This document shows, in pieces, positions 1 to 64,000 of a DNA stretch of 64,000 nucleotides. The notes under the pieces are model-generated. The model searched no databases. It was not told the DNA's origin and saw only the letters and a program-made list of their open reading frames with translations. Numbering within the stretch: the first letter of the stretch is position 1; every line of letters starts with the position of its first letter. The position numbers and the translations under genes are program-made. The stretch is from assembly GCF_023169885.1 (NCBI RefSeq), contig NZ_AP025516.1, positions 186,001 to 250,000 on the forward strand. Direction: 5' to 3'. This DNA comes from Desulfofustis limnaeus (lineage in GTDB: Bacteria; Desulfobacterota; Desulfobulbia; Desulfobulbales; Desulfocapsaceae).

Positions 1-251
1 AAGCGACGGAACTGGATAGAGGTGGCGTCGATGTTGCGTGCCATTTCGCCGCCGAGAGCATCAATTTCCCGGACCAGATGCCCTTTGGCGAGCCCGCCGA
101 TGGCCGGGTTGCAGGACATGGCGCCGATGGTGTCAACATTGATAACGGTAATTAGCGTCTTGCATCCCAACCGGGCGGCTGCCAGTGCTGCTTCGCAGCC
201 GGCGTGGCCGGCACCGATCACCGCCACATCAAAGGTATTCAGGTCACTCAT
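1..251 (-). CDS. mnmG: MnmG (GidA), tRNA U34 carboxymethylaminomethyl-modifying enzyme, N-terminal part
   Basis: Only the first 83 codons lie in the window; the gene runs off the left edge. The N-terminus has the FAD-binding dinucleotide fold, with [19 protein letters not shown] near residues 10-28, followed by the MnmG-typical [13 protein letters not shown] segment. MnmG works with MnmE to install the cmnm5 group on U34 of certain tRNAs, using FAD and methylene-tetrahydrofolate. It is the last visible gene of the rpmH-rnpA-yidD-yidC-jag-mnmE-mnmG block, 230 bp beyond mnmE. I see no gene in that 230-bp gap. The ATG start at 249-251 gives the standard MnmG N-terminus. Confidence 0.96.
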
Positions 252-481
252 CTTGTTTCCTGCTGGTTGACAGCTCGGTTGGTCAGGAGATTATCGTCCG
301 GTGCTGCCTTGTGGTCTTGGGTAGCGGCGCCACTGTGTCACCATAACCTGTAGTTCCGGCGTACATCCAGTGTAGATGCCAGCCAAGATTTGCGTAGGCA
401 AGGACGTTTTGTCGATGGGACCAACTCCTGCGAGCCGCAGGTGACCGAGCCGATGGTTATCGTCACGAGCAGAACACGTGG

Positions 482-1864
482 TCATTTGCCGAGACAGAAC
501 TGGTTAAAGATGCGGTCGAGAACGTCATCACTGGTCGTTTCTCCGACAATCTCGCCGAGCTGGTTCAGCGCCTCTGACAAATCGACGGTCACCAGGTCGT
601 GCTCGACCTCGTTTTCGATCCCTTGTCGGAACCGCAGCAGGGATTGTTCGGCGTGTTCGAGGGCGACTTTCTGGCGGAGATTCGGGGCGCAGCCCTCTTC
701 CTGCCATTGCTCCTTCCCGCCGGTGAGACGTTCGAACAGCTGTTGACGCAAAACGTCCAGACCGTTGTGGTGGCGTGCCGAGATGGCAATCGCTCTGGCA
801 AGCATTACCGATTCGTCTCTGACCTGCAGAGCCTGTGGCAGATCCGACTTGTTGATTACCACAAGGAGCGGTTTCCTATCAACCGTTCGGAAGAGATGTC
901 GATCCTCTTCGGAGAGTTCTCGGGACCCGTCGATGAGGAAAAGTACAAGATCGGCTCGATTGATCGATTCGTGCGCGCGACGGATACCGAGCTGTTCAAT
1001 TTCGTCGGCGTTTTCCCGAATTCCTGCGGTGTCGATAAGTCGAATGGGTAACCCGTTGAGATCGAGATATTCCTCGATGGTATCCCGGGTGGTGCCCGGA
1101 AGCGGCGTTACCAGGGCCCGCTCCTGTTGCAGTAGCGTGTTGAGAAGGCTTGATTTGCCGACGTTGGGACGACCGACGATGACCACCGTCGCACCTTCCC
1201 GGATGATTCGCCCCTGATTACCGCTGTCGATCAGTCGACGCAGTGGAATGAACACTTCCGTACGCAAGGTGGTGAGCAGCGTGTCACGGTCAACGATCTC
1301 CACATCTTCTTCAGGAAAGTCTAGAGCAACCTCAAGCAGTGCCTTGATCTGTACCAATTGCTGACGGATCGATTCGACCGAGCGGTACAGGGCTCCACTC
1401 ATCTGCTCAAGAGCCAGATCGACTCCCTTCTTCGTTCGAGCCGAGAGAATGTCGATAACCGCCTCGGCTTGCGTCAGATCAATGCGGCCGTTGAGAAAGG
1501 CTCTCTTGGTGAATTCTCCCGGTTGTGCCAGTTCGGCTCCACAAGCCAGAAGCAACTCGAGTATGGATTGCAGAACGAGATACCCGCCGTGGCCGCTGAT
1601 CTCAACCACATCCTCGCGGGTATAGGAGCGAGGTCCGCGCATGTAAACGGCCAGGACTTCATCCAGGGGACGAGCCGTGGTGGGATTGACGATCATCCCG
1701 TAGTACACGCGATGTGATTCGTAGGGGCAGTGGTGCGCTGCCGGCCGAAAGACCTTTTTCAGCAGGGCAAGAGCGTGGGGTCCGCTGATCCTGACGATAC
1801 CGATACCTCCGGCTCCGGGAGGAGTTGAGATGGAGGCGATGGTGGTCCTGTCAGTCGACGTCAT
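482..1864 (-). CDS. mnmE: MnmE (TrmE), tRNA-modification GTPase
   Basis: A 460-residue potassium-activated GTPase that pairs with MnmG in U34 tRNA modification. The N-terminal tetrahydrofolate-binding domain (about 1-120) contains GPRSYTREDVVEISGHGG. A helical region follows, with an inserted Ras-like G domain: Walker A GRPNVGKSS near residue 232, switch PGTTRDTIEE, and NKSD. The C-terminal FCLGK matches the family's FC(I/L)GK end, whose cysteine is needed for modification. Length is normal for the family. The gene lies 113 bp downstream of jag in the same direction, so it probably shares the rpmH-operon transcript. Confidence 0.97.
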   Translation of the reverse strand: MTSTDRTTIASISTPPGAGGIGIVRISGPHALALLKKVFRPAAHHCPYESHRVYYGMIVNPTTARPLDEVLAVYMRGPRSYTREDVVEISGHGGYLVLQSILELLLACGAELAQPGEFTKRAFLNGRIDLTQAEAVIDILSARTKKGVDLALEQMSGALYRSVESIRQQLVQIKALLEVALDFPEEDVEIVDRDTLLTTLRTEVFIPLRRLIDSGNQGRIIREGATVVIVGRPNVGKSSLLNTLLQQERALVTPLPGTTRDTIEEYLDLNGLPIRLIDTAGIRENADEIEQLGIRRAHESINRADLVLFLIDGSRELSEEDRHLFRTVDRKPLLVVINKSDLPQALQVRDESVMLARAIAISARHHNGLDVLRQQLFERLTGGKEQWQEEGCAPNLRQKVALEHAEQSLLRFRQGIENEVEHDLVTVDLSEALNQLGEIVGETTSDDVLDRIFNQFCLGK

Positions 1865-1977
1865 TGCTGGTCACCAGTGTTTCCGGAAAGCGATTTTCCC
1901 GGAGACGCGGCGGATGTATGGATAGGCCGTTTTGTGTCCACCGTGCGGATAAGAGCAACGCACCTCTGCGGTTCGCC

Positions 1978-2901
1978 TTACTCCTCCTGGCGACTGTTGC
2001 CTCTGCGGCGATTACCGCCACGGGAGCGTTTCCTGACGCTGCTCTTGCGAGTCTTGCCGGGTCGATAAATCAGAATCTTTTTAAACAGGCCTTCGCCAAT
2101 ACTTCTGCTCCTGACGCCGGGGTCGTCCTGGAGACTGACATGGACGACACGGCGTTCCGAAGGGTTCAGCGATGGAATCACCTGGGTCTTGCCGTCTTCC
2201 TTTACCTGGGCAGCATAGCGAAGCGCCAGTGCCCGAAGTTCCTCATGGCGTTTGGCCCGGTAGTTGCCGACATCGATACTCAGTTGGATGCGGCCGGGGA
2301 TTTTTCGGGATACGATTTTACGTAAAAGGTATTGGAGGCTGTCGAGCGTTTTCCCTTCCTGACTGGTGAGTATCGGTTCGCAGGCATCTCCAACCGTGCA
2401 GAGAACGGTTCCATCCTGGTTTTCGACGGACACCTCGGGCGGACAGCCCATCAGTTCAAGCAACCGTTCCAGTTCGCTTTTGACGACCGCCAGCGTTTCA
2501 CTGGATAACTCGACCGGTTCGCGGAGCAAATCCTCCTCGTCGTCACCGTTGGTGTCATCCGCTTCCCGGTCTTCTGATTCGCTGCCGTCGTTGGCCTCCA
2601 AAATACTTTCCATCGGTATCTCCGATGCGGGGAGGGCAGGATTCTGTCTGGCGGGGTCGGTAACGGCTTTTTGGACGATTGGTGTTTCCGTTTCTTCGGG
2701 CATCGGAGAAGATGCTCGATCAACAGGCTGCAAGGCAACTCTGATGTGGGCTTTTTTTCGAATAAGACCGAAAATTCCTTTGGACCCTGTTTCGATAACC
2801 TCAATAACGAGGTTTTCCTGAGCGACGCCGAGGGACTCGCATGCCTCGCGGATGGCGGAGGGCACGTCCTGGCCGTAAAAATCTTTTTTATCCGGTGACA
2901 T
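1978..2901 (-). CDS. jag: Jag/KhpB (SpoIIIJ-associated) RNA-binding protein
   Basis: 307 residues in the Jag order: an N-terminal Jag_N domain (about 1-55), a long acidic Ser/Glu/Asp-rich linker (about 60-130), a KH domain (about 145-220), an R3H domain (about 225-285) and a very basic Arg/Lys/Gly tail. Jag proteins bind RNA and are usually encoded next to yidC, as here (58 bp downstream). Their role in cell-envelope growth is known in some Gram-positives but remains an inference for this organism. Length is above many Firmicute homologues because of the linker. The ATG start is followed directly by a recognisable Jag_N segment. Confidence 0.93.
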   Translation of the reverse strand: MSPDKKDFYGQDVPSAIREACESLGVAQENLVIEVIETGSKGIFGLIRKKAHIRVALQPVDRASSPMPEETETPIVQKAVTDPARQNPALPASEIPMESILEANDGSESEDREADDTNGDDEEDLLREPVELSSETLAVVKSELERLLELMGCPPEVSVENQDGTVLCTVGDACEPILTSQEGKTLDSLQYLLRKIVSRKIPGRIQLSIDVGNYRAKRHEELRALALRYAAQVKEDGKTQVIPSLNPSERRVVHVSLQDDPGVRSRSIGEGLFKKILIYRPGKTRKSSVRKRSRGGNRRRGNSRQEE

Positions 2902-2959
2902 TGATCATTCCTGAAAAGAAGTAACGAAGATCATGGGCGTGATACTGAAGATACCGGAG

Positions 2960-4645
2960 TCATGAGGTAGCGGCAGCGGCCGGCTTTCGTTGACGATTGA
3001 TCAGGTACTGCTGCAGAATGGACAGCAGGTTATTGACGAACCAGTAGAGCACCAGGCCGGATGCGAAGTTGACAAACATCACGGTGAAAATGACCGGCAG
3101 GAAAAGCATGATCTTCGCCTGGGTGGGGTCGGCGGTAGTCGGGGTCATTTTCTGCTGTAAAAACATCGATGCCCCCATGAGCAGGGTCAATACCGGTAAA
3201 CCGCCGAGATAAGGCAGATCGAAACCGAGATAGAGACGATCCGGAGCGGAAAGATCGTTGATCCACAGCATGAATGGCGCATGCCTCAACTCGATCGATT
3301 GCAGGAGCACTTTGTACAGCGCGAAGAATACTGGGATCTGCAGGATCATGGGAAGGCAGCCGCCCAGCGGATTGACCTTGTACGTCTTGTACAGGTTCAT
3401 CATTTCCTGGTTCATCCTGGTCGGATCATTTTTGTATTTTTCCTTGATCTTGACCATCTTGGGCTGCAGTTTCTGCATGTTCTTCATGGACTTCAGACCC
3501 TTCTGGGTAATTGGCCAGAACAGGGCCTTGAGGATAACCGTTACCAGGATTATGGCCACCCCGTAATTGCTGAATAATCCATAAAACCAGTTGAGCAGAT
3601 AGAGCATCGGTTTGGCGATCACGTCAAACCAGCCGAAATTGACTATCTTTGCCAAATTGGCACCGCTTTCCTTAAGCAGCGACAGCTTTTTCGGCCCGTA
3701 AAACAGTTGGTATCGGTATTCCTTTTCGGTGTTGGGAGCTAGGGTATCCAGACTGCTTTGCAGGTCGATGCTGACCAACTCCCCGGCAGCATTCATGCCG
3801 ATGGCTGAGACCGGCTTGGAGGCTGGAACGATGCCATTCATGAAGTAGGTGTCTTCGTAAGCGACCCAGTCAATATCGCCGGACACCGTCTGCGGGCCAT
3901 CCTCGAATTCTTTCAACTTGACTTCATGAAGGCCGGTACTGTTGAAATAGGCTGGTCCACGAAAGAGCCAGTTGCCGGCTTTGGTCAATTTGACGAAGGG
4001 GAGACTCTGTTGATGCAGAGTTCCCATCCCCTGTAGAACCTGACCGCTCCGGTTGATAACGGTAACGGAATGATCGATGAGGTAGTTGTCCTTAACGAAG
4101 ATATAACGTTTGACGATTTCCAATCCGGTTGGGGTGATCGCCTGCAACACGATGGTCGCCTTACCGGTTGCCGTATCGAATTCAACCTTCTCCGTTTGAA
4201 GCGTATAGAGGTTATCGCGGGCAAGGGCGTTGCCCCATGAGAAGGCGAGCGGCAGTCCTTGGTTGCTCACGGACTTCAGCAGATCGACGCCGACTGAGTC
4301 CTCGTCGAGTTCTTCCCGATAGTGCTTCAGAACAAAACTGGTAAAGGTACCGCCCTGTTCGCTGATGGTCGCCGTAAACAGATCGGTGTCCACCGTAATT
4401 TCCTTAGCAGGGCGAAGCGGCTCGGCTGGCCTTTCGGTGGCGGCGCCGGGGGTGATTAGGGGAGCAGAATCAGCAACGGCTGCTGGTTGCTCGGAGGAGA
4501 GCGATGGTGCTACCGGGGCGACAGCCTGGTCGGTAGGTGCCGTTGGGGTGGCCGGTGGCGGTGCCGGCGGAACAAAGAGGTATTGGTAGCCAAGAAGGAT
4601 AATGAAAGAAAGGGTAATGGCCAGAAAGGCTCTGCGCATGTCCAT
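2960..4645 (-). CDS. yidC: YidC membrane protein insertase
   Basis: 561 residues. YidC inserts inner-membrane proteins, alone or with SecYEG. The N-terminal signal-anchor helix (about 5-27) leads into a Pro/Ala-rich spacer and the large periplasmic domain typical of Gram-negative YidC (about 75-335). The conserved insertase core follows: FGWFDVIAKPMLYLLNWFY, the cytoplasmic coiled segment KMVKIKEKYKNDPTRMNQEM, and then the NPLGGCLPMILQIPVFFALY helix. The large periplasmic domain indicates a double-membrane bacterium. The gene is followed by jag and preceded by yidD, the usual order. Confidence 0.97.
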   Translation of the reverse strand: MDMRRAFLAITLSFIILLGYQYLFVPPAPPPATPTAPTDQAVAPVAPSLSSEQPAAVADSAPLITPGAATERPAEPLRPAKEITVDTDLFTATISEQGGTFTSFVLKHYREELDEDSVGVDLLKSVSNQGLPLAFSWGNALARDNLYTLQTEKVEFDTATGKATIVLQAITPTGLEIVKRYIFVKDNYLIDHSVTVINRSGQVLQGMGTLHQQSLPFVKLTKAGNWLFRGPAYFNSTGLHEVKLKEFEDGPQTVSGDIDWVAYEDTYFMNGIVPASKPVSAIGMNAAGELVSIDLQSSLDTLAPNTEKEYRYQLFYGPKKLSLLKESGANLAKIVNFGWFDVIAKPMLYLLNWFYGLFSNYGVAIILVTVILKALFWPITQKGLKSMKNMQKLQPKMVKIKEKYKNDPTRMNQEMMNLYKTYKVNPLGGCLPMILQIPVFFALYKVLLQSIELRHAPFMLWINDLSAPDRLYLGFDLPYLGGLPVLTLLMGASMFLQQKMTPTTADPTQAKIMLFLPVIFTVMFVNFASGLVLYWFVNNLLSILQQYLINRQRKPAAAATS

Positions 4646-4718
4646 ATTCGTTCTCGTTTCGGATCGTTGTCGGGAGACCTTGGGTTAAAGGCGGTCAGCA
4701 CGTCGCATGTTCGATCGA

Positions 4719-4955
4719 TTAAATCACCGGATCGTAGCCACCACGGGCAAAGGGGTGGCAACGCAGTAGTCGCCATATCCCTTTTGCCAACCCGCGCAGG
4801 GCGCCATAGTGTCTGATTGCCTCAATCGTGTAGACCGAGCAGGAGGGGTAGAAACGACAGGCAGGAGGAAAGAGCGGGGAGATGAAATATCGGTAGCTGC
4901 TGATGACGCCGATGAACAAGCGGGCAACAATCCCGTTTTTTCGGACAGGATGCAT
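4719..4955 (-). CDS. yidD: YidD membrane protein insertion efficiency factor
   Basis: 78 residues of the YidD/Hemolytic family: [20 protein letters not shown], then the [10 protein letters not shown] helix and [12 protein letters not shown] at the C-terminus. YidD lies at the inner face of the cytoplasmic membrane and helps YidC-dependent insertion. The three conserved cysteines (CRFYPSC and the later C) are all present. The gene sits 3 bp after rnpA and 73 bp before yidC, so translation is likely coupled with rnpA. Confidence 0.95.
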
Positions 4956-4958
4956 CTT

Positions 4959-5303
4959 CTAGACCGACTCCAAACGAAACAGGCTCTTTACAGCCTGATC
5001 GATATGCTGTGGCGATTGAAGCGAAAAATCGGGCCGTACGGTGACGACAATGTCCGCTTCGGGGGGGTAGAGTCCCCTGTTCAAGCGAAACGACTCTTTG
5101 AAAATTCGCTTAATCCGGTTCCTGACAACCGCTCCTTTCACTTTTCTGCTGACGCTGATGCCGATTCGGTTGTACCCACACCGGTTGGTCAGATACACCA
5201 GTCCGAATCCGCGGCCGTACAATCGTTTGCCCTGCCTGTAGACGGTGTTAAATTCCCCGTTCTTCCGCAACAGGCATTTTTTCGGAAGACCAGAACCTTG
5301 CAA
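4959..5303 (-). CDS. rnpA: Ribonuclease P protein component
   Basis: 114 residues. RnpA is the basic protein subunit of RNase P, which trims the 5' leader of pre-tRNAs. The family RNR motif is clear as SRKVKGAVVRNRIKRIFKES, and the N-terminal FNTVYRQGKRLYGRGF resembles the substrate-leader binding strand. The start chosen is TTG at 5301-5303, four bases after the rpmH stop. An ATG start in this frame would cut into the conserved N-terminus, so the TTG or a nearby alternative is preferred. Immediate neighbours are rpmH and yidD. Confidence 0.94.
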   Translation of the reverse strand: MQGSGLPKKCLLRKNGEFNTVYRQGKRLYGRGFGLVYLTNRCGYNRIGISVSRKVKGAVVRNRIKRIFKESFRLNRGLYPPEADIVVTVRPDFSLQSPQHIDQAVKSLFRLESV

Positions 5304-5307
5304 TATT

Positions 5308-5445
5308 TCAGGCGGACAGACGTTTTCGGCCTTTGGCCCGACGGGCGTTGATAATTGCTCGGCCGGCTTTGGTGCTCATGCGCTCACGGAAACCGTGTGT
5401 ACGTTTTCTCTTAATGTTGCTTGGCTGAAATGTCCGCTTGCTCAT
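5308..5445 (-). CDS. rpmH: 50S ribosomal protein L34
   Basis: A 45-residue gene found by reading the reverse strand. The protein begins [19 protein letters not shown] and continues with [20 protein letters not shown] to an RKRLSA end, a full L34. An AGAGG ribosome-binding site lies 9 bases before the ATG. It is the first gene of the rnpA-yidD-yidC-jag-mnmE-mnmG run. In many bacteria dnaA lies across from rpmH; that is not so here. Confidence 0.97.
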
Positions 5446-5594
5446 TATAATAACCTCTTGTTACTGGCTTGTGGTTCGTCACCGAGTAGGGTCACCGCTT
5501 CTGTGGTGTCGTTGATCGGCAGCAAGATGCCCTGATCTTTGGGTGGCTCGCCGGGATGACCGGAGGAAATCAGGCGCAAAATTACAAAACAATA

Positions 5595-5624
5595 ATATTA
5601 AACACAGATGGGCGACAGTGTCAA
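5595..5624 (-). promoter_or_regulatory. Predicted sigma-70 type promoter of the rpmH operon
   Basis: On the minus strand TTGACA (5624-5619) is followed after 18 bp by TAATAT (5600-5595). This gives a transcript start near 5588 and a leader of about 140 nt before rpmH. The -35 box is perfect and the -10 box has 4 to 5 of 6 consensus bases. Position and strand fit the rpmH-to-mnmG block. Confidence 0.65.
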
Positions 5625-5799
5625 ATAATTTTCCCGATGACAAACCGCTGGCCGACTGGCTGCAACACACAAGGCGATGGGATAAGAGGAAAAGGGGGGA
5701 CGATTCAGTATGGCGAGACGCGGGGGAGGTCGCTGGTCTCTGTGAGCCCGGTCTACGCTCGGAGCTTTTGACGGTGCAGCCGTGCCTGATATGCGAGTG

Positions 5800-5832
5800 T
5801 GCCGGGTTGCAGCTCCATGCTGCAACCCGGCA
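5800..5832. terminator. Hairpin at the end of the ORP-like operon
   Basis: A perfect 13-bp inverted repeat (arms TGCCGGGTTGCAG and its complement) around a 6- to 7-base loop. No U-run follows on either strand, so it is either a hairpin-type transcript end or a 3'-end stabiliser rather than a canonical intrinsic terminator. It lies about 100 bp past the stop of the NifU-like gene, the last gene of the ORP-like operon. Confidence 0.5.
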
Positions 5833-5934
5833 GTGCTGTTACGGCCAAGGCATGCTAGTCGCCGTCTCTCGCTGTCGTGATTCGGGGCCTTGTGGTGCAG
5901 GGATTGATGACTTCAGGCGGCGTGGCCCTGTTTT

Positions 5935-6378
5935 CTAGTGATCGCTTCGTTGCTGATACCCCTTGAGCGCCTGGTGCAGGGCTTGGATAGCCAGGGTGGC
6001 GCAATGACGGTCCTCACGAGGAAAACAACCAATAGCGGTCAGTACGTCGTTTGCGGTCAGGGCCAGCAACTCCTCAGGGGTTCGGCCAATGGCTAATTCA
6101 GCCGTAAAGGAGCCGCAGAGTTGGCTCGATGCACAGCCGTCGGTGCGGTAGGACGCTTGTTCCACCCGGTTGTCACGGAACTTCAGAGACAGCCCGATCG
6201 AGTCACCACAACTGCCGGAGACCATGGACGAGCAATCGGCGCCATCGATCGGTTTGTTGAACCGAGGATTTCGCCACCGTTCGAAACCCTTTTCTCCATA
6301 GGCATTGAATGCGTCGGTAAAGGACTGTTGCTGCAATTGCTGAACCAAGGCTTCAAAAGCGTCGTCGGTAAGTGGCAT
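5935..6378 (-). CDS. IscU/NifU-type iron-sulfur cluster scaffold protein
   Basis: 147 residues matching the IscU/NifU N-terminal scaffold domain. The three cluster-binding cysteines are visible: C57 in GSCGDS, C82 in TDGCASS and C126 in DRHCATLA. This domain assembles transient [2Fe-2S] or [4Fe-4S] clusters. No iscS or nifS lies beside it. Instead it is the last gene of the NifX/MinD run, 27 bp after a NifX-like gene, so it may serve the ferredoxin-type clusters of the two MinD-family ATPases. That role is inference. The usual Asp near the first Cys is present in modified form (GSCGDS). Confidence 0.85.
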   Translation of the reverse strand: MPLTDDAFEALVQQLQQQSFTDAFNAYGEKGFERWRNPRFNKPIDGADCSSMVSGSCGDSIGLSLKFRDNRVEQASYRTDGCASSQLCGSFTAELAIGRTPEELLALTANDVLTAIGCFPREDRHCATLAIQALHQALKGYQQRSDH

Positions 6379-6405
6379 AAATGATCGGTGCCTCGGGTTC
6401 TTTAT

Positions 6406-6765
6406 TTACCAATGTGCTTCGGCATTGGCGCTGGTGGTGTACTGCACCTCACCGTTTTTGAAGCGTTCCACGGCTTGGACAATAGTTCCGGTGGCATCGC
6501 TGACCACCTTTATTCCGGCAGCCTGCAGCGTGGTGAAGGCTTTCGGCCCGCAGTAGCCGGTGATCAAGACCTGGGCGCCCTTGTCGTGAATCATCGTCGC
6601 CGCTTGGATACCGGCTCCGCTGAAGGCATTGACGTTACCGCTGTTATCCAGGGCCTCGCAGGCCAAGGTTTCGGTATCGACGATCAGGATGTAGGCAGCT
6701 CGCCCGAAACGGGGATCTATCTGGCTGGATAGATCGAGCCCCTGCGAGGTTATGGCTATCTTCAT
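6406..6765 (-). CDS. NifX/NifB-type cluster-binding protein, best ORP (orange protein) candidate
   Basis: 119 residues of the dinitrogenase iron-molybdenum cofactor (NifX/NifB C-terminal) fold, an RNase H-like domain that holds metal-sulfur clusters. The family signature is RFGRAAYILIVD at about 18-30, followed by a Gly-rich segment GAGIQAATMIHDKGAQVLITG. Size and features match the orange protein of Desulfovibrio, which carries a Mo-Cu sulfide cluster without covalent cysteine ligation. The protein here has two cysteines. It is 21 bp from the preceding NifX-like gene and belongs to the sigma-54 operon. The ORP identity is inferred from gene context plus size. Confidence 0.8.
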   Translation of the reverse strand: MKIAITSQGLDLSSQIDPRFGRAAYILIVDTETLACEALDNSGNVNAFSGAGIQAATMIHDKGAQVLITGYCGPKAFTTLQAAGIKVVSDATGTIVQAVERFKNGEVQYTTSANAEAHW

Positions 6766-6786
6766 GAGTGGTCCTCCCGTTTGATC

Positions 6787-7167
6787 CTACCCTCTGCCAC
6801 CGCCGCAAACCTGGTCGTCGGCGATAAGAGGGAGTTTGCCGGCCAGTAGGTCCTCGACCACCGGTCGAATGTCAATGCGTTCGGCATCGTGATAAACATC
6901 GATACCAACTTGCCGAAACCCCATCAGAGGGCGCATGCCGATACCGCCAACAATCAGTGCGTTGACCTGGTGTCGGGCCAGCAGGTTGACCGGGACCATG
7001 CAGCCTCCCTGGACGTGCTCCTGATTCTCGATGGTGGTGACGGCAGTGATCTGGCCATCTTCGGCGTCGACACAGGTGAAGACATCGCAGTGTCCGAAGT
7101 GCCCGGCCCGCTGTCCGTCAAGTCCACCCGCGCCCATTGAGGGAATTGCGATACGTAATTTTGCCAT
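6787..7167 (-). CDS. NifX/NifB-type cluster-binding protein, second copy
   Basis: 126 residues of the NifX/NifB C-terminal family. It contains GHFGHCDVFTCVDAEDG in place of the usual RFGRA stretch, a cysteine in QGGCMVP, and a short Cys-Gly-rich end (VCGGGRG). The ATG at 7165-7167 is preferred over a longer frame because GGAGA lies 6 bases upstream and the family's first strand (LRIAIPS) begins there. The gene starts 10 bp after the end of the ferredoxin-MinD gene, so it is cotranscribed. Its extra cysteines suggest a distinct metal site from the neighbouring copy. Confidence 0.85.
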   Translation of the reverse strand: MAKLRIAIPSMGAGGLDGQRAGHFGHCDVFTCVDAEDGQITAVTTIENQEHVQGGCMVPVNLLARHQVNALIVGGIGMRPLMGFRQVGIDVYHDAERIDIRPVVEDLLAGKLPLIADDQVCGGGRG

Positions 7168-7177
7168 GTGTTTCTCC

Positions 7178-8092
7178 TTACTTGTTGAATAGTGGCAGAA
7201 CCGTTGCTTCCGGTTGTCGGTGTTGCAGTGCTTGCGACTGCATAATGTTGCTCCAGATATCTCGCAGCAGGCGTGAGAGCTGCGGTGCCGCCTCCGCATA
7301 TTCGCTGATGGCCAGACCGGCTACCATGGATTTGGTGAAGTCGGGATCGAACGGAATTCGACCGACGATTTGCAAGCCGGCCTGGGAGGCTGAATCTTCA
7401 ATGGTTTTTGACATCTCCGGGTTCAGGTCGAACTTGTTTATACACAGCAGGGTCGGCACCCGGAAATGGCGGGCCAGATCGACCACACGCTGCATGTCGT
7501 GTTGGCCGGACACGGTCGGTTCAACGATAATCAGAAGTGCCGTCGCGCCGGTGATGGAGGCGATGACCGGACAGCCGATACCGGGAGGGCCGTCAGTAAT
7601 GATCAACGAGCAGTTTTGTGTTTCGGCAATCTCCCTGGCCTGCTTACGTATCAAGCTGACCAGTTTTCCCGAATTTTCTTCGGCGATACCGAGCCGGGCA
7701 TGCACCATCGGTCCGAACCGAGTAGCGGAGATATACCATTCGCCGCACTTCTGCGCCGGGAAGTCGATGGCTTGTTCGGGACAGAACGTGACGCAGACGC
7801 CACATCCTTCGCAATCCAGGTGGTTGACGACAAAGTCATCGGAGATGGCGGAAAAACGACAATGCTGCAGGCAGACCCCACAGCGGGTGCAGTCCGGGGT
7901 GCGGATGATCGCCTTGCTGCCCCCGATGAATTCGTGTTTTTGTTTGATTTCTGGATTGGTCAGCAGGTGCAGGTCGGCTGCATCGACGTCGGCGTCGCAG
8001 AGAACATGATTCTGCGTCAACGCTGCAAAGGCGGCCGTCAGGCTGGTCTTGCCGGTACCGCCCTTGCCGCTGAGAATGACAAGTTCCTTCAT
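7178..8092 (-). CDS. MinD/Mrp-family P-loop ATPase with inserted 2x[4Fe-4S] ferredoxin domain
   Basis: 304 residues. The deviant Walker A (GKGGTGKT, residues 9-16) places it in the MinD/Mrp/NifH superfamily. A two-cluster ferredoxin insert sits at about 68-112 with CTRCGVCLQHC and CEGCGVCVTFCP. Later motifs include DGPPGIGCPV (switch II) and NKFD. Such ATPases pair in the orp clusters of Desulfovibrio. The start codon overlaps the stop of the upstream paralogue by 4 bp (8089-8092), indicating coupled translation and probably a heteromeric complex. The substrate is unknown; Mrp relatives carry Fe-S clusters and MinD relatives position the division site. Confidence 0.9.
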   Translation of the reverse strand: MKELVILSGKGGTGKTSLTAAFAALTQNHVLCDADVDAADLHLLTNPEIKQKHEFIGGSKAIIRTPDCTRCGVCLQHCRFSAISDDFVVNHLDCEGCGVCVTFCPEQAIDFPAQKCGEWYISATRFGPMVHARLGIAEENSGKLVSLIRKQAREIAETQNCSLIITDGPPGIGCPVIASITGATALLIIVEPTVSGQHDMQRVVDLARHFRVPTLLCINKFDLNPEMSKTIEDSASQAGLQIVGRIPFDPDFTKSMVAGLAISEYAEAAPQLSRLLRDIWSNIMQSQALQHRQPEATVLPLFNK

Positions 8093-8943
8093 GGTAAACT
8101 CCGTCGGTTGTCGATGATGGCCTGAATGGACTGGTGGAGAGCGATGAAGGAGCTGCGCCAGGACGGGATCTCTTCGACGAGCAGCCGGCCCCGTGAATAA
8201 ATCTCGGCAATGCGTCGATCGAATGGTATTTCCATAAGAATCGGCAGATCTTCCCGCCGAGCATACTCCCAGACTTGGCGATCGCCGATGTCGGCGCGGT
8301 TGATCACCAGCCCGCAGGGAATGCCAAGCACTTTGACCGCTTCAACGGCGAGTTTCAGATCGTGCAGACCGAACGGTGTCGGTTCGGTTACCATGAGCAC
8401 GAAATCAGTGTTTTTCATGGCGTTGATCGCCGGACAGGAGGTGCCGGGAGGGGCGTCGATGATCACCAGTTCCTCCGGCCCCTCGAAATTGCGGACGTGT
8501 CTGATCAATGGCGGGCTCATGGCTTCGCCGATCCGCAAGCAGCCGCGTACGAAAGAGATGTGGCCCCGTTGTGCCTGCTCGACTACTCCCAGTTCCCGTT
8601 TTCCAGTGCGCACCGCATTTTCCGGGCAGATGTCGAGACAGCCTTCGCAACTGTGACAGAGCTCGGGGAAGACAAGTACTTTTTTGCCAAGCACCGCTAT
8701 GGCGTTGAAGCGGCAGATTTCGGCACATTTGCCGCATCCGGTACACCGTGTTTCGTCGATGTCCGGGATGAACGTGTAAACGGTGCGACTGTCTTTGAAT
8801 TCGGGGTGGAGGAAGAGATGTGCATTCGGTTCTTCCACATCGCAGTCGAACAGCTTAACCGGTTGTTCGAGACTCACCGCCAGATTTGTGGAAACGGTCG
8901 TCTTGCCCGTCCCGCCTTTTCCGCTGGCAACGCTGATAATCAT
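8089..8943 (-). CDS. MinD/Mrp-family P-loop ATPase with inserted 2x[4Fe-4S] ferredoxin domain (paralogue)
   Basis: 284 residues. The deviant Walker A is GKGGTGKTT at about 8-16, and the ferredoxin insert at about 65-110 has CTGCGKCAEIC and CHSCEGCLDICP. DAPPGTSCP (switch II) and an NRAD nucleotide-specificity motif follow. It is clearly paralogous to the next gene, which it overlaps by 4 bp. Its own start overlaps the receiver-like gene by 4 bp (8940-8943). These nested ATGA overlaps tie the three proteins into one translational unit and suggest a fixed stoichiometry. Confidence 0.9.
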   Translation of the reverse strand: MIISVASGKGGTGKTTVSTNLAVSLEQPVKLFDCDVEEPNAHLFLHPEFKDSRTVYTFIPDIDETRCTGCGKCAEICRFNAIAVLGKKVLVFPELCHSCEGCLDICPENAVRTGKRELGVVEQAQRGHISFVRGCLRIGEAMSPPLIRHVRNFEGPEELVIIDAPPGTSCPAINAMKNTDFVLMVTEPTPFGLHDLKLAVEAVKVLGIPCGLVINRADIGDRQVWEYARREDLPILMEIPFDRRIAEIYSRGRLLVEEIPSWRSSFIALHQSIQAIIDNRRSLP

Positions 8944-9356
8944 GACGCTCTCCCGCCCGAAGCTGCTTTCTCCAGATAGCCATAGAGCTTGTCGATGGCG
9001 GCGAACAGCCCGGCGGCCTCTTCAGCCCCCGGGTGGAGGGGCAGCTGATGGAACAGGCCCAGACCTTCGGTAGCTTCATGAAAGGCTGCCGGAGTAAGGG
9101 GTGAGACCAATCCGCAGTTGATCAGCGGGTAGGTGCTGATCACCTCTCTGACAAAGGCTCCGCCGTCGACGGTTCCCACTCGTTCATCGGCGATCAGGAT
9201 GTCGATGGGACCATTGTTAAGGACCTGCCAGGTTTCCTCCGGACTGGATGTTGAGCGTATGGTCAAGCCGGATCGGTGGCTCAAGGCGGCAGTCAACTCC
9301 CGAAAGGTGGAAGTATCGTGTCCGGCAAACACGAGTTTGAGGGGGGAAGGTGTCAC
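8940..9356 (-). CDS. Degenerate response-regulator receiver-like protein in the ORP-like operon
   Basis: 138 residues resembling a stand-alone CheY-type receiver. The strand DILIADERVG places an Asp at the usual phosphorylation position (about residue 55). The N-terminal acidic pair is reduced to GHD, and the usual Lys-Pro near the end is replaced by LPLHP, so phosphorylation may be lost. No output domain is present. Its position between a NifX-like gene and two MinD-type ATPases suggests an adaptor to those ATPases rather than a conventional regulator; this is inference. The fold assignment is moderate. Confidence 0.65.
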   Translation of the reverse strand: MTPSPLKLVFAGHDTSTFRELTAALSHRSGLTIRSTSSPEETWQVLNNGPIDILIADERVGTVDGGAFVREVISTYPLINCGLVSPLTPAAFHEATEGLGLFHQLPLHPGAEEAAGLFAAIDKLYGYLEKAASGGRAS

Positions 9357-9411
9357 GGTAATCCTCTCCTTGAATCAAGTCGTTTCAGCTGGCTGTGCGA
9401 AAGCGGTACGG

Positions 9412-9816
9412 TTAACCACCGTTTTCGTCGGGACGCCGCTGTGGATCCAACGTCTGCTGCTGCCACTGTTGACGGCAACAAGGGATCTTGCAGCCGGGCA
9501 TCTTGAAGTGATCCGTCGATATGCCGCGGGCGCAGGCCTCGAGCAAGTGTGCGGCATTGCCGGAAACAAACGAGACCAGCTTAATACCGGCGGCCTCGAT
9601 AATGCTTGCCGGCTGCTCGGAAATGGCTCCGCAAATCAACGTGTCAATTCCCCTGTCGACGAGCATGCGGGCAAGCCGAGTCGGGATCTGCCCAGCGATA
9701 AACTCTCTTTGTTCCCAGGTCACCGTGCTGTCTTTAATCTCGGCGAGCAGAATGGTCTGCGCCGAATCGAAAACCGGAGACACGCGGTTACCCCAGACGG
9801 TCATGGCGACTTTCAT
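9412..9816 (-). CDS. NifX/NifB-type cluster-binding protein, third copy, with Cys-rich C-terminus
   Basis: 134 residues. The NifX-like core starts MKVAMTVWGNRVSPVFDSAQ, with FDSA replacing the FGRA signature, and later has GIDTLICGAIS. The C-terminal tail carries MPGCKIPCC, a CxxxCC group not seen in the other two copies here. The ATG at 9814-9816 follows GAGGTG by 6 bases. It is the first gene after the -24/-12 promoter at 9862-9876, with an expected leader of about 35 nt. It likely belongs with the ORP-type complex. Confidence 0.85.
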   Translation of the reverse strand: MKVAMTVWGNRVSPVFDSAQTILLAEIKDSTVTWEQREFIAGQIPTRLARMLVDRGIDTLICGAISEQPASIIEAAGIKLVSFVSGNAAHLLEACARGISTDHFKMPGCKIPCCRQQWQQQTLDPQRRPDENGG

Positions 9817-9861
9817 ACAATTCACCTCTTCGGCGCTGAATTCTGCAACACCATGCTTAAA

Positions 9862-9876
9862 GCAATATGCAGGCCA
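9862..9876 (-). promoter_or_regulatory. Sigma-54 (-24/-12) promoter of the ORP-like operon
   Basis: Minus strand TGGCCTGCATATTGCT. Against the consensus TGGCACRNNNNTTGCW the invariant GG and GC are present with the correct spacing, and the only deviations are CT for AC in the -24 element. The expected start is near 9851, about 35 nt before the first gene. An activator gene of the right class lies just upstream, and two matching 16-bp sites lie between. Together these make the assignment much stronger than the motif alone. Confidence 0.8.
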
Positions 9877-9975
9877 GCATGGCAACAAAAATGCTTTTGC
9901 CGCTAAATCACTATTTTTAAAAGGATCTTATCGAAAAACAGAAAGAAGATTGGGAGGAGTCGGAGTATACATAGC

Positions 9976-10022
9976 GTTGCGAATCAGCGACGGTAACCCG
10001 ATTAGGGTTGCGAATATGCGAC
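9976..10022. promoter_or_regulatory. Paired upstream activator sites for the sigma-54 activator
   Basis: Two near-identical, imperfectly palindromic 16-mers: GTTGCGAATCAGCGAC at 9976-9991 and GTTGCGAATATGCGAC at 10007-10022. Their centres are 31 bp apart, three helical turns, so both face the same side. They lie about 125-170 bp upstream of the predicted start, the usual range for enhancer-binding activator sites. The second ends 8 bp from the stop of the activator gene itself. Confidence 0.7.
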
Positions 10023-10029
10023 AGTAGGT

Positions 10030-11403
10030 TTAGGAGCGGGTCGAGCGACCGTCCTGTTCGGGCAGGCTGATCCCGAGTTTCTTGACCTTGCGGAACAGGG
10101 TGCTTTTGTGCAGGCCCAGTTGCATGGCGGCAGCGGTCCGGTTGTTGTGATTGTTGTGCAGAGCTTTGAGGATGGCGTCGCGTTCGGAATCGGCAACGGT
10201 CTTGTCGATCGGTGCCGGGGAACGAAGTTTTTGTATCGGCAGATTGAGAAAGGCGGGAAGATGGCGGGGAGTAATTGGGCCTTCGGGGCAGAGCACGAAG
10301 GCGTGTTCAATAATGTTTTCCAGTTCTCGTATGTTGCCGGGAAAATCATGCTGGAGCAGGAGGTCGAGGGCCTGCTCATCGATGCCGCTGATGAGCTTCT
10401 TCTTGCGTCTGTTCAGTTTGGCGATAAAGCGATCCACCAGTAAGGGGATGTCCTCCATTCGATCGCGTAAGGGAGGGAGACGTAAGGCAATGATATTGAT
10501 TCGATAAAAGAGGTCCCGGCGAAACTGATTCGTTTCTACCAAACCGTGCAAGTCACGATTGGTGGCAGCGATCAATCGGGCGTTGGTCTTGATCGGCACC
10601 GTGCTGCCGAGGGGTTGAAAGGTGTGATCTTCGAGCACGCGCAACAATCGCACCTGGAAGGCGGGACTGGTATCCCCGATTTCATCCAGCAGGATCGTCC
10701 CTTTTTCCGCAGCGCTGAATAGGCCCTGACGGTCGCTGCGGGCGTCGGTGAAGGCCCCCGCTTTATAGCCAAATAACTCGGATTCCAACAGGGTGTCGGG
10801 CAAAGCGCCACAATTGATGGCGATAAAGGGTTGATCCTGACGTGGTGAAAGGTTGTGGATAGCCCTTGAGAGGAGTTCTTTTCCGGTTCCGGTCTCACCT
10901 TCAATCAGCACCGTGCTGTCGCTTTGGGCGATCTGGTCGAGCATACCGAAGAGTTCCAGCATGGCCGGCGAGCGACTGATCATGTCGCTGAAAAGAAATG
11001 AGCTTCTCAAGTCGCGCCGTAACTCCTCGATCAGGCTCATATCCCGGAAAACTTCCACTCCGCCTAGGATTTCACCGCTGCCATCTTTCAGCAAGGAGGT
11101 ACTGACGGTAATCGGAATCTGCTTTTTGTTGCTGGTGATGATGGAGGTGGCTGAGCTGACAAAGGATTTCCCGACTTCCATGGTCCGTCGCAAGGCGCAA
11201 TCACCTTCGCACATGTTGGAACGAAACACTTCCCAACAGTAACGGCCAATTGCTTCGTGTCGGGAAATGCCGGTGATTTCTTCGGCGGCCCGATTAAAGG
11301 AGGTGATACGCCAATGCAGGTCGACGGTAAACACCCCGTCAGAGATGCTTTCCAGGATGATTTCAGTGCATTCAAGCGGCGCTGGCGGTCCCTTGCTGTT
11401 CAT
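10030..11403 (-). CDS. Sigma-54-dependent activator with N-terminal PAS domain
   Basis: 457 residues: PAS (about 10-120), AAA+ domain (about 140-370) and Fis-type HTH (about 410-445, ending NNRTAAAMQLGLHKSTLFRK). Walker A is GETGTGKE at 169-176. The sigma-54 contact loop reads GAFTDA at 216-221 rather than GAFTGA; this variant occurs in natural activators. The PAS domain has C56, C65 and C69 (pattern Cx8CxxxC), which could support redox or metal sensing. No receiver domain is present, so the signal is probably direct. Located immediately upstream of the ORP-like operon in the same orientation, it resembles the regulator of the Desulfovibrio orp operons. Confidence 0.92.
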   Translation of the reverse strand: MNSKGPPAPLECTEIILESISDGVFTVDLHWRITSFNRAAEEITGISRHEAIGRYCWEVFRSNMCEGDCALRRTMEVGKSFVSSATSIITSNKKQIPITVSTSLLKDGSGEILGGVEVFRDMSLIEELRRDLRSSFLFSDMISRSPAMLELFGMLDQIAQSDSTVLIEGETGTGKELLSRAIHNLSPRQDQPFIAINCGALPDTLLESELFGYKAGAFTDARSDRQGLFSAAEKGTILLDEIGDTSPAFQVRLLRVLEDHTFQPLGSTVPIKTNARLIAATNRDLHGLVETNQFRRDLFYRINIIALRLPPLRDRMEDIPLLVDRFIAKLNRRKKKLISGIDEQALDLLLQHDFPGNIRELENIIEHAFVLCPEGPITPRHLPAFLNLPIQKLRSPAPIDKTVADSERDAILKALHNNHNNRTAAAMQLGLHKSTLFRKVKKLGISLPEQDGRSTRS

Positions 11404-11569
11404 GGGAACACCATAATTCCTTTTCTGTCAGAGTGCCTGAACTTTTCAAGCTCCTTTCACGTCTGGAAGATTCAGCGATGACGATGAAGAGTGGGGTCGC
11501 AGAAGAACTGCAAGCGGTTTTTTCGGTTCATCCGATTCAAGGTTTCCTCATGCTTACGTGACTGTGACC

Positions 11570-11644
11570 AAGCCGAAGAGCAGGGAGTGGAAGCGACGCC
11601 CTTCGCCGGGCCTGTTGCCCGTAACGCTAAAAGGTTCGCTTAAC
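11570..11644 (-). repeat. Dispersed intergenic repeat, copy A
   Basis: Read on the minus strand this copy contains GCGTTACGGGCAACAGGCCC, then GGCGAAGGGC, GCTTCCA and CTGCTCTTCGGCTT. Aligned with the copies at 21889 and 24231 it shares the same order of blocks over about 75 bp with scattered substitutions. All three copies lie between genes. It is on the same strand as, and about 170 bp upstream of, the sigma-54 activator gene. Confidence 0.7.
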
Positions 11645-11692
11645 CTCGATGAACCGTTTTTTCTTCCGTGAAAAGAACTTGAGCGAGAGGAT

Positions 11693-11724
11693 GCCACCAA
11701 TCGTCGCGTTGGTCGATTGGTGGC
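11693..11724. terminator. Hairpin downstream of the AbrB-like gene
   Basis: Perfect 11-bp arms (GCCACCAATCG and its complement) with a 10-base loop, about 60 bp beyond the stop of the minus-strand AbrB-like gene. No U-run follows, so termination is possible but unproven. Confidence 0.45.
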
Positions 11725-11781
11725 GGTGAGGCGGATGAGGGGAACAGTCTGCGAAGGTGGCTGCTCCCCTGTTCAGGCCGG

Positions 11782-12111
11782 TTATTCCTGGATTGTCAAC
11801 GTGATCTTTTTTTTGCTGATAACGACGGCGAAGCTGTCACCCGGCTTAAAACCGCTGTTTTCGAGCAGTTTGGCAGACAAAGTAAGCGTCATTCTTTTAC
11901 CGATTTTTACGGTCTGAGCCTTGACGCTTTTCGTACGCCGTGCCGTTTTTACGCTGTAGTATTTCTTGTCAGTGTCCATCAATTTCAGCATGAGGTTGTT
12001 AAATGTTGGATGATTTTTTATTTCCATCTCATTCATTATTTCTGCTTTCGATTTTCCGGAATTGACAAGTTTACGCAACGTTTCGAGATCGTATTGGGTT
12101 GGACGGGCCAT
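11782..12111 (-). CDS. Small DNA-binding protein with AbrB-like C-terminal half
   Basis: 109 residues, not recognised as a named protein. Residues 1-45 look helical and HTH-like (DLETLRKLVNSGKSKAEIM). Residues 70-109 (KRMTLTLSAKLLENSGFKPG, then DSFAVVISKKKITLTI) have the strand-rich pattern of SpoVT/AbrB swapped-hairpin domains, as in transition-state regulators and many antitoxins. No toxin-like partner lies beside it. The ATG has CAGGAGCAGGT immediately upstream. The gene and its 5' flank are AT-richer than their surroundings, suggesting acquired DNA. Function is inferred only to the level of a DNA-binding protein. Confidence 0.65.
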   Translation of the reverse strand: MARPTQYDLETLRKLVNSGKSKAEIMNEMEIKNHPTFNNLMLKLMDTDKKYYSVKTARRTKSVKAQTVKIGKRMTLTLSAKLLENSGFKPGDSFAVVISKKKITLTIQE

Positions 12112-12744
12112 ACCTGCTCCTGAGTGGATGCTTTAGGTGAATAATTGGATAACAGTCTGTAACGTATCTTGCGTGCGGCAACTATACTCACTGCCATGAT
12201 ATAAGGCAACGATAAAAATTGCAAGAGTTGCGTGGCAGAGGGTGAAGTTAAAAAAGATCTGGTTAGATTCATTGTGGTGCCTCGCAAGTGATTTCAGTGA
12301 AATGATTTTCCAAACAAACAAGAGAGGTGAATAAGGTACTGGGGAATGGTAACAAACCATAGTATGGAAGTCGTCGGTTATCCCAGTATTGTTCTTTTAA
12401 ATGAGGTGGTTAAAAGTTTTCGTGTTGTTATTGGTAAAGCGATTTGAACGGTTCGAGTCGTACATACTCGATTGCACTCTGCCCTGTTGTTTGACCACGT
12501 TGGCTAAACAGCACCGGAGCGCATTTTTGCGAGATCGAAAAGGCTTTCTCGCGATGCTGTTGTGGAGAAGTTGATGGTATAAATACCATTCAATGAACCA
12601 ATCGGTTTCGATTATTCAATGAATGTCGGGTATGACCAAGGCAAGAAGGATATGCGCATCCTGATTGAAAAATGTTACGATAGCGCGGCACGGCGTTCAT
12701 TGAGCGGCACGAGAAAAAGGACGACGAACGGGACTCCGAATACT
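12112..12744. other. AT-rich gene-poor region
   Basis: 633 bp with no frame I can support. It includes a candidate promoter for the AbrB-like gene (12196-12224), a 7-bp perfect palindrome around 12574-12589 (ATGGTAT/ATACCAT) and two copies of ATTCAATGAA (12588 and 12614). Short open frames on the minus strand lack ribosome-binding sites and domain signals. The composition is lighter in GC than either side. Confidence 0.5.
12196..12224 (-). promoter_or_regulatory. Candidate promoter of the AbrB-like gene
   Basis: Minus strand TTGCAA (12224-12219), 17-bp spacer, TATCAT (12201-12196). A start near 12189 would give a leader of about 78 nt. The match is moderate, but spacing and direction fit. 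Confidence 0.4.
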
Positions 12745-13851
12745 TCAATAAAGAGTGATGAGTTCCCGAGAAAATGAACTCAAGGATTGGCACCCGGTCT
12801 CGGTGATCACCACGTTGTCTTCAATGCGTATGCCATATTTTCCTGGGAGGTAAATGCCCGGTTCCACGGTGAAGGTCATTCCTGGTTGCAGCAGTTGCTG
12901 ATTCTCTGCATGGATATAAGGAGATTCATGACACTCCAGGCCAATACCGTGGCCGGTTCGATGAAAAAACTGGCTCCCGTAACCGGCCTGCTGGATAACC
13001 GAGCGAGCGGCGTCGTCGATGATCGAACAGGGAAAGTCGGGCCGCCCCGCCGCACGACCTGCGGCATTAGCCTGCTGTACGAGGCGATGGATGTGTTGTT
13101 CTTCCTGGCCGACTGGCCCAATGGCAAAAGTCCTGGTCAAGTCGGAGATATATCCGTGCCAGCGTGCTCCCCAATCAATAACAACCAGGTCGCCGGCGGC
13201 CAGTGTCCGTTGGCTCGGCCGGGCATGCGGATTTGCTCCATGCGGACCGGAAGCGACAATCGGGGCGAAGGGGAGGTGTGGCTCGGAACCGTGACGAAGA
13301 AGCTGGATTACCAATTCGTTGGCCAGATCGTACTCGCTCATGCCGAGCTTGACCTGCAATAGGGTGGCTTGCAAGGCTCGTTCGGCAATTGCCACGGCCT
13401 TACTGATCAATTGCACCTCTTCATCGTCTTTCCTGCAGCGTACCGCTGAAAAAGCGACAGAGGCATCAATAAAGGCCGATTCCGGCAGAACCGAACGAAG
13501 GTGGTGATATTCTAGTACCCGCAGCTGTTGTGGTTCAATACCCAAGCGTGCGTCATGTAACTGGCGGGCATTGATCGCCTGTTTGAAAATGTCTGGCCAC
13601 GCACTGGGGTTATCCGGATACGCATAGACCTCCAACGGGTAGTCGATCTGTTCGAGCTTAGCCTTTTCCAAGACCGGCAATACGAGTACCGGGGCCTGGT
13701 CGGGACAGTAGATAAGAACGATCGGGCGTTCCATCAGGTGGAAGTGCAGACCGGTGAGGTAGGCAAGGGTCGGTCCGGCATTCAGCGCCACGGCGTCAAG
13801 GCGCAGGTCGTGCATTTTTTTGTCAAGTCGCTGGCGTTTGGCCGGAAACAT
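12745..13851 (-). CDS. M24-family Xaa-Pro aminopeptidase (PepP/PepQ-like)
   Basis: 368 residues with the creatinase N-terminal domain (about 1-130) and a pita-bread metallopeptidase domain (about 140-365). The dinuclear metal ligands are all visible in order: Asp in VVIDWGA, Asp in YISDLTRT, His in FHRTGHGIGLECHE, Glu in VEPGIYLPG and Glu in RIEDNVV. It would release an N-terminal residue preceding proline in the cytoplasm, recycling peptides. Length is that of PepQ-type proline peptidases rather than long PepP. It stands about 165 bp downstream of ftsH in the same direction. Confidence 0.9.
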   Translation of the reverse strand: MFPAKRQRLDKKMHDLRLDAVALNAGPTLAYLTGLHFHLMERPIVLIYCPDQAPVLVLPVLEKAKLEQIDYPLEVYAYPDNPSAWPDIFKQAINARQLHDARLGIEPQQLRVLEYHHLRSVLPESAFIDASVAFSAVRCRKDDEEVQLISKAVAIAERALQATLLQVKLGMSEYDLANELVIQLLRHGSEPHLPFAPIVASGPHGANPHARPSQRTLAAGDLVVIDWGARWHGYISDLTRTFAIGPVGQEEQHIHRLVQQANAAGRAAGRPDFPCSIIDDAARSVIQQAGYGSQFFHRTGHGIGLECHESPYIHAENQQLLQPGMTFTVEPGIYLPGKYGIRIEDNVVITETGCQSLSSFSRELITLY

Positions 13852-14016
13852 GGTAGTTACTCCATTGAGGTTGAGCGGTTAAGAGATCGTTGTCGGTCCC
13901 CTGCCACACGAACCTGGCCGCCACGTCTTTCTGCCCCAGGTTGCCGAGATCTTGCAGCAAGACATGCTCCATAAACGGAGGTGCCTGCGGCGCATGCCTT
14001 TTCCCACCGTGGCAAG

Positions 14017-15825
14017 TCAGGCGGAGGCAGGGGCAAGGAAGGTCTTGAATTCTTCTTCGAAGACGACTTCTTTTTCCAACAGCCGTTCAGCGACCGCCTG
14101 CAGCGTATCCCGGTACGTGGTCAGTAGCCGGGTGACGTGTTCGTTTCTCTGGTCGAGTATCTGGCGGGTTTCCGCATCGATCGCAGCGGCGGTTTCGTCG
14201 CTGTAATCCTTGCCGAATGAGATTCCTTGATCTGTCTGGAGAAAGACGGGGTGGCGTTGGCGTGGGTACGTGGAAAGACCGAGGGTCTCTCCCATGCCGT
14301 ATTCGACTATCATGGCCCGGGCGATGTCCGTGGCGCGCATGAGGTCGTTGCCGGCGCCGGTGGTGATACTGTTGAAGGTGATCTGTTCGGCAACGCGCCC
14401 GCCGAGCAGGACATCGATCTTGGTCAGCAATTCTTCTTTGCTCATCAAATAGCGATCTTCGGTCGGTCGTTGCTGGGTATAGCCGAGAGCAGCCAGGCCT
14501 CGGGGAATGATGGAGATTTTGTGCACCGGTTCGCAGCCAGGCGTCAGTGCCGCCACCAGGGCATGACCCACCTCATGATAGGCCACGATCTTCTTTTCCT
14601 GCGGATTGATGACTCTGTTTTTCTTTTCCAGGCCGCCGATGATCCGGTCCACCGCTTCATCCAGATCGAGCGAGGAGACCTGCTTTCGACCTTTGCGCAC
14701 GGCGAGCAGAGCCGCTTCGTTAACCACGTTGGCCAAATCGGCTCCGGAAAAGCCGGCGGTCTTCTGGGCAATGATCTGCAGATTCACGTCGTCGGCAAGT
14801 TTCACCTTTGCGGCATGGATCTTCAAGATGGCCTCCCGCCCTTTCACGTCCGGTTTATCGATCAGCACCTGACGATCAAACCGGCCGGAGCGGAGCAGGG
14901 CTGGATCAAGCACCTCGGGACGGTTGGTGGCGGCCATGATGACGATACCTTTCTGGGTATCGAACCCGTCCATCTCCACCAGCAGTTGATTGAGCGTCTG
15001 CTCACGTTCGTCGTGGCCGCCAAAACCTCCGGCTCCGCGGGCCTTGCCGAGGGCGTCGAGTTCATCGATGAAGATAATGCAGGGGGCCTTTTCCCGAGCC
15101 TGAACAAAGAGATCACGAACCCGGGCGGCACCCATGCCGACGAACATCTCGACAAATTCGGAACCACTGATGGAGAAGAATGGAACGCCCGCTTCTCCGG
15201 CAACCGCCCGGGCTATCAGCGTCTTTCCGGTGCCGGGAGGGCCAACGAGGAGCACGCCTTTGGGCATTTGACCGCCGACCTCCAGATAGATCTGCGGTCG
15301 TGCCAGATAATCCACGATTTCCTGCAGCTCTTCTTTTGCCTCGTCGGCACCGGCCACATCGGAAAAGCGGGTATCGATGTCCTTTTCACCGATGATTTTG
15401 GCCTTGTTTCGGCCAAAGCTCATGATACCGGCCTGTCCACCTTGCATCTTGCGCATCAGCAGGTACCAGATGCCGAAGAACAGAAAGATCGGTACTACCC
15501 AGGAAATGATTGCCTTGAGAAAGGTGTTTTCCACCTGACCGGAGAATTTGACGCCGTGCTCCGAGAGGGTCTGGGACAGATTGTTGTCGACGCGAACCGT
15601 GGTGAAGAGGACGGGGCTGTCGCTGTCGCTGGTTCTCATTTTACCACTGATCCGATCCTGACCGATGGCAATCTCGATGACTCGATCCTCGGTTACCGCT
15701 TTGATGAAATCGCTATAGGCGATGACCTGAGGGCGGAATTGGTCAAAAATGAGATTCTGTAAAAGCAGCACACCCCAAACGGCAGCGAGCAGATACCAGA
15801 TGTTGAATTTGGTGTTCTGATGCAT
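14017..15825 (-). CDS. ftsH: FtsH ATP-dependent membrane zinc metalloprotease
   Basis: 602 residues. Two transmembrane helices (about 8-25 and 105-125) flank a periplasmic domain. An AAA+ module follows with Walker A GPPGTGKT near 200, Walker [12 protein letters not shown], and the SRH region [14 protein letters not shown]. The zinc site is HEVGH at about 415 with a downstream acidic ligand. FtsH degrades misassembled membrane proteins and selected soluble regulators. The pore motif FVEMFVG is intact. A GAGG ribosome-binding site precedes the ATG. I see no convincing heat-shock promoter in the 270 bp before the gene. Confidence 0.97.
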
Positions 15826-16095
15826 AAGGCCTCGTATGCTTCGCGCGATATGGTACCGTAGAGGTACCGGTAGTGGTTAGTATCAATCGGGTAATACTCG
15901 CTTAATATAGTAGCTATCATGTGACCAATTGCAAGAAGTCCATCTCGTTATGTACAGCACCGGGGCAACGGTGCTACCATGTCGTGTGGCGGTGGCGCCG
16001 AGGGGATGGCGACATGCTGTCGGAGGAAATGATTAACTCTGTTTCTGTGGTCCGCCCGCCGATCGGATAGTACATAATCTGCCAGGGGAGTAACG

Positions 16096-16458
16096 ATGCC
16101 AGCAAAAAACGCGGCTTTTCTGCAGCGCCCGGCGCTGCAAGACGATTTCATGGTATGGGCGGACGTGCTGAAGCTCCTTGCTCATCCCTCACGTTTATGC
16201 CTGATAGAGGCCTTGGCTAACGGAGAACGGTGTGTCGGCGATCTGACCGAGGTTATCGGACATGACATATCGACAGTTTCCAAGCACTTGAATTTGTTAC
16301 GGGAAGGCGGCCTCGTCGAAGACCAGAAGCGGGGCAAACAGGTGTATTATCGTCTTCGTATTCCGGCGGTGTTGCACGTTTTTTATTGCCTCGACTCCAT
16401 TTGTCGGGCGCGCTCGCAACTTGAACCAAAGTCGCCAGTGGCCCCGATACCACGCTGA
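16096..16458 (+). CDS. ArsR-family winged-helix transcriptional regulator
   Basis: 120 residues with the ArsR/SmtB fold: KLLAHPSRLCLIEALANGER, then the recognition region DISTVSKHLNLLREGGLVE and wing KRGKQVYYRL. Cysteines include C36, C47 and one or two near the C-terminus (FYCLDSIC), but the classical ELCVCDL metal site is altered to ERCVGDL, so the effector is unclear. GGGAG precedes the ATG by 6 bases. It is followed 8 bp later by a thioredoxin-like gene, an arrangement common for ArsR-small thioredoxin pairs. Confidence 0.88.
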   Translation: MPAKNAAFLQRPALQDDFMVWADVLKLLAHPSRLCLIEALANGERCVGDLTEVIGHDISTVSKHLNLLREGGLVEDQKRGKQVYYRLRIPAVLHVFYCLDSICRARSQLEPKSPVAPIPR

Positions 16459-16466
16459 GGCTCCAG

Positions 16467-16778
16467 GTGTTACTGCAGATTGAAATTCTGGGTCCAGCGG
16501 ATGACGACCGGTTCCGCCACGTGGTGCGGCTGCTTAGTCGGATCCTTGCCGCAAACAAACAGTCGGCATTTGTCACCCTTACCAGCGATTTCCAGCGGAT
16601 GATCGACGTGTGTGCGTTTGTGCCGCCGGCGGTTATGGTCAACGGTAGACTCCGGTCGGTGGGGCGGGTACCTGCCGTGGCGGAAGTGTGCGATTGGCTG
16701 AACCAGGTTCAAGCCGGCATGGGCGACGAACCGCCCGCTCACCCTGACGATGAGGCAAGTCCTGAAGAAAAGACTTGA
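16467..16778 (+). CDS. Small thioredoxin-like protein without active-site cysteines
   Basis: 103 residues. The opening IEILGPADDDRFRHVVRLLS and the later PAVMVNGRLRSVGRVP match the short thioredoxin-fold proteins of the TM0996/MTH895 group, which usually read GPGCxxC at the start and VPxVxxNGxxxxxGxxP later. Here the CxxC is replaced by ADDD; only one cysteine remains (DVCAFV). It cannot act as a dithiol oxidoreductase. The start is GTG at 16467, preceded by TGAGG. The gene lies 8 bp after the ArsR gene and ahead of the moaA leader. The fold is inferred from pattern, so confidence is moderate. Confidence 0.65.
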   Translation: MLLQIEILGPADDDRFRHVVRLLSRILAANKQSAFVTLTSDFQRMIDVCAFVPPAVMVNGRLRSVGRVPAVAEVCDWLNQVQAGMGDEPPAHPDDEASPEEKT

Positions 16779-16827
16779 AAGCAACCTCGTTTGATGACAA
16801 AATCAGAGCAAGTCTTGTTCTTCACCA

Positions 16828-16934
16828 TAACTCCGAGCCAAAGGACCTACGTCTGCGTCATTCGTACGATATGGTCCGCGGCCGAAAGGGCTGCATGGGA
16901 AACCATCCCGCCTTCCGCTATCGAAAAGGAGTGA
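16828..16934 (+). promoter_or_regulatory. Molybdenum cofactor (Moco) riboswitch-like leader of moaA
   Basis: The 158 bp before moaA holds a structured leader. ACTCC (16830-16834) can pair with GGAGT (16928-16932), which is the moaA ribosome-binding site. Inside lie AGGACC paired with GGTCC, a GGCC-GAAA-GGGC hairpin (about 16879-16890), a GGGA/TCCC hairpin (about 16897-16908), and GCCTTCCGCTATCGAAAAGG just before the start. This order and the 3' block resemble the moaA Moco motif of enterobacteria. Closing the outer helix would hide the ribosome-binding site, giving translational control. Identity is from pattern memory, not a covariance search. Confidence 0.7.
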
Positions 16935-16936
16935 TC

Positions 16937-17959
16937 ATGCGGTTCGTCCAGCACACGGACGACGGGTCTGGTCCGGGGCCCGTCGCTTCCCCTCTCGTTG
17001 ATAATTTCAACCGGTCTATCAGCTATCTGCGCCTGGCCATCACCGATCGATGCAATCTTCGATGCCGTTACTGTATGCCAGAACAGGGCGTGGTTCCCAT
17101 GTCCCATGCCGAGTTGCTCAGTTATGAAGAACTGGAACGGTTGGTCAGCATCTGTCTTGGCCTGGGTATAAGCAAAGTCCGGGTGACCGGAGGCGAACCG
17201 TTTGTCCGTAAAGGATGTGTCGATTTCATGGATAGACTCAAGCGGCAGCTTGGCGTCAAAGGCTTATATGTGACCACCAACGGCGTGGACACGGCGCCTC
17301 ATCTGCCGCGCCTGCAGGAAATCGGTATCGACGGGATCAACCTGAGTCTGGATACGCTGGATCGAAACTGGTTCCGCAACATAACCCGGCGCGATCGGTT
17401 GGACCAGGTGTTGGCCACCCTGTACGGGGCATTGGAGCGGGATATCCGTATAAAAATCAACAGCGTCGTCGAGGAAGATACTCCCGATGAGGACCTTACC
17501 GCGTTGGCCCGGCTGGCCCGGACCAATCCGTTGAGCCTGCGTTTTATCGAGAAGATGGCTTTTTCCGGTGGTGGTTCGAGACCGCCTCAACGGCCTTTGG
17601 CGGACAGGCTGCAGAGGCTTTTTCCGGCAATGGCCAAGATCGAGCAACAAGGGATCAGCACGGCCCGTCTTTTCCGTGTGCCCGGTTTTGTCGGTACTCT
17701 TGGTATCATCGAGGGATATTCCCGTCATTTTTGCGCCACCTGCAATAAGATTCGAGTGACGCCAAACGGTATGCTCAAGACCTGCCTCTATGATGATGGC
17801 GTCCTTGACCTGCGCCAGATGCTGCGCAACGGGCTAACCGATGAGGCCATCGGAGCAGCGATCAGGGAGAGTGTCAGCCGTCGGTTCGCCAACGGTCATC
17901 TCACTGAGAAGAGTCTCAAGAACCATGGTGAGCCATCGATGGCGACCATCGGCGGTTGA
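16937..17959 (+). CDS. moaA: MoaA, GTP 3',8-cyclase (molybdenum cofactor step 1)
   Basis: 340 residues. Radical-SAM cysteines are in CNLRCRYCMP (about 44-53). The second cluster site is FCATCNKIRVTPNGMLKTC toward the C-terminus, and the protein ends IGG, keeping the conserved Gly-Gly tail. MoaA converts GTP to 3',8-cyclo-dihydro-GTP. The ATG at 16937 is chosen over a longer frame because AAGGAGT lies 6 bases upstream and the upstream codons fall in the structured leader. moeA follows after 14 bp. Confidence 0.95.
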   Translation: MRFVQHTDDGSGPGPVASPLVDNFNRSISYLRLAITDRCNLRCRYCMPEQGVVPMSHAELLSYEELERLVSICLGLGISKVRVTGGEPFVRKGCVDFMDRLKRQLGVKGLYVTTNGVDTAPHLPRLQEIGIDGINLSLDTLDRNWFRNITRRDRLDQVLATLYGALERDIRIKINSVVEEDTPDEDLTALARLARTNPLSLRFIEKMAFSGGGSRPPQRPLADRLQRLFPAMAKIEQQGISTARLFRVPGFVGTLGIIEGYSRHFCATCNKIRVTPNGMLKTCLYDDGVLDLRQMLRNGLTDEAIGAAIRESVSRRFANGHLTEKSLKNHGEPSMATIGG

Positions 17960-17973
17960 AACGGAGATCTGTC

Positions 17974-19182
17974 ATGATATCGGTCCAGGAAGCGCTTCAT
18001 ATTCTCCAGCAACAGGTGGTGCCGCTGCGGCGGGAAACAGCGACATTGGAACAGGCCTACGGCTGCTATCTCAGTGAAGATGTGCATGCCCCCGAGCCGG
18101 CACCGCGTTTCACCAGTTCGGCCATGGACGGTTTTACCGTGCGCTGGGGCGATTGTTGCGCAGCCACCAGGGAGCAGCCGGTGACTCTGCGGATTATCGG
18201 CGAGAGCCAGGCCGGCATTCCTTTTTCCGGCCTGGTTGAGGCAGGAAGTGCGGTGAGAATCAGCACCGGTGCTGTGGTGCCGGACGGTGCCGACACGGTG
18301 ATACGGCGGGAGGATACCAGAGAGAACGGGGAGCGGGTGGAGATCCTTGCTCTGGGGACGATCGGACAGGATGTTCGTCGGCAGGGCGAGGAGTTCCAGG
18401 CTGGCGATCTATTGCTGCGACGGGGCAGCCGTTTGGGCGCGCGGGAACTGGCCCTGCTGGCCGCTTTCGGGATCTGCGGCATTCCGGTTTACGTTCACCC
18501 GCGAGTGTCGCTGTTGATCACCGGGACTGAATTGGCGCGACCTGAAGACGTTACCATCAAGCCCTACCAGATTCGGGACTCAAATTCAATCATGCTGACC
18601 AGTGCCGTCAAGGACGTCGGGGCGGTCCTGCGGTCGGTGATCCATGTTGCCGATAACCTTGCCGATACCATTGACGGAATCAATCAGGCGGTTGCCGCTG
18701 ACGATGCGGTGATTTTGTGTTCCGGTGGGGTCTCTGTCGGACAGCATGACCATGTGAAGGAGGCGGCAACGGCCGCCGGTTTCAGTCAATTGTTCTGGAA
18801 GATCAAACAGAAACCAGGAAAGCCCCTGCTCGCCTGCCGCCGCGGCGATACGCTGTTGTTTGGACTGCCCGGAAATCCCGTGTCGGCCTACATGTGTTTC
18901 AGCAACTATGTGCGTCCAGTTCTGGCGGCGTTGCAGGGTACCGCTTCTGTTGCCCGGTCTCTGACGGCGTGTTCTCCCCAGCGCGTTGTTAACAAAGGCA
19001 AAAGGACAAATTTCATCCGGGTGACCGTTGAGGAACGACCCAACGAACTAGCCGTGATTCGCGAAATGGAACGACAGGGCTCACACATGCTCAGTTCGAT
19101 AGTCGATGCCGATGGTTATATCGTTCTCGAACCCGGTGAGGTCCTTGAGGAGAACGGTTTGATAGAGGTCTTTCTATTCTGA
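17974..19182 (+). CDS. moeA: MoeA, molybdopterin molybdotransferase
   Basis: 402 residues. MoeA inserts molybdate into adenylylated molybdopterin. Family motifs in order: SSAMDGFTVR, ISTGAVVPDGADTVIRRED, ITGTEL, CSGGVSVGQHDHVKE and LLFGLPGNPVSAY, then a C-terminal domain. The ATG at 17974 has GGAG 9 bases upstream; a TTG at 17956 overlapping the moaA stop is an alternative start. It sits between moaA and a MOSC gene in one plus-strand operon. Confidence 0.95.
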   Translation: MISVQEALHILQQQVVPLRRETATLEQAYGCYLSEDVHAPEPAPRFTSSAMDGFTVRWGDCCAATREQPVTLRIIGESQAGIPFSGLVEAGSAVRISTGAVVPDGADTVIRREDTRENGERVEILALGTIGQDVRRQGEEFQAGDLLLRRGSRLGARELALLAAFGICGIPVYVHPRVSLLITGTELARPEDVTIKPYQIRDSNSIMLTSAVKDVGAVLRSVIHVADNLADTIDGINQAVAADDAVILCSGGVSVGQHDHVKEAATAAGFSQLFWKIKQKPGKPLLACRRGDTLLFGLPGNPVSAYMCFSNYVRPVLAALQGTASVARSLTACSPQRVVNKGKRTNFIRVTVEERPNELAVIREMERQGSHMLSSIVDADGYIVLEPGEVLEENGLIEVFLF

Positions 19183-19193
19183 GGAGGCGTGGT

Positions 19194-19631
19194 ATGGCCC
19201 GGGTTGAAGCGGTGTGCATCAGCGACAGGAAGGGTGTCGTTAAAAAGGCGGTTTCGCAGGTGGAGTTACGGACCCAATGGGGTATCGAAAGTGATGCCCA
19301 TGCCGGAAAGTGGCATCGGCAAGTGTCTCTGCTGGCTGGCGAAAGCATCGACCAGGTCAAGGAGATCCTGCCGGAATTGGAACAGGGTGCCTTTGCCGAA
19401 AACATCATCACCCGTGGTCTCGATCTCGCCGCGCTGCCGTTGGGCAGTCGATTGCGGATCGGGGCCACGGCAGAACTGGAGATCACCCAGATCGGTAAGG
19501 AATGTCACAACATCGGCTGTGCCATCAAGCGGGCGACCGGTGACTGTATCATGCCGCGAGAGGGAATCTTCGCCAGGGTTGTGACGGGGGGGACTGTCAC
19601 GGCAGGAGATGAAATAGTCCGCTTGTCGTGA
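19194..19631 (+). CDS. MOSC-domain protein
   Basis: 145 residues comprising a single MOSC domain, the fold also found at the C-terminus of Moco sulfurases. The conserved cysteine is in KECHNIGCAI. Stand-alone MOSC proteins of this size are often encoded with moaA/moeA in anaerobes and are thought to carry sulfur or handle Moco. The gene starts 11 bp after moeA with GAGG upstream, closing the operon. No MogA/MoaB domain is fused. Confidence 0.9.
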   Translation: MARVEAVCISDRKGVVKKAVSQVELRTQWGIESDAHAGKWHRQVSLLAGESIDQVKEILPELEQGAFAENIITRGLDLAALPLGSRLRIGATAELEITQIGKECHNIGCAIKRATGDCIMPREGIFARVVTGGTVTAGDEIVRLS

Positions 19632-19652
19632 GCGGTCGGGGCACCGTCTCGC

Positions 19653-20930
19653 TCAACTTGGCAGGTACCCGTGGATGATCTCTGCAAACAGTCTGTTGAG
19701 GTGGGCTTCGTCCGCCTCGACTAGCCGCTGGTAGATGCGGGGGGCAACGGCAGTGAAGGACGCCACCAGAACCGGGTCGAAACGGGTTGCCGATTCTCTT
19801 TCCAAGCAGTGCAGCGCCCCTTCCAGATCGCGCGGATCTTGGACTGCCCCCGGTACCGTTAGTCGATCGAAGTGATCGGCAATTGCCAGAATCCGTGCCC
19901 CCATCGGAATCGATTCTCCCTGCAGACCGGCCGGATAGCCGCTGCCGTCATATCTTTCGTGCATAGCGCGAATAACCGGTTCGGCCTCGGCGAACCAGCG
20001 CTGCTGCTTGATCTTCTGTGCGAATTGCCGATGTGCGGCGATCAGCTGTTTGTCCTGCTGGCTGCTGTCGCCCGCCTGCTGCAGATTGGCCGGCTGGTCG
20101 AGCCGCTCCAGGTCGCGGAGCAGTGCCGCTTGCACCATGCCGCGGGTGGCGATACGAGACACGTGTTGTTTCTCGGCGAGGCGGACCGCATAGATGACCA
20201 CGCGCAGGTGATGATGGCGGCTGACCGTCCCGTCGCAGGCTGACATGGCCGTCGCCAGCCATGTCAGGAGAAAACCATTGGCTCGGGTGGCGGCACCGCT
20301 GCCGGTAATGATGCGGTGTTGAAGAAAGAGCATGCCGGGATAGAGGAACAGGCAGCAGAGGATTACGGTTGCCGTGAGTACCCCGAAACCGAGAGCGACC
20401 GTGGTGGCACGGTTTTTCAAATCGGTCAGAGAGAGCCGGTAGAGGGCGTCGAGGAGGGCGATGGTGTGCCGCCCATGAGGGTCGCGGAGCAGCGTCGCGA
20501 ACGTTAAATAAAACCGGTTGTCGAGAAAATGGACCTGGTCCTTCTCCTCTGTCGCAACGACCGGGACTCTGCCGGCATCGTCAGGTTGCCGGAATTGCGG
20601 TGCGCCATCGGCCCGAGCAGCATCAAACAGGGGGTGCTGATCGGTGGTTGTTATCTCCACCGTGACAAAGTTGGTCTGCTGGAAGGCCTCGTGGAGCAGG
20701 TGATCGCGTACGGTTGGAGGTATCGCTGCCGGCTCCTTGGCAGATTGGAGCAGGATAGCGGTAAACAGGCCACTTTCCCGTTTGGCGTTGTTCAGCATCA
20801 GGTCGTGGAGCCGGTGATACTCGAGCCACAGCAGAGCGACGGTCCCGAACAGGAGCGCCAGCAGGCCGACCAAGGCGATCCGGCGAATCAGGCGAAAATG
20901 AATTTCCCTTTTGAAGACAAGTGGTTTCAT
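19653..20930 (-). CDS. Membrane-anchored HD-GYP-related protein with degenerate HD site
   Basis: 425 residues from the ATG at 20928-20930; a TTG at 20993 is an alternative. Two helices (about 13-35 and 175-200) flank an extracytoplasmic sensor-like domain. The C-terminal half carries MHERYDGSGYPAGLQGESIP followed by GARILAIADHFDRLT, the GYP half of HD-GYP cyclic-di-GMP phosphodiesterases. The first metal motif, normally LLHDIGK, reads LLRDLER, so at least one metal ligand is lost. Catalysis is doubtful and a ligand-binding or scaffold role is possible. It converges on the MOSC gene with 21 bp between. Confidence 0.8.
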   Translation of the reverse strand: MKPLVFKREIHFRLIRRIALVGLLALLFGTVALLWLEYHRLHDLMLNNAKRESGLFTAILLQSAKEPAAIPPTVRDHLLHEAFQQTNFVTVEITTTDQHPLFDAARADGAPQFRQPDDAGRVPVVATEEKDQVHFLDNRFYLTFATLLRDPHGRHTIALLDALYRLSLTDLKNRATTVALGFGVLTATVILCCLFLYPGMLFLQHRIITGSGAATRANGFLLTWLATAMSACDGTVSRHHHLRVVIYAVRLAEKQHVSRIATRGMVQAALLRDLERLDQPANLQQAGDSSQQDKQLIAAHRQFAQKIKQQRWFAEAEPVIRAMHERYDGSGYPAGLQGESIPMGARILAIADHFDRLTVPGAVQDPRDLEGALHCLERESATRFDPVLVASFTAVAPRIYQRLVEADEAHLNRLFAEIIHGYLPS

Positions 20931-21186
20931 TGCTGTCGTGGATGCGGATGAAAAATCTTGCCGCACTCTACCATCGACAGGGGCAAATGACAAACACCAT
21001 CAGAGGGGGCCATGGGTAATGGCATCCCGAAACCAGGATGATGTACTCCACGAAGTGTGCCGGTGTCGATCACCCCGGTAGTCAAAGGCTGAAGGCGGCG
21101 GGGCGTGGACAGGCAGGAGGGCAGGGCCTCGGCACCTGGGAAAAGAGGAGCGCCGCGGCCCTGCGATGGAGTGAGAGGGGGGCCGA

Positions 21187-21714
21187 TTACAGGTCGTTCA
21201 ACAGGTCGGCCGGTTCATAATACTCTTTGGGATGTTCACAGGAAGGACATTTGGTGGGCGGCTCTGTCCCTTCATGCAGGTAGCCGCACAGGCTGCATTT
21301 CCAGGTGATCGGCTTGTCGCGTTTAAACACCGTGCCATTTTCGACTCTGGCCAGTAGTTTCTTGTAGCGTTCACGATGCGCCGCTTCTATCTTGCCGATC
21401 ATTTCGAACTTAATTGCTGCCGCCAGGTTGCCCTCCTCCCGAGCGATTTTGGCAAATTCCGGGTACATGCTGACGGTTTCGTAATCTTCCCCGTCGACTG
21501 CTTCTTTGAGATTGGCGGCAGTGTTGCCGATACCACCGAGCAACTTGAAGTGATCATTGGCATGACGCATTTCATTGATTGCCGTTTCTTCGAAAATGCT
21601 GGCGATGTAATGATACCCTTCCTTGCGGGCCACCTTGGCGAAAAAGGTGTACTTGTTGCGAGCCATGGACTCGCCGGCAAAGGCTTCCTTGAGGTTCTCT
21701 ATCGTCTTGCTCAT
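21187..21714 (-). CDS. rbr: Rubrerythrin
   Basis: 175 residues. An N-terminal four-helix di-iron domain has the carboxylate/His pattern (AFAGESMARNKY, EETAINEMRHANDHFK, then AIKFEMIGKIEAAHRERY). A C-terminal rubredoxin domain has CSLCGYLHEG and CPSCEHPKEYY. Rubrerythrin reduces hydrogen peroxide in the cytoplasm of anaerobes with electrons from rubredoxin or NAD(P)H routes. A Fur-like palindrome covers the likely promoter (21787-21805), so iron- or peroxide-responsive control is expected. Single gene, no partner beside it. Confidence 0.96.
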   Translation of the reverse strand: MSKTIENLKEAFAGESMARNKYTFFAKVARKEGYHYIASIFEETAINEMRHANDHFKLLGGIGNTAANLKEAVDGEDYETVSMYPEFAKIAREEGNLAAAIKFEMIGKIEAAHRERYKKLLARVENGTVFKRDKPITWKCSLCGYLHEGTEPPTKCPSCEHPKEYYEPADLLNDL

Positions 21715-21786
21715 GGTGATCTCCCGTTAAAATGTACTGTTGTGGACGGACCAGCAGTGGCTGAGTCCGTATGAATACGGTTGGTC

Positions 21787-21805
21787 GATAATGATAATTT
21801 TTATC
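21787..21805. promoter_or_regulatory. Fur-family operator over the rubrerythrin promoter
   Basis: GATAATGATAATTTTTATC matches the classical 19-bp Fur box at 17 of 19 positions. On the minus strand it overlaps the spacer and -10 of a plausible promoter, TTGCAA-N17-CATTAT (about 21814-21786), 73 bp upstream of the rubrerythrin start. Whether Fur or a PerR-type member binds cannot be told from sequence. Confidence 0.65.
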
Positions 21806-21888
21806 GATTATTGCAACAAAAATCTGCTGAAACGAAATGATATCAAGTAATAATAGTTGGTAGTGGTAGCTAAGTCGAGATACTACCG

Positions 21889-21963
21889 GATAAAGTGTAG
21901 CCTTCAGGGCTACGGGTAAAAGACCTGGCGCAGGGGATTGCTTCCAAACCCTGCTCTTCGTAC
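21889..21963 (+). repeat. Dispersed intergenic repeat, copy B
   Basis: Plus-strand copy: GATAAAGTGTAG, CTTCAGGGCTACGGGTAAAA, GACCTGGCGCAGGGGATTG, CTTCCAAACCCTGCTCTTCG. It aligns block by block with copies A (11570-11644, minus) and C (24231-24306, plus). It lies between the rubrerythrin gene and the exported hypothetical protein, just past the latter's stop on the opposite strand. Confidence 0.7.
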
Positions 21964-21976
21964 CCGCCCTTGGCAA

Positions 21977-22600
21977 TCAGGGAGTCGCTGCGACGCTCGT
22001 CGAGACAGCAGGATGAAACGACAGAACAAGGGCCTCAGGGACGACGGCGATGTCGGTAAGCTGCAGTTCGACGGTCAGTTCTTTGCTGCCGGTGTTGGTT
22101 ACCAGTGGTTGCAGACGATCGATGGTGATCGGGATCTCTCTGCCATTGAAGACTCCGGCCAACAGCACGGCAATGTCATTGCTGGATGACTGACCGGGAG
22201 CACCCAAGGGGCGCACCTCGGGTCTGAAGAACAGGGTGCGGTCGGTCGGATTGAACCTCAGTGTCGCTGTCAGCCCAAAATCGGTCTGCACACTGCCGAC
22301 GTTGAGGCGGATCTGGTGTCCGGCTACATTGGTATTGACTTGCAGATCGGTGGCTGAAAGACCGATGGTGGCCGTGACCGATCGATCCTTGAGGTGCAGG
22401 TTCGAAATACGCTGGATAGTGATGGCACCATGAATCGACTCGTTCTGGGGGTCGATTGGTAGCGGCATTGCGTCGGTGATAATGTTCGTCAACACCGCTT
22501 CGGGCAGATGCAGCGTGACCAAGGTCCCTGCACCGACGGCGGGGGTGCCAAAAAAGATGATGAGCAACATGATGACAATGGGCAGTGTGGCTGGTCTCAT
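21977..22600 (-). CDS. Exported protein of unknown function
   Basis: 207 residues, not recognised. A signal peptide is evident (basic start, hydrophobic core IVIMLLIIFFG, cleavage near AVGAG at 22-25). The mature part is strand-rich with repeated hydrophobic/charged alternation and no cysteines, compatible with a periplasmic or membrane-associated beta-sandwich that may resemble the LEA/DUF2993 type lipid-associated folds; that comparison is tentative. It is divergently oriented from the helicase gene across 205 bp. Confidence 0.7.
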   Translation of the reverse strand: MRPATLPIVIMLLIIFFGTPAVGAGTLVTLHLPEAVLTNIITDAMPLPIDPQNESIHGAITIQRISNLHLKDRSVTATIGLSATDLQVNTNVAGHQIRLNVGSVQTDFGLTATLRFNPTDRTLFFRPEVRPLGAPGQSSSNDIAVLLAGVFNGREIPITIDRLQPLVTNTGSKELTVELQLTDIAVVPEALVLSFHPAVSTSVAATP

Positions 22601-22805
22601 GGTCGTTCTCGTCGAATTGCCGATGGTTCCGGACCGTTGTCGAGGATCGGCGTCGATTCGGTGGGTATGGGGTGGCGGCGAGCAAAGAGCGTTGCGTCGG
22701 CGCCGCTTCGTAAGCTATGTTAAGAAACCAGTATAATCGAATCGTTGGGATGAGGCACCTGCTATTCGTTCCGGCGATGGGAGACATCTTGTGAGGGGAT
22801 AGCGC

Positions 22806-24155
22806 ATGGTTACCTTGACGGTTGCTGCCGATTGTCTGTTGGAAGGCATCGATGATCAGCTGGAGCAGATGATCAAGGACCGGTTGACCATCGATAACCC
22901 CCACTATCTGGCGGCCAAACGATATGGTCGATGGATCGGTAAACGGCTGAAACCGACGTTGCGCTATTACGAAACCGTACCGGGAGGACTTCGCTTTCCC
23001 CGTGGTTTTTCCAATCAGGCAGTACTGCTTTGCCGGCAACAACTGGGCCATGATCCGCACATCATTGATCAGCGTCGACGATTGCCGGAGGTTAACTTCA
23101 CGCTGCTTGCCGAACTGCGCGCCTATCAGGAGCAAGCGGTTCAGCAGATCTGTTCGCGATCGTTTGGGGTGCTTGAAGCTGGAACCGGCAGCGGCAAGAC
23201 GGTCATGGCGCTGGCGGCTATTGCCCGCCGTCGGCAGCCGACGATCGTCATCGTCCACACCAAGGAACTTCTTTACCAGTGGCAGCAGAGGGCCCGGGAG
23301 TTTCTCGGTGTTGAAGCGGCTTTGGTGGGGGACGGACAATTCGCCATCGGGCCGTTGACCATCGCCATCGTCAATACGGCACGAAGACGGACCGAAGAAC
23401 TGGTGCCTCATTTTGGGCAACTGATCGTCGACGAATGCCACCGGGTGCCGGCAACCCTGTTCACCGACGTGGTATCTTGTTTTGATTCGTATTACCTGCT
23501 CGGCCTGTCAGCGACGGCGTTCCGCAGTGATGAGGGGATGACCCGGCTCATCTACTATTTCATGGGCGATCGTATCCATACGGTCGATCAGATGCACTTG
23601 AAGGTGACCGGTGCCGTTCTGCGGCCAAAGATCATCAGGCGAGTAACCGATTTCACCTACCGTTATCAGGGCGACTACCAGGCGCTGATCTCCGCTCTGA
23701 CCAGACACGAGGGGCGCAACCGTCAGATCGTGGACGATATCGTCCAGACCGTGGCGCACGATCCCGCCGGCACGGCCCTGGTGGTTTCCGACCGTCTCAG
23801 TCATTGCCAGGTCTTCGTGGAGCTACTGCAGCGCCACGGTATCGAAGTCGCCCTGCTAACCGGTCAGACCCCGCCAGATCAACGGGCGACTATTGTTGCC
23901 AGGGTCCAGGCCGGAGAACTGCAGGTGCTGGTGGCCACGCTGCAGCTCATCAGTGAGGGGTTTGACTGTTCCGGCCTCTCCACCCTGTTTTTGACCACAC
24001 CGATTACCTTTGAGGGGCGGCTGCTGCAGGTGATCGGACGAATCATGCGACCGGCGGAGAACAAATCGCCTTGTGTCTATGATTATGTGGATGAAGAGGT
24101 GACCGCTCTGCGCCGTTCGGCTGCTGCCCGGCAAAAGGTCTTGCTCAAGCTTTAG
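22806..24155 (+). CDS. Superfamily 2 DNA/RNA helicase (XPB/UvsW-like)
   Basis: 449 residues. Motif I is EAGTGSGKTVMAL near 125, motif II is VDECHR (a DECH box), motif III is LSATAF, motif V is EGFDCSGLSTL and motif VI is QVIGRIMRP. An N-terminal 100-residue domain precedes the helicase core, as in phage UvsW and short XPB-like helicases. It would unwind or remodel branched nucleic acid using ATP. No restriction, CRISPR or phage genes lie nearby, so a housekeeping repair role is likely. A plausible TATAAT lies about 70 bp upstream with a poor -35. Confidence 0.85.
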   Translation: MVTLTVAADCLLEGIDDQLEQMIKDRLTIDNPHYLAAKRYGRWIGKRLKPTLRYYETVPGGLRFPRGFSNQAVLLCRQQLGHDPHIIDQRRRLPEVNFTLLAELRAYQEQAVQQICSRSFGVLEAGTGSGKTVMALAAIARRRQPTIVIVHTKELLYQWQQRAREFLGVEAALVGDGQFAIGPLTIAIVNTARRRTEELVPHFGQLIVDECHRVPATLFTDVVSCFDSYYLLGLSATAFRSDEGMTRLIYYFMGDRIHTVDQMHLKVTGAVLRPKIIRRVTDFTYRYQGDYQALISALTRHEGRNRQIVDDIVQTVAHDPAGTALVVSDRLSHCQVFVELLQRHGIEVALLTGQTPPDQRATIVARVQAGELQVLVATLQLISEGFDCSGLSTLFLTTPITFEGRLLQVIGRIMRPAENKSPCVYDYVDEEVTALRRSAAARQKVLLKL

Positions 24156-24230
24156 GAAACGTTGAGGGAACCTTGAGAAAGTGCCAGCACGTCAATCTCA
24201 TCGTGGCGCCATAAAAGGTCGATTCATCCA

Positions 24231-24306
24231 GATAAAGCGTAGGTTTCAGGGTTACGGGCACAAGACCGGGCGAAGGGCATCGATTCCAAACGCTGCTCTT
24301 CGGCTC
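24231..24306 (+). repeat. Dispersed intergenic repeat, copy C
   Basis: Plus-strand copy: GATAAAGCGTAG, TTTCAGGGTTACGGGCACAA, GACCGGGCGAAGGGCATCG, ATTCCAAACGCTGCTCTTCG. The same blocks occur at 21889 (plus) and 11570-11644 (minus). It lies about 200 bp before typA on the same strand. Confidence 0.7.
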
Positions 24307-24393
24307 CATCGCCGTCACGCCACGGCTGACAGACCGGCCATGGATGGCGCGTTGGTACCGGTTGGTGGTTGCCTCGCCATTTCACATATGTGC

Positions 24394-24422
24394 TTGCACT
24401 GTTCGCCGGTTTGCGGTATGTT
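24394..24422 (+). promoter_or_regulatory. Candidate promoter of typA
   Basis: TTGCAC (24394-24399), 17-bp spacer, TATGTT (24417-24422). A start near 24430 gives an 80-nt leader. Spacing is ideal and each box matches 4 to 5 of 6 bases. Confidence 0.5.
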
Positions 24423-24508
24423 GGCGGCCCCCGCCGCCCCGGATGTAACACGGTCACCGAGGCCGATAACCCGTGACGTAATCAAGAGGCTCCTCAGCGA
24501 GTACCGAT

Positions 24509-26308
24509 ATGCAGCAGCGTTTTATTCGAAATGTGGCGATAATCGCCCATGTTGATCATGGCAAGACCACATTGGTCGATCAGTTATTTAAGCATTCCGG
24601 CATGTTTCGTGAAAACCAGGCAGTTGCCGAACGGCTCATGGATTCCATGGATCTGGAGCGGGAACGGGGTATTACCATCACCGCCAAGAACGGCTCCTAT
24701 CGCTACGGCGATTATTGGATCAACATTATCGATACCCCCGGCCATGCCGATTTTGGCGGTCAGGTCGAGCGGGTGCTGCGCATGGCCGATGGTGCGCTGT
24801 TGCTCGTGGACGCCCAGGAAGGCCCGATGCCCCAGACCTATTTCGTGTTGAAGAAGGCCCTGGCTAATCGTTTGCCGGTCATCGTCGTGGTCAACAAAAT
24901 CGACAAACCCGCCGCTCGCTGCGAGTGGGTCGTGGACCAGGTCTTCGATCTCTTTGTCAAGTTGAACGCCCCTGATGAGATACTCGACTTCCCGGTTGTC
25001 TATACCTCCGCCAAACAAGGGTATGCGTTGAACGATCCGGCCGAGGCGGTCGTGGATGGCGGATCCATGGCGCCGGTCTCGGAAATGATCGTCAAACACA
25101 TACCGGCCCCGGCGGGATCTCCTGACATGCCGTTGCAGATGCAGGTGGGCACGATCGATTACTCGCCCTATCTCGGTCGTCTCGGCATCGGTAAGGTGGT
25201 GAACGGTACCCTGGCCATCAACCAGCCGGTGGTCGTGGCCCGGCGGGACGGCTCGATTCGACCGGTGCGGATTTCCAAGATATTTCACTTTGATCGGGAC
25301 CAGAAGATTGCTGTTGACCGGGCCTCGACCGGCGAGATTGTGGCCATCGCCGGCATGGAGGACGTCACCGTCGGGGTGACTTTCACCGACCCGGATGATC
25401 CCCGGCCGTTGCCGCTCATAGATATTGATCCGCCTACCATTTCGATGGATTTTATCCCGAACGATTCACCGTTTGCCGGCAATGAAGGACGGTTTGTCAC
25501 CTCCCGGCATCTCAAGGATCGGTTGGAGAGGGAGACCTTGGCCGATGTGGCGTTGCAGGTTGAGCCGCTGCAGGACGGGGTGGGATTCAAGGTGTCGGGA
25601 CGCGGTGAGTTGCACTTGTCCATTTTGATCGAAAAGATGCGCCGCGAAGGCTATGAGTTGCAGGCCACCCGACCGCGGGTGATCATGCGCCAGCAGGATG
25701 GGCAGGTGCTTGAGCCGTATGAGCGGTTGACGGTTGATGTCGATGAGCAGTATCAGGGAGCGGTGATCGAGAAGCTCGGCAAATTGCGCGGACAACTGGA
25801 GGAGATGACGCAGAATCACGGCCTGACCAGGATGGTGTTCGTTGTACCCACCCGCGGTCTGCTCGGTTACCGGCCCCAGTTCATGACCGACACCAAAGGG
25901 ATGGGCACCATGAGTTACGTATTTCATGGTTACGGACCGTATGCCGGAGACATTGTCAATCGCCTCAATGGCGCCCTGGTGGTTAAGGAGCAGTGTGTTT
26001 CCGTGGCCTACGCCCTGTTCAACCTGCAGGAGCGCGGTACGCTTTTTATCGGCCCGGGTCAACCGCTGTATCCTGGTCAGATCATCGGCGAGCATTGCCG
26101 GAGCGGGGATCTGACCGTCAACCCTGCCAAAGGCAAGAAGCTCACCAACATCAGGGCATCGGGTTCAGACGATGCGGTTCTTTTAACCCCGCCGCGCTTG
26201 CTCTCTCTGGAAGACTGTCTATCGTTTATCAACGATGATGAGTTGGTCGAGGTGACACCGGCCTCGATCAGGTTGCGCAAGCGACCTACGGCGAAAACGA
26301 GGGGGTAG
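24509..26308 (+). CDS. typA: TypA/BipA ribosome-associated GTPase
   Basis: 599 residues. G1 is AHVDHGKTTLVDQL (about 14-27), G2 lies within RERGITITAKN, G3 is DTPGHADFGG and G4 is NKIDKPAAR. EF-G-like domains and the BipA-specific C-terminal domain follow (RGLLGYRPQFMTDTKGMGTM). TypA assists 50S assembly and growth under stress. Length is typical. A ribosome-binding site is weak, with AAGAGG about 20 bases away. A tiny membrane ORF follows 8 bp after the stop. Confidence 0.97.
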   Translation: MQQRFIRNVAIIAHVDHGKTTLVDQLFKHSGMFRENQAVAERLMDSMDLERERGITITAKNGSYRYGDYWINIIDTPGHADFGGQVERVLRMADGALLLVDAQEGPMPQTYFVLKKALANRLPVIVVVNKIDKPAARCEWVVDQVFDLFVKLNAPDEILDFPVVYTSAKQGYALNDPAEAVVDGGSMAPVSEMIVKHIPAPAGSPDMPLQMQVGTIDYSPYLGRLGIGKVVNGTLAINQPVVVARRDGSIRPVRISKIFHFDRDQKIAVDRASTGEIVAIAGMEDVTVGVTFTDPDDPRPLPLIDIDPPTISMDFIPNDSPFAGNEGRFVTSRHLKDRLERETLADVALQVEPLQDGVGFKVSGRGELHLSILIEKMRREGYELQATRPRVIMRQQDGQVLEPYERLTVDVDEQYQGAVIEKLGKLRGQLEEMTQNHGLTRMVFVVPTRGLLGYRPQFMTDTKGMGTMSYVFHGYGPYAGDIVNRLNGALVVKEQCVSVAYALFNLQERGTLFIGPGQPLYPGQIIGEHCRSGDLTVNPAKGKKLTNIRASGSDDAVLLTPPRLLSLEDCLSFINDDELVEVTPASIRLRKRPTAKTRG

Positions 26309-26316
26309 ATAGAGCG

Positions 26317-26478
26317 ATGAAGACGATTATTTCGGTGGTCTTGGCGTTTCTGGTGGGAGGCGCCGTGTTCGCCTTGATCAGAAAAAAACTTGGCAGTGAT
26401 TGCGTTCCCTGACTGATCCTCTATGGCTCCGTGGGTACGGGGCTTCTCACCTTCTGGCTGCTCCATCTGGTCCTGTAG
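26317..26478 (+). CDS. Tiny two-helix membrane protein with in-frame UGA; candidate selenoprotein
   Basis: From ATG 26317 the frame encodes 31 residues (helix VVLAFLVGGAVFALI, then RKKLGSDCVP) and reaches TGA at 26410-26412. Reading through gives 21 more codons with a second hydrophobic helix and a TAG at 26476-26478, 10 bp before the convergent Nudix gene. With UGA as selenocysteine the loop reads C29-V-P-U32, a CxxU redox motif. A 7-bp hairpin with loop GGGU begins 13 nt after the UGA. GAGGGGG lies about 11 bases before the ATG. Alternatives: a 31-residue protein ending at TGA, or a nonsense-mutated remnant. The selB/selC genes are not in the window. Confidence 0.4.
26426..26443 (+). promoter_or_regulatory. 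bSECIS-like hairpin downstream of in-frame UGA
   Basis: GCTCCGT (26426-26432), loop GGGT, ACGGGGC (26437-26443). It forms a 7-bp stem with one U-G pair. The loop starts with G and ends with U and lies 21 nt after the UGA, within the distance seen for bacterial SECIS elements. No bulged U is evident, which weakens the case. Confidence 0.35.
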
Positions 26479-26487
26479 CGGGCCGAT

Positions 26488-26919
26488 TCAACGGGGGTGC
26501 CGATCCCTCCAGCGAAAATAATCGGCCAGGATACGGCCGTGGTCGAAGGCCAGCTCCGGTAGATTATCTCGAGAAAATAGTTCTGCTTGGCCGGCATCGT
26601 CGCCGGCTTGGGGGGATCCTTCTGCCTCGGCCACGAATACGGTGGATGCCGTGTGCATACGCGGGTCGCGTCCCGGTTCGGAATAGGTGCGAAATTGCTG
26701 CAGGTTGGTGACGTCCAGGCCGGTTTCCTCTTTGGCTTCCCGAATTGCGGCGGTCTCGTAGGACTCGCCATAATCGACAAAACCTCCCGGCAAGGCCCAG
26801 CCGGGCGGCGGGTTGCGCCGTTCGATGAGAACGATGCGGGACCCGATCTCGATAATGATATCAACCGTGGGGATCGGGTTTATCGGTGTGATGACGGTGT
26901 GACAGGTGGGACATTTCAT
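26488..26919 (-). CDS. Nudix hydrolase with N-terminal zinc-ribbon-like start
   Basis: 143 residues. The Nudix box is complete: [20 protein letters not shown] followed by ETGL (pattern Gx5Ex7REUxEExGU). The protein opens MKCPTCHTV, half of a zinc-ribbon-like CxxC. Such enzymes hydrolyse nucleoside diphosphates linked to another moiety; the substrate cannot be assigned. The start overlaps the HAD gene's stop by 4 bp, so the two are cotranscribed and may both act on nucleotides. Confidence 0.92.
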
Positions 26920-27560
26920 AGCGGATCCGGAAGGTCAAACAACCAGGCGATCTCTTGCCAGTTGACCACGGCTGGCAGATCGTGCTGGCGACTGTTCCAC
27001 GGCTGGCTGTAGACGATCGGCTCCAGCCCGGCAGCGGCCAGTTGGCGGCAGGTGCTGGCGCGATCGTCGATGAAATGGCGCAGTCCGCATTTTCTGATGA
27101 ACGACTCTTTGTTGTCGTGATCGCCGGTGGCGATCAGTTCGATACGCCGGGCGATACGGCCCGGACAATGGGCGGCAAACCAGTCCCGCACCGGCTGCAG
27201 GACCGGCCGAGCGGTTATGACGGTAATGGGAGACCGCTCGCCGAGGTGGTTCAGGGTCTCGATGGCGCCGGGCAGCGGACGCAGATCATTGCCGACCGAG
27301 TCGTGGAGAATGGTGGAGAAAATCGCTTCCACCACCTTCTTATCCATGGGCAGACAACGTTCCAGCTCGAAGGATGTGATATCTTCGATGGTGATGCTGC
27401 AGTAGTCATAGTCACGACAGGCGATGCGCAAAAAAGCCTCGGCGACATCGGCTATGACGCCGTCGAAGTCAAAACCCACCCGATGGGGATCGAGCGGCGC
27501 CTGGGTTGACAGCCCGGGCCACTGGCCGACTGTTTCACTCGACGATGGTGGCTTGCTCAA
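26916..27560 (-). CDS. HAD-superfamily phosphatase, 5'-nucleotidase-like
   Basis: About 214 residues from a TTG at 27560 with AGGTG upstream; TTG 27590 and GTG 27479 are alternatives because no ATG precedes the catalytic loop. Motif I is [10 protein letters not shown] (two aspartates), motif II is ITVITARP, and motif III/IV is HFIDDRAST. The architecture resembles the pyrimidine 5'-nucleotidase NT5C-like branch. It overlaps the Nudix gene by 4 bp and the end of the upstream OB-fold gene, so the three are translationally coupled. Confidence 0.8.
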
Positions 27561-28332
27561 GGAGCACCTCGTATGCGTAGCCGGCCCCAAAATCTTTTGC
27601 GGCAGCGACGGTTCCCTCCAGAGTGACGACTTGTTGCAGGGTAACTTCCTGGCTGGTGGTGATCACCAGGTCATGGGTGTTATTCACCGGATCTCCGCTG
27701 CCATCTTGTACGTGAACCCAATTACGTCCCATGATGTTGGTGTTGAACTTGACCACCTGGCCACGCACCCGGACCACGCTTCCATCAAGCTCCTTGGCCT
27801 TGGCATAGAGTTCGGCCACGGTGTAGGCGTGCTCACCCTGGGCTTTTTCAACGCTGGTTTCAGAGAACGGGACGATGGCGGCCTGGCTGCCTCCCGATTG
27901 GGGCGGTATCTGTTGTTGGACGGCTCCGCGCTCGGCGGCCACGGCGGCGGCAAAAGCATTTCCTCCTTCCTTGTTGGCCTGTGCTCCAGGCGCGCCAGCT
28001 GTCTGGTTGTCGGCAAGACCCGGCGAGAAGACGATGGAGTCGAAGGTTCGGTCGAAGGCGTTACTGTGGAAATCCTGCATCACCATGCCGGGCAGGAGGG
28101 AGACGGTTTTCCCGGTTTCAACCGAACTTTCCGGCAGCGCCACCCAGATCGTCGCGTCGGCGGTTTCCAGGTGGACATAGGTGTAGCCGGCGCCGTTCAT
28201 GGTCTCGAGAACGGTGCCGGTCAGGACACCGCCATGGGCGGGAGCGTCAGCGGCCTGGTTTGGCGCCGGGGTCAATAGTAAGATAATGAAAGCAAGTACA
28301 GGGAACAACATACCAGCACTGGGGTGTTTCAT
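27535..28332 (-). CDS. Exported OB-fold protein (NrfJ/YgiW-like)
   Basis: 265 residues. Signal peptide at about 1-27 (core VLAFIILLLTPAP, cleavage near NQAADA). Two similar OB-fold-like modules follow: GGVLTGTVLETMNGAGYTYV at about 35-55 and DGSVVRVRGQVVKFNTNIMG at about 180-200, the second ending with WVHVQDGSG. An Ala/Gln-rich linker lies between (about 105-150). Similar modules occur in small periplasmic proteins next to cytochromes in Geobacter-type bacteria, where the role is unclear. No haem motifs here. Confidence 0.75.
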   Translation of the reverse strand: MKHPSAGMLFPVLAFIILLLTPAPNQAADAPAHGGVLTGTVLETMNGAGYTYVHLETADATIWVALPESSVETGKTVSLLPGMVMQDFHSNAFDRTFDSIVFSPGLADNQTAGAPGAQANKEGGNAFAAAVAAERGAVQQQIPPQSGGSQAAIVPFSETSVEKAQGEHAYTVAELYAKAKELDGSVVRVRGQVVKFNTNIMGRNWVHVQDGSGDPVNNTHDLVITTSQEVTLQQVVTLEGTVAAAKDFGAGYAYEVLLEQATIVE

Positions 28333-28371
28333 GAGCCATCCTCCGTAGTGATAGAAATCGGTTCCAGTCTG

Positions 28372-28905
28372 CTATGATAAATCTGACGCGGAGAAATGCA
28401 AGGACTCGAGTGTGAGACCCAGCAGATGTTGCCAGACCTGGTAGCCGGCTTCATTCAGGTGAACCCCGTCAGCGCTGAACAGGTGCCGGTCGGCGGCGAC
28501 AAACGATTGTTCCAGATCCAGGTAGCACCCCCGGGGTCGATTCGCGATCGCTCGCAGGTGACGGTTGAGGGCCTGGGCCGCCTCCTTGATGTGCGGCCAG
28601 ACAAAGGGCGGCAGGCCGGTGAGGATGACCAAGGTCTCCGGGAAAAAGTGGTTGAGGCGGTCAACGACTCGTTGCACCTGGGCAGTTGTGGCGGGATCAC
28701 CGATGAACAGATCGTTGGTGCCGGTCATCAGAATGACGGCCGCCGGATGGTGGCCGGCGACGGCACGATCCAGGCGGAGTAACAGCTCCCCGGAGGTTTC
28801 GCCGGGGATTCCTTTGCTGATGACACGGTACTGCGGCAGGCGGCGCGGCCAGTCACCGTAATCGATCAACGAGTCACCGAGAAAGAGCAATTCCAACGGT
28901 TTCAT
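28372..28905 (-). CDS. GDSL-type esterase/lipase (SGNH hydrolase)
   Basis: 177 residues with the four SGNH blocks: LFLGDSLIDYG (Ser), GIPGETSGELL (Gly), MTGTNDLF (Asn) and DGVHLNEAGY (Asp-His pair). No signal peptide, so it is cytoplasmic. ATG at 28903-28905 is chosen over a longer frame because it overlaps the glgX stop in an ATGA arrangement and begins the first strand of the fold. Substrate is unknown. Coupling to glgX suggests it may act on acylated sugars or polysaccharide, which is inference. Confidence 0.9.
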   Translation of the reverse strand: MKPLELLFLGDSLIDYGDWPRRLPQYRVISKGIPGETSGELLLRLDRAVAGHHPAAVILMTGTNDLFIGDPATTAQVQRVVDRLNHFFPETLVILTGLPPFVWPHIKEAAQALNRHLRAIANRPRGCYLDLEQSFVAADRHLFSADGVHLNEAGYQVWQHLLGLTLESLHFSASDLS

Positions 28906-31019
28906 CGGGACCGTGGGCGGGGAGGTGTCGGTTTGCTGCGATGGGACTGCAGAACGACCAGCCCCATGGTGCCGACCACCAGTTCTGTGCCGGCATCGAT
29001 CTTTGCTCCTGCCGTTGCGGACGAACAATCGGCCGGCGGGGCAGCGGAGCTGTCAATAATCATGCGCCAGTGGCAAGAGGTGCGGCTCGGTGGTAGGGCG
29101 GGGATGATGAACGGGGCATCGTGGCTACGGCTGCCGTTGAACAGAAGCAGGAAGTCCGCCTCGTCGCCAGGATCATGGAGCAGGCAGCCCAAGGTCTGAC
29201 ATTCGGCCGACCAATCCGGCTTACCGGGATGCAACGATTGCCAGCTGATTTCCGGATGGTGGTCGGTCCCGTCGTGCTGGGGTGGGGGGAAAAAGAGGTC
29301 CCGGCGGAAGCAGCGATGATTTTTACGCAACTGAATACAGAAGCGGACAAAACGGAGCAGATCCCGGTTGGTTTCCGCCAATGACCAGTCGAGCCAACCG
29401 ATCTCATTGTCCTGGCACCAGCTGTTGTTGTTGCCCTGCTGAGTTCGACCGAACTCGTCACCGGCGGTTAGCATCGGTACTCCTTGCGACAGCAGCAGCA
29501 CGCCGATGAGGCTGCGCATGCGCCGCCGGCGCAGCACCAGTATATCCTCGGCCGCCGGATCACCCTCATGGCCGCTGTTCCAGCTCAGATTGTGCACTTC
29601 CCCGTCCCGGTTCTGTTCGCCGTTGCGTTGGTTGTGCTTATGGTCGTAACTCACCAGGTCATAAAGGGTGAAACCGTCATGACTGGTCACGAAATTGATC
29701 GAATTTAGCGGTCCTCGACCGCTGGTTCCATAGAGATCTGAGCTGCCGGCCAGCCGTGAGGCGAGAGTGCTGACGCTGTCGGGAAGACCGGCGAAAAAGC
29801 GGCGGACATCGTCACGAAAGCGGCCGTTCCACTCCAGCCAGCGGGGATCGGAAGAGAAGGAACCGACCTGATAGAGCCCCGATGCGTCCCAGGCCTCGGC
29901 GATGATCTTGGTGTCGCGTAACACGGGATCTTCGGCGATCTCCTCGATCAGCGGCGCCTCTGTCAACACGACCCCGTTGCGGCCGCGGCTGAAGATGGCA
30001 GCCAGGTCGAACCGGAAACCGTCCACATGCATCTCCTGGACCCAGTAACGCAGAGCGTCGATGATCAGTCGGCGGACTACGGGATGATTGCAGTTGAGAG
30101 TGTTGCCGCAGCCGGAAAAATTGAGGTATTCGCCGTTGTTCGGATCCACCAGGTAGTAGACTTGGTTGTCGATGCCGCGGAAGGATGACGTCACCCCGGC
30201 CAGGTCGGATTCGCCCGTATGGTTGAAGACCATATCGAGAATCACTTCGATGCCGGCCTGGTGCAGGCTGCGGACCATGGTCTTGAATTCGTCCATGGCA
30301 GCCTGTGGCTTGGCGGCCAAGCCGCCGTGCAAAGCAAAGAAGGTGAGGGGATTGTAGCCCCAGAGATTCAGCAGGCGCGCCCCGCTGTCGGGGTCGAAAA
30401 AGCGATTGTCCGTTTCGTCCCAGGCCGTAACCGGCAGGAATTCCACTGCGGTGACACCAAGTGAGCAGAGATAATCGATCTTGTCGATGACCCCCTGGAA
30501 TGTGCCCGGTGCTGATACCTGGGAGGTCTTATGCCTCGTGAAGCCGCGGACATGCAACTCGTAGATGACGGTGTCCGCCAGCGGCGTACGCAGCGGCCGG
30601 TCGCCCTGCCAATCAAAGGAGGATTCCGTATCGATCAGGCAGAGCGGCTCCGCACCGACTGGGGAGGCATGCCCCCAGGGGCGAGGTGCCAGATGGCGAC
30701 AATATGGATCGATCAGGATCTGCCCTGGTGAAAACGTTTGGGCTGCGTTGGCCTGGTCGGAGCCTTCCAGGCGGTATCCGTAGCACAGGCGATGGTCGGT
30801 GTGCACCCGGGCATGCCAGATGTCGCCGCTGCGATGGAGCGTCGGATCGAGACGGATCTCCTGGATTTTCCCTCGGCGTGGCCCGTCAAGCTCCCGAATT
30901 ACCAGGGTTACAGCTGTGGCGTGACGGGAAAAGAGGCTGAAATTGACCCAGCCGTCTGCGCGGCGGGGACCGAAAGGCAAGGGGGTTCCTCCAGTGATCG
31001 GCAGCGCTCTTTTTTTCAT
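28902..31019 (-). CDS. glgX: Glycogen debranching enzyme GlgX/TreX (isoamylase type)
   Basis: 705 residues. N-terminal CBM48 (about 10-110), then a GH13 barrel with DMVFNHTGE, GFRFDLA (nucleophile Asp), IIAEAWD (acid/base Glu) and FVTSHDG (transition-state Asp). The enzyme cleaves alpha-1,6 branches of glycogen. No other glycogen gene is adjacent. ATG at 31017-31019 is chosen over TTG 31025; neither has a good ribosome-binding site. An IS200-type element lies about 45 bp upstream, which may have separated the gene from its native promoter. Confidence 0.94.
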   Translation of the reverse strand: MKKRALPITGGTPLPFGPRRADGWVNFSLFSRHATAVTLVIRELDGPRRGKIQEIRLDPTLHRSGDIWHARVHTDHRLCYGYRLEGSDQANAAQTFSPGQILIDPYCRHLAPRPWGHASPVGAEPLCLIDTESSFDWQGDRPLRTPLADTVIYELHVRGFTRHKTSQVSAPGTFQGVIDKIDYLCSLGVTAVEFLPVTAWDETDNRFFDPDSGARLLNLWGYNPLTFFALHGGLAAKPQAAMDEFKTMVRSLHQAGIEVILDMVFNHTGESDLAGVTSSFRGIDNQVYYLVDPNNGEYLNFSGCGNTLNCNHPVVRRLIIDALRYWVQEMHVDGFRFDLAAIFSRGRNGVVLTEAPLIEEIAEDPVLRDTKIIAEAWDASGLYQVGSFSSDPRWLEWNGRFRDDVRRFFAGLPDSVSTLASRLAGSSDLYGTSGRGPLNSINFVTSHDGFTLYDLVSYDHKHNQRNGEQNRDGEVHNLSWNSGHEGDPAAEDILVLRRRRMRSLIGVLLLSQGVPMLTAGDEFGRTQQGNNNSWCQDNEIGWLDWSLAETNRDLLRFVRFCIQLRKNHRCFRRDLFFPPPQHDGTDHHPEISWQSLHPGKPDWSAECQTLGCLLHDPGDEADFLLLFNGSRSHDAPFIIPALPPSRTSCHWRMIIDSSAAPPADCSSATAGAKIDAGTELVVGTMGLVVLQSHRSKPTPPRPRSR

Positions 31020-31061
31020 GGACAACTTGGGAATGGTTCTTATTGTCTCCGCTTGGGAGGG

Positions 31062-31628
31062 TTAAAACCCCCACCTTTAAGGTGGCAGCTTTAGCATAGG
31101 TTGTATAGGATTTAGCCATGACCACGTATCGCCATGGCTCGCATACCGTTTTCTCTATCCACCTGCACGTGGTGTGGATTACGAAGTACCGTAAGAAAGT
31201 GTTGACGGAAAGTGTGGCCCTTCGAGTACGAGACATGATCCGGGAGACATGTCAACGGGAAGGGGTGGACATCATCAAAGGCCATGTGTCCAAGGACCAT
31301 ATCCACCTGTTCCTGTCGATTCCTCCGCAGGTGACAATAAGTCGTTTGGTGCAGAAACTGAAAGGGAAGACATCGTTCAAGCTGATGAATGAGTTTCCCC
31401 ACCTGCGCAAGACGTTCTGGGGTAGACACTTTTGGGCTCGCGGGTATTTCTGCTGCAGCAGCGGCAACGTTACCGACGAGATGATCATCGAGTATATCGA
31501 GACTCAAGATGCAAGCTCCGATGATAATTTCAAGGTTGAGGGTGATGGAGAGAAGTCGGCGTAGCCGACCCCGCCAGCTTTAGCTGTTACGCGAAGCCAC
31601 CGCCTTTAGGCGGTGGAGTATTCACTTT
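31062..31628 (+). mobile_element. IS200/IS605-family insertion sequence, tnpA only
   Basis: One transposase gene framed by subterminal hairpins. The left hairpin is CCACC-TTTAA-GGTGG (31071-31085) followed by CAGCTTTAGC. The right hairpin is CCACCGCC-TTTA-GGCGGTGG (31597-31616), preceded by the same AGCTTTAGC block. No terminal inverted repeats or target duplication are expected for this family. Outer boundaries are approximate. No tnpB gene is present. Confidence 0.8.
31118..31564 (+). CDS. tnpA: IS200/IS605 transposase TnpA (HUH single-strand transposase)
   Basis: 148 residues, the usual size. The HUH motif is H61-I-H63 in SKDHIHLFLSIPP, and the catalytic tyrosine is Y126 in MIIEYIETQ. These enzymes cut and join single-stranded DNA at hairpin ends during replication. 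The frame is intact, so the element may be active. It is not followed by a TnpB nuclease. It lies between glgX (opposite strand) and the DUF1566 gene. Confidence 0.93.
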   Translation: MTTYRHGSHTVFSIHLHVVWITKYRKKVLTESVALRVRDMIRETCQREGVDIIKGHVSKDHIHLFLSIPPQVTISRLVQKLKGKTSFKLMNEFPHLRKTFWGRHFWARGYFCCSSGNVTDEMIIEYIETQDASSDDNFKVEGDGEKSA

Positions 31629-31725
31629 GAGATAAATCCTGTGCCCGTGGTTAGACTATACCAGGCCGACACCATTGCCAACAGGAAAAGAAAATTGAGC
31701 GTTGAAGACTAAGAGGAGGTGGCTC

Positions 31726-32673
31726 ATGGGTATGTTCCATCGTATCAAGGTTGGTGATTTGATGATTGATTCGATCGACTGGGAGATGACGCCGGAATGG
31801 ACATTCGGCACCTTCGAGTCGTGGGGCGGCCGGGAACGCATCCGCAACAACAATGAGCGGATCTACTATTTTTACATCGATAACTGGGGTGATGAACCGA
31901 AGCTGCTGTTGATGGAGCGGGGCGTCAAGCATGCTCGCATCATTGCGGAAATTGAAGCGCCTTCGGAACTGGTGAAGCGGTGTGTCGACGATCAGGGGGA
32001 GAGCGCTTTTTATGATCAGACTTTCGCCATCGATGACGATATCCGTACCTGGTTGATCCAACACGTACTTGATTCGGGCGCCAACAACAATCTGGTGCGG
32101 CCGATCAGCGAACCTCCGGTTGTCGAGGATATGGGCAGAAGCCTGCCGATCTGGGATGGCAGGCCGGCTGCCGGAGAGGACTTCGTCGAACTCCCAGCGA
32201 ACCCTGCGGTTCTCACTGACGAAGAGGTGGCAGCTTTGATCGGCCGGTGGAACTTCTTCGACGCGGAAGCCAACCCCGGCGGACGCTTTGTCAACCACCT
32301 GCATGACGCCGGGAATAGAACCATCGTCGACCAGCGAACCGGTTTGATGTGGCAGAGCGGCGGACTCGACATTGCTTCCCTCCGCGCTATCAATAAGCAG
32401 ATAGTTGCGCTCAACCAGGCCGGTTTTGCGGGGTTTCATGACTGGCGCCTGCCGTCATTGGCCGAGGCCATGTCCCTGCTCGAACCGGTGCAGAACGACA
32501 AGGATCTCTATCTCGATTCGAACTTCTCCAACCAACAGCCGTTTATTTTCGTCTCTGGCCAACGCAATCCCGGTGGCTATTGGTTCGTCGATTTCAAACA
32601 AGGGCGAGCTTTCTGGTCGTCGGGTACCATCCCGGGCGGATTCGGCCGCCTGTGCCGAAGCGTTACCACCTGA
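31726..32673 (+). CDS. DUF1566 (Lcl-type) domain protein
   Basis: 315 residues, cytoplasmic by sequence. The C-terminal half (about 190-315) has the DUF1566/Lcl pattern: DQRTGLMWQ, FAGFHDWRLPSLAEAMSLLE and a late WFVDFKQGRAFWSS followed by LCRSV. The domain is C-type-lectin-like and common in delta-proteobacteria. The N-terminal half (about 1-180) is rich in Trp, Asp and Arg and is not recognised. ATG at 31726 follows AGGAGGT by 6 bases. No partner gene is adjacent; the gene follows the insertion sequence. Confidence 0.8.
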   Translation: MGMFHRIKVGDLMIDSIDWEMTPEWTFGTFESWGGRERIRNNNERIYYFYIDNWGDEPKLLLMERGVKHARIIAEIEAPSELVKRCVDDQGESAFYDQTFAIDDDIRTWLIQHVLDSGANNNLVRPISEPPVVEDMGRSLPIWDGRPAAGEDFVELPANPAVLTDEEVAALIGRWNFFDAEANPGGRFVNHLHDAGNRTIVDQRTGLMWQSGGLDIASLRAINKQIVALNQAGFAGFHDWRLPSLAEAMSLLEPVQNDKDLYLDSNFSNQQPFIFVSGQRNPGGYWFVDFKQGRAFWSSGTIPGGFGRLCRSVTT

Positions 32674-33043
32674 AAAAGCGCCGCGTCATCGGGGCCCCCT
32701 TTTACCGGTTTTCCGGCAGCGGGGCCCCTGGTTTTCGATGATTCCTTGCGGTGGGCCAGCGCTCAGCGGGGCCGGCCTGAGGACATCCGCTGAGTGATTT
32801 CCCTCCTCCGCGCGACAGGGCTCCCTCTGCAACCGATAGGTGCGGTGGCGGAGCTACGCTCTGTCGTTGCCAATTTGCCTAAAAACGGGTTATGATCAAA
32901 ATTCTCGGAATGGTTGTTGGCCGGCGCCGGAGGGGCTGTTTTCGCTCCGGGAGCTGTCGTCGAGACCGTGCCGGTAACCGTTGCTCGGATGAACGGGCGG
33001 GCCGTTCGTCGAGGTACGGAGTTTTGCGGAGGACGCACACGCG
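32674..33043. other. Intergenic region before the aminotransferase gene
   Basis: 370 bp without a supported gene. Two self-complementary GGGGCCCC blocks (32691-32698 and 32721-32728) can pair with each other around a CCGG-TTTT-CCGG hairpin. This may end the DUF1566 transcript but has no U-run. I see no clear promoter. Confidence 0.5.
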
Positions 33044-34291
33044 ATGAAACAGACGTTCCAGGTTCGCTATGCCGAACGGATGAAACAACTGCCGCCATAC
33101 CTGTTCGGCATGATAAACAAGATGAAGATGGAGAAGCGTTGGCAGGGAGCTGATGTCATCGATCTGGGTATGGGAAATCCCATCGATCCCACTCCCGGGG
33201 CGGTCACCGAGAAGCTCTGTGAAGTCGCCATCGACCCGAAGACGCACCGCTATCCGGTGGCCGGCGGCATGAAGAACCTGAAGCGCGAGATCGCGTTGTA
33301 CTATGAACGGAATTACGGGGTACCGTTGTCCGGGGGAAACGATGTCATCTGCACCATCGGTTCCAAGGAAGGCATTTCCCACCTGTGCCTGGCCCTGCTC
33401 GGTCCGGGAGATACGGTTATCGTGCCGGCCCCGGCCTTTCCCATCCACGTTTATGCGGCGGTGATCGCCGGCGCCAATGTACTGCGCATCCCGCTGACCT
33501 CTGAAGATGCGTTTCTGGCCCAATTGAGCAGCATGTGCAAATCGCTCTACCCCGGCCCGAAACTGGTCATGCTCAATTTTCCGCACAATCCGACCGGCCG
33601 CCTGGCGTCCAAGGAGCTGTTCGCCGAGGTGGTGAAATACGCCAAGCAATACAATTTCATGGTGATCAACGACTTTGCCTATGCCAAGATCACCTTCGAC
33701 GGCTATGTGGCCCCGAGTTTTCTCGAGGTTCCCGGAGCCAAGGACGTGGGGGTGGAGTTCAGTTCTTTCTCCAAGTCTTACAACATGGCTGGCTGGCGCC
33801 TCGGTTATTGTGTCGGCAACGAGCAGATCATAGAGGGCCTGTCCCGTATCAAAGGTTATTACGATTACGGGATCTTTTCCGCCATCCAGGTGGCAGGGAT
33901 TGTCGCCATGCGCGATTGTGACGATGATATCGTCGAACAGGCCCAGGCCTATCAGAAGCGCCGGGATGTTCTGTGCGACGGGTTGGTGCGGATGGGCTGG
34001 GAGGTTGAAGTACCGAAGGCCGGGATGTTCGTCTGGGTGCAGATACCCGAGCCGTACCGGCGCCTGGGATCGGTCCGGTTTGCCGTGGAAATGATGAGCC
34101 GGGCCAATGTAGCCGTGGCGCCGGGTGCCGGTTTCGGCGAGGAGGGCGACGGCTATCTCCGCCTTGCCCTGGTGGAAAACGAGAACCGGATTCGTCAGGC
34201 GCTCAAGCAAATCCGCCAGAGTCTCAGAGATATCGATCACGAGATCGAAACGGGTCAGTTTCATTTCGACGAGCCGATAACAGCAGCTTGA
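33044..34291 (+). CDS. alaC: Class I/II aminotransferase, alanine aminotransferase (AlaC-like)
   Basis: 415 residues, fold type I PLP enzyme. Motifs: GMGNPIDPTP, RYPVAGGM, NFPHNPTGR, NDFAYA and the PLP-lysine segment SFSKSYNMAGWRLGY at about 245-260, with the C-terminal GYLRLALVENENR supplying the carboxylate-binding arginine. The overall pattern fits AlaC-type glutamate-pyruvate transaminases, and LL-diaminopimelate aminotransferase is a related alternative. Stand-alone gene followed by a hairpin at 34331-34356. Confidence 0.88.
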   Translation: MKQTFQVRYAERMKQLPPYLFGMINKMKMEKRWQGADVIDLGMGNPIDPTPGAVTEKLCEVAIDPKTHRYPVAGGMKNLKREIALYYERNYGVPLSGGNDVICTIGSKEGISHLCLALLGPGDTVIVPAPAFPIHVYAAVIAGANVLRIPLTSEDAFLAQLSSMCKSLYPGPKLVMLNFPHNPTGRLASKELFAEVVKYAKQYNFMVINDFAYAKITFDGYVAPSFLEVPGAKDVGVEFSSFSKSYNMAGWRLGYCVGNEQIIEGLSRIKGYYDYGIFSAIQVAGIVAMRDCDDDIVEQAQAYQKRRDVLCDGLVRMGWEVEVPKAGMFVWVQIPEPYRRLGSVRFAVEMMSRANVAVAPGAGFGEEGDGYLRLALVENENRIRQALKQIRQSLRDIDHEIETGQFHFDEPITAA

Positions 34292-34330
34292 GATGTCGAT
34301 CTGCAGGTGAACAAAGAGAAAAAATACCCT

Positions 34331-34356
34331 CCAGAGCCGCCGGCCGGTGGCTCTGG
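34331..34356 (+). terminator. Hairpin downstream of the aminotransferase gene
   Basis: CCAGAGCCGCCGG pairs with CCGGTGGCTCTGG in 13 bp, including one G-U pair. It lies 40 bp after the stop and just before the lexA promoter region. The following sequence is pyrimidine-rich but not a clear U-run. Confidence 0.5.
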
Positions 34357-34490
34357 CCTTACCGTTTCCTGATTCCTGCGTGCCGCTGTCCCCGGGGACC
34401 AGATCCGGCCGGAAGGGGCTCGTTGTTGCCCCTCTTCTCTGGTCGAACCTGGATCGGTCTTCGGCGTGGCTTTTCCTCGGTTCATGCGAA

Positions 34491-34546
34491 AAAGTACATT
34501 GACATTGGTGGGTGAATTGCTACTATTCAATAAAGTACATGTACAT
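34491..34546 (+). promoter_or_regulatory. lexA promoter with two LexA operator-like palindromes
   Basis: AAAGTACATTGACAT (34491-34505) and AAAGTACATGTACAT (34532-34546) differ at two positions, and their centres are 41 bp apart, close to four helical turns. Between and overlapping them is TTGACA (34499-34504), 16-bp spacer, TACTAT (34521-34526). The first site covers the -35 and the second covers the start point. This is a typical layout for an autoregulated repressor. Confidence 0.7.
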
Positions 34547-34556
34547 AAGAGGCGGC

Positions 34557-35219
34557 ATGGATTTGACGGAAAAGCAACAGGAATTCTTTGATTATCTGAA
34601 GCAACGGCTCCGGCGGGACGGGAAGGTGCCCAGCCTTCGACGGGCCGCCGGTGATCTCGGGATCAGCCATACGGCGGTGGCGCAACTCCTGGCCCAATTG
34701 GAAAAGCGGGGAGCGGTTCGTCGAGCAGGCCGATACAGTCGGACGATTCGGCTGTTGTCCGGTCGCGGGGCGAACCCTCCGATCTCGCCGATCGCTCGGG
34801 AAGTGCCGATCATCGGCCGGATTACCGCTGGCTTGCCGATGTATGCTCAGCAGGAATGGGATGGCAGCGTGGTGGTCGACAGCGGCCTGTTCGGCGGCGA
34901 CCATCTGTTTGCCTTGCGCGTCAGCGGTGATTCGATGCGTGATGCCGGCATTCTCGACGGTGATCTGGCGATTTGTGAACCGCGGCAGTATGCCGAGCAA
35001 GGGGAGATCGTTGCGGCGTTGATCAATCACGAGGAAGCGACGGTGAAGCGTTTTTATCGGCGTGCCGACGGCATCGAATTGCACCCGGAAAACCATGATT
35101 ATCCGGTCCTGCGCTATGGCTTTGCCGAGGTGTTGGTTCAGGGAAAGGTGGTGGGGGTGGTCCGGTCCGACCATCCTTCTTTCTCCCGAACCGGCCGGTC
35201 CGGGGAGAAGAAACGGTGA
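34557..35219 (+). CDS. lexA: LexA repressor, SOS regulator
   Basis: 220 residues. N-terminal winged helix (about 1-65) with recognition helix ISHTAVAQLLAQLEKRG. Autocleavage site Ala91-Gly92 in ITAGLP; catalytic Ser126 (GDSM) and Lys164 (ATVKRFY) are in place, so RecA-stimulated self-cleavage should work. ATG at 34557 has AAGAGGCGG upstream; a longer frame would run over the operators. First gene of the lexA-DUF72-imuB-dnaE2 cassette; its stop overlaps the next start by 4 bp. Confidence 0.95.
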   Translation: MDLTEKQQEFFDYLKQRLRRDGKVPSLRRAAGDLGISHTAVAQLLAQLEKRGAVRRAGRYSRTIRLLSGRGANPPISPIAREVPIIGRITAGLPMYAQQEWDGSVVVDSGLFGGDHLFALRVSGDSMRDAGILDGDLAICEPRQYAEQGEIVAALINHEEATVKRFYRRADGIELHPENHDYPVLRYGFAEVLVQGKVVGVVRSDHPSFSRTGRSGEKKR

Positions 35220-36103
35220 AAGCGGCGCCGCCGGGGCCCGGTGTGGCAGTGGTTCCGAGGGGTGCGCGAACGGGCGACGGCACCTTGATGGTTGGTACCT
35301 GCGGGTATTCTTATCTGGAATGGATCGATGGCGGTTTTTATCCGCAGGGCAGCCGTTCGGCCGATATGCTCGGCCTGTATGGCCGTTGCTTCTCCGTGGT
35401 CGAGTTGAACTACACCTGGTATCAGATGGCCCGGGCCGATGCCTTGGCCAGGATGGTGAAAACAGCTCCGGAGCACCTGCGGTTTGCCGCCAAGCTGACC
35501 CGCAGCATCACTCATGAACGTGAGGAGAACTGGCGCGAACAGGTGCGCTTGTATCGTCGCGGCGTGGCGCCGTTACGGCAGCGGTTGCTCGCGGTATTGC
35601 TGCAATTCCCGCCCGATTTCGGGCGCAGCCTCGATAACCGCCGATTTCTTGCCGAATTGCTCGATGAGTTGCAGGGGCTGCCGGTTGCCGTGGAGTTCCG
35701 GCATGTTTCCTGGGCCGTCGACCCGGTCTTTGCCGAACTCGAACGACGCGGCGTCACCTTGGTGACGGTTGATACCCCGGCCCTGCCGGAGCTTTTCCCG
35801 ATGCTTGACGTGGTGACCAATCCCCGATTGTTTTACGTGCGGTTTCATGGACGCAATTTGAGCGGGTGGCGAAGCGGTACGATGCAGAAAAAGTTCGATT
35901 ACGATTACCGCGAGAGCGAGTTGCGACAGTGGTGCGAAACACGGTTGTCCTCGCTGTTCCGGGGCGGCGAGCGCGGTCTGCTGTTTTTCAACAATCATGT
36001 GCGGGCCCAGGCACCGCGCAATGGCGCCCGGCTTCTGGATATCCTGGCAACAACAGGAGGGAGAGAGGCACATGAACCGGGAACGCTTTGTTCTGCATCT
36101 TAA
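35216..36103 (+). CDS. DUF72 (YecE-like) protein in the SOS cassette
   Basis: 295 residues of the DUF72/YecE TIM-barrel family: VGTCGYSYLEW near the start, VELNYTWYQM, PEHLRFAAKLTRSITH, then VAVEFRHVSW and YVRFHGRN. Its biochemical role is unknown. GTG start at 35216 overlaps the lexA stop (GTGA), and its 3' end overlaps the imuB-like start by 32 bp, so it is firmly inside the SOS unit. In classical imuA-imuB-dnaE2 cassettes this position holds ImuA, a RecA-like protein; DUF72 is not related to it by sequence. Confidence 0.88.
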   Translation: MKAAPPGPGVAVVPRGARTGDGTLMVGTCGYSYLEWIDGGFYPQGSRSADMLGLYGRCFSVVELNYTWYQMARADALARMVKTAPEHLRFAAKLTRSITHEREENWREQVRLYRRGVAPLRQRLLAVLLQFPPDFGRSLDNRRFLAELLDELQGLPVAVEFRHVSWAVDPVFAELERRGVTLVTVDTPALPELFPMLDVVTNPRLFYVRFHGRNLSGWRSGTMQKKFDYDYRESELRQWCETRLSSLFRGGERGLLFFNNHVRAQAPRNGARLLDILATTGGREAHEPGTLCSAS

Positions 36104-37253
36104 CGTCGCCGACTTTGCCGTCGCCGTTGAACGTATCGTCGATCGAACGCTGTCCCGGTCTCCGGTGATCGTGGCGCCGATGGGAGCGACCCGGACGGTC
36201 GTCTACGACATGAGTGAAGAGGCGTATGACGATGGGGTGCGCAAAGGCATGCCGTTGCGCCAGGCGCAACGGCTGAGCCGCCGGGCAAAGATCGTGTCGC
36301 CGCGGCCGGAGCTGTATGACCGGGCGATGAAGGCCCTGGTTGCCGAGGCCAAGCCGTATAGTCCGCTGCTGGAACATGGTTCCGGGGATGGGCATCTCTA
36401 TCTCGATCTCACCGGTACGCACCGCTTACTCGGGGCGCCAGCCGACGTGGGCTGGCGGCTGCGGCGGCAGATGCGCGACAAACTCGGTATCGAACCGATC
36501 TGGAGTCTGGCCGGAAACAAGCTGGTGGCGAAAGTCGCCTCCCGCCTGGTGAAGCCGGCCGGAGAATACATCGTCGGTTCCGGTGAGGAGGCGGCCTTTT
36601 TGGCCCCGTTGCCGGTACCGTTGCTGCCGGGATTGACACCGGCGGAACAGCGCCTGCTGCAGGAATGCAACATCCGGCGAATCGGGCAGCTTGCGGCCTT
36701 GAGCATAACCCAGCTTCAATCGGTTTTCGGCGGCGGCGGCGACCGGCTGTTCCGGCTGAGCCGCGGCCTCGACGAGGCACCGGTGCGTCAGGAGGATCAG
36801 CGGCCGCCGACGATCGAGTTGGAACAGGTTTTTGCCGACGATGTGGCTGATCGTGCCTGGCTGGCTGGTGTCGTTTCCGGTCTGGCCGTCCGGCTCGGCA
36901 TGCAGTTGCGAACGGCCGGGCTGGCCGTCCGGCGCCTGGTGGTACAGCTCTGGTATACGGACGGGGCACAAACCGTCAGGCACGTCTCGGTGAAAACGGC
37001 AGTGGCCGATGATTTTGCCCTGCGGCGGTTAGCCCTGCAGGCTTTGGACCGGGCCTGGGGACGCCGGATCAGGGTCCGCCGCTGCCGGTTGTGCGGCGAG
37101 TGTCTACAGCGCTCCGCTGCGCAATTGCGGCTCTTTGCCGATCCTTCCGGCGCCGAGGAAAAAAGGGAGCGGTTGGTGCAGGCACTGGATACGGTTCGCC
37201 ACCGTTTCGGCCGTGATATCATCCGCTTCGGTAATCAGCCGCGGTCGGCCTGA
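36072..37253 (+). CDS. imuB: ImuB-like inactive Y-family polymerase homologue
   Basis: 393 residues of the Y-family fold. The first catalytic motif, normally DxD in HVDMDAFF, is HLNVADFA (N11, A13), and the second, normally SIDEAYLD, is GSGDGHLYLD. The metal-binding acids are therefore lost, as in ImuB. A beta-clamp-binding pentapeptide QLRLF is at 351-355. ImuB acts as the clamp-binding adaptor for DnaE2 in SOS mutagenesis. ATG at 36072 follows GGAGGGAGAG. The dnaE2-like gene follows after 30 bp. Confidence 0.88.
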   Translation: MNRERFVLHLNVADFAVAVERIVDRTLSRSPVIVAPMGATRTVVYDMSEEAYDDGVRKGMPLRQAQRLSRRAKIVSPRPELYDRAMKALVAEAKPYSPLLEHGSGDGHLYLDLTGTHRLLGAPADVGWRLRRQMRDKLGIEPIWSLAGNKLVAKVASRLVKPAGEYIVGSGEEAAFLAPLPVPLLPGLTPAEQRLLQECNIRRIGQLAALSITQLQSVFGGGGDRLFRLSRGLDEAPVRQEDQRPPTIELEQVFADDVADRAWLAGVVSGLAVRLGMQLRTAGLAVRRLVVQLWYTDGAQTVRHVSVKTAVADDFALRRLALQALDRAWGRRIRVRRCRLCGECLQRSAAQLRLFADPSGAEEKRERLVQALDTVRHRFGRDIIRFGNQPRSA

Positions 37254-37283
37254 TGGTCCTGGCCTGGCGGTGGAGCCGAGATC

Positions 37284-40283
37284 ATGATCCCGCTGCGGGT
37301 CCGTTCCCATTATTCGCTGCTGGCCGGTACGGCGTCTCCGGCAGCCTTGTGCCGTCAGGCCAGGCAGTACGGCTACCGTCGTCTGGCCTTGACCGACCGG
37401 GACAACCTCTACGGCCTCTGGCCTTTTCTCTCTGCTTGTCGGCAGGAAGGGGTGATGCCGATCGTTGCTGCCGAGCTATCGTGCGGATTACAACGGCCGG
37501 GCCGGGTCGTTGCCTTGGCGTGCAACGATGACGGCTACGCCAATCTCTGTCGTCTGATCACCCGGGCTAAAAACCCGGCCGGGGCGGACGACGGGCCGGA
37601 TCCGGAATGTTTTTCCGGTCTGCTGGTGCTGACCGATGATGACGGTCTGCTGGAGTTTTTTCATGGCGCCGGGGTCCGGGTGGCCGCCGATCTCGGCAAC
37701 CGGCCGACTGCTGCCGGCAGCCGGCTGCGCGCCTTGGCCCGCAGGCTTGGCGTACCGGCGGCGGCGACACCCGATGCCAGTCTCGGTGAAGCGGGAGAAC
37801 AGGACTTGTTCCGGGTCTTGCAAGCCATCGGCGCCGGTGTCATGCTGAATCAGTTACCGCAGCGTGGCGCAAAAGCGGGAGGAGCTGCCCCGCTGGAGCG
37901 GGTCGAAGAGTATCAGCGCCGCTTCGCCGTGTGGCCGGAGGCGTTGCGGGCGACCGAAGAAATCGCCGAACAGTGTCACTTCACCGGGCCCCGGTTCGGC
38001 ATCGTCATGCCGCCCTGGAACGATGTCGACGGACGCTCCGCTGCCATCGTCCTGCGCGAACAGGCCTATCACGGGGCCGTGTTTCGTTATGGTGAAGACC
38101 TGAGCGAGACGGTGGTCGAACGGCTCGAGCATGAGCTGCACGTCATTTGCCAGATGGACTTTGCTTCCTATTTTCTGGTGGTGCGCGATATCGTCCGGCC
38201 CCCCGGTACCGGCGCCGAGGCTGGCCACCGGATCTGCGGTCGTGGTTCCGGGGCCGCTTCCCTGGTCGCTTATTGCCTCGGCATCACCAATGTCTGCCCG
38301 ATCCGTCACAACCTCTACTTCGAGCGATTTCTCAACCAGGGGCGCCGTGATCCACCGGATATCGACGTCGATTTTGCCTGGGACGAGCGGGATGCGGTGC
38401 TGGCCCGGGTGTTCGACACCTTCGGTGCACGGGCGGCGATGGTTTGTAACCACGTATGTTTTCAACCGCGAATGGCCATCCGCGAAACGGCCCGGGTCAT
38501 GGGCCTGGCGAACGATGAGATTTCCCGGCTGACCAAACGGTTGCCCTGGTTCTACCACAGCCACCAGGACGATCTGCAGGAACAGCTGGCCGAACTGCCG
38601 TCGCTTCGGGACCAGGACTTTTCCGGACCGTGGGCAGAAATTATCAGCCTGGCCAACCGATTGATCGGGATGCCGCGCTATCTGTCGGTTCATCCAGGCG
38701 GGGTTGTCATCACCCCGGCTCCGGTGTCCAGGTATGTGCCGGTGGAGCGGGCAGCCAAGGGGGTACCGCTGATCCAGTGGGAGAAAGACGGAGCCGAACG
38801 GGCCGGGCTGGTGAAAATCGATCTGCTCGGCAACCGCAGCCTCGGCGTTATCCGCGATGCCTTGGCAAACCTGGCGGCCAACGGGATACCGCTGGATGAA
38901 CGGAGCTGGCAGCCCGAAGACGATCGGGCGACCCGGGCGGCGGTCGGCCGCGGTGAGACCCTGGGCTGTTTTTATATCGAGAGCCCGGCCATGCGGTTGT
39001 TGCAACGAAAAGCGGGCAGCGGCGATTTCGAGCAATTGGTCATCCAGTCGTCGATCATCCGGCCGGCCGCCAACGAATTTGTTCGCGAGTACGTGCGGCG
39101 GCTGCACGGCGGCGGCTGGCAGCCGCTGCACCCAGCCCTGGAAGAGGTGTTGGAAGAGACGTATGGCTTGATGGTCTACCAGGAAGATGTCTCCCGGGTG
39201 GCGGTGGCCCTGGCGGGTTTTTCCCATGCCGAGGCCGACGCTCTGCGTAAGGTATTGTCGAAAAAGGACCGCGCCACCCGGTTGGCTGATTACCGGCAGG
39301 CGTTTTTACAGGGATGCCGGCAGCGGGGAGTAGGGCAACAGGACAGCGAGCGAATGTGGGCGATGATGATGAGCTTTGACGGCTATTCGTTCTGCAAACC
39401 GCACTCCGCTTCCTATGCCCGGGTCTCCTTTCAGGCCGCCTATCTGAAGACACATGCTCCGGCGGAGTTCATGGCTGCCGTGTTGTCCAACCAGGGCGGC
39501 TACTATTCGACGTTTGCCTACGTGTCCGAGGCGAAGCGGATGGGATTGGTCATTGAGCGACCCGATGTGGCCGTCAGCGAATACCGATGGTACGGCCGCG
39601 GTAAACGGATCAGAGTCGGGTTGCAGGCGGTTCGCAGCCTGTCGCAGGAAACAGCCGAGCGGCTCCTTGCCGCCCGGCGCCGGGCCTCGTTTCATGATCT
39701 GCGTGACTTTCTGCAGCGGGCGCGACCGGCGGAAGATGAACTGCGCTCGTTGATCGACGCCGGGGCTCTGGACGGTCTTGATCCGGCCGGCAATCGCAGC
39801 AGCCTCCACTGGCAGGCGGCGGCGCTGGTTAGGCAGCGGGTGGGCGCTCCCCACGGTTCTTTGTATGCAGCGCCATCCGCTGCCTTCCCCGCTCTGCCGC
39901 GGCCGGACCAGTTGCAATGGTTGCGGCGTGAGTATCACGCCTTGGGGTTCCTCTGTTGTCATCATCCGCTCAGCTTGAGAAAGTACCGTGAGCCGGGGCT
40001 GGTCAAAATCAATTCTCTGGCCTCCCGGGTCGGGCAGATCGTGCAGTTGGCCGGCTGGCTGCTTACCGGAAAACTGGTCTCCACCAAGCGTGGGGAGACC
40101 ATGGAGTTTCTCACTTTCGAGGATGAAACAGGTATGGTCGAGACCACGTTCTTCCCGCAAACGTATCGGCGCTACGCACATCTGTTGACCGGTAACCGGC
40201 CGTATCGACTGAGCGGCCTGGTCGAATCCGATTATGGGGCCGTTACCGTGACCGTAGATCGGATTGTACCGCTGATCGGCTGA
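37284..40283 (+). CDS. dnaE2: DnaE2/ImuC-like error-prone DNA polymerase III alpha
   Basis: 999 residues, shorter than replicative DnaE. PHP domain at the start reads LRVRSHYSLLAG, with Arg where the first metal-binding His (RVHSxYS) normally sits. The polymerase catalytic acids are in PDIDVDF (about 355-361) and VKIDLLG (about 510-516). The protein ends with the OB domain (about 910-995) and lacks the C-terminal tau-binding extension, as in DnaE2. Together with LexA and ImuB it forms a translesion mutasome. Confidence 0.92.
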   Translation: MIPLRVRSHYSLLAGTASPAALCRQARQYGYRRLALTDRDNLYGLWPFLSACRQEGVMPIVAAELSCGLQRPGRVVALACNDDGYANLCRLITRAKNPAGADDGPDPECFSGLLVLTDDDGLLEFFHGAGVRVAADLGNRPTAAGSRLRALARRLGVPAAATPDASLGEAGEQDLFRVLQAIGAGVMLNQLPQRGAKAGGAAPLERVEEYQRRFAVWPEALRATEEIAEQCHFTGPRFGIVMPPWNDVDGRSAAIVLREQAYHGAVFRYGEDLSETVVERLEHELHVICQMDFASYFLVVRDIVRPPGTGAEAGHRICGRGSGAASLVAYCLGITNVCPIRHNLYFERFLNQGRRDPPDIDVDFAWDERDAVLARVFDTFGARAAMVCNHVCFQPRMAIRETARVMGLANDEISRLTKRLPWFYHSHQDDLQEQLAELPSLRDQDFSGPWAEIISLANRLIGMPRYLSVHPGGVVITPAPVSRYVPVERAAKGVPLIQWEKDGAERAGLVKIDLLGNRSLGVIRDALANLAANGIPLDERSWQPEDDRATRAAVGRGETLGCFYIESPAMRLLQRKAGSGDFEQLVIQSSIIRPAANEFVREYVRRLHGGGWQPLHPALEEVLEETYGLMVYQEDVSRVAVALAGFSHAEADALRKVLSKKDRATRLADYRQAFLQGCRQRGVGQQDSERMWAMMMSFDGYSFCKPHSASYARVSFQAAYLKTHAPAEFMAAVLSNQGGYYSTFAYVSEAKRMGLVIERPDVAVSEYRWYGRGKRIRVGLQAVRSLSQETAERLLAARRRASFHDLRDFLQRARPAEDELRSLIDAGALDGLDPAGNRSSLHWQAAALVRQRVGAPHGSLYAAPSAAFPALPRPDQLQWLRREYHALGFLCCHHPLSLRKYREPGLVKINSLASRVGQIVQLAGWLLTGKLVSTKRGETMEFLTFEDETGMVETTFFPQTYRRYAHLLTGNRPYRLSGLVESDYGAVTVTVDRIVPLIG

Positions 40284-40458
40284 ACACGATGGTCTCGCTG
40301 GGAATACCGGTGTTCTCGTTCTGTCTTCACGATTGACCTGGCCGCAGCGATTATGTTATATCGGAAATGGCTATTTTCGTGGCTTACCAAGGATTTTCAA
40401 GGTTTTTCACCGGAGAAACGACACCTGTTTCGGTTTCTCCTCTGCCGTGAGGGAGCAT

Positions 40459-42165
40459 ATGACCACCGGGCCTGACGTGCGGATGACCCTGAACTACATC
40501 ATTGATTCAAGCAGGGAAAAATATGGTGATCTGCCGGCCGTCGGCATGGCGCTGGAGGAGCCGATCACCTATGAGGAATTACATGATCGGATCTGCGCGC
40601 TGGCCGTACGGCTTCAGGCTGATGGATTAAAAAAGGGGGATCGGGTCGCGCTGCTGGCGGAAAACTCGCACCACTGGGGCACTGCCTATCTTGCCGTCGT
40701 CCGGCTCGGAGCGGTGGGGGTGCCGATTCTGCCCGACCTGCCAGAAGCGGATGTGCACCACATCCTGACGGAGATGAAGGCGGCTATCGTCTTCACCACC
40801 CAGCGCCAGATAGACAAGTTGTATGACCTGCGCGGTAATATGATTCGCAAACTGATCACGCTCGACGATTATCGCGGCAGTGCGGACCTATTGCCGGTGG
40901 AACCGTTCGGGGCCTATTGTGAATCGGCATTGGCCGATTACCGGGAAGCGAAAGTAACCGGTGAGCTGCCGGTCTTTCCGGATGTGGATGAGAACGATGT
41001 GGCTTCGATCCTGTACACCTCGGGAACCTCGGGCTTTTCCAAGGCGGTGATGTTAAGTCACAAAAATCTTACATCCAACGCCTACGCCGCATCCACGCTC
41101 ATGGATGTCAAGCCCGGCAGCGTTTTCCTATCGATTCTACCCATATCCCATACCTACGAGTTCACCACCGGATTCACTCTGCCGCTGCTCATGGGGTGTC
41201 GCATTGCCTATGCCGGAAAAACGCCGACCCCGGCAATCTTGCAGAATCTCTGTGCCCATGAGAAACCGTACATCATTTTCGCGGTCCCTCTGGTCCTGGA
41301 AAAGATTTATAAAAAGCGGGTGTTGCCGAAGATAGAGAAAAGCCGCGTACTCAGTGTGGCCTATCGCTTTGGCCCGGTGCGGCGGCGGATCAACAAGAAG
41401 ATCGGACGCACGCTGCTGCAATTTTTCGGCGGCAATCTTGCCATGATGGGAGTGGGCGGAGCATCGTTGAACCCGGAGGTGGAAGCGTTTCTGGTCGAGG
41501 CGCGGTTTCCCTACCTGGTCGGTTACGGTATGACGGAAGCCGCACCGCTTATCGCCGGTGGGCCTTTCGGAGATAAGACAATCGTGGTGGGATCAACCGG
41601 TAAGCCAATCCCCGGGGTGGAAGTGAAAATCGAGGAACCCGATCCCGAGACCGGGATTGGAGAAATTTATGCCCGCGGTCCCAATGTGATGCTCGGCTAT
41701 TACAACGACGAGGACGCCACCCGGGAGGTTCTCTCGCCCGATGGGTGGCTTGCCACCGGCGATTTGGGAAGTATGGATGAGCAGGGTAATCTCTCCATCA
41801 AGGGCCGGTGCAAGAACGTCGTGGTGTTGGCCAGTGGAGAGAATATCTATCCGGAGGTAATCGAGCATAAGTTGAACGCCGTTCACTGGGTGGTCGAATC
41901 GCTGGTGGTGGAAGACGACAACAAGCTCGTTGCCTGGATCTATCCCGATTACGAGAGTATTGATGAAATGACGACTGGTCAGACGAGATCCCAGCGGCGT
42001 GAGTTTCTGGAGAACCTCATGGAAACCATGCGCAAGGAGGTGAATGCACAGTTGCCGCTGACCTCCAAACTGGCCGAAGTGCTCGAGCGTCGGGAGCCGT
42101 TCATCAAGACGGCAACCCACAAGATCAAGCGATATCTCTACGACAAAAACGCCAAGATTTCGTAA
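40459..42165 (+). CDS. Long-chain fatty-acid-CoA ligase (AMP-forming)
   Basis: 568 residues of the adenylate-forming superfamily. A3 is SILYTSGTSGFSKAVMLSH, A5 is GYGMTEAAPLI, A8 is DGWLATGDLG with GRCKNVVVLASGENIYPEVIE, and the catalytic Lys lies in ATHKIKRYLY near the end. It activates a fatty acid to acyl-CoA. ATG at 40459 is chosen for GAGGGAG upstream; a longer frame is rejected. It precedes a FadL-type transporter by about 85 bp, so the two probably act together in fatty-acid use. Confidence 0.92.
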   Translation: MTTGPDVRMTLNYIIDSSREKYGDLPAVGMALEEPITYEELHDRICALAVRLQADGLKKGDRVALLAENSHHWGTAYLAVVRLGAVGVPILPDLPEADVHHILTEMKAAIVFTTQRQIDKLYDLRGNMIRKLITLDDYRGSADLLPVEPFGAYCESALADYREAKVTGELPVFPDVDENDVASILYTSGTSGFSKAVMLSHKNLTSNAYAASTLMDVKPGSVFLSILPISHTYEFTTGFTLPLLMGCRIAYAGKTPTPAILQNLCAHEKPYIIFAVPLVLEKIYKKRVLPKIEKSRVLSVAYRFGPVRRRINKKIGRTLLQFFGGNLAMMGVGGASLNPEVEAFLVEARFPYLVGYGMTEAAPLIAGGPFGDKTIVVGSTGKPIPGVEVKIEEPDPETGIGEIYARGPNVMLGYYNDEDATREVLSPDGWLATGDLGSMDEQGNLSIKGRCKNVVVLASGENIYPEVIEHKLNAVHWVVESLVVEDDNKLVAWIYPDYESIDEMTTGQTRSQRREFLENLMETMRKEVNAQLPLTSKLAEVLERREPFIKTATHKIKRYLYDKNAKIS

Positions 42166-42249
42166 TCACGACGGATGCTTTTAACCGGCGTGTCACCGCC
42201 ATCTTCGGGCGGCTGGGAGATGGTCAATTTTTAGCAGAGGGGAGTGAGG

Positions 42250-43482
42250 ATGAAAAAGACGATTTCTTTGGTGGCCTTGGCCTCGGTGTTTGCGGTGGGG
42301 ACGGCGTACGCATCGGGCTATCGGATTCCGGAACAGTCGGCCGATTCGGTGGCCAAGGCGGGCGCCCATATCGCCTCGGCGCAGGGCGCGGATGCGAGCT
42401 ATTACAACCCGGCGAACATGAGCTGGGCGGCGGACGGCTGGCTGTCCGAGGTCGACCTGACCTACATCCACCTGACCGAGATCGACTACACCGATGCCCG
42501 GTCACCGCTGATGAACGGCACCTCGGAGACGGAGAATTTCCTGTTGCCCACGCTGTTCCTGGTTTCCCCGGACTACAACGATTTTCGCTTCGGCTTTTCG
42601 GTGACGGCCCCGTATGGACTGGCCAAACGGTGGAACGACACCTTTCCGGCCACCTATGCGCGCAAGTTTTCGCTGCAGGTGTTCGATGTGAACCCGTCGG
42701 TCTCTTACGCGGTCAACGATTATCTGTCGGTGGCCGGCGGCGTGCGGATGCTGATGGCCAAGGCGGTGGCGCGCAACGGCGGGCGGACGGCAACGGGAAT
42801 CGGCTTCAGCCGGGATCTGGAAGGTGACTGGGAGATCGACTGGGGGTACAACCTGGCGGTGGCGGTGCAGCCGAACGACGCCTTGAACCTGTCGGTGACC
42901 TACCGGTCCAACGTGGACCTGGGGCTGACCGGGGACGCGACGCTGTTCACCAACTACCCGTCACCGTACGTGTTCGAGTCGGGCGGCAACGTGGAACTGC
43001 CGGCCCCGGCGGTGTTGACGGTGGCGGCGGCCTACACCTGGGAGCAGATGACGGTGGAGCTGGCCTGGGACCGGACCTTCTGGTCGGAGTACGAAGAGTT
43101 GGACATCCAGTATTCGCGGCCGTTGATGCACCCGGTGCTGGCCCAGATTTTCGGGCCGGCGGTGCCAAAGGACTGGGACGACACGAGCGCCTATCGGATC
43201 AGCGTGTCCTATGATTTCAACGAATCGTTCACCGGTATGGCGGGCTTTGCCTTTGATGAGAATCCGGTGCCGGATGAATCGATCAACTTCGAGTTACCCG
43301 ATTCGGACGCGTACCTGTTCTCCATCGGCGGCCGGTACAAGCTGAACGAGCAGATGGAGATGGCGCTGGGCCTGCTGTACGACTACAAGGAGTCGCGCAA
43401 GGTGCGCAACGCCACACTGGCGGGTGAGTTCGAGGGCGCCTCGGCGATCCTCGTTTCCGCCGGCTTCAGCTATAAGTTCTAA
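42250..43482 (+). CDS. fadL: FadL/OmpP1/TodX-type outer-membrane transporter
   Basis: 410 residues. Signal peptide (about 1-20, ending TAYA), then the FadL N-terminal SGYRIPEQSADSVAKAGA segment, a beta-barrel pattern and a C-terminal Phe (FSYKF) for barrel assembly. FadL proteins pass hydrophobic substrates such as fatty acids. ATG at 42250 follows GGAGTGAGG. Codons are more strongly GC-ending than those of neighbouring genes (runs of CTG, GTG, ACC, GCG), suggesting a separate origin or high expression. Confidence 0.9.
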   Translation: MKKTISLVALASVFAVGTAYASGYRIPEQSADSVAKAGAHIASAQGADASYYNPANMSWAADGWLSEVDLTYIHLTEIDYTDARSPLMNGTSETENFLLPTLFLVSPDYNDFRFGFSVTAPYGLAKRWNDTFPATYARKFSLQVFDVNPSVSYAVNDYLSVAGGVRMLMAKAVARNGGRTATGIGFSRDLEGDWEIDWGYNLAVAVQPNDALNLSVTYRSNVDLGLTGDATLFTNYPSPYVFESGGNVELPAPAVLTVAAAYTWEQMTVELAWDRTFWSEYEELDIQYSRPLMHPVLAQIFGPAVPKDWDDTSAYRISVSYDFNESFTGMAGFAFDENPVPDESINFELPDSDAYLFSIGGRYKLNEQMEMALGLLYDYKESRKVRNATLAGEFEGASAILVSAGFSYKF

Positions 43483-43502
43483 AACGGAAGAGAACCTGCA
43501 CG

Positions 43503-43534
43503 GTGCCCCGTTACCTCGCGAGGTAACGGGGCAC
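43503..43534. terminator. Perfect 32-bp palindrome between convergent fadL and M50 genes
   Basis: GTGCCCCGTTACCTCG is followed at once by its exact reverse complement, with no loop base between. It lies 20 bp after the fadL stop and 26 bp before the stop of the convergent protease gene. It can act as a transcript-ending hairpin for both sides. No U-run is present. Confidence 0.6.
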
Positions 43535-43560
43535 TGTCGTTGGAAGCTGTTGCCGTCATT

Positions 43561-44190
43561 TCAGACGAGCAGCAGATTGTTGGCAAAGCTGATGACCGGC
43601 AGGATCAGCTTGGCCAAGAGTCCCGAAAAGGCCAAAAGCAGGATGATGATGAAACCGTAGCGCTCCAGTGCGGAGAAACTGCGGGCCAGATGCGGAGGCA
43701 ATAGTCCGGTCATGATCCGGCCGCCGTCCAGCGGTGGAATCGGTAAACAATTAAAGACGCAGAGCACCAGGTTGATCCAGACACTGGTGGCGAGCATCCA
43801 GGAAAACGGTACGAGTACCGAGTGCAGTAAACCACTATCCGGCACCAGCGTGCTGCCGAACAGGACGAAGCGCAGGAGAACGGCGCTGACAATTGCCAGT
43901 AGCAGATTGGTGAGCGGGCCGGCCAGAGCCACCCAGAGCATGTCTTGCTGGGGATTGCGGAAATAGGCGGGGTTCACCGGCACCGGTTTCGCCCAGCCGA
44001 TTTTGATGAAGAAAAAGGCGATGGTCCCGAGTGGATCCAGGTGCCGCAGAGGGTTCAATGACAGTCTTCCGGCCTGCTGGGCAGTTGGGTCACCAAGACG
44101 AAAGGCGATATAGCCGTGCGCGTACTCGTGCAGTGTCAAGGCAAAGAGCAGCGGTGGCAGTTGAATGAACAGGTGGTCGATAAGATTCAT
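43561..44190 (-). CDS. Site-2-protease-type (M50) membrane metalloprotease
   Basis: 209 residues, mostly membrane-embedded. HEYAH at about 21-25 supplies two zinc ligands and LPIPPLDGG at about 150-158 supplies the third (Asp). This is the short YwhC-like branch lacking PDZ and CBS domains. It would cleave membrane-spanning substrates; none can be named. It stands alone, convergent with fadL and about 185 bp past the tRNA nucleotidyltransferase gene. Confidence 0.9.
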   Translation of the reverse strand: MNLIDHLFIQLPPLLFALTLHEYAHGYIAFRLGDPTAQQAGRLSLNPLRHLDPLGTIAFFFIKIGWAKPVPVNPAYFRNPQQDMLWVALAGPLTNLLLAIVSAVLLRFVLFGSTLVPDSGLLHSVLVPFSWMLATSVWINLVLCVFNCLPIPPLDGGRIMTGLLPPHLARSFSALERYGFIIILLLAFSGLLAKLILPVISFANNLLLV

Positions 44191-44375
44191 GTATATCGTG
44201 ATACCAGGCTGATGCGCTTAATGGTCTCCCGGCAGAGCTTATGCCGCCGGTGCTTGCTTCTCTCGGGACAGGCTAAGAGAAGGAGGCTCCGGTAATCCCC
44301 TGAAGACAATGGTAAGCATGGTAACAAGCATTGGCACTGGGGGGGCAATAGTTCTTTAATGTGCTGCGGGCACCA

Positions 44376-47045
44376 TCACCTGAGGGGAAAACGCTGGGAC
44401 ACCAGAGCGATCTCATTGTCACGGGTTTTGACTTCTTGATCCAGCCTGGCGATGAGCAGTGTTTCCAGAATGGTCTTGAAGATCGGTCCGGGACGATACC
44501 CGAGCTGTTTGAGATCATCGCCGCCAAGCAGCGGTTTTTCATGGCGCAGCTTGGTGATGTAGGAAGAGACGGCTTTCTTGACTTCCGTCTTGCGGGCTAC
44601 CGCCATCACATACAACAGCCCTTCAATGCGAAGTTCCTTGAAGGCCAGGTGGATTTCACTGTTTTTCGGTGGACCGGCGGTCGCCAATTGACGGCTGGCC
44701 TGGTCTGCCAGTTGTTTTTCTCCGAGCAAGAGTGCGCGCGTTTTGGGTGGCACGTGAAAACGATCGCAGAAGGTAGCCAGTACGCTTAGTGGCGAACGGC
44801 CCATGATGGCCAGGAGAAAGATGATCCACGGATCATACTGGTCGCCGGCATAGAGCAGTTTAAACCAGGAGATGGCCCGCTGGGTCTGGACCAGGCAGTG
44901 GCGAAGACGGCGGTCGATGTTCAGGTGGGGGCGGAGGTCCGGCCAGAGAAACGGGAACAGTCCCAGGTCGGCGAGTCGTTCGATGGCTGGGGTGGCGTTC
45001 TCCTCGTTGAGCAGCAGTTTCAGCTCGGTAAAGAAACGCGGGTCGTCGCCTTTGCCGAAGAGGTTCATCTTCACTGCGTTGCGGATCAGCCGTTCGGTGT
45101 GCCGAGCAATGGTGAAATCCATCCGTTTCTCAAAGCGGATGGCACGAAATATCCGGGTTGGATCGTCGACGAAGCTGAGGTTGTGCAGCACCTTTATGGC
45201 CATTTGCTTCAGGTCGTTCTGACTGTTGAAGAAATCGACCAGTCTACCGAAATGGGCTGGGTTGAGTTGAATTGCCATAGCATTGATGGTGAAGTCGCGC
45301 CGATAGAGATCCAGCTTGATCGACGACAACTCCACGGTCGGTAGCGCTGCCGGGTATTCGTAGTATTCCAGCCGAGCTGTGGCGATATCGATCTTCAGCC
45401 CACTATGCAGGATGATGGTGGCGGTGCCGAATCGTTCATGTTCGCGTACCCGCCCTCCCAGTTTCTTCGCCAGGGTCCGGGCGAAGGCAATGCCGTCACC
45501 TTCGACGACGATGTCAAGATCCATGTTCGTTTTGCGCAGCAACAGATCACGGACAAACCCGCCGACCACAAAGGCGTTGTAAAGAAAGTCGTCAGCTACC
45601 GCTCCCACGGTCTGCAGCAATTCGATGACCGCTCCGCTGAGGCAGCCGGTCATCAGGTGGGTGAGGTTGCGGCTGCGTTCCAGCGACGGGTATTCGGACT
45701 CGTGGAGCAGGTTCTTGGGCAGGTTAGCGGGATCGTTGACCAACCGGTTGAGCAGGTCGGTCCGGGTAATGATGCCCTTGATCGACCGGTCATGGACGAT
45801 CGGTATCAGCCGTTGGCGATGCTCAATGATAATCTCCTGGATGTCGGCCAGCGTCGCGTTGAGAGACAGCACTTCGATGTCGGTGGCCATGTAGTCCTGC
45901 ACCGGTTGCTTGCCCAGGTCATGACTGACGGCGCGTTCCACCATCTGGCGGGAGATGATGCCGCTGATCAAGGCGCCGTTGCCGTTGGCGCCCGGTGCCA
46001 GGCGAGGTACCACCGGCATGGCGTTGATGTTGTACCGGGTCATCAAGGCCTGCGCCTCATAAAGCGAAGCGTCATCGGCGACGGTTATGGCCGGAGACGT
46101 CATCATCTCCCGGGCGATGGCCTGCGGTCGGACGTGCCGGTGGAGGCTGCGGACGAGCTGGTCATAGGCCTCCACCAGTTCCATGCCGGTCAGAGTCGCC
46201 GAGGCTGCCGAGACGTGTCCGCCGCCGCCGAAATCCCGGGCTACCGCACCAACGTTGACATCGGGTATGCGGCTGCGACCAATGAGATAGGTGCGGCCGG
46301 CCATCGCGACAACGGCGAACAGCACGTCGATATTTTCCATGGCGACCAGTCGCTGGACGATCAGCGAGAAGTCGTCCACATAGACCGGGAGTGACAGGGT
46401 GGAGATGACAATCTCCAGGTCTTGGATCGATACCCGTTTGGCATTTTTCAGCAAGTCGTTGAGGTAGCCGATCTGCTGCGCGGTCAAATCGTGGCTGATG
46501 AACTGTGAGACCACCTCGAGCTTTGCCCCCTGTTCGAGAAGCCAGGCCGCGGCGCGCAAGTCATCGGGGGTGGTGGTCGGGTGAGTGAGAGAGCCGGTGT
46601 CTTCGTATATGCCCAGCGCGAAGATGGTTGCCTCTTCACTGCTGATCGGAATGTTCCGTTCTTGCAGGAGTTCGGCAAGCAGGGTCATGGTCGAACCCAC
46701 ATCGCGAATCACTTCCGTATGACCTGACAAATCGCCGTCGCTCAGCGGGTGATGGTCGAACAGGTACAGTTTCAGACGCGGGTTGTCCAGACAGGCGGCC
46801 AGAGCTCCGAGTCGTCGTGACGACCTGGTGTCGACCACAACCAGCTCATTCACCTTGGCCGGGTCGATCTGTTTGGCCTTGAGAAACTGGTAGCGATACA
46901 GAAGGGTCTGGGCGACAAAATCGCGGACGGTTTTTTCCTGTGAGCCGGAGAAGACCAGGACGCCGTCCGGGTAGAGTTTCTGCGCAGCGATCATTGACGC
47001 CAGCCCGTCAAAATCGGTGTTGGTATGGGTGGTGATCACTCGCAT
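44376..47045 (-). CDS. DHH-CBS-tRNA nucleotidyltransferase/poly(A) polymerase fusion
   Basis: 889 residues. N-terminal DHH phosphoesterase domain (about 1-190; HTNTDFDGLAS, DTRSSR, FDHHPL) with DHHA1 (about 230-310; FGGGGHVSAAS). Then a CBS pair (about 315-440). The C-terminal class II nucleotidyltransferase (about 470-889) has GGFVRDLLL, MDLDIVVEGDG and YRRDFTINAMA. In delta-proteobacteria such fusions occur where CCA addition is split between A-adding and CC-adding enzymes. Which activity this one has cannot be decided here. Confidence 0.92.
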   Translation of the reverse strand: MRVITTHTNTDFDGLASMIAAQKLYPDGVLVFSGSQEKTVRDFVAQTLLYRYQFLKAKQIDPAKVNELVVVDTRSSRRLGALAACLDNPRLKLYLFDHHPLSDGDLSGHTEVIRDVGSTMTLLAELLQERNIPISSEEATIFALGIYEDTGSLTHPTTTPDDLRAAAWLLEQGAKLEVVSQFISHDLTAQQIGYLNDLLKNAKRVSIQDLEIVISTLSLPVYVDDFSLIVQRLVAMENIDVLFAVVAMAGRTYLIGRSRIPDVNVGAVARDFGGGGHVSAASATLTGMELVEAYDQLVRSLHRHVRPQAIAREMMTSPAITVADDASLYEAQALMTRYNINAMPVVPRLAPGANGNGALISGIISRQMVERAVSHDLGKQPVQDYMATDIEVLSLNATLADIQEIIIEHRQRLIPIVHDRSIKGIITRTDLLNRLVNDPANLPKNLLHESEYPSLERSRNLTHLMTGCLSGAVIELLQTVGAVADDFLYNAFVVGGFVRDLLLRKTNMDLDIVVEGDGIAFARTLAKKLGGRVREHERFGTATIILHSGLKIDIATARLEYYEYPAALPTVELSSIKLDLYRRDFTINAMAIQLNPAHFGRLVDFFNSQNDLKQMAIKVLHNLSFVDDPTRIFRAIRFEKRMDFTIARHTERLIRNAVKMNLFGKGDDPRFFTELKLLLNEENATPAIERLADLGLFPFLWPDLRPHLNIDRRLRHCLVQTQRAISWFKLLYAGDQYDPWIIFLLAIMGRSPLSVLATFCDRFHVPPKTRALLLGEKQLADQASRQLATAGPPKNSEIHLAFKELRIEGLLYVMAVARKTEVKKAVSSYITKLRHEKPLLGGDDLKQLGYRPGPIFKTILETLLIARLDQEVKTRDNEIALVSQRFPLR

Positions 47046-47226
47046 GGCCGGAAAACTCCGCTGGATTTTTTCTGCCGCTCGGTTGTGCCGTTGGAACGGA
47101 TGAGAGGCGAGCCGGAGAGCTGATCAGGTGCCGAGTCGGTTGCCGCCGTACCGCCTTGTCGGCGAGGATGGTCGTGATGCTCAGCTACTATAGCGATTGC
47201 CGGCCTTGAAAGCAAATGCCCTTTGT

Positions 47227-48210
47227 TCATCCTCGCGGGTGAAAAGAGCGGTGGACAGCTTTCAGCCGCTGTTGGTCGATCTTTGTGTATATCTGGGTGG
47301 TGGCGATGTCGGTGTGTCCGAGCATCATTTGCACGGCCCGCAGGTCAGCACCGTTGGCCAGCAGGTGAGTGGCAAAGGAGTGCCGTAGCATGTGCGGAGA
47401 AAGGCGCTTGTCGATACCGGCTCCACGGGCCGTTGCGGCGATGATTTGCCAGCAGCGTACGCGGGACATCGGGCGGGCCCGGCCGGTAACGAACAGGGCG
47501 CTGCTTCGCCGCCCCTTGAGGATGAGCGGACGGCTGTGCTCCAGATAGCGAGTGATGGCATCGGCTGTCGGTTTACCGAAGGGGACCAATCGCTCCTTGT
47601 TGCCCTTGCCGGTGACACGCAGAAAGCAGGCTGTCAGGTCACAACTGTTGATGCTCAAGCCAACCAGTTCAGAGACTCGCAGGCCGGTGGCATAGAGCAG
47701 CAGCAACATGGTGTGATTGCGCAGGAGCAGGGGGGTATGCAGCGGCGGCTCCACCAGGAGCCGATCAACCTCGTCGATGCTGAGCGCCTTGGGCAATGAT
47801 CTGCGGCTTTTTGGCAAATCGACCGTGGCGAACGGATTGAATTCCAGGTGCCGGTGCGCGGCGAGAAACCCAAAGAAACCGTTCAGAGCAGAAACCCGCC
47901 GCGCATTGCTCCGGTTGGAGACACCGTGGCTGCGACAGCTCAACAGAAAGCCGTGAATGTCGTTCAGGGACACGGCTTCAAGTCGGGATAACCCACGTTT
48001 TTCGAGAAAATCGAAAAATTGCCGGAGATCCCCGGCATAGGCAGTTACCGTGTTGTCAGCCAGCCGTCGCTCGGCGGCAAGGTGGCGAAGATACAACTCC
48101 TGGAGGGGAGTGCTCTGTTCGAGGAGAGGCGTGAGTTCTATGGTCGTTGGGAATCGAATCAGGCGAGTCTGCCGTGTTGCGCCATCATGACGCAACACGG
48201 CCCAACTCAC
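47227..48210 (-). CDS. xerD: XerD/XerC tyrosine recombinase
   Basis: Up to 327 residues. N-terminal SAM-like domain (about 35-120), then the catalytic domain with Arg in ATGLRVSELVGL, HMLRHSFATHLL, GH in MLGHTDIATTQIYT and the Tyr nucleophile at the end of that motif (IYTKIDQQRLK). It would resolve chromosome dimers at dif. The start is uncertain: GTG 48210 directly follows the rpsU stop but would place a strong hairpin (48171-48201) inside the coding region. Conserved sequence begins only at about residue 35. Confidence 0.92.
   Translation of the reverse strand: MSWAVLRHDGATRQTRLIRFPTTIELTPLLEQSTPLQELYLRHLAAERRLADNTVTAYAGDLRQFFDFLEKRGLSRLEAVSLNDIHGFLLSCRSHGVSNRSNARRVSALNGFFGFLAAHRHLEFNPFATVDLPKSRRSLPKALSIDEVDRLLVEPPLHTPLLLRNHTMLLLLYATGLRVSELVGLSINSCDLTACFLRVTGKGNKERLVPFGKPTADAITRYLEHSRPLILKGRRSSALFVTGRARPMSRVRCWQIIAATARGAGIDKRLSPHMLRHSFATHLLANGADLRAVQMMLGHTDIATTQIYTKIDQQRLKAVHRSFHPRG
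48171..48201. terminator. Hairpin between rpsU and xerD
   Basis: GCCGTGTTGCG and its exact complement (11 bp) around a 9-base loop, starting 10 bp after the rpsU stop on the minus strand. It could attenuate read-through from rpsU into xerD or stabilise the short rpsU mRNA. Confidence 0.55.
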
Positions 48211-48405
48211 TTACAGAGACTTCCGAATGCGATTGAACTTCCGCAGCTTACGCCGCGCCTCGGCTTGTTTGCGACGCTTCTTGACGCTTGGCTTTTCATA
48301 GTATTCGCGGCGTTTCAGCTCTCGCTTGATACCGTCTATCTGCAGTTTTTTCTTCAACTGCCGAATGGCGAATTCGAGGTCCCCTCGCACGTCAACTTCT
48401 ATCAT
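48211..48405 (-). CDS. rpsU: 30S ribosomal protein S21
   Basis: 64 residues, start ATG 48403-48405 with GGAG 7 bases upstream. The protein has the S21 body (FAIRQLKKKLQIDGIKRELK, then RREYYEKPSVKKRRKQAEAR) and basic tail. A longer frame upstream is rejected because it runs over the promoter leader. Its own promoter at 48583-48611 gives a 170-nt leader. Confidence 0.97.
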   Translation of the reverse strand: MIEVDVRGDLEFAIRQLKKKLQIDGIKRELKRREYYEKPSVKKRRKQAEARRKLRKFNRIRKSL

Positions 48406-48582
48406 GTGTATCTCCGTTCGCGTTTGCTGGACGATATGGCCATCGTTTCCAGTTGATGCTGGTGATGTTGTTCTCCCGAAGCGGCTACAGCTCCAATGAA
48501 ACATGGGCGCAGATGACGCGTCGATGTCCGGATGCGGGAAAACCGCCTGCAGGGCAGGACGTTTTTTTAGCGACAAACCCCC

Positions 48583-48611
48583 TATATAAAACGATACCAG
48601 ATTTCTGTCAA
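48583..48611 (-). promoter_or_regulatory. Strong promoter of rpsU
   Basis: Minus strand TTGACA (48611-48606), 17-bp spacer, TATATA (48588-48583). The -35 is perfect and spacing optimal. The start near 48576 leaves about 170 nt of leader before the S21 start. Confidence 0.75.
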
Positions 48612-48652
48612 ATTGTTTTTGCCGAAACCTCCGGCAGCACAGCGCACAAGGC

Positions 48653-50041
48653 TTAAGACTGAGGAAAAATTTTCCCCGGATTGAGAATGTGTTTCGGATC
48701 GAACAGGTCTTTGATCCGCTTCATCAGGGCGATGGTAGCCTCGTTCAGCTCTTCACCCAAATAGGGGGCCTTGCTGAAACCGATACCGTGTTCGCCGGAA
48801 AGTGTTCCGCCCAGATCCAGAGCCTTGCGGAACAACCTCGCCTTGGCCTGCTGTCCCCGGTCGGCCTCTTCCGGGTTGGAACGGTCGAGCATGATATTGA
48901 CGTGGATATTTCCGTCACCGGCATGACCGAACGTCAGAATGAGGAGACCGAGGTCCCGGGCAAGGTGCTCAGTGAAGGACACGAGTTCCGGTATCCGGGA
49001 GCGGGGTACGGCCACGTCCTCACTGATCTTGTTCGGCCTCAATGTGAGCACCGAGGGCGAGATGGCCCGGCGCGCCTGCCAGATTTCCTCGACTTCGCGA
49101 TCATTGCTCGCTTGACGGACGGAGAATTCAGGTTGCTCGGCCAGCAGTCTCTGAAGTCGCCGCGCTTGTTCTTCGACCACTGGCCGTTCGCCGTCGATTT
49201 CGACAATCAATAGGGCCTCGGTCTCGGCAGTCGGCGGTGTCGTGAGAAACTTGGAGACCACCCCGATGGTGGTACGATCAAGGTATTCAAGGGTGCACGG
49301 TTTGATGTGGGCATTGAGGATCTCGGAAACCATCTCGGTGGTCCGCTGTAACGATGTCGAGGTGAGCAGAAAAGTTTCCTTGTGTGGGGGCAGCGGCAAC
49401 AGACGCAGGGTGAGACGGGTGATAATGCCCAAGGTTCCTTCGGAACCGATGAACAGGCGGGTCAAGTCGTAACCGGTAACGCTTTTTTCCGTACGAGCGC
49501 CGGTAGTGATGATTTCCCCGGAGGGTAGAACTACTTCCAAACCGATGATATAATCCTTGGTAACACCATATTTGACGGCGGACGGCCCACCGGCGCACTC
49601 GGCGGCGTTGCCGCCGATGGTACAGTATTTCAGCGAGGCCGGATCAGGCGGGTAGAACAAACGGTGCCGTTTGACGGCTCGTTGTAGATCCCCGGTGACT
49701 ACGCCCGGTTCGACGATGGCGATCTGGTTGGCCGCATCGACCTCGATGATTCGGTTCATCCTGGTCATGGCCATGACCAGCCCCCCTCGCAGCGGCACGA
49801 CACCGCCGGTCATTCCCGAACCGGCTCCCCGGGGGGTTACCGCAAAGGCGTAACGAGACGCCAACTGCATGATGCCGCTCACCTGTTTAGTGGTTTTAGG
49901 AAGCACCACGGCTTCGGGCAGGTGTGGCGTGGCCGTACCATCGTAACTGTAGCAGTGCAGATCTTCGTGCCGGGTGGTTATCTGGTCGTTGCCGACCAGT
50001 GCAGAAATCTCGGCCAGGACATGGGTAGGTATTGCGGACAT
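48653..50041 (-). CDS. FAD-linked oxidase, glycolate/D-lactate dehydrogenase GlcD type
   Basis: 462 residues. FAD-binding PCMH-type segments: VTPRGAGSGMTGGVVPLRGG at about 70-90 and CTIGGNAAECAGGPSAVKYG at about 138-157. The C-terminal substrate domain has GHAGDGNIHVN and TLSGEHGIGFSK, with metal/substrate histidines. It would oxidise a 2-hydroxy acid such as glycolate or D-lactate in the cytoplasm. No GlcE/GlcF-type Fe-S partner is adjacent, so the electron acceptor is open. Confidence 0.9.
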   Translation of the reverse strand: MSAIPTHVLAEISALVGNDQITTRHEDLHCYSYDGTATPHLPEAVVLPKTTKQVSGIMQLASRYAFAVTPRGAGSGMTGGVVPLRGGLVMAMTRMNRIIEVDAANQIAIVEPGVVTGDLQRAVKRHRLFYPPDPASLKYCTIGGNAAECAGGPSAVKYGVTKDYIIGLEVVLPSGEIITTGARTEKSVTGYDLTRLFIGSEGTLGIITRLTLRLLPLPPHKETFLLTSTSLQRTTEMVSEILNAHIKPCTLEYLDRTTIGVVSKFLTTPPTAETEALLIVEIDGERPVVEEQARRLQRLLAEQPEFSVRQASNDREVEEIWQARRAISPSVLTLRPNKISEDVAVPRSRIPELVSFTEHLARDLGLLILTFGHAGDGNIHVNIMLDRSNPEEADRGQQAKARLFRKALDLGGTLSGEHGIGFSKAPYLGEELNEATIALMKRIKDLFDPKHILNPGKIFPQS

Positions 50042-50190
50042 GGCGCTTTCGTTTTAGGGTGATCGTACCATCGGGTAACCATAAGTCGAAAAGTAAAGGA
50101 TTGTACCCGAGAACCACCGCGGTTTCCACTGCTATTGCCTGCGGTACCGCGCATCGATTGGACATTGGATAGTCGGGAGATGGGGTCGTG

Positions 50191-51150
50191 ATGGAACAGA
50201 AAAAACGGTGTGTGGCGCTACTCGCCGGCGGACGATCCGGTGAGCGTGAGGTTTCACTGAGCGGGGCGAAGGTCTTCGAGGAGGCCCTTGATTCCCGTCG
50301 TTATTCGATCAGGCGTTACGATCCGGCCACTGATCTGGCCCGGTTGGCGCGCGACAGCGGCGACATCGATTTCGCTTTCATTCTGTTGCACGGACAATAT
50401 GGTGAGGACGGCTCGATTCAGGGGCTGCTCGATCTCCTGGATATCCCCTACCAGGGATCCGGTATCCTCGGCAGCGCTGTGGCCATGGACAAGAATCTGG
50501 CAAAAATCCTCTACCGTCAGGCCGATCTGCCGGTGGCGCCATGGCATGTGCTGGGACGGGCCGAGCGACCCAACTGCGATGCGATAATTGACGAACTTGG
50601 CCTGCCGCTGGTGGTAAAACCGGTGCGTGACGGTTCCAGCCTCGGTTTGACCATCGCTCGTAGCCGCGAACAGGTGTTGACCGGTATTGAACGAGGTCTG
50701 CAGCATGACGAGCGAGTCATGCTCGAACGCTATATAGCCGGCCGGGAGATAACCGTGTCGGTTCTCGGCAATCAGGACCCGGTGGCGTTGCCGGTGATCG
50801 AGATCATTCCTGGAGACGGCTATGAATTCTTCGATTATAACGCCAAATATCTGCCGGGAGCCTCACGGGAGATCTGCCCTGCTGAAATCGCTCCGGAATT
50901 GACCCGCAAGGCCCAGGAGCAGGGGGTGAGGGCGCACCAGGTGCTGCAGCTTGACGGCTATTCGCGCAGCGACATGATCATCGCCGCCGATAACACCATC
51001 TATCTCCTGGAAACCAACACCATCCCGGGCATGACCCGCACCAGTCTCCTGCCTCAGGCGGCACGGGCCCACGGGCTCGGCTACGGACAGCTTCTGGAGC
51101 GCCTTATTGAACTCGGGCTGGAGGCGCACACTCGGCGAACGGCCGGCTGA
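50191..51150 (+). CDS. ddl: D-alanine-D-alanine ligase
   Basis: 319 residues of the ATP-grasp family. N-terminal GGRSGEREVSLSGAK, central DKNLAKILYRQADLP, phosphate-binding LPLVVKPVRDGSSLG, EITVSVLGN and C-terminal LLETNTIPGMTRTSLLPQ. It makes D-Ala-D-Ala for peptidoglycan in the cytoplasm. ATG at 50191 is preferred; an adjacent GTG at 50188 is in frame. GGGAGATGGGG lies upstream. It is away from the mur cluster. Confidence 0.95.
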   Translation: MEQKKRCVALLAGGRSGEREVSLSGAKVFEEALDSRRYSIRRYDPATDLARLARDSGDIDFAFILLHGQYGEDGSIQGLLDLLDIPYQGSGILGSAVAMDKNLAKILYRQADLPVAPWHVLGRAERPNCDAIIDELGLPLVVKPVRDGSSLGLTIARSREQVLTGIERGLQHDERVMLERYIAGREITVSVLGNQDPVALPVIEIIPGDGYEFFDYNAKYLPGASREICPAEIAPELTRKAQEQGVRAHQVLQLDGYSRSDMIIAADNTIYLLETNTIPGMTRTSLLPQAARAHGLGYGQLLERLIELGLEAHTRRTAG

Positions 51151-51167
51151 CGCCCCGTGACAGCAGC

Positions 51168-51935
51168 TCAACAGATGATGCGCTCGGCGCCATGGAAGAC
51201 GTTGAGCCGCTCCGGCCGGACATAAGCGGCGAGGGTCATGCCGGCCCGAGCAGCAATGGCCAGCCCCAACGACGAAGGGGCCGTGCGGGACATGACGATG
51301 GGGATGCGCATCCGGGCGCATTTGAGAACCATGTCCGAGGTCAAGCGGCCGGTGGTGTAAACGGCGGCGCGGGCCGATGCCTTCCCCAGAAGGATGGCGC
51401 CGAGCACCTTGTCGACGGCGTTGTGGCGCCCCACATCTTCATAAAACGCCTGCAAGCGGCCGTCGGCCCAGAGGCCGCAGCCGTGGACACAGTGGGTCAT
51501 CGGGCCCAGGGGAGAGGCTTGCAGGACATGGCGGACAAAGGTCTTGATCTCGCTGAAGGTGATGGAGTTCTCAAGCGGCTGTTCGAGTACGCCGTCGAGC
51601 ATTTCCCGGGGGATTTTCCCGGTCCCGCCGCAACCCGAGGTGATGATCACTTCCTTGGGCTCGCCCATTTCCACATCGGCATAGACGGAGATCTTTCCCT
51701 CAGCGCAGACCACCACCTCCTTGATCTCTTCCGGCCGCTGAAGGTACCCTTGGCCGAAGAGAAAGCCGACCCCGAATTCCTCGAGGCCGACGGGGAGAAC
51801 CATGGATGATCCGATCCGTTCATCGTTGAGAGAGATGGTATAGGGTGTCTCTATGGCCACCTCTTCACGTTGTTCGCGTCGGCCTTCCGGGGTGATGATG
51901 GTGGTTTTTTGAGTGATTGAAACGGCAGTTGTCAT
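51168..51935 (-). CDS. fdhD: FdhD, formate dehydrogenase sulfurtransferase
   Basis: 255 residues. Family features: VGLEEFGVGFLFGQGYL, the sulfur-carrying loop ITSGCGGTGK (one Cys of the usual CxxC is replaced by Gly in SGCGG), HCVHGCGLW, and EDVGRHNAVDKVLGA. FdhD passes sulfur from IscS to Moco before insertion into formate dehydrogenase. No fdh gene is in the window. It converges with ddl and is divergent from mobB, linking it to Moco use. Confidence 0.93.
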   Translation of the reverse strand: MTTAVSITQKTTIITPEGRREQREEVAIETPYTISLNDERIGSSMVLPVGLEEFGVGFLFGQGYLQRPEEIKEVVVCAEGKISVYADVEMGEPKEVIITSGCGGTGKIPREMLDGVLEQPLENSITFSEIKTFVRHVLQASPLGPMTHCVHGCGLWADGRLQAFYEDVGRHNAVDKVLGAILLGKASARAAVYTTGRLTSDMVLKCARMRIPIVMSRTAPSSLGLAIAARAGMTLAAYVRPERLNVFHGAERIIC

Positions 51936-52275
51936 GGGAACTCTGAAGTATGGCTGAATCTGATGGGAGCCTTGAACGAAATTTCGAATTTTTCAAGCTT
52001 CTCTGATAGCATCCTGGCCGGTGGGCGGCCGAGCGGGAACTCCGTACCAGCTGTCCCACCCGGTTGTTTCCGGGTGCCGAACCATGGCTATATGTAGCAG
52101 CTTTGCTTGATTTGTCGAGGGTAATTGCAGACGCTGCGGGCCGGATCTACTCCGGAAGTCTTTTCCGAACGGATCAAACTCGTCGTGCACCGATGACGGG
52201 CTCACCGGAAATCGGTTATAGTCGGTGAGAGATTGTTTGAGTTTGAAGAACTTCATTATCGGGAAAAGAGCGAAC
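51936..52275. other. Divergent intergenic region fdhD-mobB
   Basis: 340 bp without a gene. Near fdhD a nested inverted repeat, CTTGAA-CGAAATTTCG with TTCAAG (51971-51997), may be an operator. Near mobB a TATAGT-like block occurs about 60 bp upstream. No Moco-riboswitch-like fold was seen here. Confidence 0.5.
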
Positions 52276-52932
52276 ATGACCGCCATCGTTTCCTTTATCG
52301 GCTGGCATGACAGTGGTAAGACGGAGCTGGCAAGCCAGGTTGTGGCTCACCTGAGCGACAGGGGATACCGGGTGGCGGTGGCCAAGTCGAGCTGCTCGTC
52401 CGACATCGGTTTCGCCTCCTCCGGTGCCGCTATCGATCGGTATGGCCAGGCGGGGGCGCAAGAAATCGTTCTTGTTGCTCCTGACCAGATGATCCTGCGG
52501 ACCCACCCCGGCGAGCTTCCCCTGGTGGAGTTGGTCCATCGCTACCTCGGCGATGCCGACATCGTTATCGCCGAGGGTTTTGAACAAGCCCGTCTGGTGG
52601 CCAAGATCGAGGTGATACATGATCCACAGCAGATGCTGCGCCGCGATGTACACGGAGTCATTGCCGTGGCGACTGATCTGAAGATCGTGGCTGATTACGT
52701 CTTCCGCTTAAATGAAGCGGAAGAAATAGCTCAATTTGTGGAGAAGCGATTTCTCCAGACCGCTACACGTCAGCCGGAAAAGGCGGCACTTTTGGTCAAC
52801 GGCCGCAAAGTCGTGCTGAAGCCGTTCATCCAGGAGTCGCTTGCCGGGGTGGTAGCGGGTTATGTGGACGCGTTGAAGATCAACGATGTCGTTCAAGAGA
52901 TCGAGGTGCGGATCAAGTTGCCGCGCCGCTGA
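52276..52932 (+). CDS. mobB: MobB-like molybdopterin-guanine dinucleotide biosynthesis GTPase
   Basis: 218 residues. P-loop at the start is IGWHDSGKTEL, followed by AVAKSS and a late DIVIAEGFEQA, all as in MobB. MobB binds GTP and aids MobA in making bis-MGD cofactor. A C-terminal extension of about 60 residues (LLVNGRKVVLKPFIQESLAG onward) is longer than in E. coli MobB. ATG at 52276 is chosen over an upstream GTG/TTG because it opens the P-loop strand. Next to fdhD (divergent). Confidence 0.88.
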   Translation: MTAIVSFIGWHDSGKTELASQVVAHLSDRGYRVAVAKSSCSSDIGFASSGAAIDRYGQAGAQEIVLVAPDQMILRTHPGELPLVELVHRYLGDADIVIAEGFEQARLVAKIEVIHDPQQMLRRDVHGVIAVATDLKIVADYVFRLNEAEEIAQFVEKRFLQTATRQPEKAALLVNGRKVVLKPFIQESLAGVVAGYVDALKINDVVQEIEVRIKLPRR

Positions 52933-52972
52933 TCCGGTTGCCGCTGGTTCTTTCAAACTTCCTATAAAAAAA

Positions 52973-54253
<1,281 letters not shown>

Positions 54254-54516
54254 TCAGAGGCAGTGGGAGTTGTTCCTGGCCGGGTCGTGAATAAAGTTTT
54301 GGTTAGCGCGTCCTGTACAATACCTGCTTGTTTTGCTGTTTCCCTGGCCGCTTGTCTTGTCAAACCGCAGTTTTTAGCACGGCTGGCAGGGGAGCGCAAC
54401 CTCTATCAAATTGCTTTTCACCAGGGCATCTGCTATTTTCAGCTCGTGCACGTGAGGCATGGCGTGGCCATGGTCGCTCGCAAAATGGAAATCCACGGGG
54501 AAATCGGGCAAAGAAC

Positions 54517-55212
54517 ATGGAACCGCGACCGGCTCTGGTCATGTTTATTGCGGAGGTACGGAAATCGTTCCGCAGGCTCTTTGTCTCCATTGTGGTTGTC
54601 ACGGCAGGGATCTTCTATTTCACGCCGCAACTGCTCGAGCTGATTCAAGCTCATCTGGCTGAAAAACTCTATTTCTTCAGTGTTGCCGGTCCCTTTCTGG
54701 CACATGTGAAGCTGGCCCTGTTCGGTTCACTGTATGCCTTGATGCCGTGGATCATCACGATGTTCCTCAAAGCTCTGGGGAAACCGTTTCGCGTGACCCG
54801 GGGGCAATTGCTGATCTTCAGCCTCTTTACCTGCCTGCTCTTTTATGCGGGAACGATCTTCTGCTATTTTGTAACCTTGCCCTTTGGCATCAATTTTTTG
54901 TTGGGGTTTGGGTCTGAAGAGCTCAAACCGGTTATCTCCATCTCCCGATTCGTCAACTTTGTCACCGTCTTCATACTGGTATTCGGTACCGTCTTCGAAC
55001 TCCCCATCTTGATGGTGTTTACTGCCCGGATTGGCTTGATAACGAGACGATTTTTTTCTAGGAATAGGAAGTACGCCCTCCTGCTGATGGCGATTCTTGC
55101 CGCTTTGTTGACGCCGACTCCCGACGTGGTGAATATGTTGTTGATGGGAGGACCGCTCTACATCCTGTATGAAGTCGGCATCATCATCTTGCGCGTGATG
55201 AGAATCCCGTGA
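54517..55212 (+). CDS. tatC: TatC-family Sec-independent translocase subunit
   Basis: 231 residues with about six transmembrane helices. TatC features include RKSFRRLFVSI near the start, the PLYILYEVGI end segment and the central FVNFVTVFILVFGTVFELPI. TatC recognises twin-arginine signals of folded, often cofactor-bearing exports. ATG at 54517 is chosen because the upstream part of the frame has no TatC similarity. No tatA/tatB is adjacent. It is divergent from serS over about 270 bp and precedes ftsB. Confidence 0.9.
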   Translation: MEPRPALVMFIAEVRKSFRRLFVSIVVVTAGIFYFTPQLLELIQAHLAEKLYFFSVAGPFLAHVKLALFGSLYALMPWIITMFLKALGKPFRVTRGQLLIFSLFTCLLFYAGTIFCYFVTLPFGINFLLGFGSEELKPVISISRFVNFVTVFILVFGTVFELPILMVFTARIGLITRRFFSRNRKYALLLMAILAALLTPTPDVVNMLLMGGPLYILYEVGIIILRVMRIP

Positions 55213-55348
55213 TGGCCGCGACTCGGACGTGGTGATATCCCCGGTTCCTTGGGTGGAGCGAGGAAGCCGATAGGGGATGTGCCTGATTGGTGCCGGCGGT
55301 TGCGGTGCAGGAAAGGGGGAACTCCATGAGCGTGTGGGGAGAGGTGCT

Positions 55349-55696
55349 ATGCAGTTCAGAAGAAAACCGAAAAAAAAATTGACCCCGGTCCAGCAGAACC
55401 GGTTGCTGAAGGTTTGCCTCGTTCTGGTATCGGTGGCGGCGTTGTGGCTGCTTTTGTCTCCGTCAACCGGGGTCTATGGGCTGGTGAAACTGCGTCGTGA
55501 AGCTGCTCGACTTGAGCAGCAGACCAAGACCTTGCAACAGAGCAACGAGACGCTGCGTCAGGAAATCGATCGGTTACATAACGATCCGGACTATCTGGAG
55601 CGAATCGCCCGGGAAAAATACGGAATGCTGAAAAAAAACGAACAAGTCTTCGATTTTTCGAAAACCTCGAAAGAGCAATCGGAGACCGCAGATTGA
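55349..55696 (+). CDS. ftsB: FtsB/DivIC-type septum formation initiator
   Basis: 115 residues. One membrane helix (LLKVCLVLVSVAALWLLLS at about 20-38) and a coiled coil (about 47-85; LRREAARLEQQTKTLQQSNE). It ends with the FtsB-like DPDYLERIAREKYGM motif. FtsB bridges FtsL and FtsQ in the divisome. ATG at 55349 has GGGGAGAGG upstream. It follows tatC by about 135 bp. Confidence 0.88.
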   Translation: MQFRRKPKKKLTPVQQNRLLKVCLVLVSVAALWLLLSPSTGVYGLVKLRREAARLEQQTKTLQQSNETLRQEIDRLHNDPDYLERIAREKYGMLKKNEQVFDFSKTSKEQSETAD

Positions 55697-55746
55697 CTAT
55701 CCGTAATCCTCTTCCCGAAGATCGCCCACACCTGGTCTGATCAATT

Positions 55747-55763
55747 CGATCCCGCCGGGATCG
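55747..55763. terminator. Short hairpin between convergent ftsB and fmdB-like genes
   Basis: CGATCCC and GGGATCG pair over 7 bp with a 3-base loop, 50 bp after ftsB and 16 bp before the zinc-ribbon gene's stop. Weak by itself and without a U-run. Confidence 0.35.
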
Positions 55764-55778
55764 TGGCGTTCAGGAAGC

Positions 55779-55997
55779 TCAGGAGAAGCCTGAACGTCCA
55801 CATGACGGGGCTGATGGCAAGGAGGACAACGAATTGCCGCCACTGCCGCCGGTCTTCAACGAACTGGTAACCGACAGGAGTTTCCTGATTTTTATGGAGC
55901 CACATGCCGGGCAGGTGACCGACGCGGTTTCGGACGTGGTGCAGATGGTTTCGAACTGGTTATGACAGTCGTTGCAAATGAATTCGTACAAGGGCAT
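55779..55997 (-). CDS. FmdB-family zinc-ribbon protein
   Basis: 72 residues. The FmdB pattern is MPLYEFICNDCHNQFE (CxxC at 8-11) and VTCPACGS (CxxC at 29-32), followed by a Ser/Gly-rich tail. The family is named after a putative regulator near formamidase genes; its real function is unknown. Stand-alone, convergent with ftsB. Confidence 0.9.
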   Translation of the reverse strand: MPLYEFICNDCHNQFETICTTSETASVTCPACGSIKIRKLLSVTSSLKTGGSGGNSLSSLPSAPSCGRSGFS

Positions 55998-56242
55998 GGC
56001 ATACCTTTCTTGCGTTGGGCGTTGCGTAAAAGAATTACATAAAACAATATAATTCAGGGCGCGCCAAAGGTAAAGAAGAGCGTGAAAAATTGAAATTTCA
56101 TCCAGAATCGACCACCCAGGAATATTTTTCCCGCAGGCATTTCTATGATATTCCGAGGATGCAACAGGAGTGCACCACGATGGGATGAAGCGAAATGGCG
56201 CCCTTGTAGAATGCCCTCAGGAGGTGAACTCATCCACCGATT

Positions 56243-56614
56243 CTATTCGGTCAGTCGTTTGAAGATAGAGCATTCACGACAGATGCTGATCTTGTCTCGA
56301 TAGGAGACGTCGTTAGTACAATCGCACAGGGTTCCGCACAGAAACCAGCAAAGATCGCCGCTTTGAAACTCCCAGGCCGGGCACGCCTCCCGGTTCGGGC
56401 AGCTCTTTTGCTCCCAACAGGGGATCAGTTCTTTATTCTTGCCCCGCTGTTTGATCAACAGGAAGAAGAGTTGACGCTCGATATGGGCTGGGATTGATCG
56501 CCACCCTTGTTCGTAGCTGTGAATCGTTTTGAGGGACATCCCCAGCAGGGCGGCCAGCTGCTTTTGCGTCTTGCCGAGCTTCCTGCGAATTGAACTAAAT
56601 TCTGTCTTTTCCAT
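56243..56614 (-). CDS. XRE-type HTH regulator with Cys-Trp-rich C-terminal domain
   Basis: 123 residues. HTH at about 6-55 (IRRKLGKTQKQLAALLGMSL then KTIHSYEQGW). The C-terminal half has CWEQKSCPNREACPAWEF, CWFLCGTLC and ICRECSIFK, a two-CW type Cys-rich domain likely to bind metal or an Fe-S cluster. It could couple DNA binding to redox or metal state. ATG at 56614 is chosen; a longer frame lacks similarity. Convergent neighbours are distant, and 245 bp separate it from the zinc-ribbon gene. Confidence 0.8.
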   Translation of the reverse strand: MEKTEFSSIRRKLGKTQKQLAALLGMSLKTIHSYEQGWRSIPAHIERQLFFLLIKQRGKNKELIPCWEQKSCPNREACPAWEFQSGDLCWFLCGTLCDCTNDVSYRDKISICRECSIFKRLTE

Positions 56615-57198
56615 GCCAGCAACCTGGTTGAGGTGAGTAGTGAACCGTTCAGGGTATATGCTCAATATGGACGTCTCTACCCTATACCACAAAGGGGGAG
56701 GTTGCGCTTTGTTTTTTTGTCGGAGACCGAGAATGGCGGAGCTAAAGGTTCAGCCGCTGCGCAAGGGGCTGGTACTTGGCTCGGGCCAAGGAAATCGTTC
56801 GCTGATTACATCCGTTCCGATTACACTAGCGCAGGTAAAGTCCATGGCGATGCCCTTCGTCAGGTGAGGTGTCGGTAACTCAAAAAGGGGCGCTTTATCC
56901 AGATGAACCAAAAATCAGATTTCCAGGACAGCTCGGTCCGGTCGAAGGCGCTATTACGAAGATCCGGCGAGGAGAAGAGGCCGCAGCGCAGCAACCGCAG
57001 AAAAGAGCGGCCGGTTTTTTGTCCCTCGGAGATGGGTTTCATGGGTTCTGGTGACGTCCAGCCATGGGGAGGAAAGACGGCTGCTGATTGGACCCGGACG
57101 TTTGAAGATGACGCGTGCCGGAGTAAAACGAAGCCGGCAGTGAAAGAAATGGTGGCGAGGCAAAAGATTAAAAATCTCGATGCCCAACTGGTGCTGAG
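56615..57198. other. Intergenic region before the uracil-DNA glycosylase gene
   Basis: 584 bp with no gene I can support. One plus-strand frame of 99 codons (56903-57202) is rich in Arg/Lys/Ser, has no domain signal and only a weak ribosome-binding site; a 44-codon frame begins with ATG at 56733. I saw no tRNA, riboswitch or repeat copy here. Confidence 0.45.
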
Positions 57199-57999
57199 AT
57201 GATTACACGTTCGGGACAGGTGATCCGGGCGTTACGCGCCATTGTCAGATATCATCTGAGTTGCGGCGTGCACGGCTATAGTGGTTCCAGGCACATCGAT
57301 TCTGCCGTGAAACGTCTGTCTGCAAGCCTGACAGTGGTCCAAAAGAGTGCAGCCAGTACGAAATCATCAGTGGCTCCTGAAGTCGCCGACACTGCGAAAC
57401 AACCAGTATCGGCTCGAGCGGCCTTGGCTCAGTTGACAGAAGAGGTCGCCTCGTGCCGGATGTGTCAGTTGCATACCCAGCGGATATGCCCCGTTGTCGG
57501 AGACGGTGGACGTCAGCCACGACTGTTGATCGTCGGTGAGTGGCCGATCGTCCCCAGCGCGGCCACGAGACCGGAGACGCTTTTCGGTGTGGAGGAAGAC
57601 CTCATGGTGGAGCGGATGAAGACGGCCCTTGGGCTTTCCCCAGACCACGTTTATGTTACCAGTCTGATCAAATGTGGAGTTCCGGCCGCCGTTCGCCCAA
57701 GTCTCGAGCAGGCGAAAACCTGCTCTCGGTATGTACGGCGACAGGTGGAACTCTTACAGCCGGAAGTTGTTTGCGCCATGGGAACGTTCGCCGCGCAGGT
57801 CCTGACTGGCATTGACAGACCGCTTTCCATGCTGCGCGGCCGGGTATTGCCCGGTGGGCTTGGAGATGAAAGCCAGCTAGTGGTGGTGCCGACCTACCAT
57901 CCCACTTTTCTTCTACAGAATCCTGATATGAAGTCAGCGGCTTGGCAGGATCTCCAGCTCGTTATGAAAAAGCTCGGCCTGCAGCACCGCAACGCCTGA
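57199..57999 (+). CDS. Family-4-like uracil-DNA glycosylase, divergent active site
   Basis: 266 residues; the first 75 or so are low-complexity and the true start may be later. Fe-S cysteines fit family 4: CRMC at about 93-96, and C-x15-C in IKCGVPAAV...KTC. PTYHPTFLLQNPDMKSAAW near the end is well conserved. The catalytic motif GEAPG is altered to GEWPI (residues about 114-118) and the following residues differ. It may recognise other lesions or be inactive as a UDG. Confidence 0.82.
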   Translation: MITRSGQVIRALRAIVRYHLSCGVHGYSGSRHIDSAVKRLSASLTVVQKSAASTKSSVAPEVADTAKQPVSARAALAQLTEEVASCRMCQLHTQRICPVVGDGGRQPRLLIVGEWPIVPSAATRPETLFGVEEDLMVERMKTALGLSPDHVYVTSLIKCGVPAAVRPSLEQAKTCSRYVRRQVELLQPEVVCAMGTFAAQVLTGIDRPLSMLRGRVLPGGLGDESQLVVVPTYHPTFLLQNPDMKSAAWQDLQLVMKKLGLQHRNA

Positions 58000-58025
58000 G
58001 CATCGGGGGAGCAAGATGGTGGGAA

Positions 58026-58601
58026 TCAGAAGCTGAGGGTCAGCTGATTGCTGACCATGATGATCGACTCGATTTCCGAATAGGTATCGGAAACCTTGAA
58101 CAGGTCGCCGGTATCCATGTAACCGAAATGTACTTGGTAAGACAGGGAGTTGAAAAGACGATAGACGACGCCGATATTGGCCTCCCAACTCGATTCGGTT
58201 TCCAGAGCGGCGTCGGCGTCCCAGTTGCCTTTGGTGACGCCGATCGCGCCGTGGAAGGCGAGGTCGGGGGTGGCCAGATATTCAGCGGCTACGGCAAAGC
58301 CGCGCGGCGGCCTTGATTTGCTCGATGACGTCAGAAGGCGATCGGTAAAAGGATCGGGACCGAACAGATCGGAGGCGCTGCTGGTGATCATCAACGGTTT
58401 AAAGCGTTCGGTGGCGAGGCTCAAACCTTCGGCAGATTCGGTTACAGCGTGGTAATCAAACAGATAACCGGTGATCTTGTAAGGAGTGATTTCTGCCGCT
58501 TCCTCGGCGAACGCACGAGAAGGCAGAAACAGTGCCGCCGCCATCACGGCCAGGATGATCACCGAGATATGCACTAATTGTGATAGAGAGGTCTGTTTCA
58601 T
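58026..58601 (-). CDS. Small outer-membrane beta-barrel protein
   Basis: 191 residues. Signal peptide at about 1-33 (SVIILAVMAAALFLPSRAFA). The mature part is strand-rich with alternating patterns (FAVAAEYLATPDLAFHGAIG, WEANIGVVYRLFNSLSYQV) and ends in Phe (QLTLSF), typical of outer-membrane barrels. Function unknown; it is not an obvious member of a named family. ATG at 58601 follows GAGAGG by 8 bases. Confidence 0.75.
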   Translation of the reverse strand: MKQTSLSQLVHISVIILAVMAAALFLPSRAFAEEAAEITPYKITGYLFDYHAVTESAEGLSLATERFKPLMITSSASDLFGPDPFTDRLLTSSSKSRPPRGFAVAAEYLATPDLAFHGAIGVTKGNWDADAALETESSWEANIGVVYRLFNSLSYQVHFGYMDTGDLFKVSDTYSEIESIIMVSNQLTLSF

Positions 58602-58885
58602 GTCGTTATGACTGAACATGGGCATCACGAGAGTACAAAAATTTTTACACATCTTATATATGAGACGTTCATGGGGAAAAGTCAAGAGGGAAATGGACGG
58701 AAGGATCGAGGCACGGCCTGCCGATAGGAGTGCCGACATGGGCGACTGTCATTGATTGCTCCCGGTGGGACCGGGGCTTTTGTTGCAGTTCTGCAGGAGA
58801 TGCATTAACATCACATCTTCTTTCCGATGCTATCCGGTTATTGGACTTTCTATCCTTAAAAGCTCGTTTCCTTTACAGGTGCACT

Positions 58886-60592
58886 ATGAGAATGGTTTTC
58901 CAAGGATTGATCAGCATGATCATCGTGATCTGCTCCTGGTCACTCCTCCAGGCTGAAGAAGGGCAAGATTCCCAGATGGTTCTGTTGCTGCCTTTTGCCG
59001 CCACCGAGGCCGGGCCGCTGCACTATCTCGATGATGCGGTTCGGCAGATGCTGACCAGCCGGTTGGCGCGTCAGGAGGCGATTACGGTGATTGCTCCAGT
59101 CCTCGATGGCACGGAGCAAGAGCTGATCAACAAGCAAGTACTGGCTGGCAACCATCGACAGGTGTTGCAGCGCTACCAGGCGAATTGGCTGGCAACAGGG
59201 GCTATCACCTCCAGTGGCCCGGATATTCGTGTTGATCTGCAGCTCTACACGAGCACGGCGGATCAACCACAGGAACTCGGTTTTACGGTGGGTGAAATTG
59301 ATGCCGTCTTGCCGGCCGTGACAGCCTTGGCCGGCGATATCGGGATCCGCCTCAAAGCTGTTGCCGAATCGTCGGCTGCAGGAGAGCCGGCCACCGTAAG
59401 GAGCCCGGATGCCTTCCAGACGCCCCACCCTGAGCGTGATTATAAAAAGGGACTGTATAGCGGCACCACGCTTTTCGGTGAACAGGATGAACGATTCCAG
59501 TCGCGCGGGGTGCGCCGCAGTTCGCCGTTGCCGATTGACGTGGAGTCCATGGCCTTGGGGGATCTCGACGGTGATGGTGTAGCCGATCTGGTGGTGGCGT
59601 CTCGTTACAAGCTGTTGGTCTTTCATTTTGTCGAGCAACGATTTCAACAGGTTGCCGAATATGAAATGCCGGTGACCATGAAAATTCATGTGATCAATAT
59701 TGCACGCTTGGAAAACGAAACGTCGTCGCTGCTTTTTGTCTCGGGGGATATCGGGCGTTCTGCAGCTTCGGCAATTTTTTCCTGGGATGGTTCACCTGCT
59801 CTGCAGCCGGTGCATGAGCGGTTGGACTGGTACATCCGGCCACTCTCCTGGCCGGGCAAAGGGGTGGTACTGATCGGTCAGCGGGCCAGTAGCGAGGCCG
59901 CCGATCTCTATCTGTCCCCCGGGGTCTATCAGCTGCAGTTGGATCGACAATCCGGCCGCTTGGAACGGACTGGACGGGTTCCGCTGCCGCTCGGCACCAA
60001 TCTGTTTGATTTCGTTTTTGCCGATTTCAACGGCGATAACACCATTGAAACGGCCCTGGTCGACCGTCAACAACGGTTGCTCCTCTATGACCAGGACCAG
60101 AATCTAATCTGGGTCAGTAACGCCAATTATGGCGGTAGTCTCAACTATTTCGGGCCGCCGCTGGCCAACGACGAAGAGCCGGGTACCTTCGACAGCGGCC
60201 GCGAGCGGGATATTCCTCAACTTGTTTACATCCCCGGGCGATTGGACGTTACAGATATCACCGGTGACGGGTTGCCGGAGGTCGTTGTGGTTACCAACGA
60301 GGTGGACATCATCAGCAAGTACCTGCCGAACATGCGCACCTTCGACGGCGGCTCGGTAGCCTGCTTGAGTTGGCAAGGGGGCGGCCTGCGCGAACTATGG
60401 CGGACCAATCATATTCCCGGCTACGTGGCCGACTATGTCTTTGAACCGCAGGCCGGGCCAGAGGTGGAGGGCATGACGGCGCTTAACCGCTTATACGTCG
60501 CGCAACTGCCGGAAAAAGCCCTGTGGCGCAGATTTCTGCCGGGGGGGGACAATACCCGGATCTTGGCCTATGAGATGAAAATGGTTCAATAA
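58886..60592 (+). CDS. Exported FG-GAP/VCBS-repeat protein with FlgO/TolB-like N-terminus
   Basis: 568 residues. Signal peptide at about 1-24. Residues about 30-170 (LLLPFAATEAG, LDDAVRQMLTSRLARQEAIT and WLATGAITSSG) resemble the nucleotide-free alpha/beta sensor seen in FlgO/TolB-like lipoproteins. The rest has calcium-binding FG-GAP motifs: DLDGDGVADLVVAS, DFNGDNTIETALV and DITGDGLPEVVVVT. Probably periplasmic or surface-linked. ATG at 58886 has AGGTG 5 bases upstream. Precedes the major porin gene. Confidence 0.75.
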   Translation: MRMVFQGLISMIIVICSWSLLQAEEGQDSQMVLLLPFAATEAGPLHYLDDAVRQMLTSRLARQEAITVIAPVLDGTEQELINKQVLAGNHRQVLQRYQANWLATGAITSSGPDIRVDLQLYTSTADQPQELGFTVGEIDAVLPAVTALAGDIGIRLKAVAESSAAGEPATVRSPDAFQTPHPERDYKKGLYSGTTLFGEQDERFQSRGVRRSSPLPIDVESMALGDLDGDGVADLVVASRYKLLVFHFVEQRFQQVAEYEMPVTMKIHVINIARLENETSSLLFVSGDIGRSAASAIFSWDGSPALQPVHERLDWYIRPLSWPGKGVVLIGQRASSEAADLYLSPGVYQLQLDRQSGRLERTGRVPLPLGTNLFDFVFADFNGDNTIETALVDRQQRLLLYDQDQNLIWVSNANYGGSLNYFGPPLANDEEPGTFDSGRERDIPQLVYIPGRLDVTDITGDGLPEVVVVTNEVDIISKYLPNMRTFDGGSVACLSWQGGGLRELWRTNHIPGYVADYVFEPQAGPEVEGMTALNRLYVAQLPEKALWRRFLPGGDNTRILAYEMKMVQ

Positions 60593-60894
60593 CGGCTACG
60601 ATTGATGACGTCGAATCGGCCTCTTGTGCTCCGGGACGTTCATCCGATAGGCCATCATCTTGTTTTTCGGTGGGAAACGGAACAGTCCTGCCAGTATAAT
60701 TTTTTTTACTAAAGGTAAAAAAAACTTGACATGGTGGGGGGGCGGGTATATAGATTCATTAGTAATTTCCGGGCCTCCTTTATAGGCGTCCAGGCGGCGC
60801 AGGCGGCGCACCAACCGGGAAGTGGAGACAGAGAAGATTGGTAAGGCCCACTACGGTGGGCGCAACGAAAACCCCCCGTTTTGGAGGAAAAACA
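60593..60894 (+). other. Leader and promoter region of the porin gene
   Basis: 302 bp: promoter at 60726-60754, then a 134-nt leader with tandem AGGCGGCGC units (about 60791-60810) and a CCCAC-TAC-GG-TGGG hairpin (about 60847-60861) just ahead of the ribosome-binding site. Such leaders often protect abundant porin mRNAs; no function is proven. Confidence 0.55.
60726..60754 (+). promoter_or_regulatory. Strong promoter of the porin gene
   Basis: TTGACA (60726-60731), 17-bp G-rich spacer, TATAGA (60749-60754). -35 is perfect, -10 matches 5 of 6. Start near 60761. Confidence 0.75.
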
Positions 60895-62118
60895 ATGAAA
60901 AAGATGATGAAAGCGCTTGTTGCAGTGCCGGTTCTGGTTGGTCTTGCAGCCGTACCGGCGATTGCTGAAGAACGCCTGAGCCTGAGCGGTGAAATGCGCG
61001 TTCGTGGTTGGGTTGTCGACCAGGAAACCAATGATGTCGATGATGCCTTTGCTGATCAGCGTCTGCGTATCATGGGCAAAATTAAGGCCGCTGAGAATGT
61101 CAACGTGGTCTTCCGTACTGATGTTACTGAGGCCAACTGGGGACAGTATGATGGTTTCGGCTCTGGCCGTCTCGTTCATGATAACAGCTCCATGCAGTGG
61201 GATCGCGCCTATATCGACTTGACCCAGGGCATCTTCAACCTGCAGGCTGGTCTGGTTTACGCCGCCTTCAGCCCGACTTCTGCCGTCAACGTGCAGGATA
61301 ACGGTATCGTCGTCAACGTCAAGGGTGCCGTTCCGGTCAAGGCCTTCGTCATTCTCGATGACGACGGTTCCGCCGCAGCCACCGAGACCACCCCGGCGGT
61401 AGCGGCAACCGATGCCGATGACGCCTGGATGTATGGTGTATCGGTAGCGCCTTCCTTCGGCGAAAACGTCAAGACTGAGTTCTTTGCTGCCGGGTATAAT
61501 GGTGGCGACACGTTTGTCGATCGTGATGTGTACGCATTTGGTGCCTTTGCCTCTGCTGGTCTTGGTATGGCCACCATCCTTGGTGAGGTTAACTTCTTCA
61601 CCGGTGATCACAACGATACGACTGATGCTACTGGTATTCAGGGCTGGTTGGCCGCCAACCTGGCCGTTACTGATACCATCACCATTCAACCGGCTCTCTG
61701 GTATGCCCAGGCTGCCGATGATAATGAGCAGCAGTATGTCGTTCTTGGTAACGGCGCCACCGGCGACTTTGATGGTTTCGACCCGGTATGGGATGTCGGC
61801 ACCAAATTGGACAATGAGAAGATCGCTCTCGGACGTCCGTTTGACTGGACCGGAGCTGGCGCTGGTGTGATGGGAGCCACTTTGAAGGCCTTCGCCAAGT
61901 TGAGCGATGCCCTTAATGTCGGTGCTTCTCTCGGTTACCTGACGGTAGAAGATGATGACATCGTCGATGCAGATGCCATCGCTGTGGCTGCCGGTGCTAC
62001 CTATGAGGTTATGGCAAACACCAGTCTGCAGGCCCAGGTTCAGTGGCTGAGCGCCGAGATTGAAGGTGAAGATGCCGATAACTTCCAGGCTGGTCTTGGT
62101 CTCTTCGTAACCTTCTAA
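60895..62118 (+). CDS. Major outer-membrane porin
   Basis: 407 residues. Signal peptide at about 1-24 (ALVAVPVLVGLAAVPAIAEE). The mature protein is strand-rich, Asp/Gly/Asn-rich in turns, acidic, cysteine-free and ends in Phe (GLGLFVTF), the barrel signature. The pattern fits the porins of sulfate-reducing delta-proteobacteria. Codon choice is strongly biased, a strong promoter and perfect terminator frame the gene, and TTGGAGGAAA precedes the ATG, all pointing to high expression. Confidence 0.88.
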   Translation: MKKMMKALVAVPVLVGLAAVPAIAEERLSLSGEMRVRGWVVDQETNDVDDAFADQRLRIMGKIKAAENVNVVFRTDVTEANWGQYDGFGSGRLVHDNSSMQWDRAYIDLTQGIFNLQAGLVYAAFSPTSAVNVQDNGIVVNVKGAVPVKAFVILDDDGSAAATETTPAVAATDADDAWMYGVSVAPSFGENVKTEFFAAGYNGGDTFVDRDVYAFGAFASAGLGMATILGEVNFFTGDHNDTTDATGIQGWLAANLAVTDTITIQPALWYAQAADDNEQQYVVLGNGATGDFDGFDPVWDVGTKLDNEKIALGRPFDWTGAGAGVMGATLKAFAKLSDALNVGASLGYLTVEDDDIVDADAIAVAAGATYEVMANTSLQAQVQWLSAEIEGEDADNFQAGLGLFVTF

Positions 62119-62141
62119 TCTTGATTTTCTGCAGTACCTTC

Positions 62142-62175
62142 AAAAAGCCCGCTGCTTCGGCAGCGGGCTTTTTTT
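62142..62175 (+). terminator. Intrinsic terminator of the porin gene
   Basis: AAAAAGCCCGCTGC, loop TTCG, GCAGCGGGCTTTTTTT: a perfect GC-rich stem with UUCG tetraloop and a 7-base U-run, 23 bp after the stop codon. Confidence 0.95.
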
Positions 62176-62234
62176 GTGGTGCGCCCGGTAAGGAGCACCT
62201 TGTTTTTTAGCGGTTGTGCGTGGACTTTTATCCT

Positions 62235-62747
62235 TCACGGCTGGCTGGCTAACGGCAACTTGTAAAACCATGCCGATCCGCCGGAAGGTTCAGGGTCACT
62301 GCCAGAGACGCGCACGTCATAGCCGAACGCGATCTGGCTTGCTTCTGCCGGTATCGGCAGCGCAATCTCTACAGCAAAGGGAAAGGTTGATTGGACGTCG
62401 ACCCCGGCGATCTGGACGATTCTTTCGGTGGCCAGGACCCTGGCACTGTCATCGAGCAGGAACAGATAGAGATCCATCTGTTGTACCCACTGGTACAGAT
62501 CGCGGTAGTGACGGCCGAGCCGAGCGGTCCCGGTCACGGATAATGCCTCGCCGGCCTGATACCGGTAGGAAATAGTCATTTCGAAATTCTCCCAGGTCCC
62601 TTCCTGGGGGCCGGGAAGTGCCAGGGCTATGGTGGTGGCGGGGTCGTAGTGCTTGCCCACGTAGAAACTGGACAAGGGCTGACACGACACCAATAGTCCC
62701 GCTGACACGAAAAAAAGGACCAGACGTGCAATAAGGCGGTGTTTCAT
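62235..62747 (-). CDS. Small lipoprotein of unknown function
   Basis: 170 residues. Lipoprotein signal with lipobox LLVSC (Cys at about 22). The mature region is strand-rich (ENFEMTISYRYQAGEALSVTG; YLFLLDDSARVLATERIVQ), suggesting a beta-sandwich. Not a recognised family. ATG at 62747 follows AGGAGCTATC. It lies about 165 bp downstream of the CotH-like gene and convergent with the porin. Confidence 0.75.
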   Translation of the reverse strand: MKHRLIARLVLFFVSAGLLVSCQPLSSFYVGKHYDPATTIALALPGPQEGTWENFEMTISYRYQAGEALSVTGTARLGRHYRDLYQWVQQMDLYLFLLDDSARVLATERIVQIAGVDVQSTFPFAVEIALPIPAEASQIAFGYDVRVSGSDPEPSGGSAWFYKLPLASQP

Positions 62748-62913
62748 GATGATAGCTCCTCGCTGGTTGGTTGCGTCCGGTTTGCCAGAAAACGAGAGAA
62801 TTTTCGCTCTGCTCGGGCGTCGGTGGGGCACACAGATATCCTTTATAAGATAGATACCGTGTCGCCTTCGGTCAACTCAAGGAAGCGGGCACGAGTGGTA
62901 CCGTCGCCGAGAG

Positions 62914-64000
62914 TCACTGGGTGGTGGCCGGCGATTCTTCTGTTGAGGCCGGCATAACGAGCAGTTCTATAGCGGTGTTGCTGTCCAGCAGAAGCTGCAG
63001 CCGTGGTTGCTCCACCTGCGCTCCATTAACCCGCCACACTGCCCGCAGCGTATCGGGGAATGAATCCGGGAGGGCAACGGAAACCGGGCTGGAGGGGTAA
63101 TAGTACCCATGATAGGGCTCGCGATACTCGTACCCGTCGATGCGCACTGACAGGCCTTTAGGAAAGGAAATTGAACAGGAGGAGGGCGGCGAGATCGAGA
63201 ACAGATCGTGCAACTCGGAATAGATGAAGGAAGGGCGGTTCTCGAAGAATCTACTCAACATGTCCAGATAATCCGCGTGCGGCTGACCGGACATAGCGAG
63301 CATGTGCCGATAATAATCGAGCCGTTCGCGCAGGAAAGAAGGTGAGAGCCGATGATTCAAGGTTTCGTTCAACCGCTGCAGGAAGTGATCCTGATAGGCT
63401 GAGTCGTGGTAAAACAAGCGGTTGAAGATATATGTTCGCCAACAGATCCGACGTTTGTCCTTGTGCTCGAGAAAACCCTCCAAGGCGGGTTGTTGCCAAT
63501 GGCGGCGATCGAATCCGTAGGTGCGGGCAGAACCGTCCCAGAAGCTGTGGTCCATGTCCCAGGTGAGATAAAACAGCCGGCTGGCAGGATCGTCCCGCCT
63601 GCCGACCGCTACGCCCTGGCAATAGTCTCCCGTGCCGCAGAAGGCCCAGGCAAGGATCTGTGCGGTGAGGTTGTCAAGATCCATCCGCTGTGCCACCTGC
63701 TGCATGTTCAAGATGACCTCTTCGTCGAGCACGGTGCCGATTTTCTCACGGTAGGACACCAGGTCTCTTTCTGAGTTCTTGCTGCGGTATTTGACGAAGA
63801 AGTAGTCCTCGCCATCGAGTCGCTGTCCCCATTGGCGCCGGCTGAGGTGTTCGGTGGCAAAACCGAGGCTATATGGTTTTCCGTTCAGATAAATGGAGAC
63901 CAGACGAGTTTCCGGCGCCTCGCAGCCGACCTTCCGGGCGATGTCGTAGGCGATGGGGTTGTTGAGCGGGTAGCCGGGCGGCCAGGCGCTGGTCTGCAAT
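62914..64000 (-). CDS. CotH-family protein, C-terminal part
   Basis: At least 361 residues; the N-terminus is beyond the right edge. Family marks: ETRLVSIYLNGKPYSLGFAT (CotH VxVYLNGxYxGxY motif) and LTWDMDHSFW, equivalent to PWDFDLAF with catalytic acids. CotH proteins are atypical kinases or spore/surface proteins; the bacterial non-spore type is uncharacterised. C-terminal region beyond about residue 290 is a beta-rich tail. Preceded on the same strand by no visible gene. Confidence 0.8.
   Translation of the reverse strand, partial: LQTSAWPPGYPLNNPIAYDIARKVGCEAPETRLVSIYLNGKPYSLGFATEHLSRRQWGQRLDGEDYFFVKYRSKNSERDLVSYREKIGTVLDEEVILNMQQVAQRMDLDNLTAQILAWAFCGTGDYCQGVAVGRRDDPASRLFYLTWDMDHSFWDGSARTYGFDRRHWQQPALEGFLEHKDKRRICWRTYIFNRLFYHDSAYQDHFLQRLNETLNHRLSPSFLRERLDYYRHMLAMSGQPHADYLDMLSRFFENRPSFIYSELHDLFSISPPSSCSISFPKGLSVRIDGYEYREPYHGYYYPSSPVSVALPDSFPDTLRAVWRVNGAQVEQPRLQLLLDSNTAIELLVMPASTEESPATTQ

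Follow-up and report, generated by a model that had tools for sequence, protein, structure and literature searches.

A Cys-x-x-Sec (CxxU) pair is a usual signature of selenol-thiol redox chemistry. DsbB has four helices and two Cys pairs. VKOR is a four-helix bundle with a CxxC next to the quinone, and its active-site helix carries a Tyr at +4 from the second Cys. The FeoB-associated Cys-rich membrane proteins (PF12669) are short and have one N-terminal helix, then basic residues and Cys, and are not known to have a second helix. The available part of the 2026 review PMC13188914 lists CxxU as a redox-related motif and contains several CxxU selenoprotein families (SelW-like, AhpD-like, FrhD, GrdA and others) with a UGA-encoded residue and a downstream bSECIS. 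The families it lists include those from Haft and Tolstoy 2025 and Zhang and Gladyshev 2007, many with NCBIfam identifiers. The locus of Desulfofustis limnaeus described here likewise combines a UGA residue, a downstream bSECIS-like hairpin and a CxxU motif. Unlike the catalogued CxxU families, its predicted product has 53 residues and two hydrophobic helices, has no NCBIfam match over the cut-off, and belongs to a family whose Cys form was seen in one genus only.

The locus lies in a window of 64,000 nucleotides, which is the whole stretch of DNA that we analyzed. Its features are as follows.

24509..26308, + strand: typA/bipA, translational GTPase, upstream neighbour (TIGR01394, 847.8 bits, cut-off 757.3)
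26317..26478, + strand: putative selenoprotein gene, 53 codons including one UGA; start ATG at 26317, stop TAG at 26476-26478
26320..26388, + strand: first hydrophobic helix, residues 2-24, with RKK end (AlphaFold2 H2-24, low confidence)
26401..26412, + strand: C-x-x-U motif, TGC GTT CCC TGA
26404..26472, + strand: second hydrophobic helix, residues 30-52, beginning inside C-x-x-U, with Y36, G40 and G42
26425..26444, + strand: bSECIS-like hairpin, 8-bp stem 26425-26432/26437-26444, loop GGGU at 26433-26436
26488..26919, - strand: NUDIX hydrolase, convergent neighbour (PF00293, E 3.4e-24)

The TGA at 26410-26412 is in phase with the frame 26317-26478. With U at the TGA, the translation is MKTIISVVLAFLVGGAVFALIRKKLGSDCVPULILYGSVGTGLLTFWLLHLVL, laid out as helix, C29-x-x-U32 and helix. 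A hydrophobic stretch ending in RKK passes through GSD-CVPU into a milder hydrophobic stretch. Helix 1 (residues 3-21) has a hydropathy of 2.65, and the segment after the TGA has a modest Kyte-Doolittle mean of 1.54. An earlier note, made from the letters alone, had claimed that the frame stays in phase through the TGA at 26410 to a second helix and that the UGA makes a CxxU motif; the translation agrees on both points. Its hairpin with a GGGU loop downstream was also found, but the stem has 8 bp instead of 7 and the loop begins 20 nt past the UGA. Likewise, the frame does stop close before a convergent gene, but 9 bp separate the TAG from the NUDIX gene rather than the 10 bp given earlier. 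The ATG is 8 bp past the typA stop, and typA is a probable operon partner of the selenoprotein gene in the D. limnaeus lineage. The NUDIX hydrolase gene is not part of the selenoprotein system. Elsewhere in the window, a molybdenum/tungsten cofactor riboswitch was found at 16819-16947 on the + strand (RF01055, 58.4 bits, gathering 36).

To compare the protein with known families, we searched NCBIfam 20.0, Pfam and PDB. NCBIfam, which may not model every catalogued family in this release, returned no family for the D. limnaeus protein at E <= 10. Ten members scanned singly gave none above the cut-off. When all 50 members were scanned (E-values only), the best was 4.7e-4, for DsbB, which is below the cut-off. 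Pfam gave no match over the cut-off for the D. limnaeus protein or the 50 members, and a known curated family was rejected on these NCBIfam and Pfam results. A PDB sequence search with the family profile returned nothing at E <= 10. Table 1 of PMC13188914 has 119 families or subfamilies, and no description among them is of a membrane protein with two helices and this size; many entries there consist of a name and a motif with no further description. The statement of the earlier note that no family of such shape is known thus holds for NCBIfam, Pfam and Table 1. The deep-Sep study screened Desulfosediminicola flagellatus IMCC35005 and D. ganghwensis IMCC35004. None of its nine new families fits by name, as far as its text goes without its known-gene list. 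Three of the nine are hypothetical proteins; two of these are listed with a motif in the available part of PMC13188914 (GUxG and GxU), the third without one. The family is undescribed in the sources checked, namely NCBIfam, Pfam and the accessible parts of PMC13188914, PMC2398784, PMC9312934 and PMC8318568. On sequence evidence it is apparently a genuine selenoprotein of a new family, not described in those sources.

The protein resembles the N-terminal half of DsbB (PF02600) in its order of helix, Cys pair and helix, with the Cys pair heading the second helix. In one Cys-form member, residues 2-34 align to positions 15-47 of the DsbB model (E 4.7e-4, 19.9 bits, cut-off 138). However, the new protein is about one third the size (53 residues versus 145-148 in four relatives), has no second Cys pair, and has a charged loop, which suggests that the motif faces the other side of the membrane than in DsbB. 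The four helices and two Cys pairs of DsbB are not matched by one Cys-x-x-Sec and two helices in a low-confidence model. An hhalign profile comparison with four DsbB from relatives gave a probability of 0.3% over 7 columns, and PF02600 reached a best E of 0.068 in one of the 50 members. DsbB homology, hinted at by the weak Cys-form hit, was not supported by the profile comparison. Of the 30 relatives searched for DsbB itself, 4 gave a hit.

Like the active-site helix of VKOR, all 117 Sec members have a Tyr at +4 after C-x-x-U. The two Cys forms have Asn at this position. In contrast to VKOR, the protein has two helices only. Neither VKOR nor MerT (PF02411) appeared among the Pfam matches at E <= 1 for the 50 members, without direct profile comparison for either. 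PF12669 shares the short length and the single N-terminal helix with basic residues and Cys after it, whereas no counterpart of the second helix is known in it; its score against the D. limnaeus protein (E 0.073, 13.8 bits) is below the cut-off of 27.

The conservation of the UGA codon was examined by protein search in 58 whole genomes, including D. limnaeus itself and relatives. Some match at E <= 10 was obtained in 50 of them. By inspection of the matches, the family is present in 49 and absent from nine (G003, G007, G020, G023, G035, G042, G045, G046 and G053). Codon 32 is exactly one TGA in 47 of the 49 gene-holding genomes and TGC in the other two (G037 and G050, both of one genus; sequences L063 and L066). 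One genome, G012, has three family copies (C1, C41 and C42). We aligned 50 sequences from the 49 genomes, leaving out the third G012 copy (C42). The Sec codon is TGA in 48 of these and TGC in 2. The first Cys is present in 50/50, as is Sec or Cys at position 32; Pro precedes position 32 in 44/50, Tyr follows at +4 in 48/50, and Gly is found at +8 and again at +10, each in 48/50. The earlier note had proposed to look in relatives for a UGA or a Cys codon in phase with the 3′ helix, and had taken homologues that end at the TGA or carry other sense codons there as refuting. Relatives do have the 3′ helix in phase with a UGA, which is replaced by UGC in the two genomes of one genus, and none of the 50 aligned homologues stops at the TGA or shows any codon besides TGA and TGC.

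To determine whether the region after the TGA is coding, we calculated the mean pairwise identity at each codon position in the 48 TGA members. The values were 0.57/0.63/0.41 for codons -15 to -1, 0.67/0.86/0.47 for codons +1 to +10, and 0.48/0.63/0.36 for codons +11 to +20. Past the true stop they were 0.256/0.248/0.250. Since the identity after the TGA is of the coding type and falls to about 0.25 only past the stop, the sequence between the TGA and the final stop evolves as protein, unlike that beyond the final stop, and the earlier claim that the coding pattern does not decay after the TGA is borne out. Frames that stay open past a TGA are not in themselves rare: 19 or more open codons follow in 157 of the 286 mechanically called neighbouring ORFs that have TGA as their stop. 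Only 2 of those 157 extensions reach a Kyte-Doolittle mean of at least 1.5, compared with 1.54 for the selenoprotein segment. Helix 2 is only mildly hydrophobic across the family, with a mean of 1.5 reached by 49 of 117 members. It is the conservation, as read from the aligned sequences, that lifts the case above chance. An ordinary stop or nonsense mutation, leaving a 31-residue single-helix peptide with the remainder decayed or non-coding, was rejected and retains hardly any credibility: helix 1 is indeed complete ahead of the TGA and such open extensions are common, but the same TGA position with conserved 3′ protein and triplet periodicity is found in 47 of the 49 genomes, the codon is TGC in two, and both protein and hairpin are conserved past it. 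The alignment supports translation of the UGA into a residue replaceable by Cys.

The hairpin was compared in the 48 TGA members in one register: UGA, 12 nt, 8-bp stem, 4-nt loop and second arm. Stem pairing was 89.1% of 384 cells, a level that 0 of 500 shuffles reached. Changes on both sides were seen in 56 cells, and the covariation score was 0.375 where shuffles gave 0.184; neither value was reached by any of the 500 shuffles. When the partner was slid by 1-3 columns, pairing was 27-53% (highest 53.1%). Two weaker measures out of the five were not decisive. Two-sided change occurred in 5 of 8 pairs versus 3.5, a count that 55 of 500 shuffles reached. The further pair types numbered 15 versus 12.5, which 19 of 500 shuffles reached, and a slide of +3 gave more, 17. 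As a control for coding constraint, synonymous codons were resampled 1000 times from the family's own pool. The resampled sequences paired at 70.4% (sd 2.0, maximum 76.6%) and gave full stems in a mean of 3.4 and at most 11 members, compared with 27 of 48 observed. The hairpin pairs beyond what the protein sequence forces. Fewer than 6 of the 8 pairs are in register in 7 of the 48 members. Pairing was 87.8% in 76 new sequences from a pattern scan, a biased figure since the pattern required some hairpin letters.

Common loops are AGGU, GGGC, GGGU and AGGC, and the second loop position is G in 48/48. According to the available part of PMC13188914, most bSECIS elements have a G within the first two loop positions and lie 16-37 nt from the UGA. 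The hairpin meets both criteria, with its loop G and its spacing of 20 nt. On the bSECIS check that the earlier note had suggested, a covarying, bSECIS-like hairpin is present.

The D. limnaeus genome contains a tRNA-Sec (selC; 72.5 bits, gathering 47) with anticodon TCA and a SelB of 364.7 bits (cut-off 242). It also has two selD genes, at G000:C1:281600-282523 and 929270-930196, with one in-frame TGA each, which makes two Sec-containing selenophosphate synthetases in one genome probable. The search of this genome did not find selA, whose expected site reads as N. In the closest relative (G001), selA is beside GGDEF/TPR-like, LOG-family-like and pilT-like genes, named by reading their sequences. 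D. limnaeus keeps these three neighbours, and exactly 5000 N stand where selA would follow (G000:C1:1947501-1952500; L227:4002-9001). This run may explain why selA is missing from the search; it leaves selA untested in this genome, and its presence is not shown. Of the genes that the earlier note had proposed to look for, selB and selC are thus present and selA is undecided.

Across the 58 genomes, SelB was found at E 1e-70 in 51 and SelA at E 1e-5 in 51. Five of the 49 gene-holding genomes had no SelB at E <= 1e-70 (G011, G025, G031, G036 and G055), and four of these (G025, G031, G036 and G055) have SelA despite this. SelA was not found at E 1e-5 in the gene-holding genomes G011, G013, G016 and G022, and was only weak in G008 (38.8 bits). 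All genomes with selB or selA gaps are drafts of 50 or more contigs, except G013 and G022. The strict threshold and the draft assemblies are possible causes of the selB gap, which remains unexplained. One genus, g11 (G011, G025 and G036), keeps the UGA gene with no selB at E <= 1e-70 and has selA in two of its three genomes.

We give almost no weight to the UGA being read otherwise, either by a near-cognate tRNA as Trp or by programmed readthrough with the hairpin as its signal: the four-base context is TGAC in 31 of the 48 TGA members and the residue has no biochemical proof, but the natural replacement in the two variants is Cys and not Trp, the hairpin has bSECIS spacing and a G-containing loop, and the genome has Sec machinery. 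Without any expression, 75Se or mass-spectrometric evidence, we are nonetheless nearly certain that the UGA is decoded as selenocysteine.

We explored the spread of the family with a profile of the 50 aligned sequences. At E <= 0.001 the profile matched 212 of 257 genomes of the order Desulfobulbales, which are sulfur-metabolising bacteria, and 135 of the 148 better ones (>= 90% complete, <= 5% contaminated). Among the order matches listed, all have one TGA except G050, which has the Cys form. Another 25 genomes of the order with lower-scoring or partial matches, examined separately, all have the TGA. In a phylum sample, 18 of 395 genomes matched, 15 of them from the order, D. limnaeus included, so that 3 of 380 genomes matched outside it. 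G096 is a plausible TGA member from another group of the phylum. The other two weak hits, G124 and G416, lack the TGA and were set aside; their sequence probably is unrelated.

A DNA pattern running from CxxU to the hairpin found 113 stretches in genome_contigs, where about 2 were expected by chance. By inspection of their translations, 109 belong to the family and 4 do not. The profile test at E <= 1e-3 passed 112 of the 113, which is uninformative, since the pattern forces the core motif. The scan required the TGA and some hairpin letters and so measures spread, not TGA conservation. A search of genome_contigs with the single D. limnaeus protein found no relative, and no match was obtained in phage records. 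Most titles in the scan are Desulfobulbaceae, Desulfocapsaceae, Desulfurivibrionaceae, genera such as Desulfobulbus and Desulforhopalus, or unspecific deltaproteobacteria or Proteobacteria; the outlying titles are Desulfonatronovibrio (L075), Desulfovibrio (L095) and an archaeal one (L167). Carrier isolates include Desulfofustis glycolicus DSM 9705, Desulforhopalus singaporensis DSM 12130, Desulfoprunum benzoelyticum DSM 28570, Desulfogranum mediterraneum DSM 13871, D. marinum DSM 2058, Desulfopila aestuarii DSM 18488 and Desulfosediminicola flagellatus IMCC35005 (L170). L167 (MCBF01000001.1, 1.39 Mb), titled Candidatus Altiarchaeales archaeon IMC4, has typA followed by the selenoprotein gene and is probably a bacterial contig put into an archaeal bin by mistake. 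In L069, L116 and L133, titled Desulfofustis sp. PB-SRB1, two copies encode an identical protein, and neither typA nor mtnA adjoins.

Gene neighbours were counted by tblastn on 109 scan loci. Directly upstream, typA was found in 65 of the 103 loci having at least 300 bp of upstream flank. Where at least 900 bp were available downstream (95 loci), a relative of the NUDIX gene was convergent in 57, and mtnA (methylthioribose-1-phosphate isomerase) followed on the same strand in 24. No locus of the 109 had typA and mtnA together, and 11 of the 90 loci with both flanks had neither. An ORF-based count gave typA in 55/88, mtnA in 24/95 and neither in 10; it missed typA genes lying under preferred antisense ORFs. 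In its 55 typA loci, typA ends a median of 8 bp ahead of the nominal start. We dropped typA as an obligate functional partner on the tblastn counts, and the neighbouring genes are not the same from lineage to lineage. The pattern looks more like lineage synteny than functional partnership.

AlphaFold2, run with 90 family sequences, predicted helices at residues 2-24 and 30-52 with a mean pLDDT of 68 and a pTM of 0.33. In this model the Cys-Sec pair would cap helix 2, at low confidence. Four PDB look-alikes had Z of 4.6-5.9: two ATP-synthase c-rings, CelTOS and a respiratory supercomplex chain. They are probably merely helical hairpins, and the model is too weak for claims about the fold. In 118 distinct proteins the loop has a mean of 2.29 K/R and 0.81 D/E per protein, the N-terminal segment 0.63 K/R and 0.53 acidic residues, and the C-terminal segment 0.74 K/R. 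Because the loop is basic, the positive-inside rule makes the cytoplasmic face more likely for CxxU, which suggests a motif at the cytoplasmic side with both termini outside. We infer with high confidence that the protein forms a hairpin of two helices within the cytoplasmic membrane, and our confidence is as high that this and the reading of the UGA as Sec hold together. Helix 2 carries the glycine pattern YG-S-x-G-x-G (G37, G40 and G42), which suggests packing with itself or with a partner, as a dimer or a larger oligomer.

The function is inferred. We consider a minimal membrane-interface selenol/thiol redox protein the most likely reading. SelB acting on the hairpin, 12 nt past the UGA, would put selenocysteine at codon 32; without Sec insertion, a 31-residue peptide with a single helix would result. 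Cys29-Sec32 would lie at the membrane surface, where helix 2 begins, and the pair would cycle between selenol-thiol and selenenylsulfide. Through it, a soluble thioredoxin-like partner may exchange electrons with a membrane component such as menaquinone or a membrane protein. We lean moderately towards the selenol-thiol redox function, which rests on the motif and the topology alone. A quinone or membrane electron partner is an inference that we regard as possible yet doubtful. By analogy, the protein may work somewhat like DsbB or VKOR and yet be neither.

Mercury is handled by other small membrane proteins that contain Cys, for example MerT. A selenoprotein that handles or transports a metal or oxyanion, with Cys and Sec binding a soft metal and the glycine-rich helix forming an oligomeric pore, would suit both this precedent and the glycines G37, G40 and G42. 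The two c-ring hairpins among the look-alikes point the same way, with weak Z of 5.9 and 5.8, and the available part of PMC13188914 catalogues a putative mercuric transport protein that occurs with Sec. Nevertheless, this function seems improbable to us, as MerT is missing from the Pfam matches at E <= 1 for the 50 members and no metal-resistance gene is among the neighbour clusters named, only part of which were named.

The protein could instead serve a larger membrane complex as an accessory or regulatory subunit, with the Cys-Sec pair as a redox switch reporting selenium or oxidant status. Its very small size and its broad retention in the order (212/257 genomes) fit this, as does the truncated form that, by inference, failed Sec insertion would yield. 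Against it, no neighbour is constant, with typA in one group, mtnA in another and never both in the 109 loci. We keep the subunit as a possibility, though not a likely one.

For the membrane-interface redox protein, we can also picture a more specific form. A dimer of the 53-residue protein would be a four-helix bundle and a minimal Sec-containing DsbB/VKOR, linking cytoplasmic thiols with the menaquinone pool, almost obligately Sec-dependent and core to the energy and redox economy of one order. This is a long shot. If true, it would be among the smallest membrane redox enzymes known, which is an expectation of ours only.

The architecture of two hydrophobic helices in 53 residues is new with respect to the descriptions in the PMC13188914 table. 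A gene finder that takes the UGA for a stop would be left here with a fragment of 31 residues, which we infer is likely too short to call. This is a blind spot, and other tiny selenoproteins may lie hidden elsewhere. If the redox reading is true, this family would offer a very small system for asking why a membrane protein keeps Sec over Cys.
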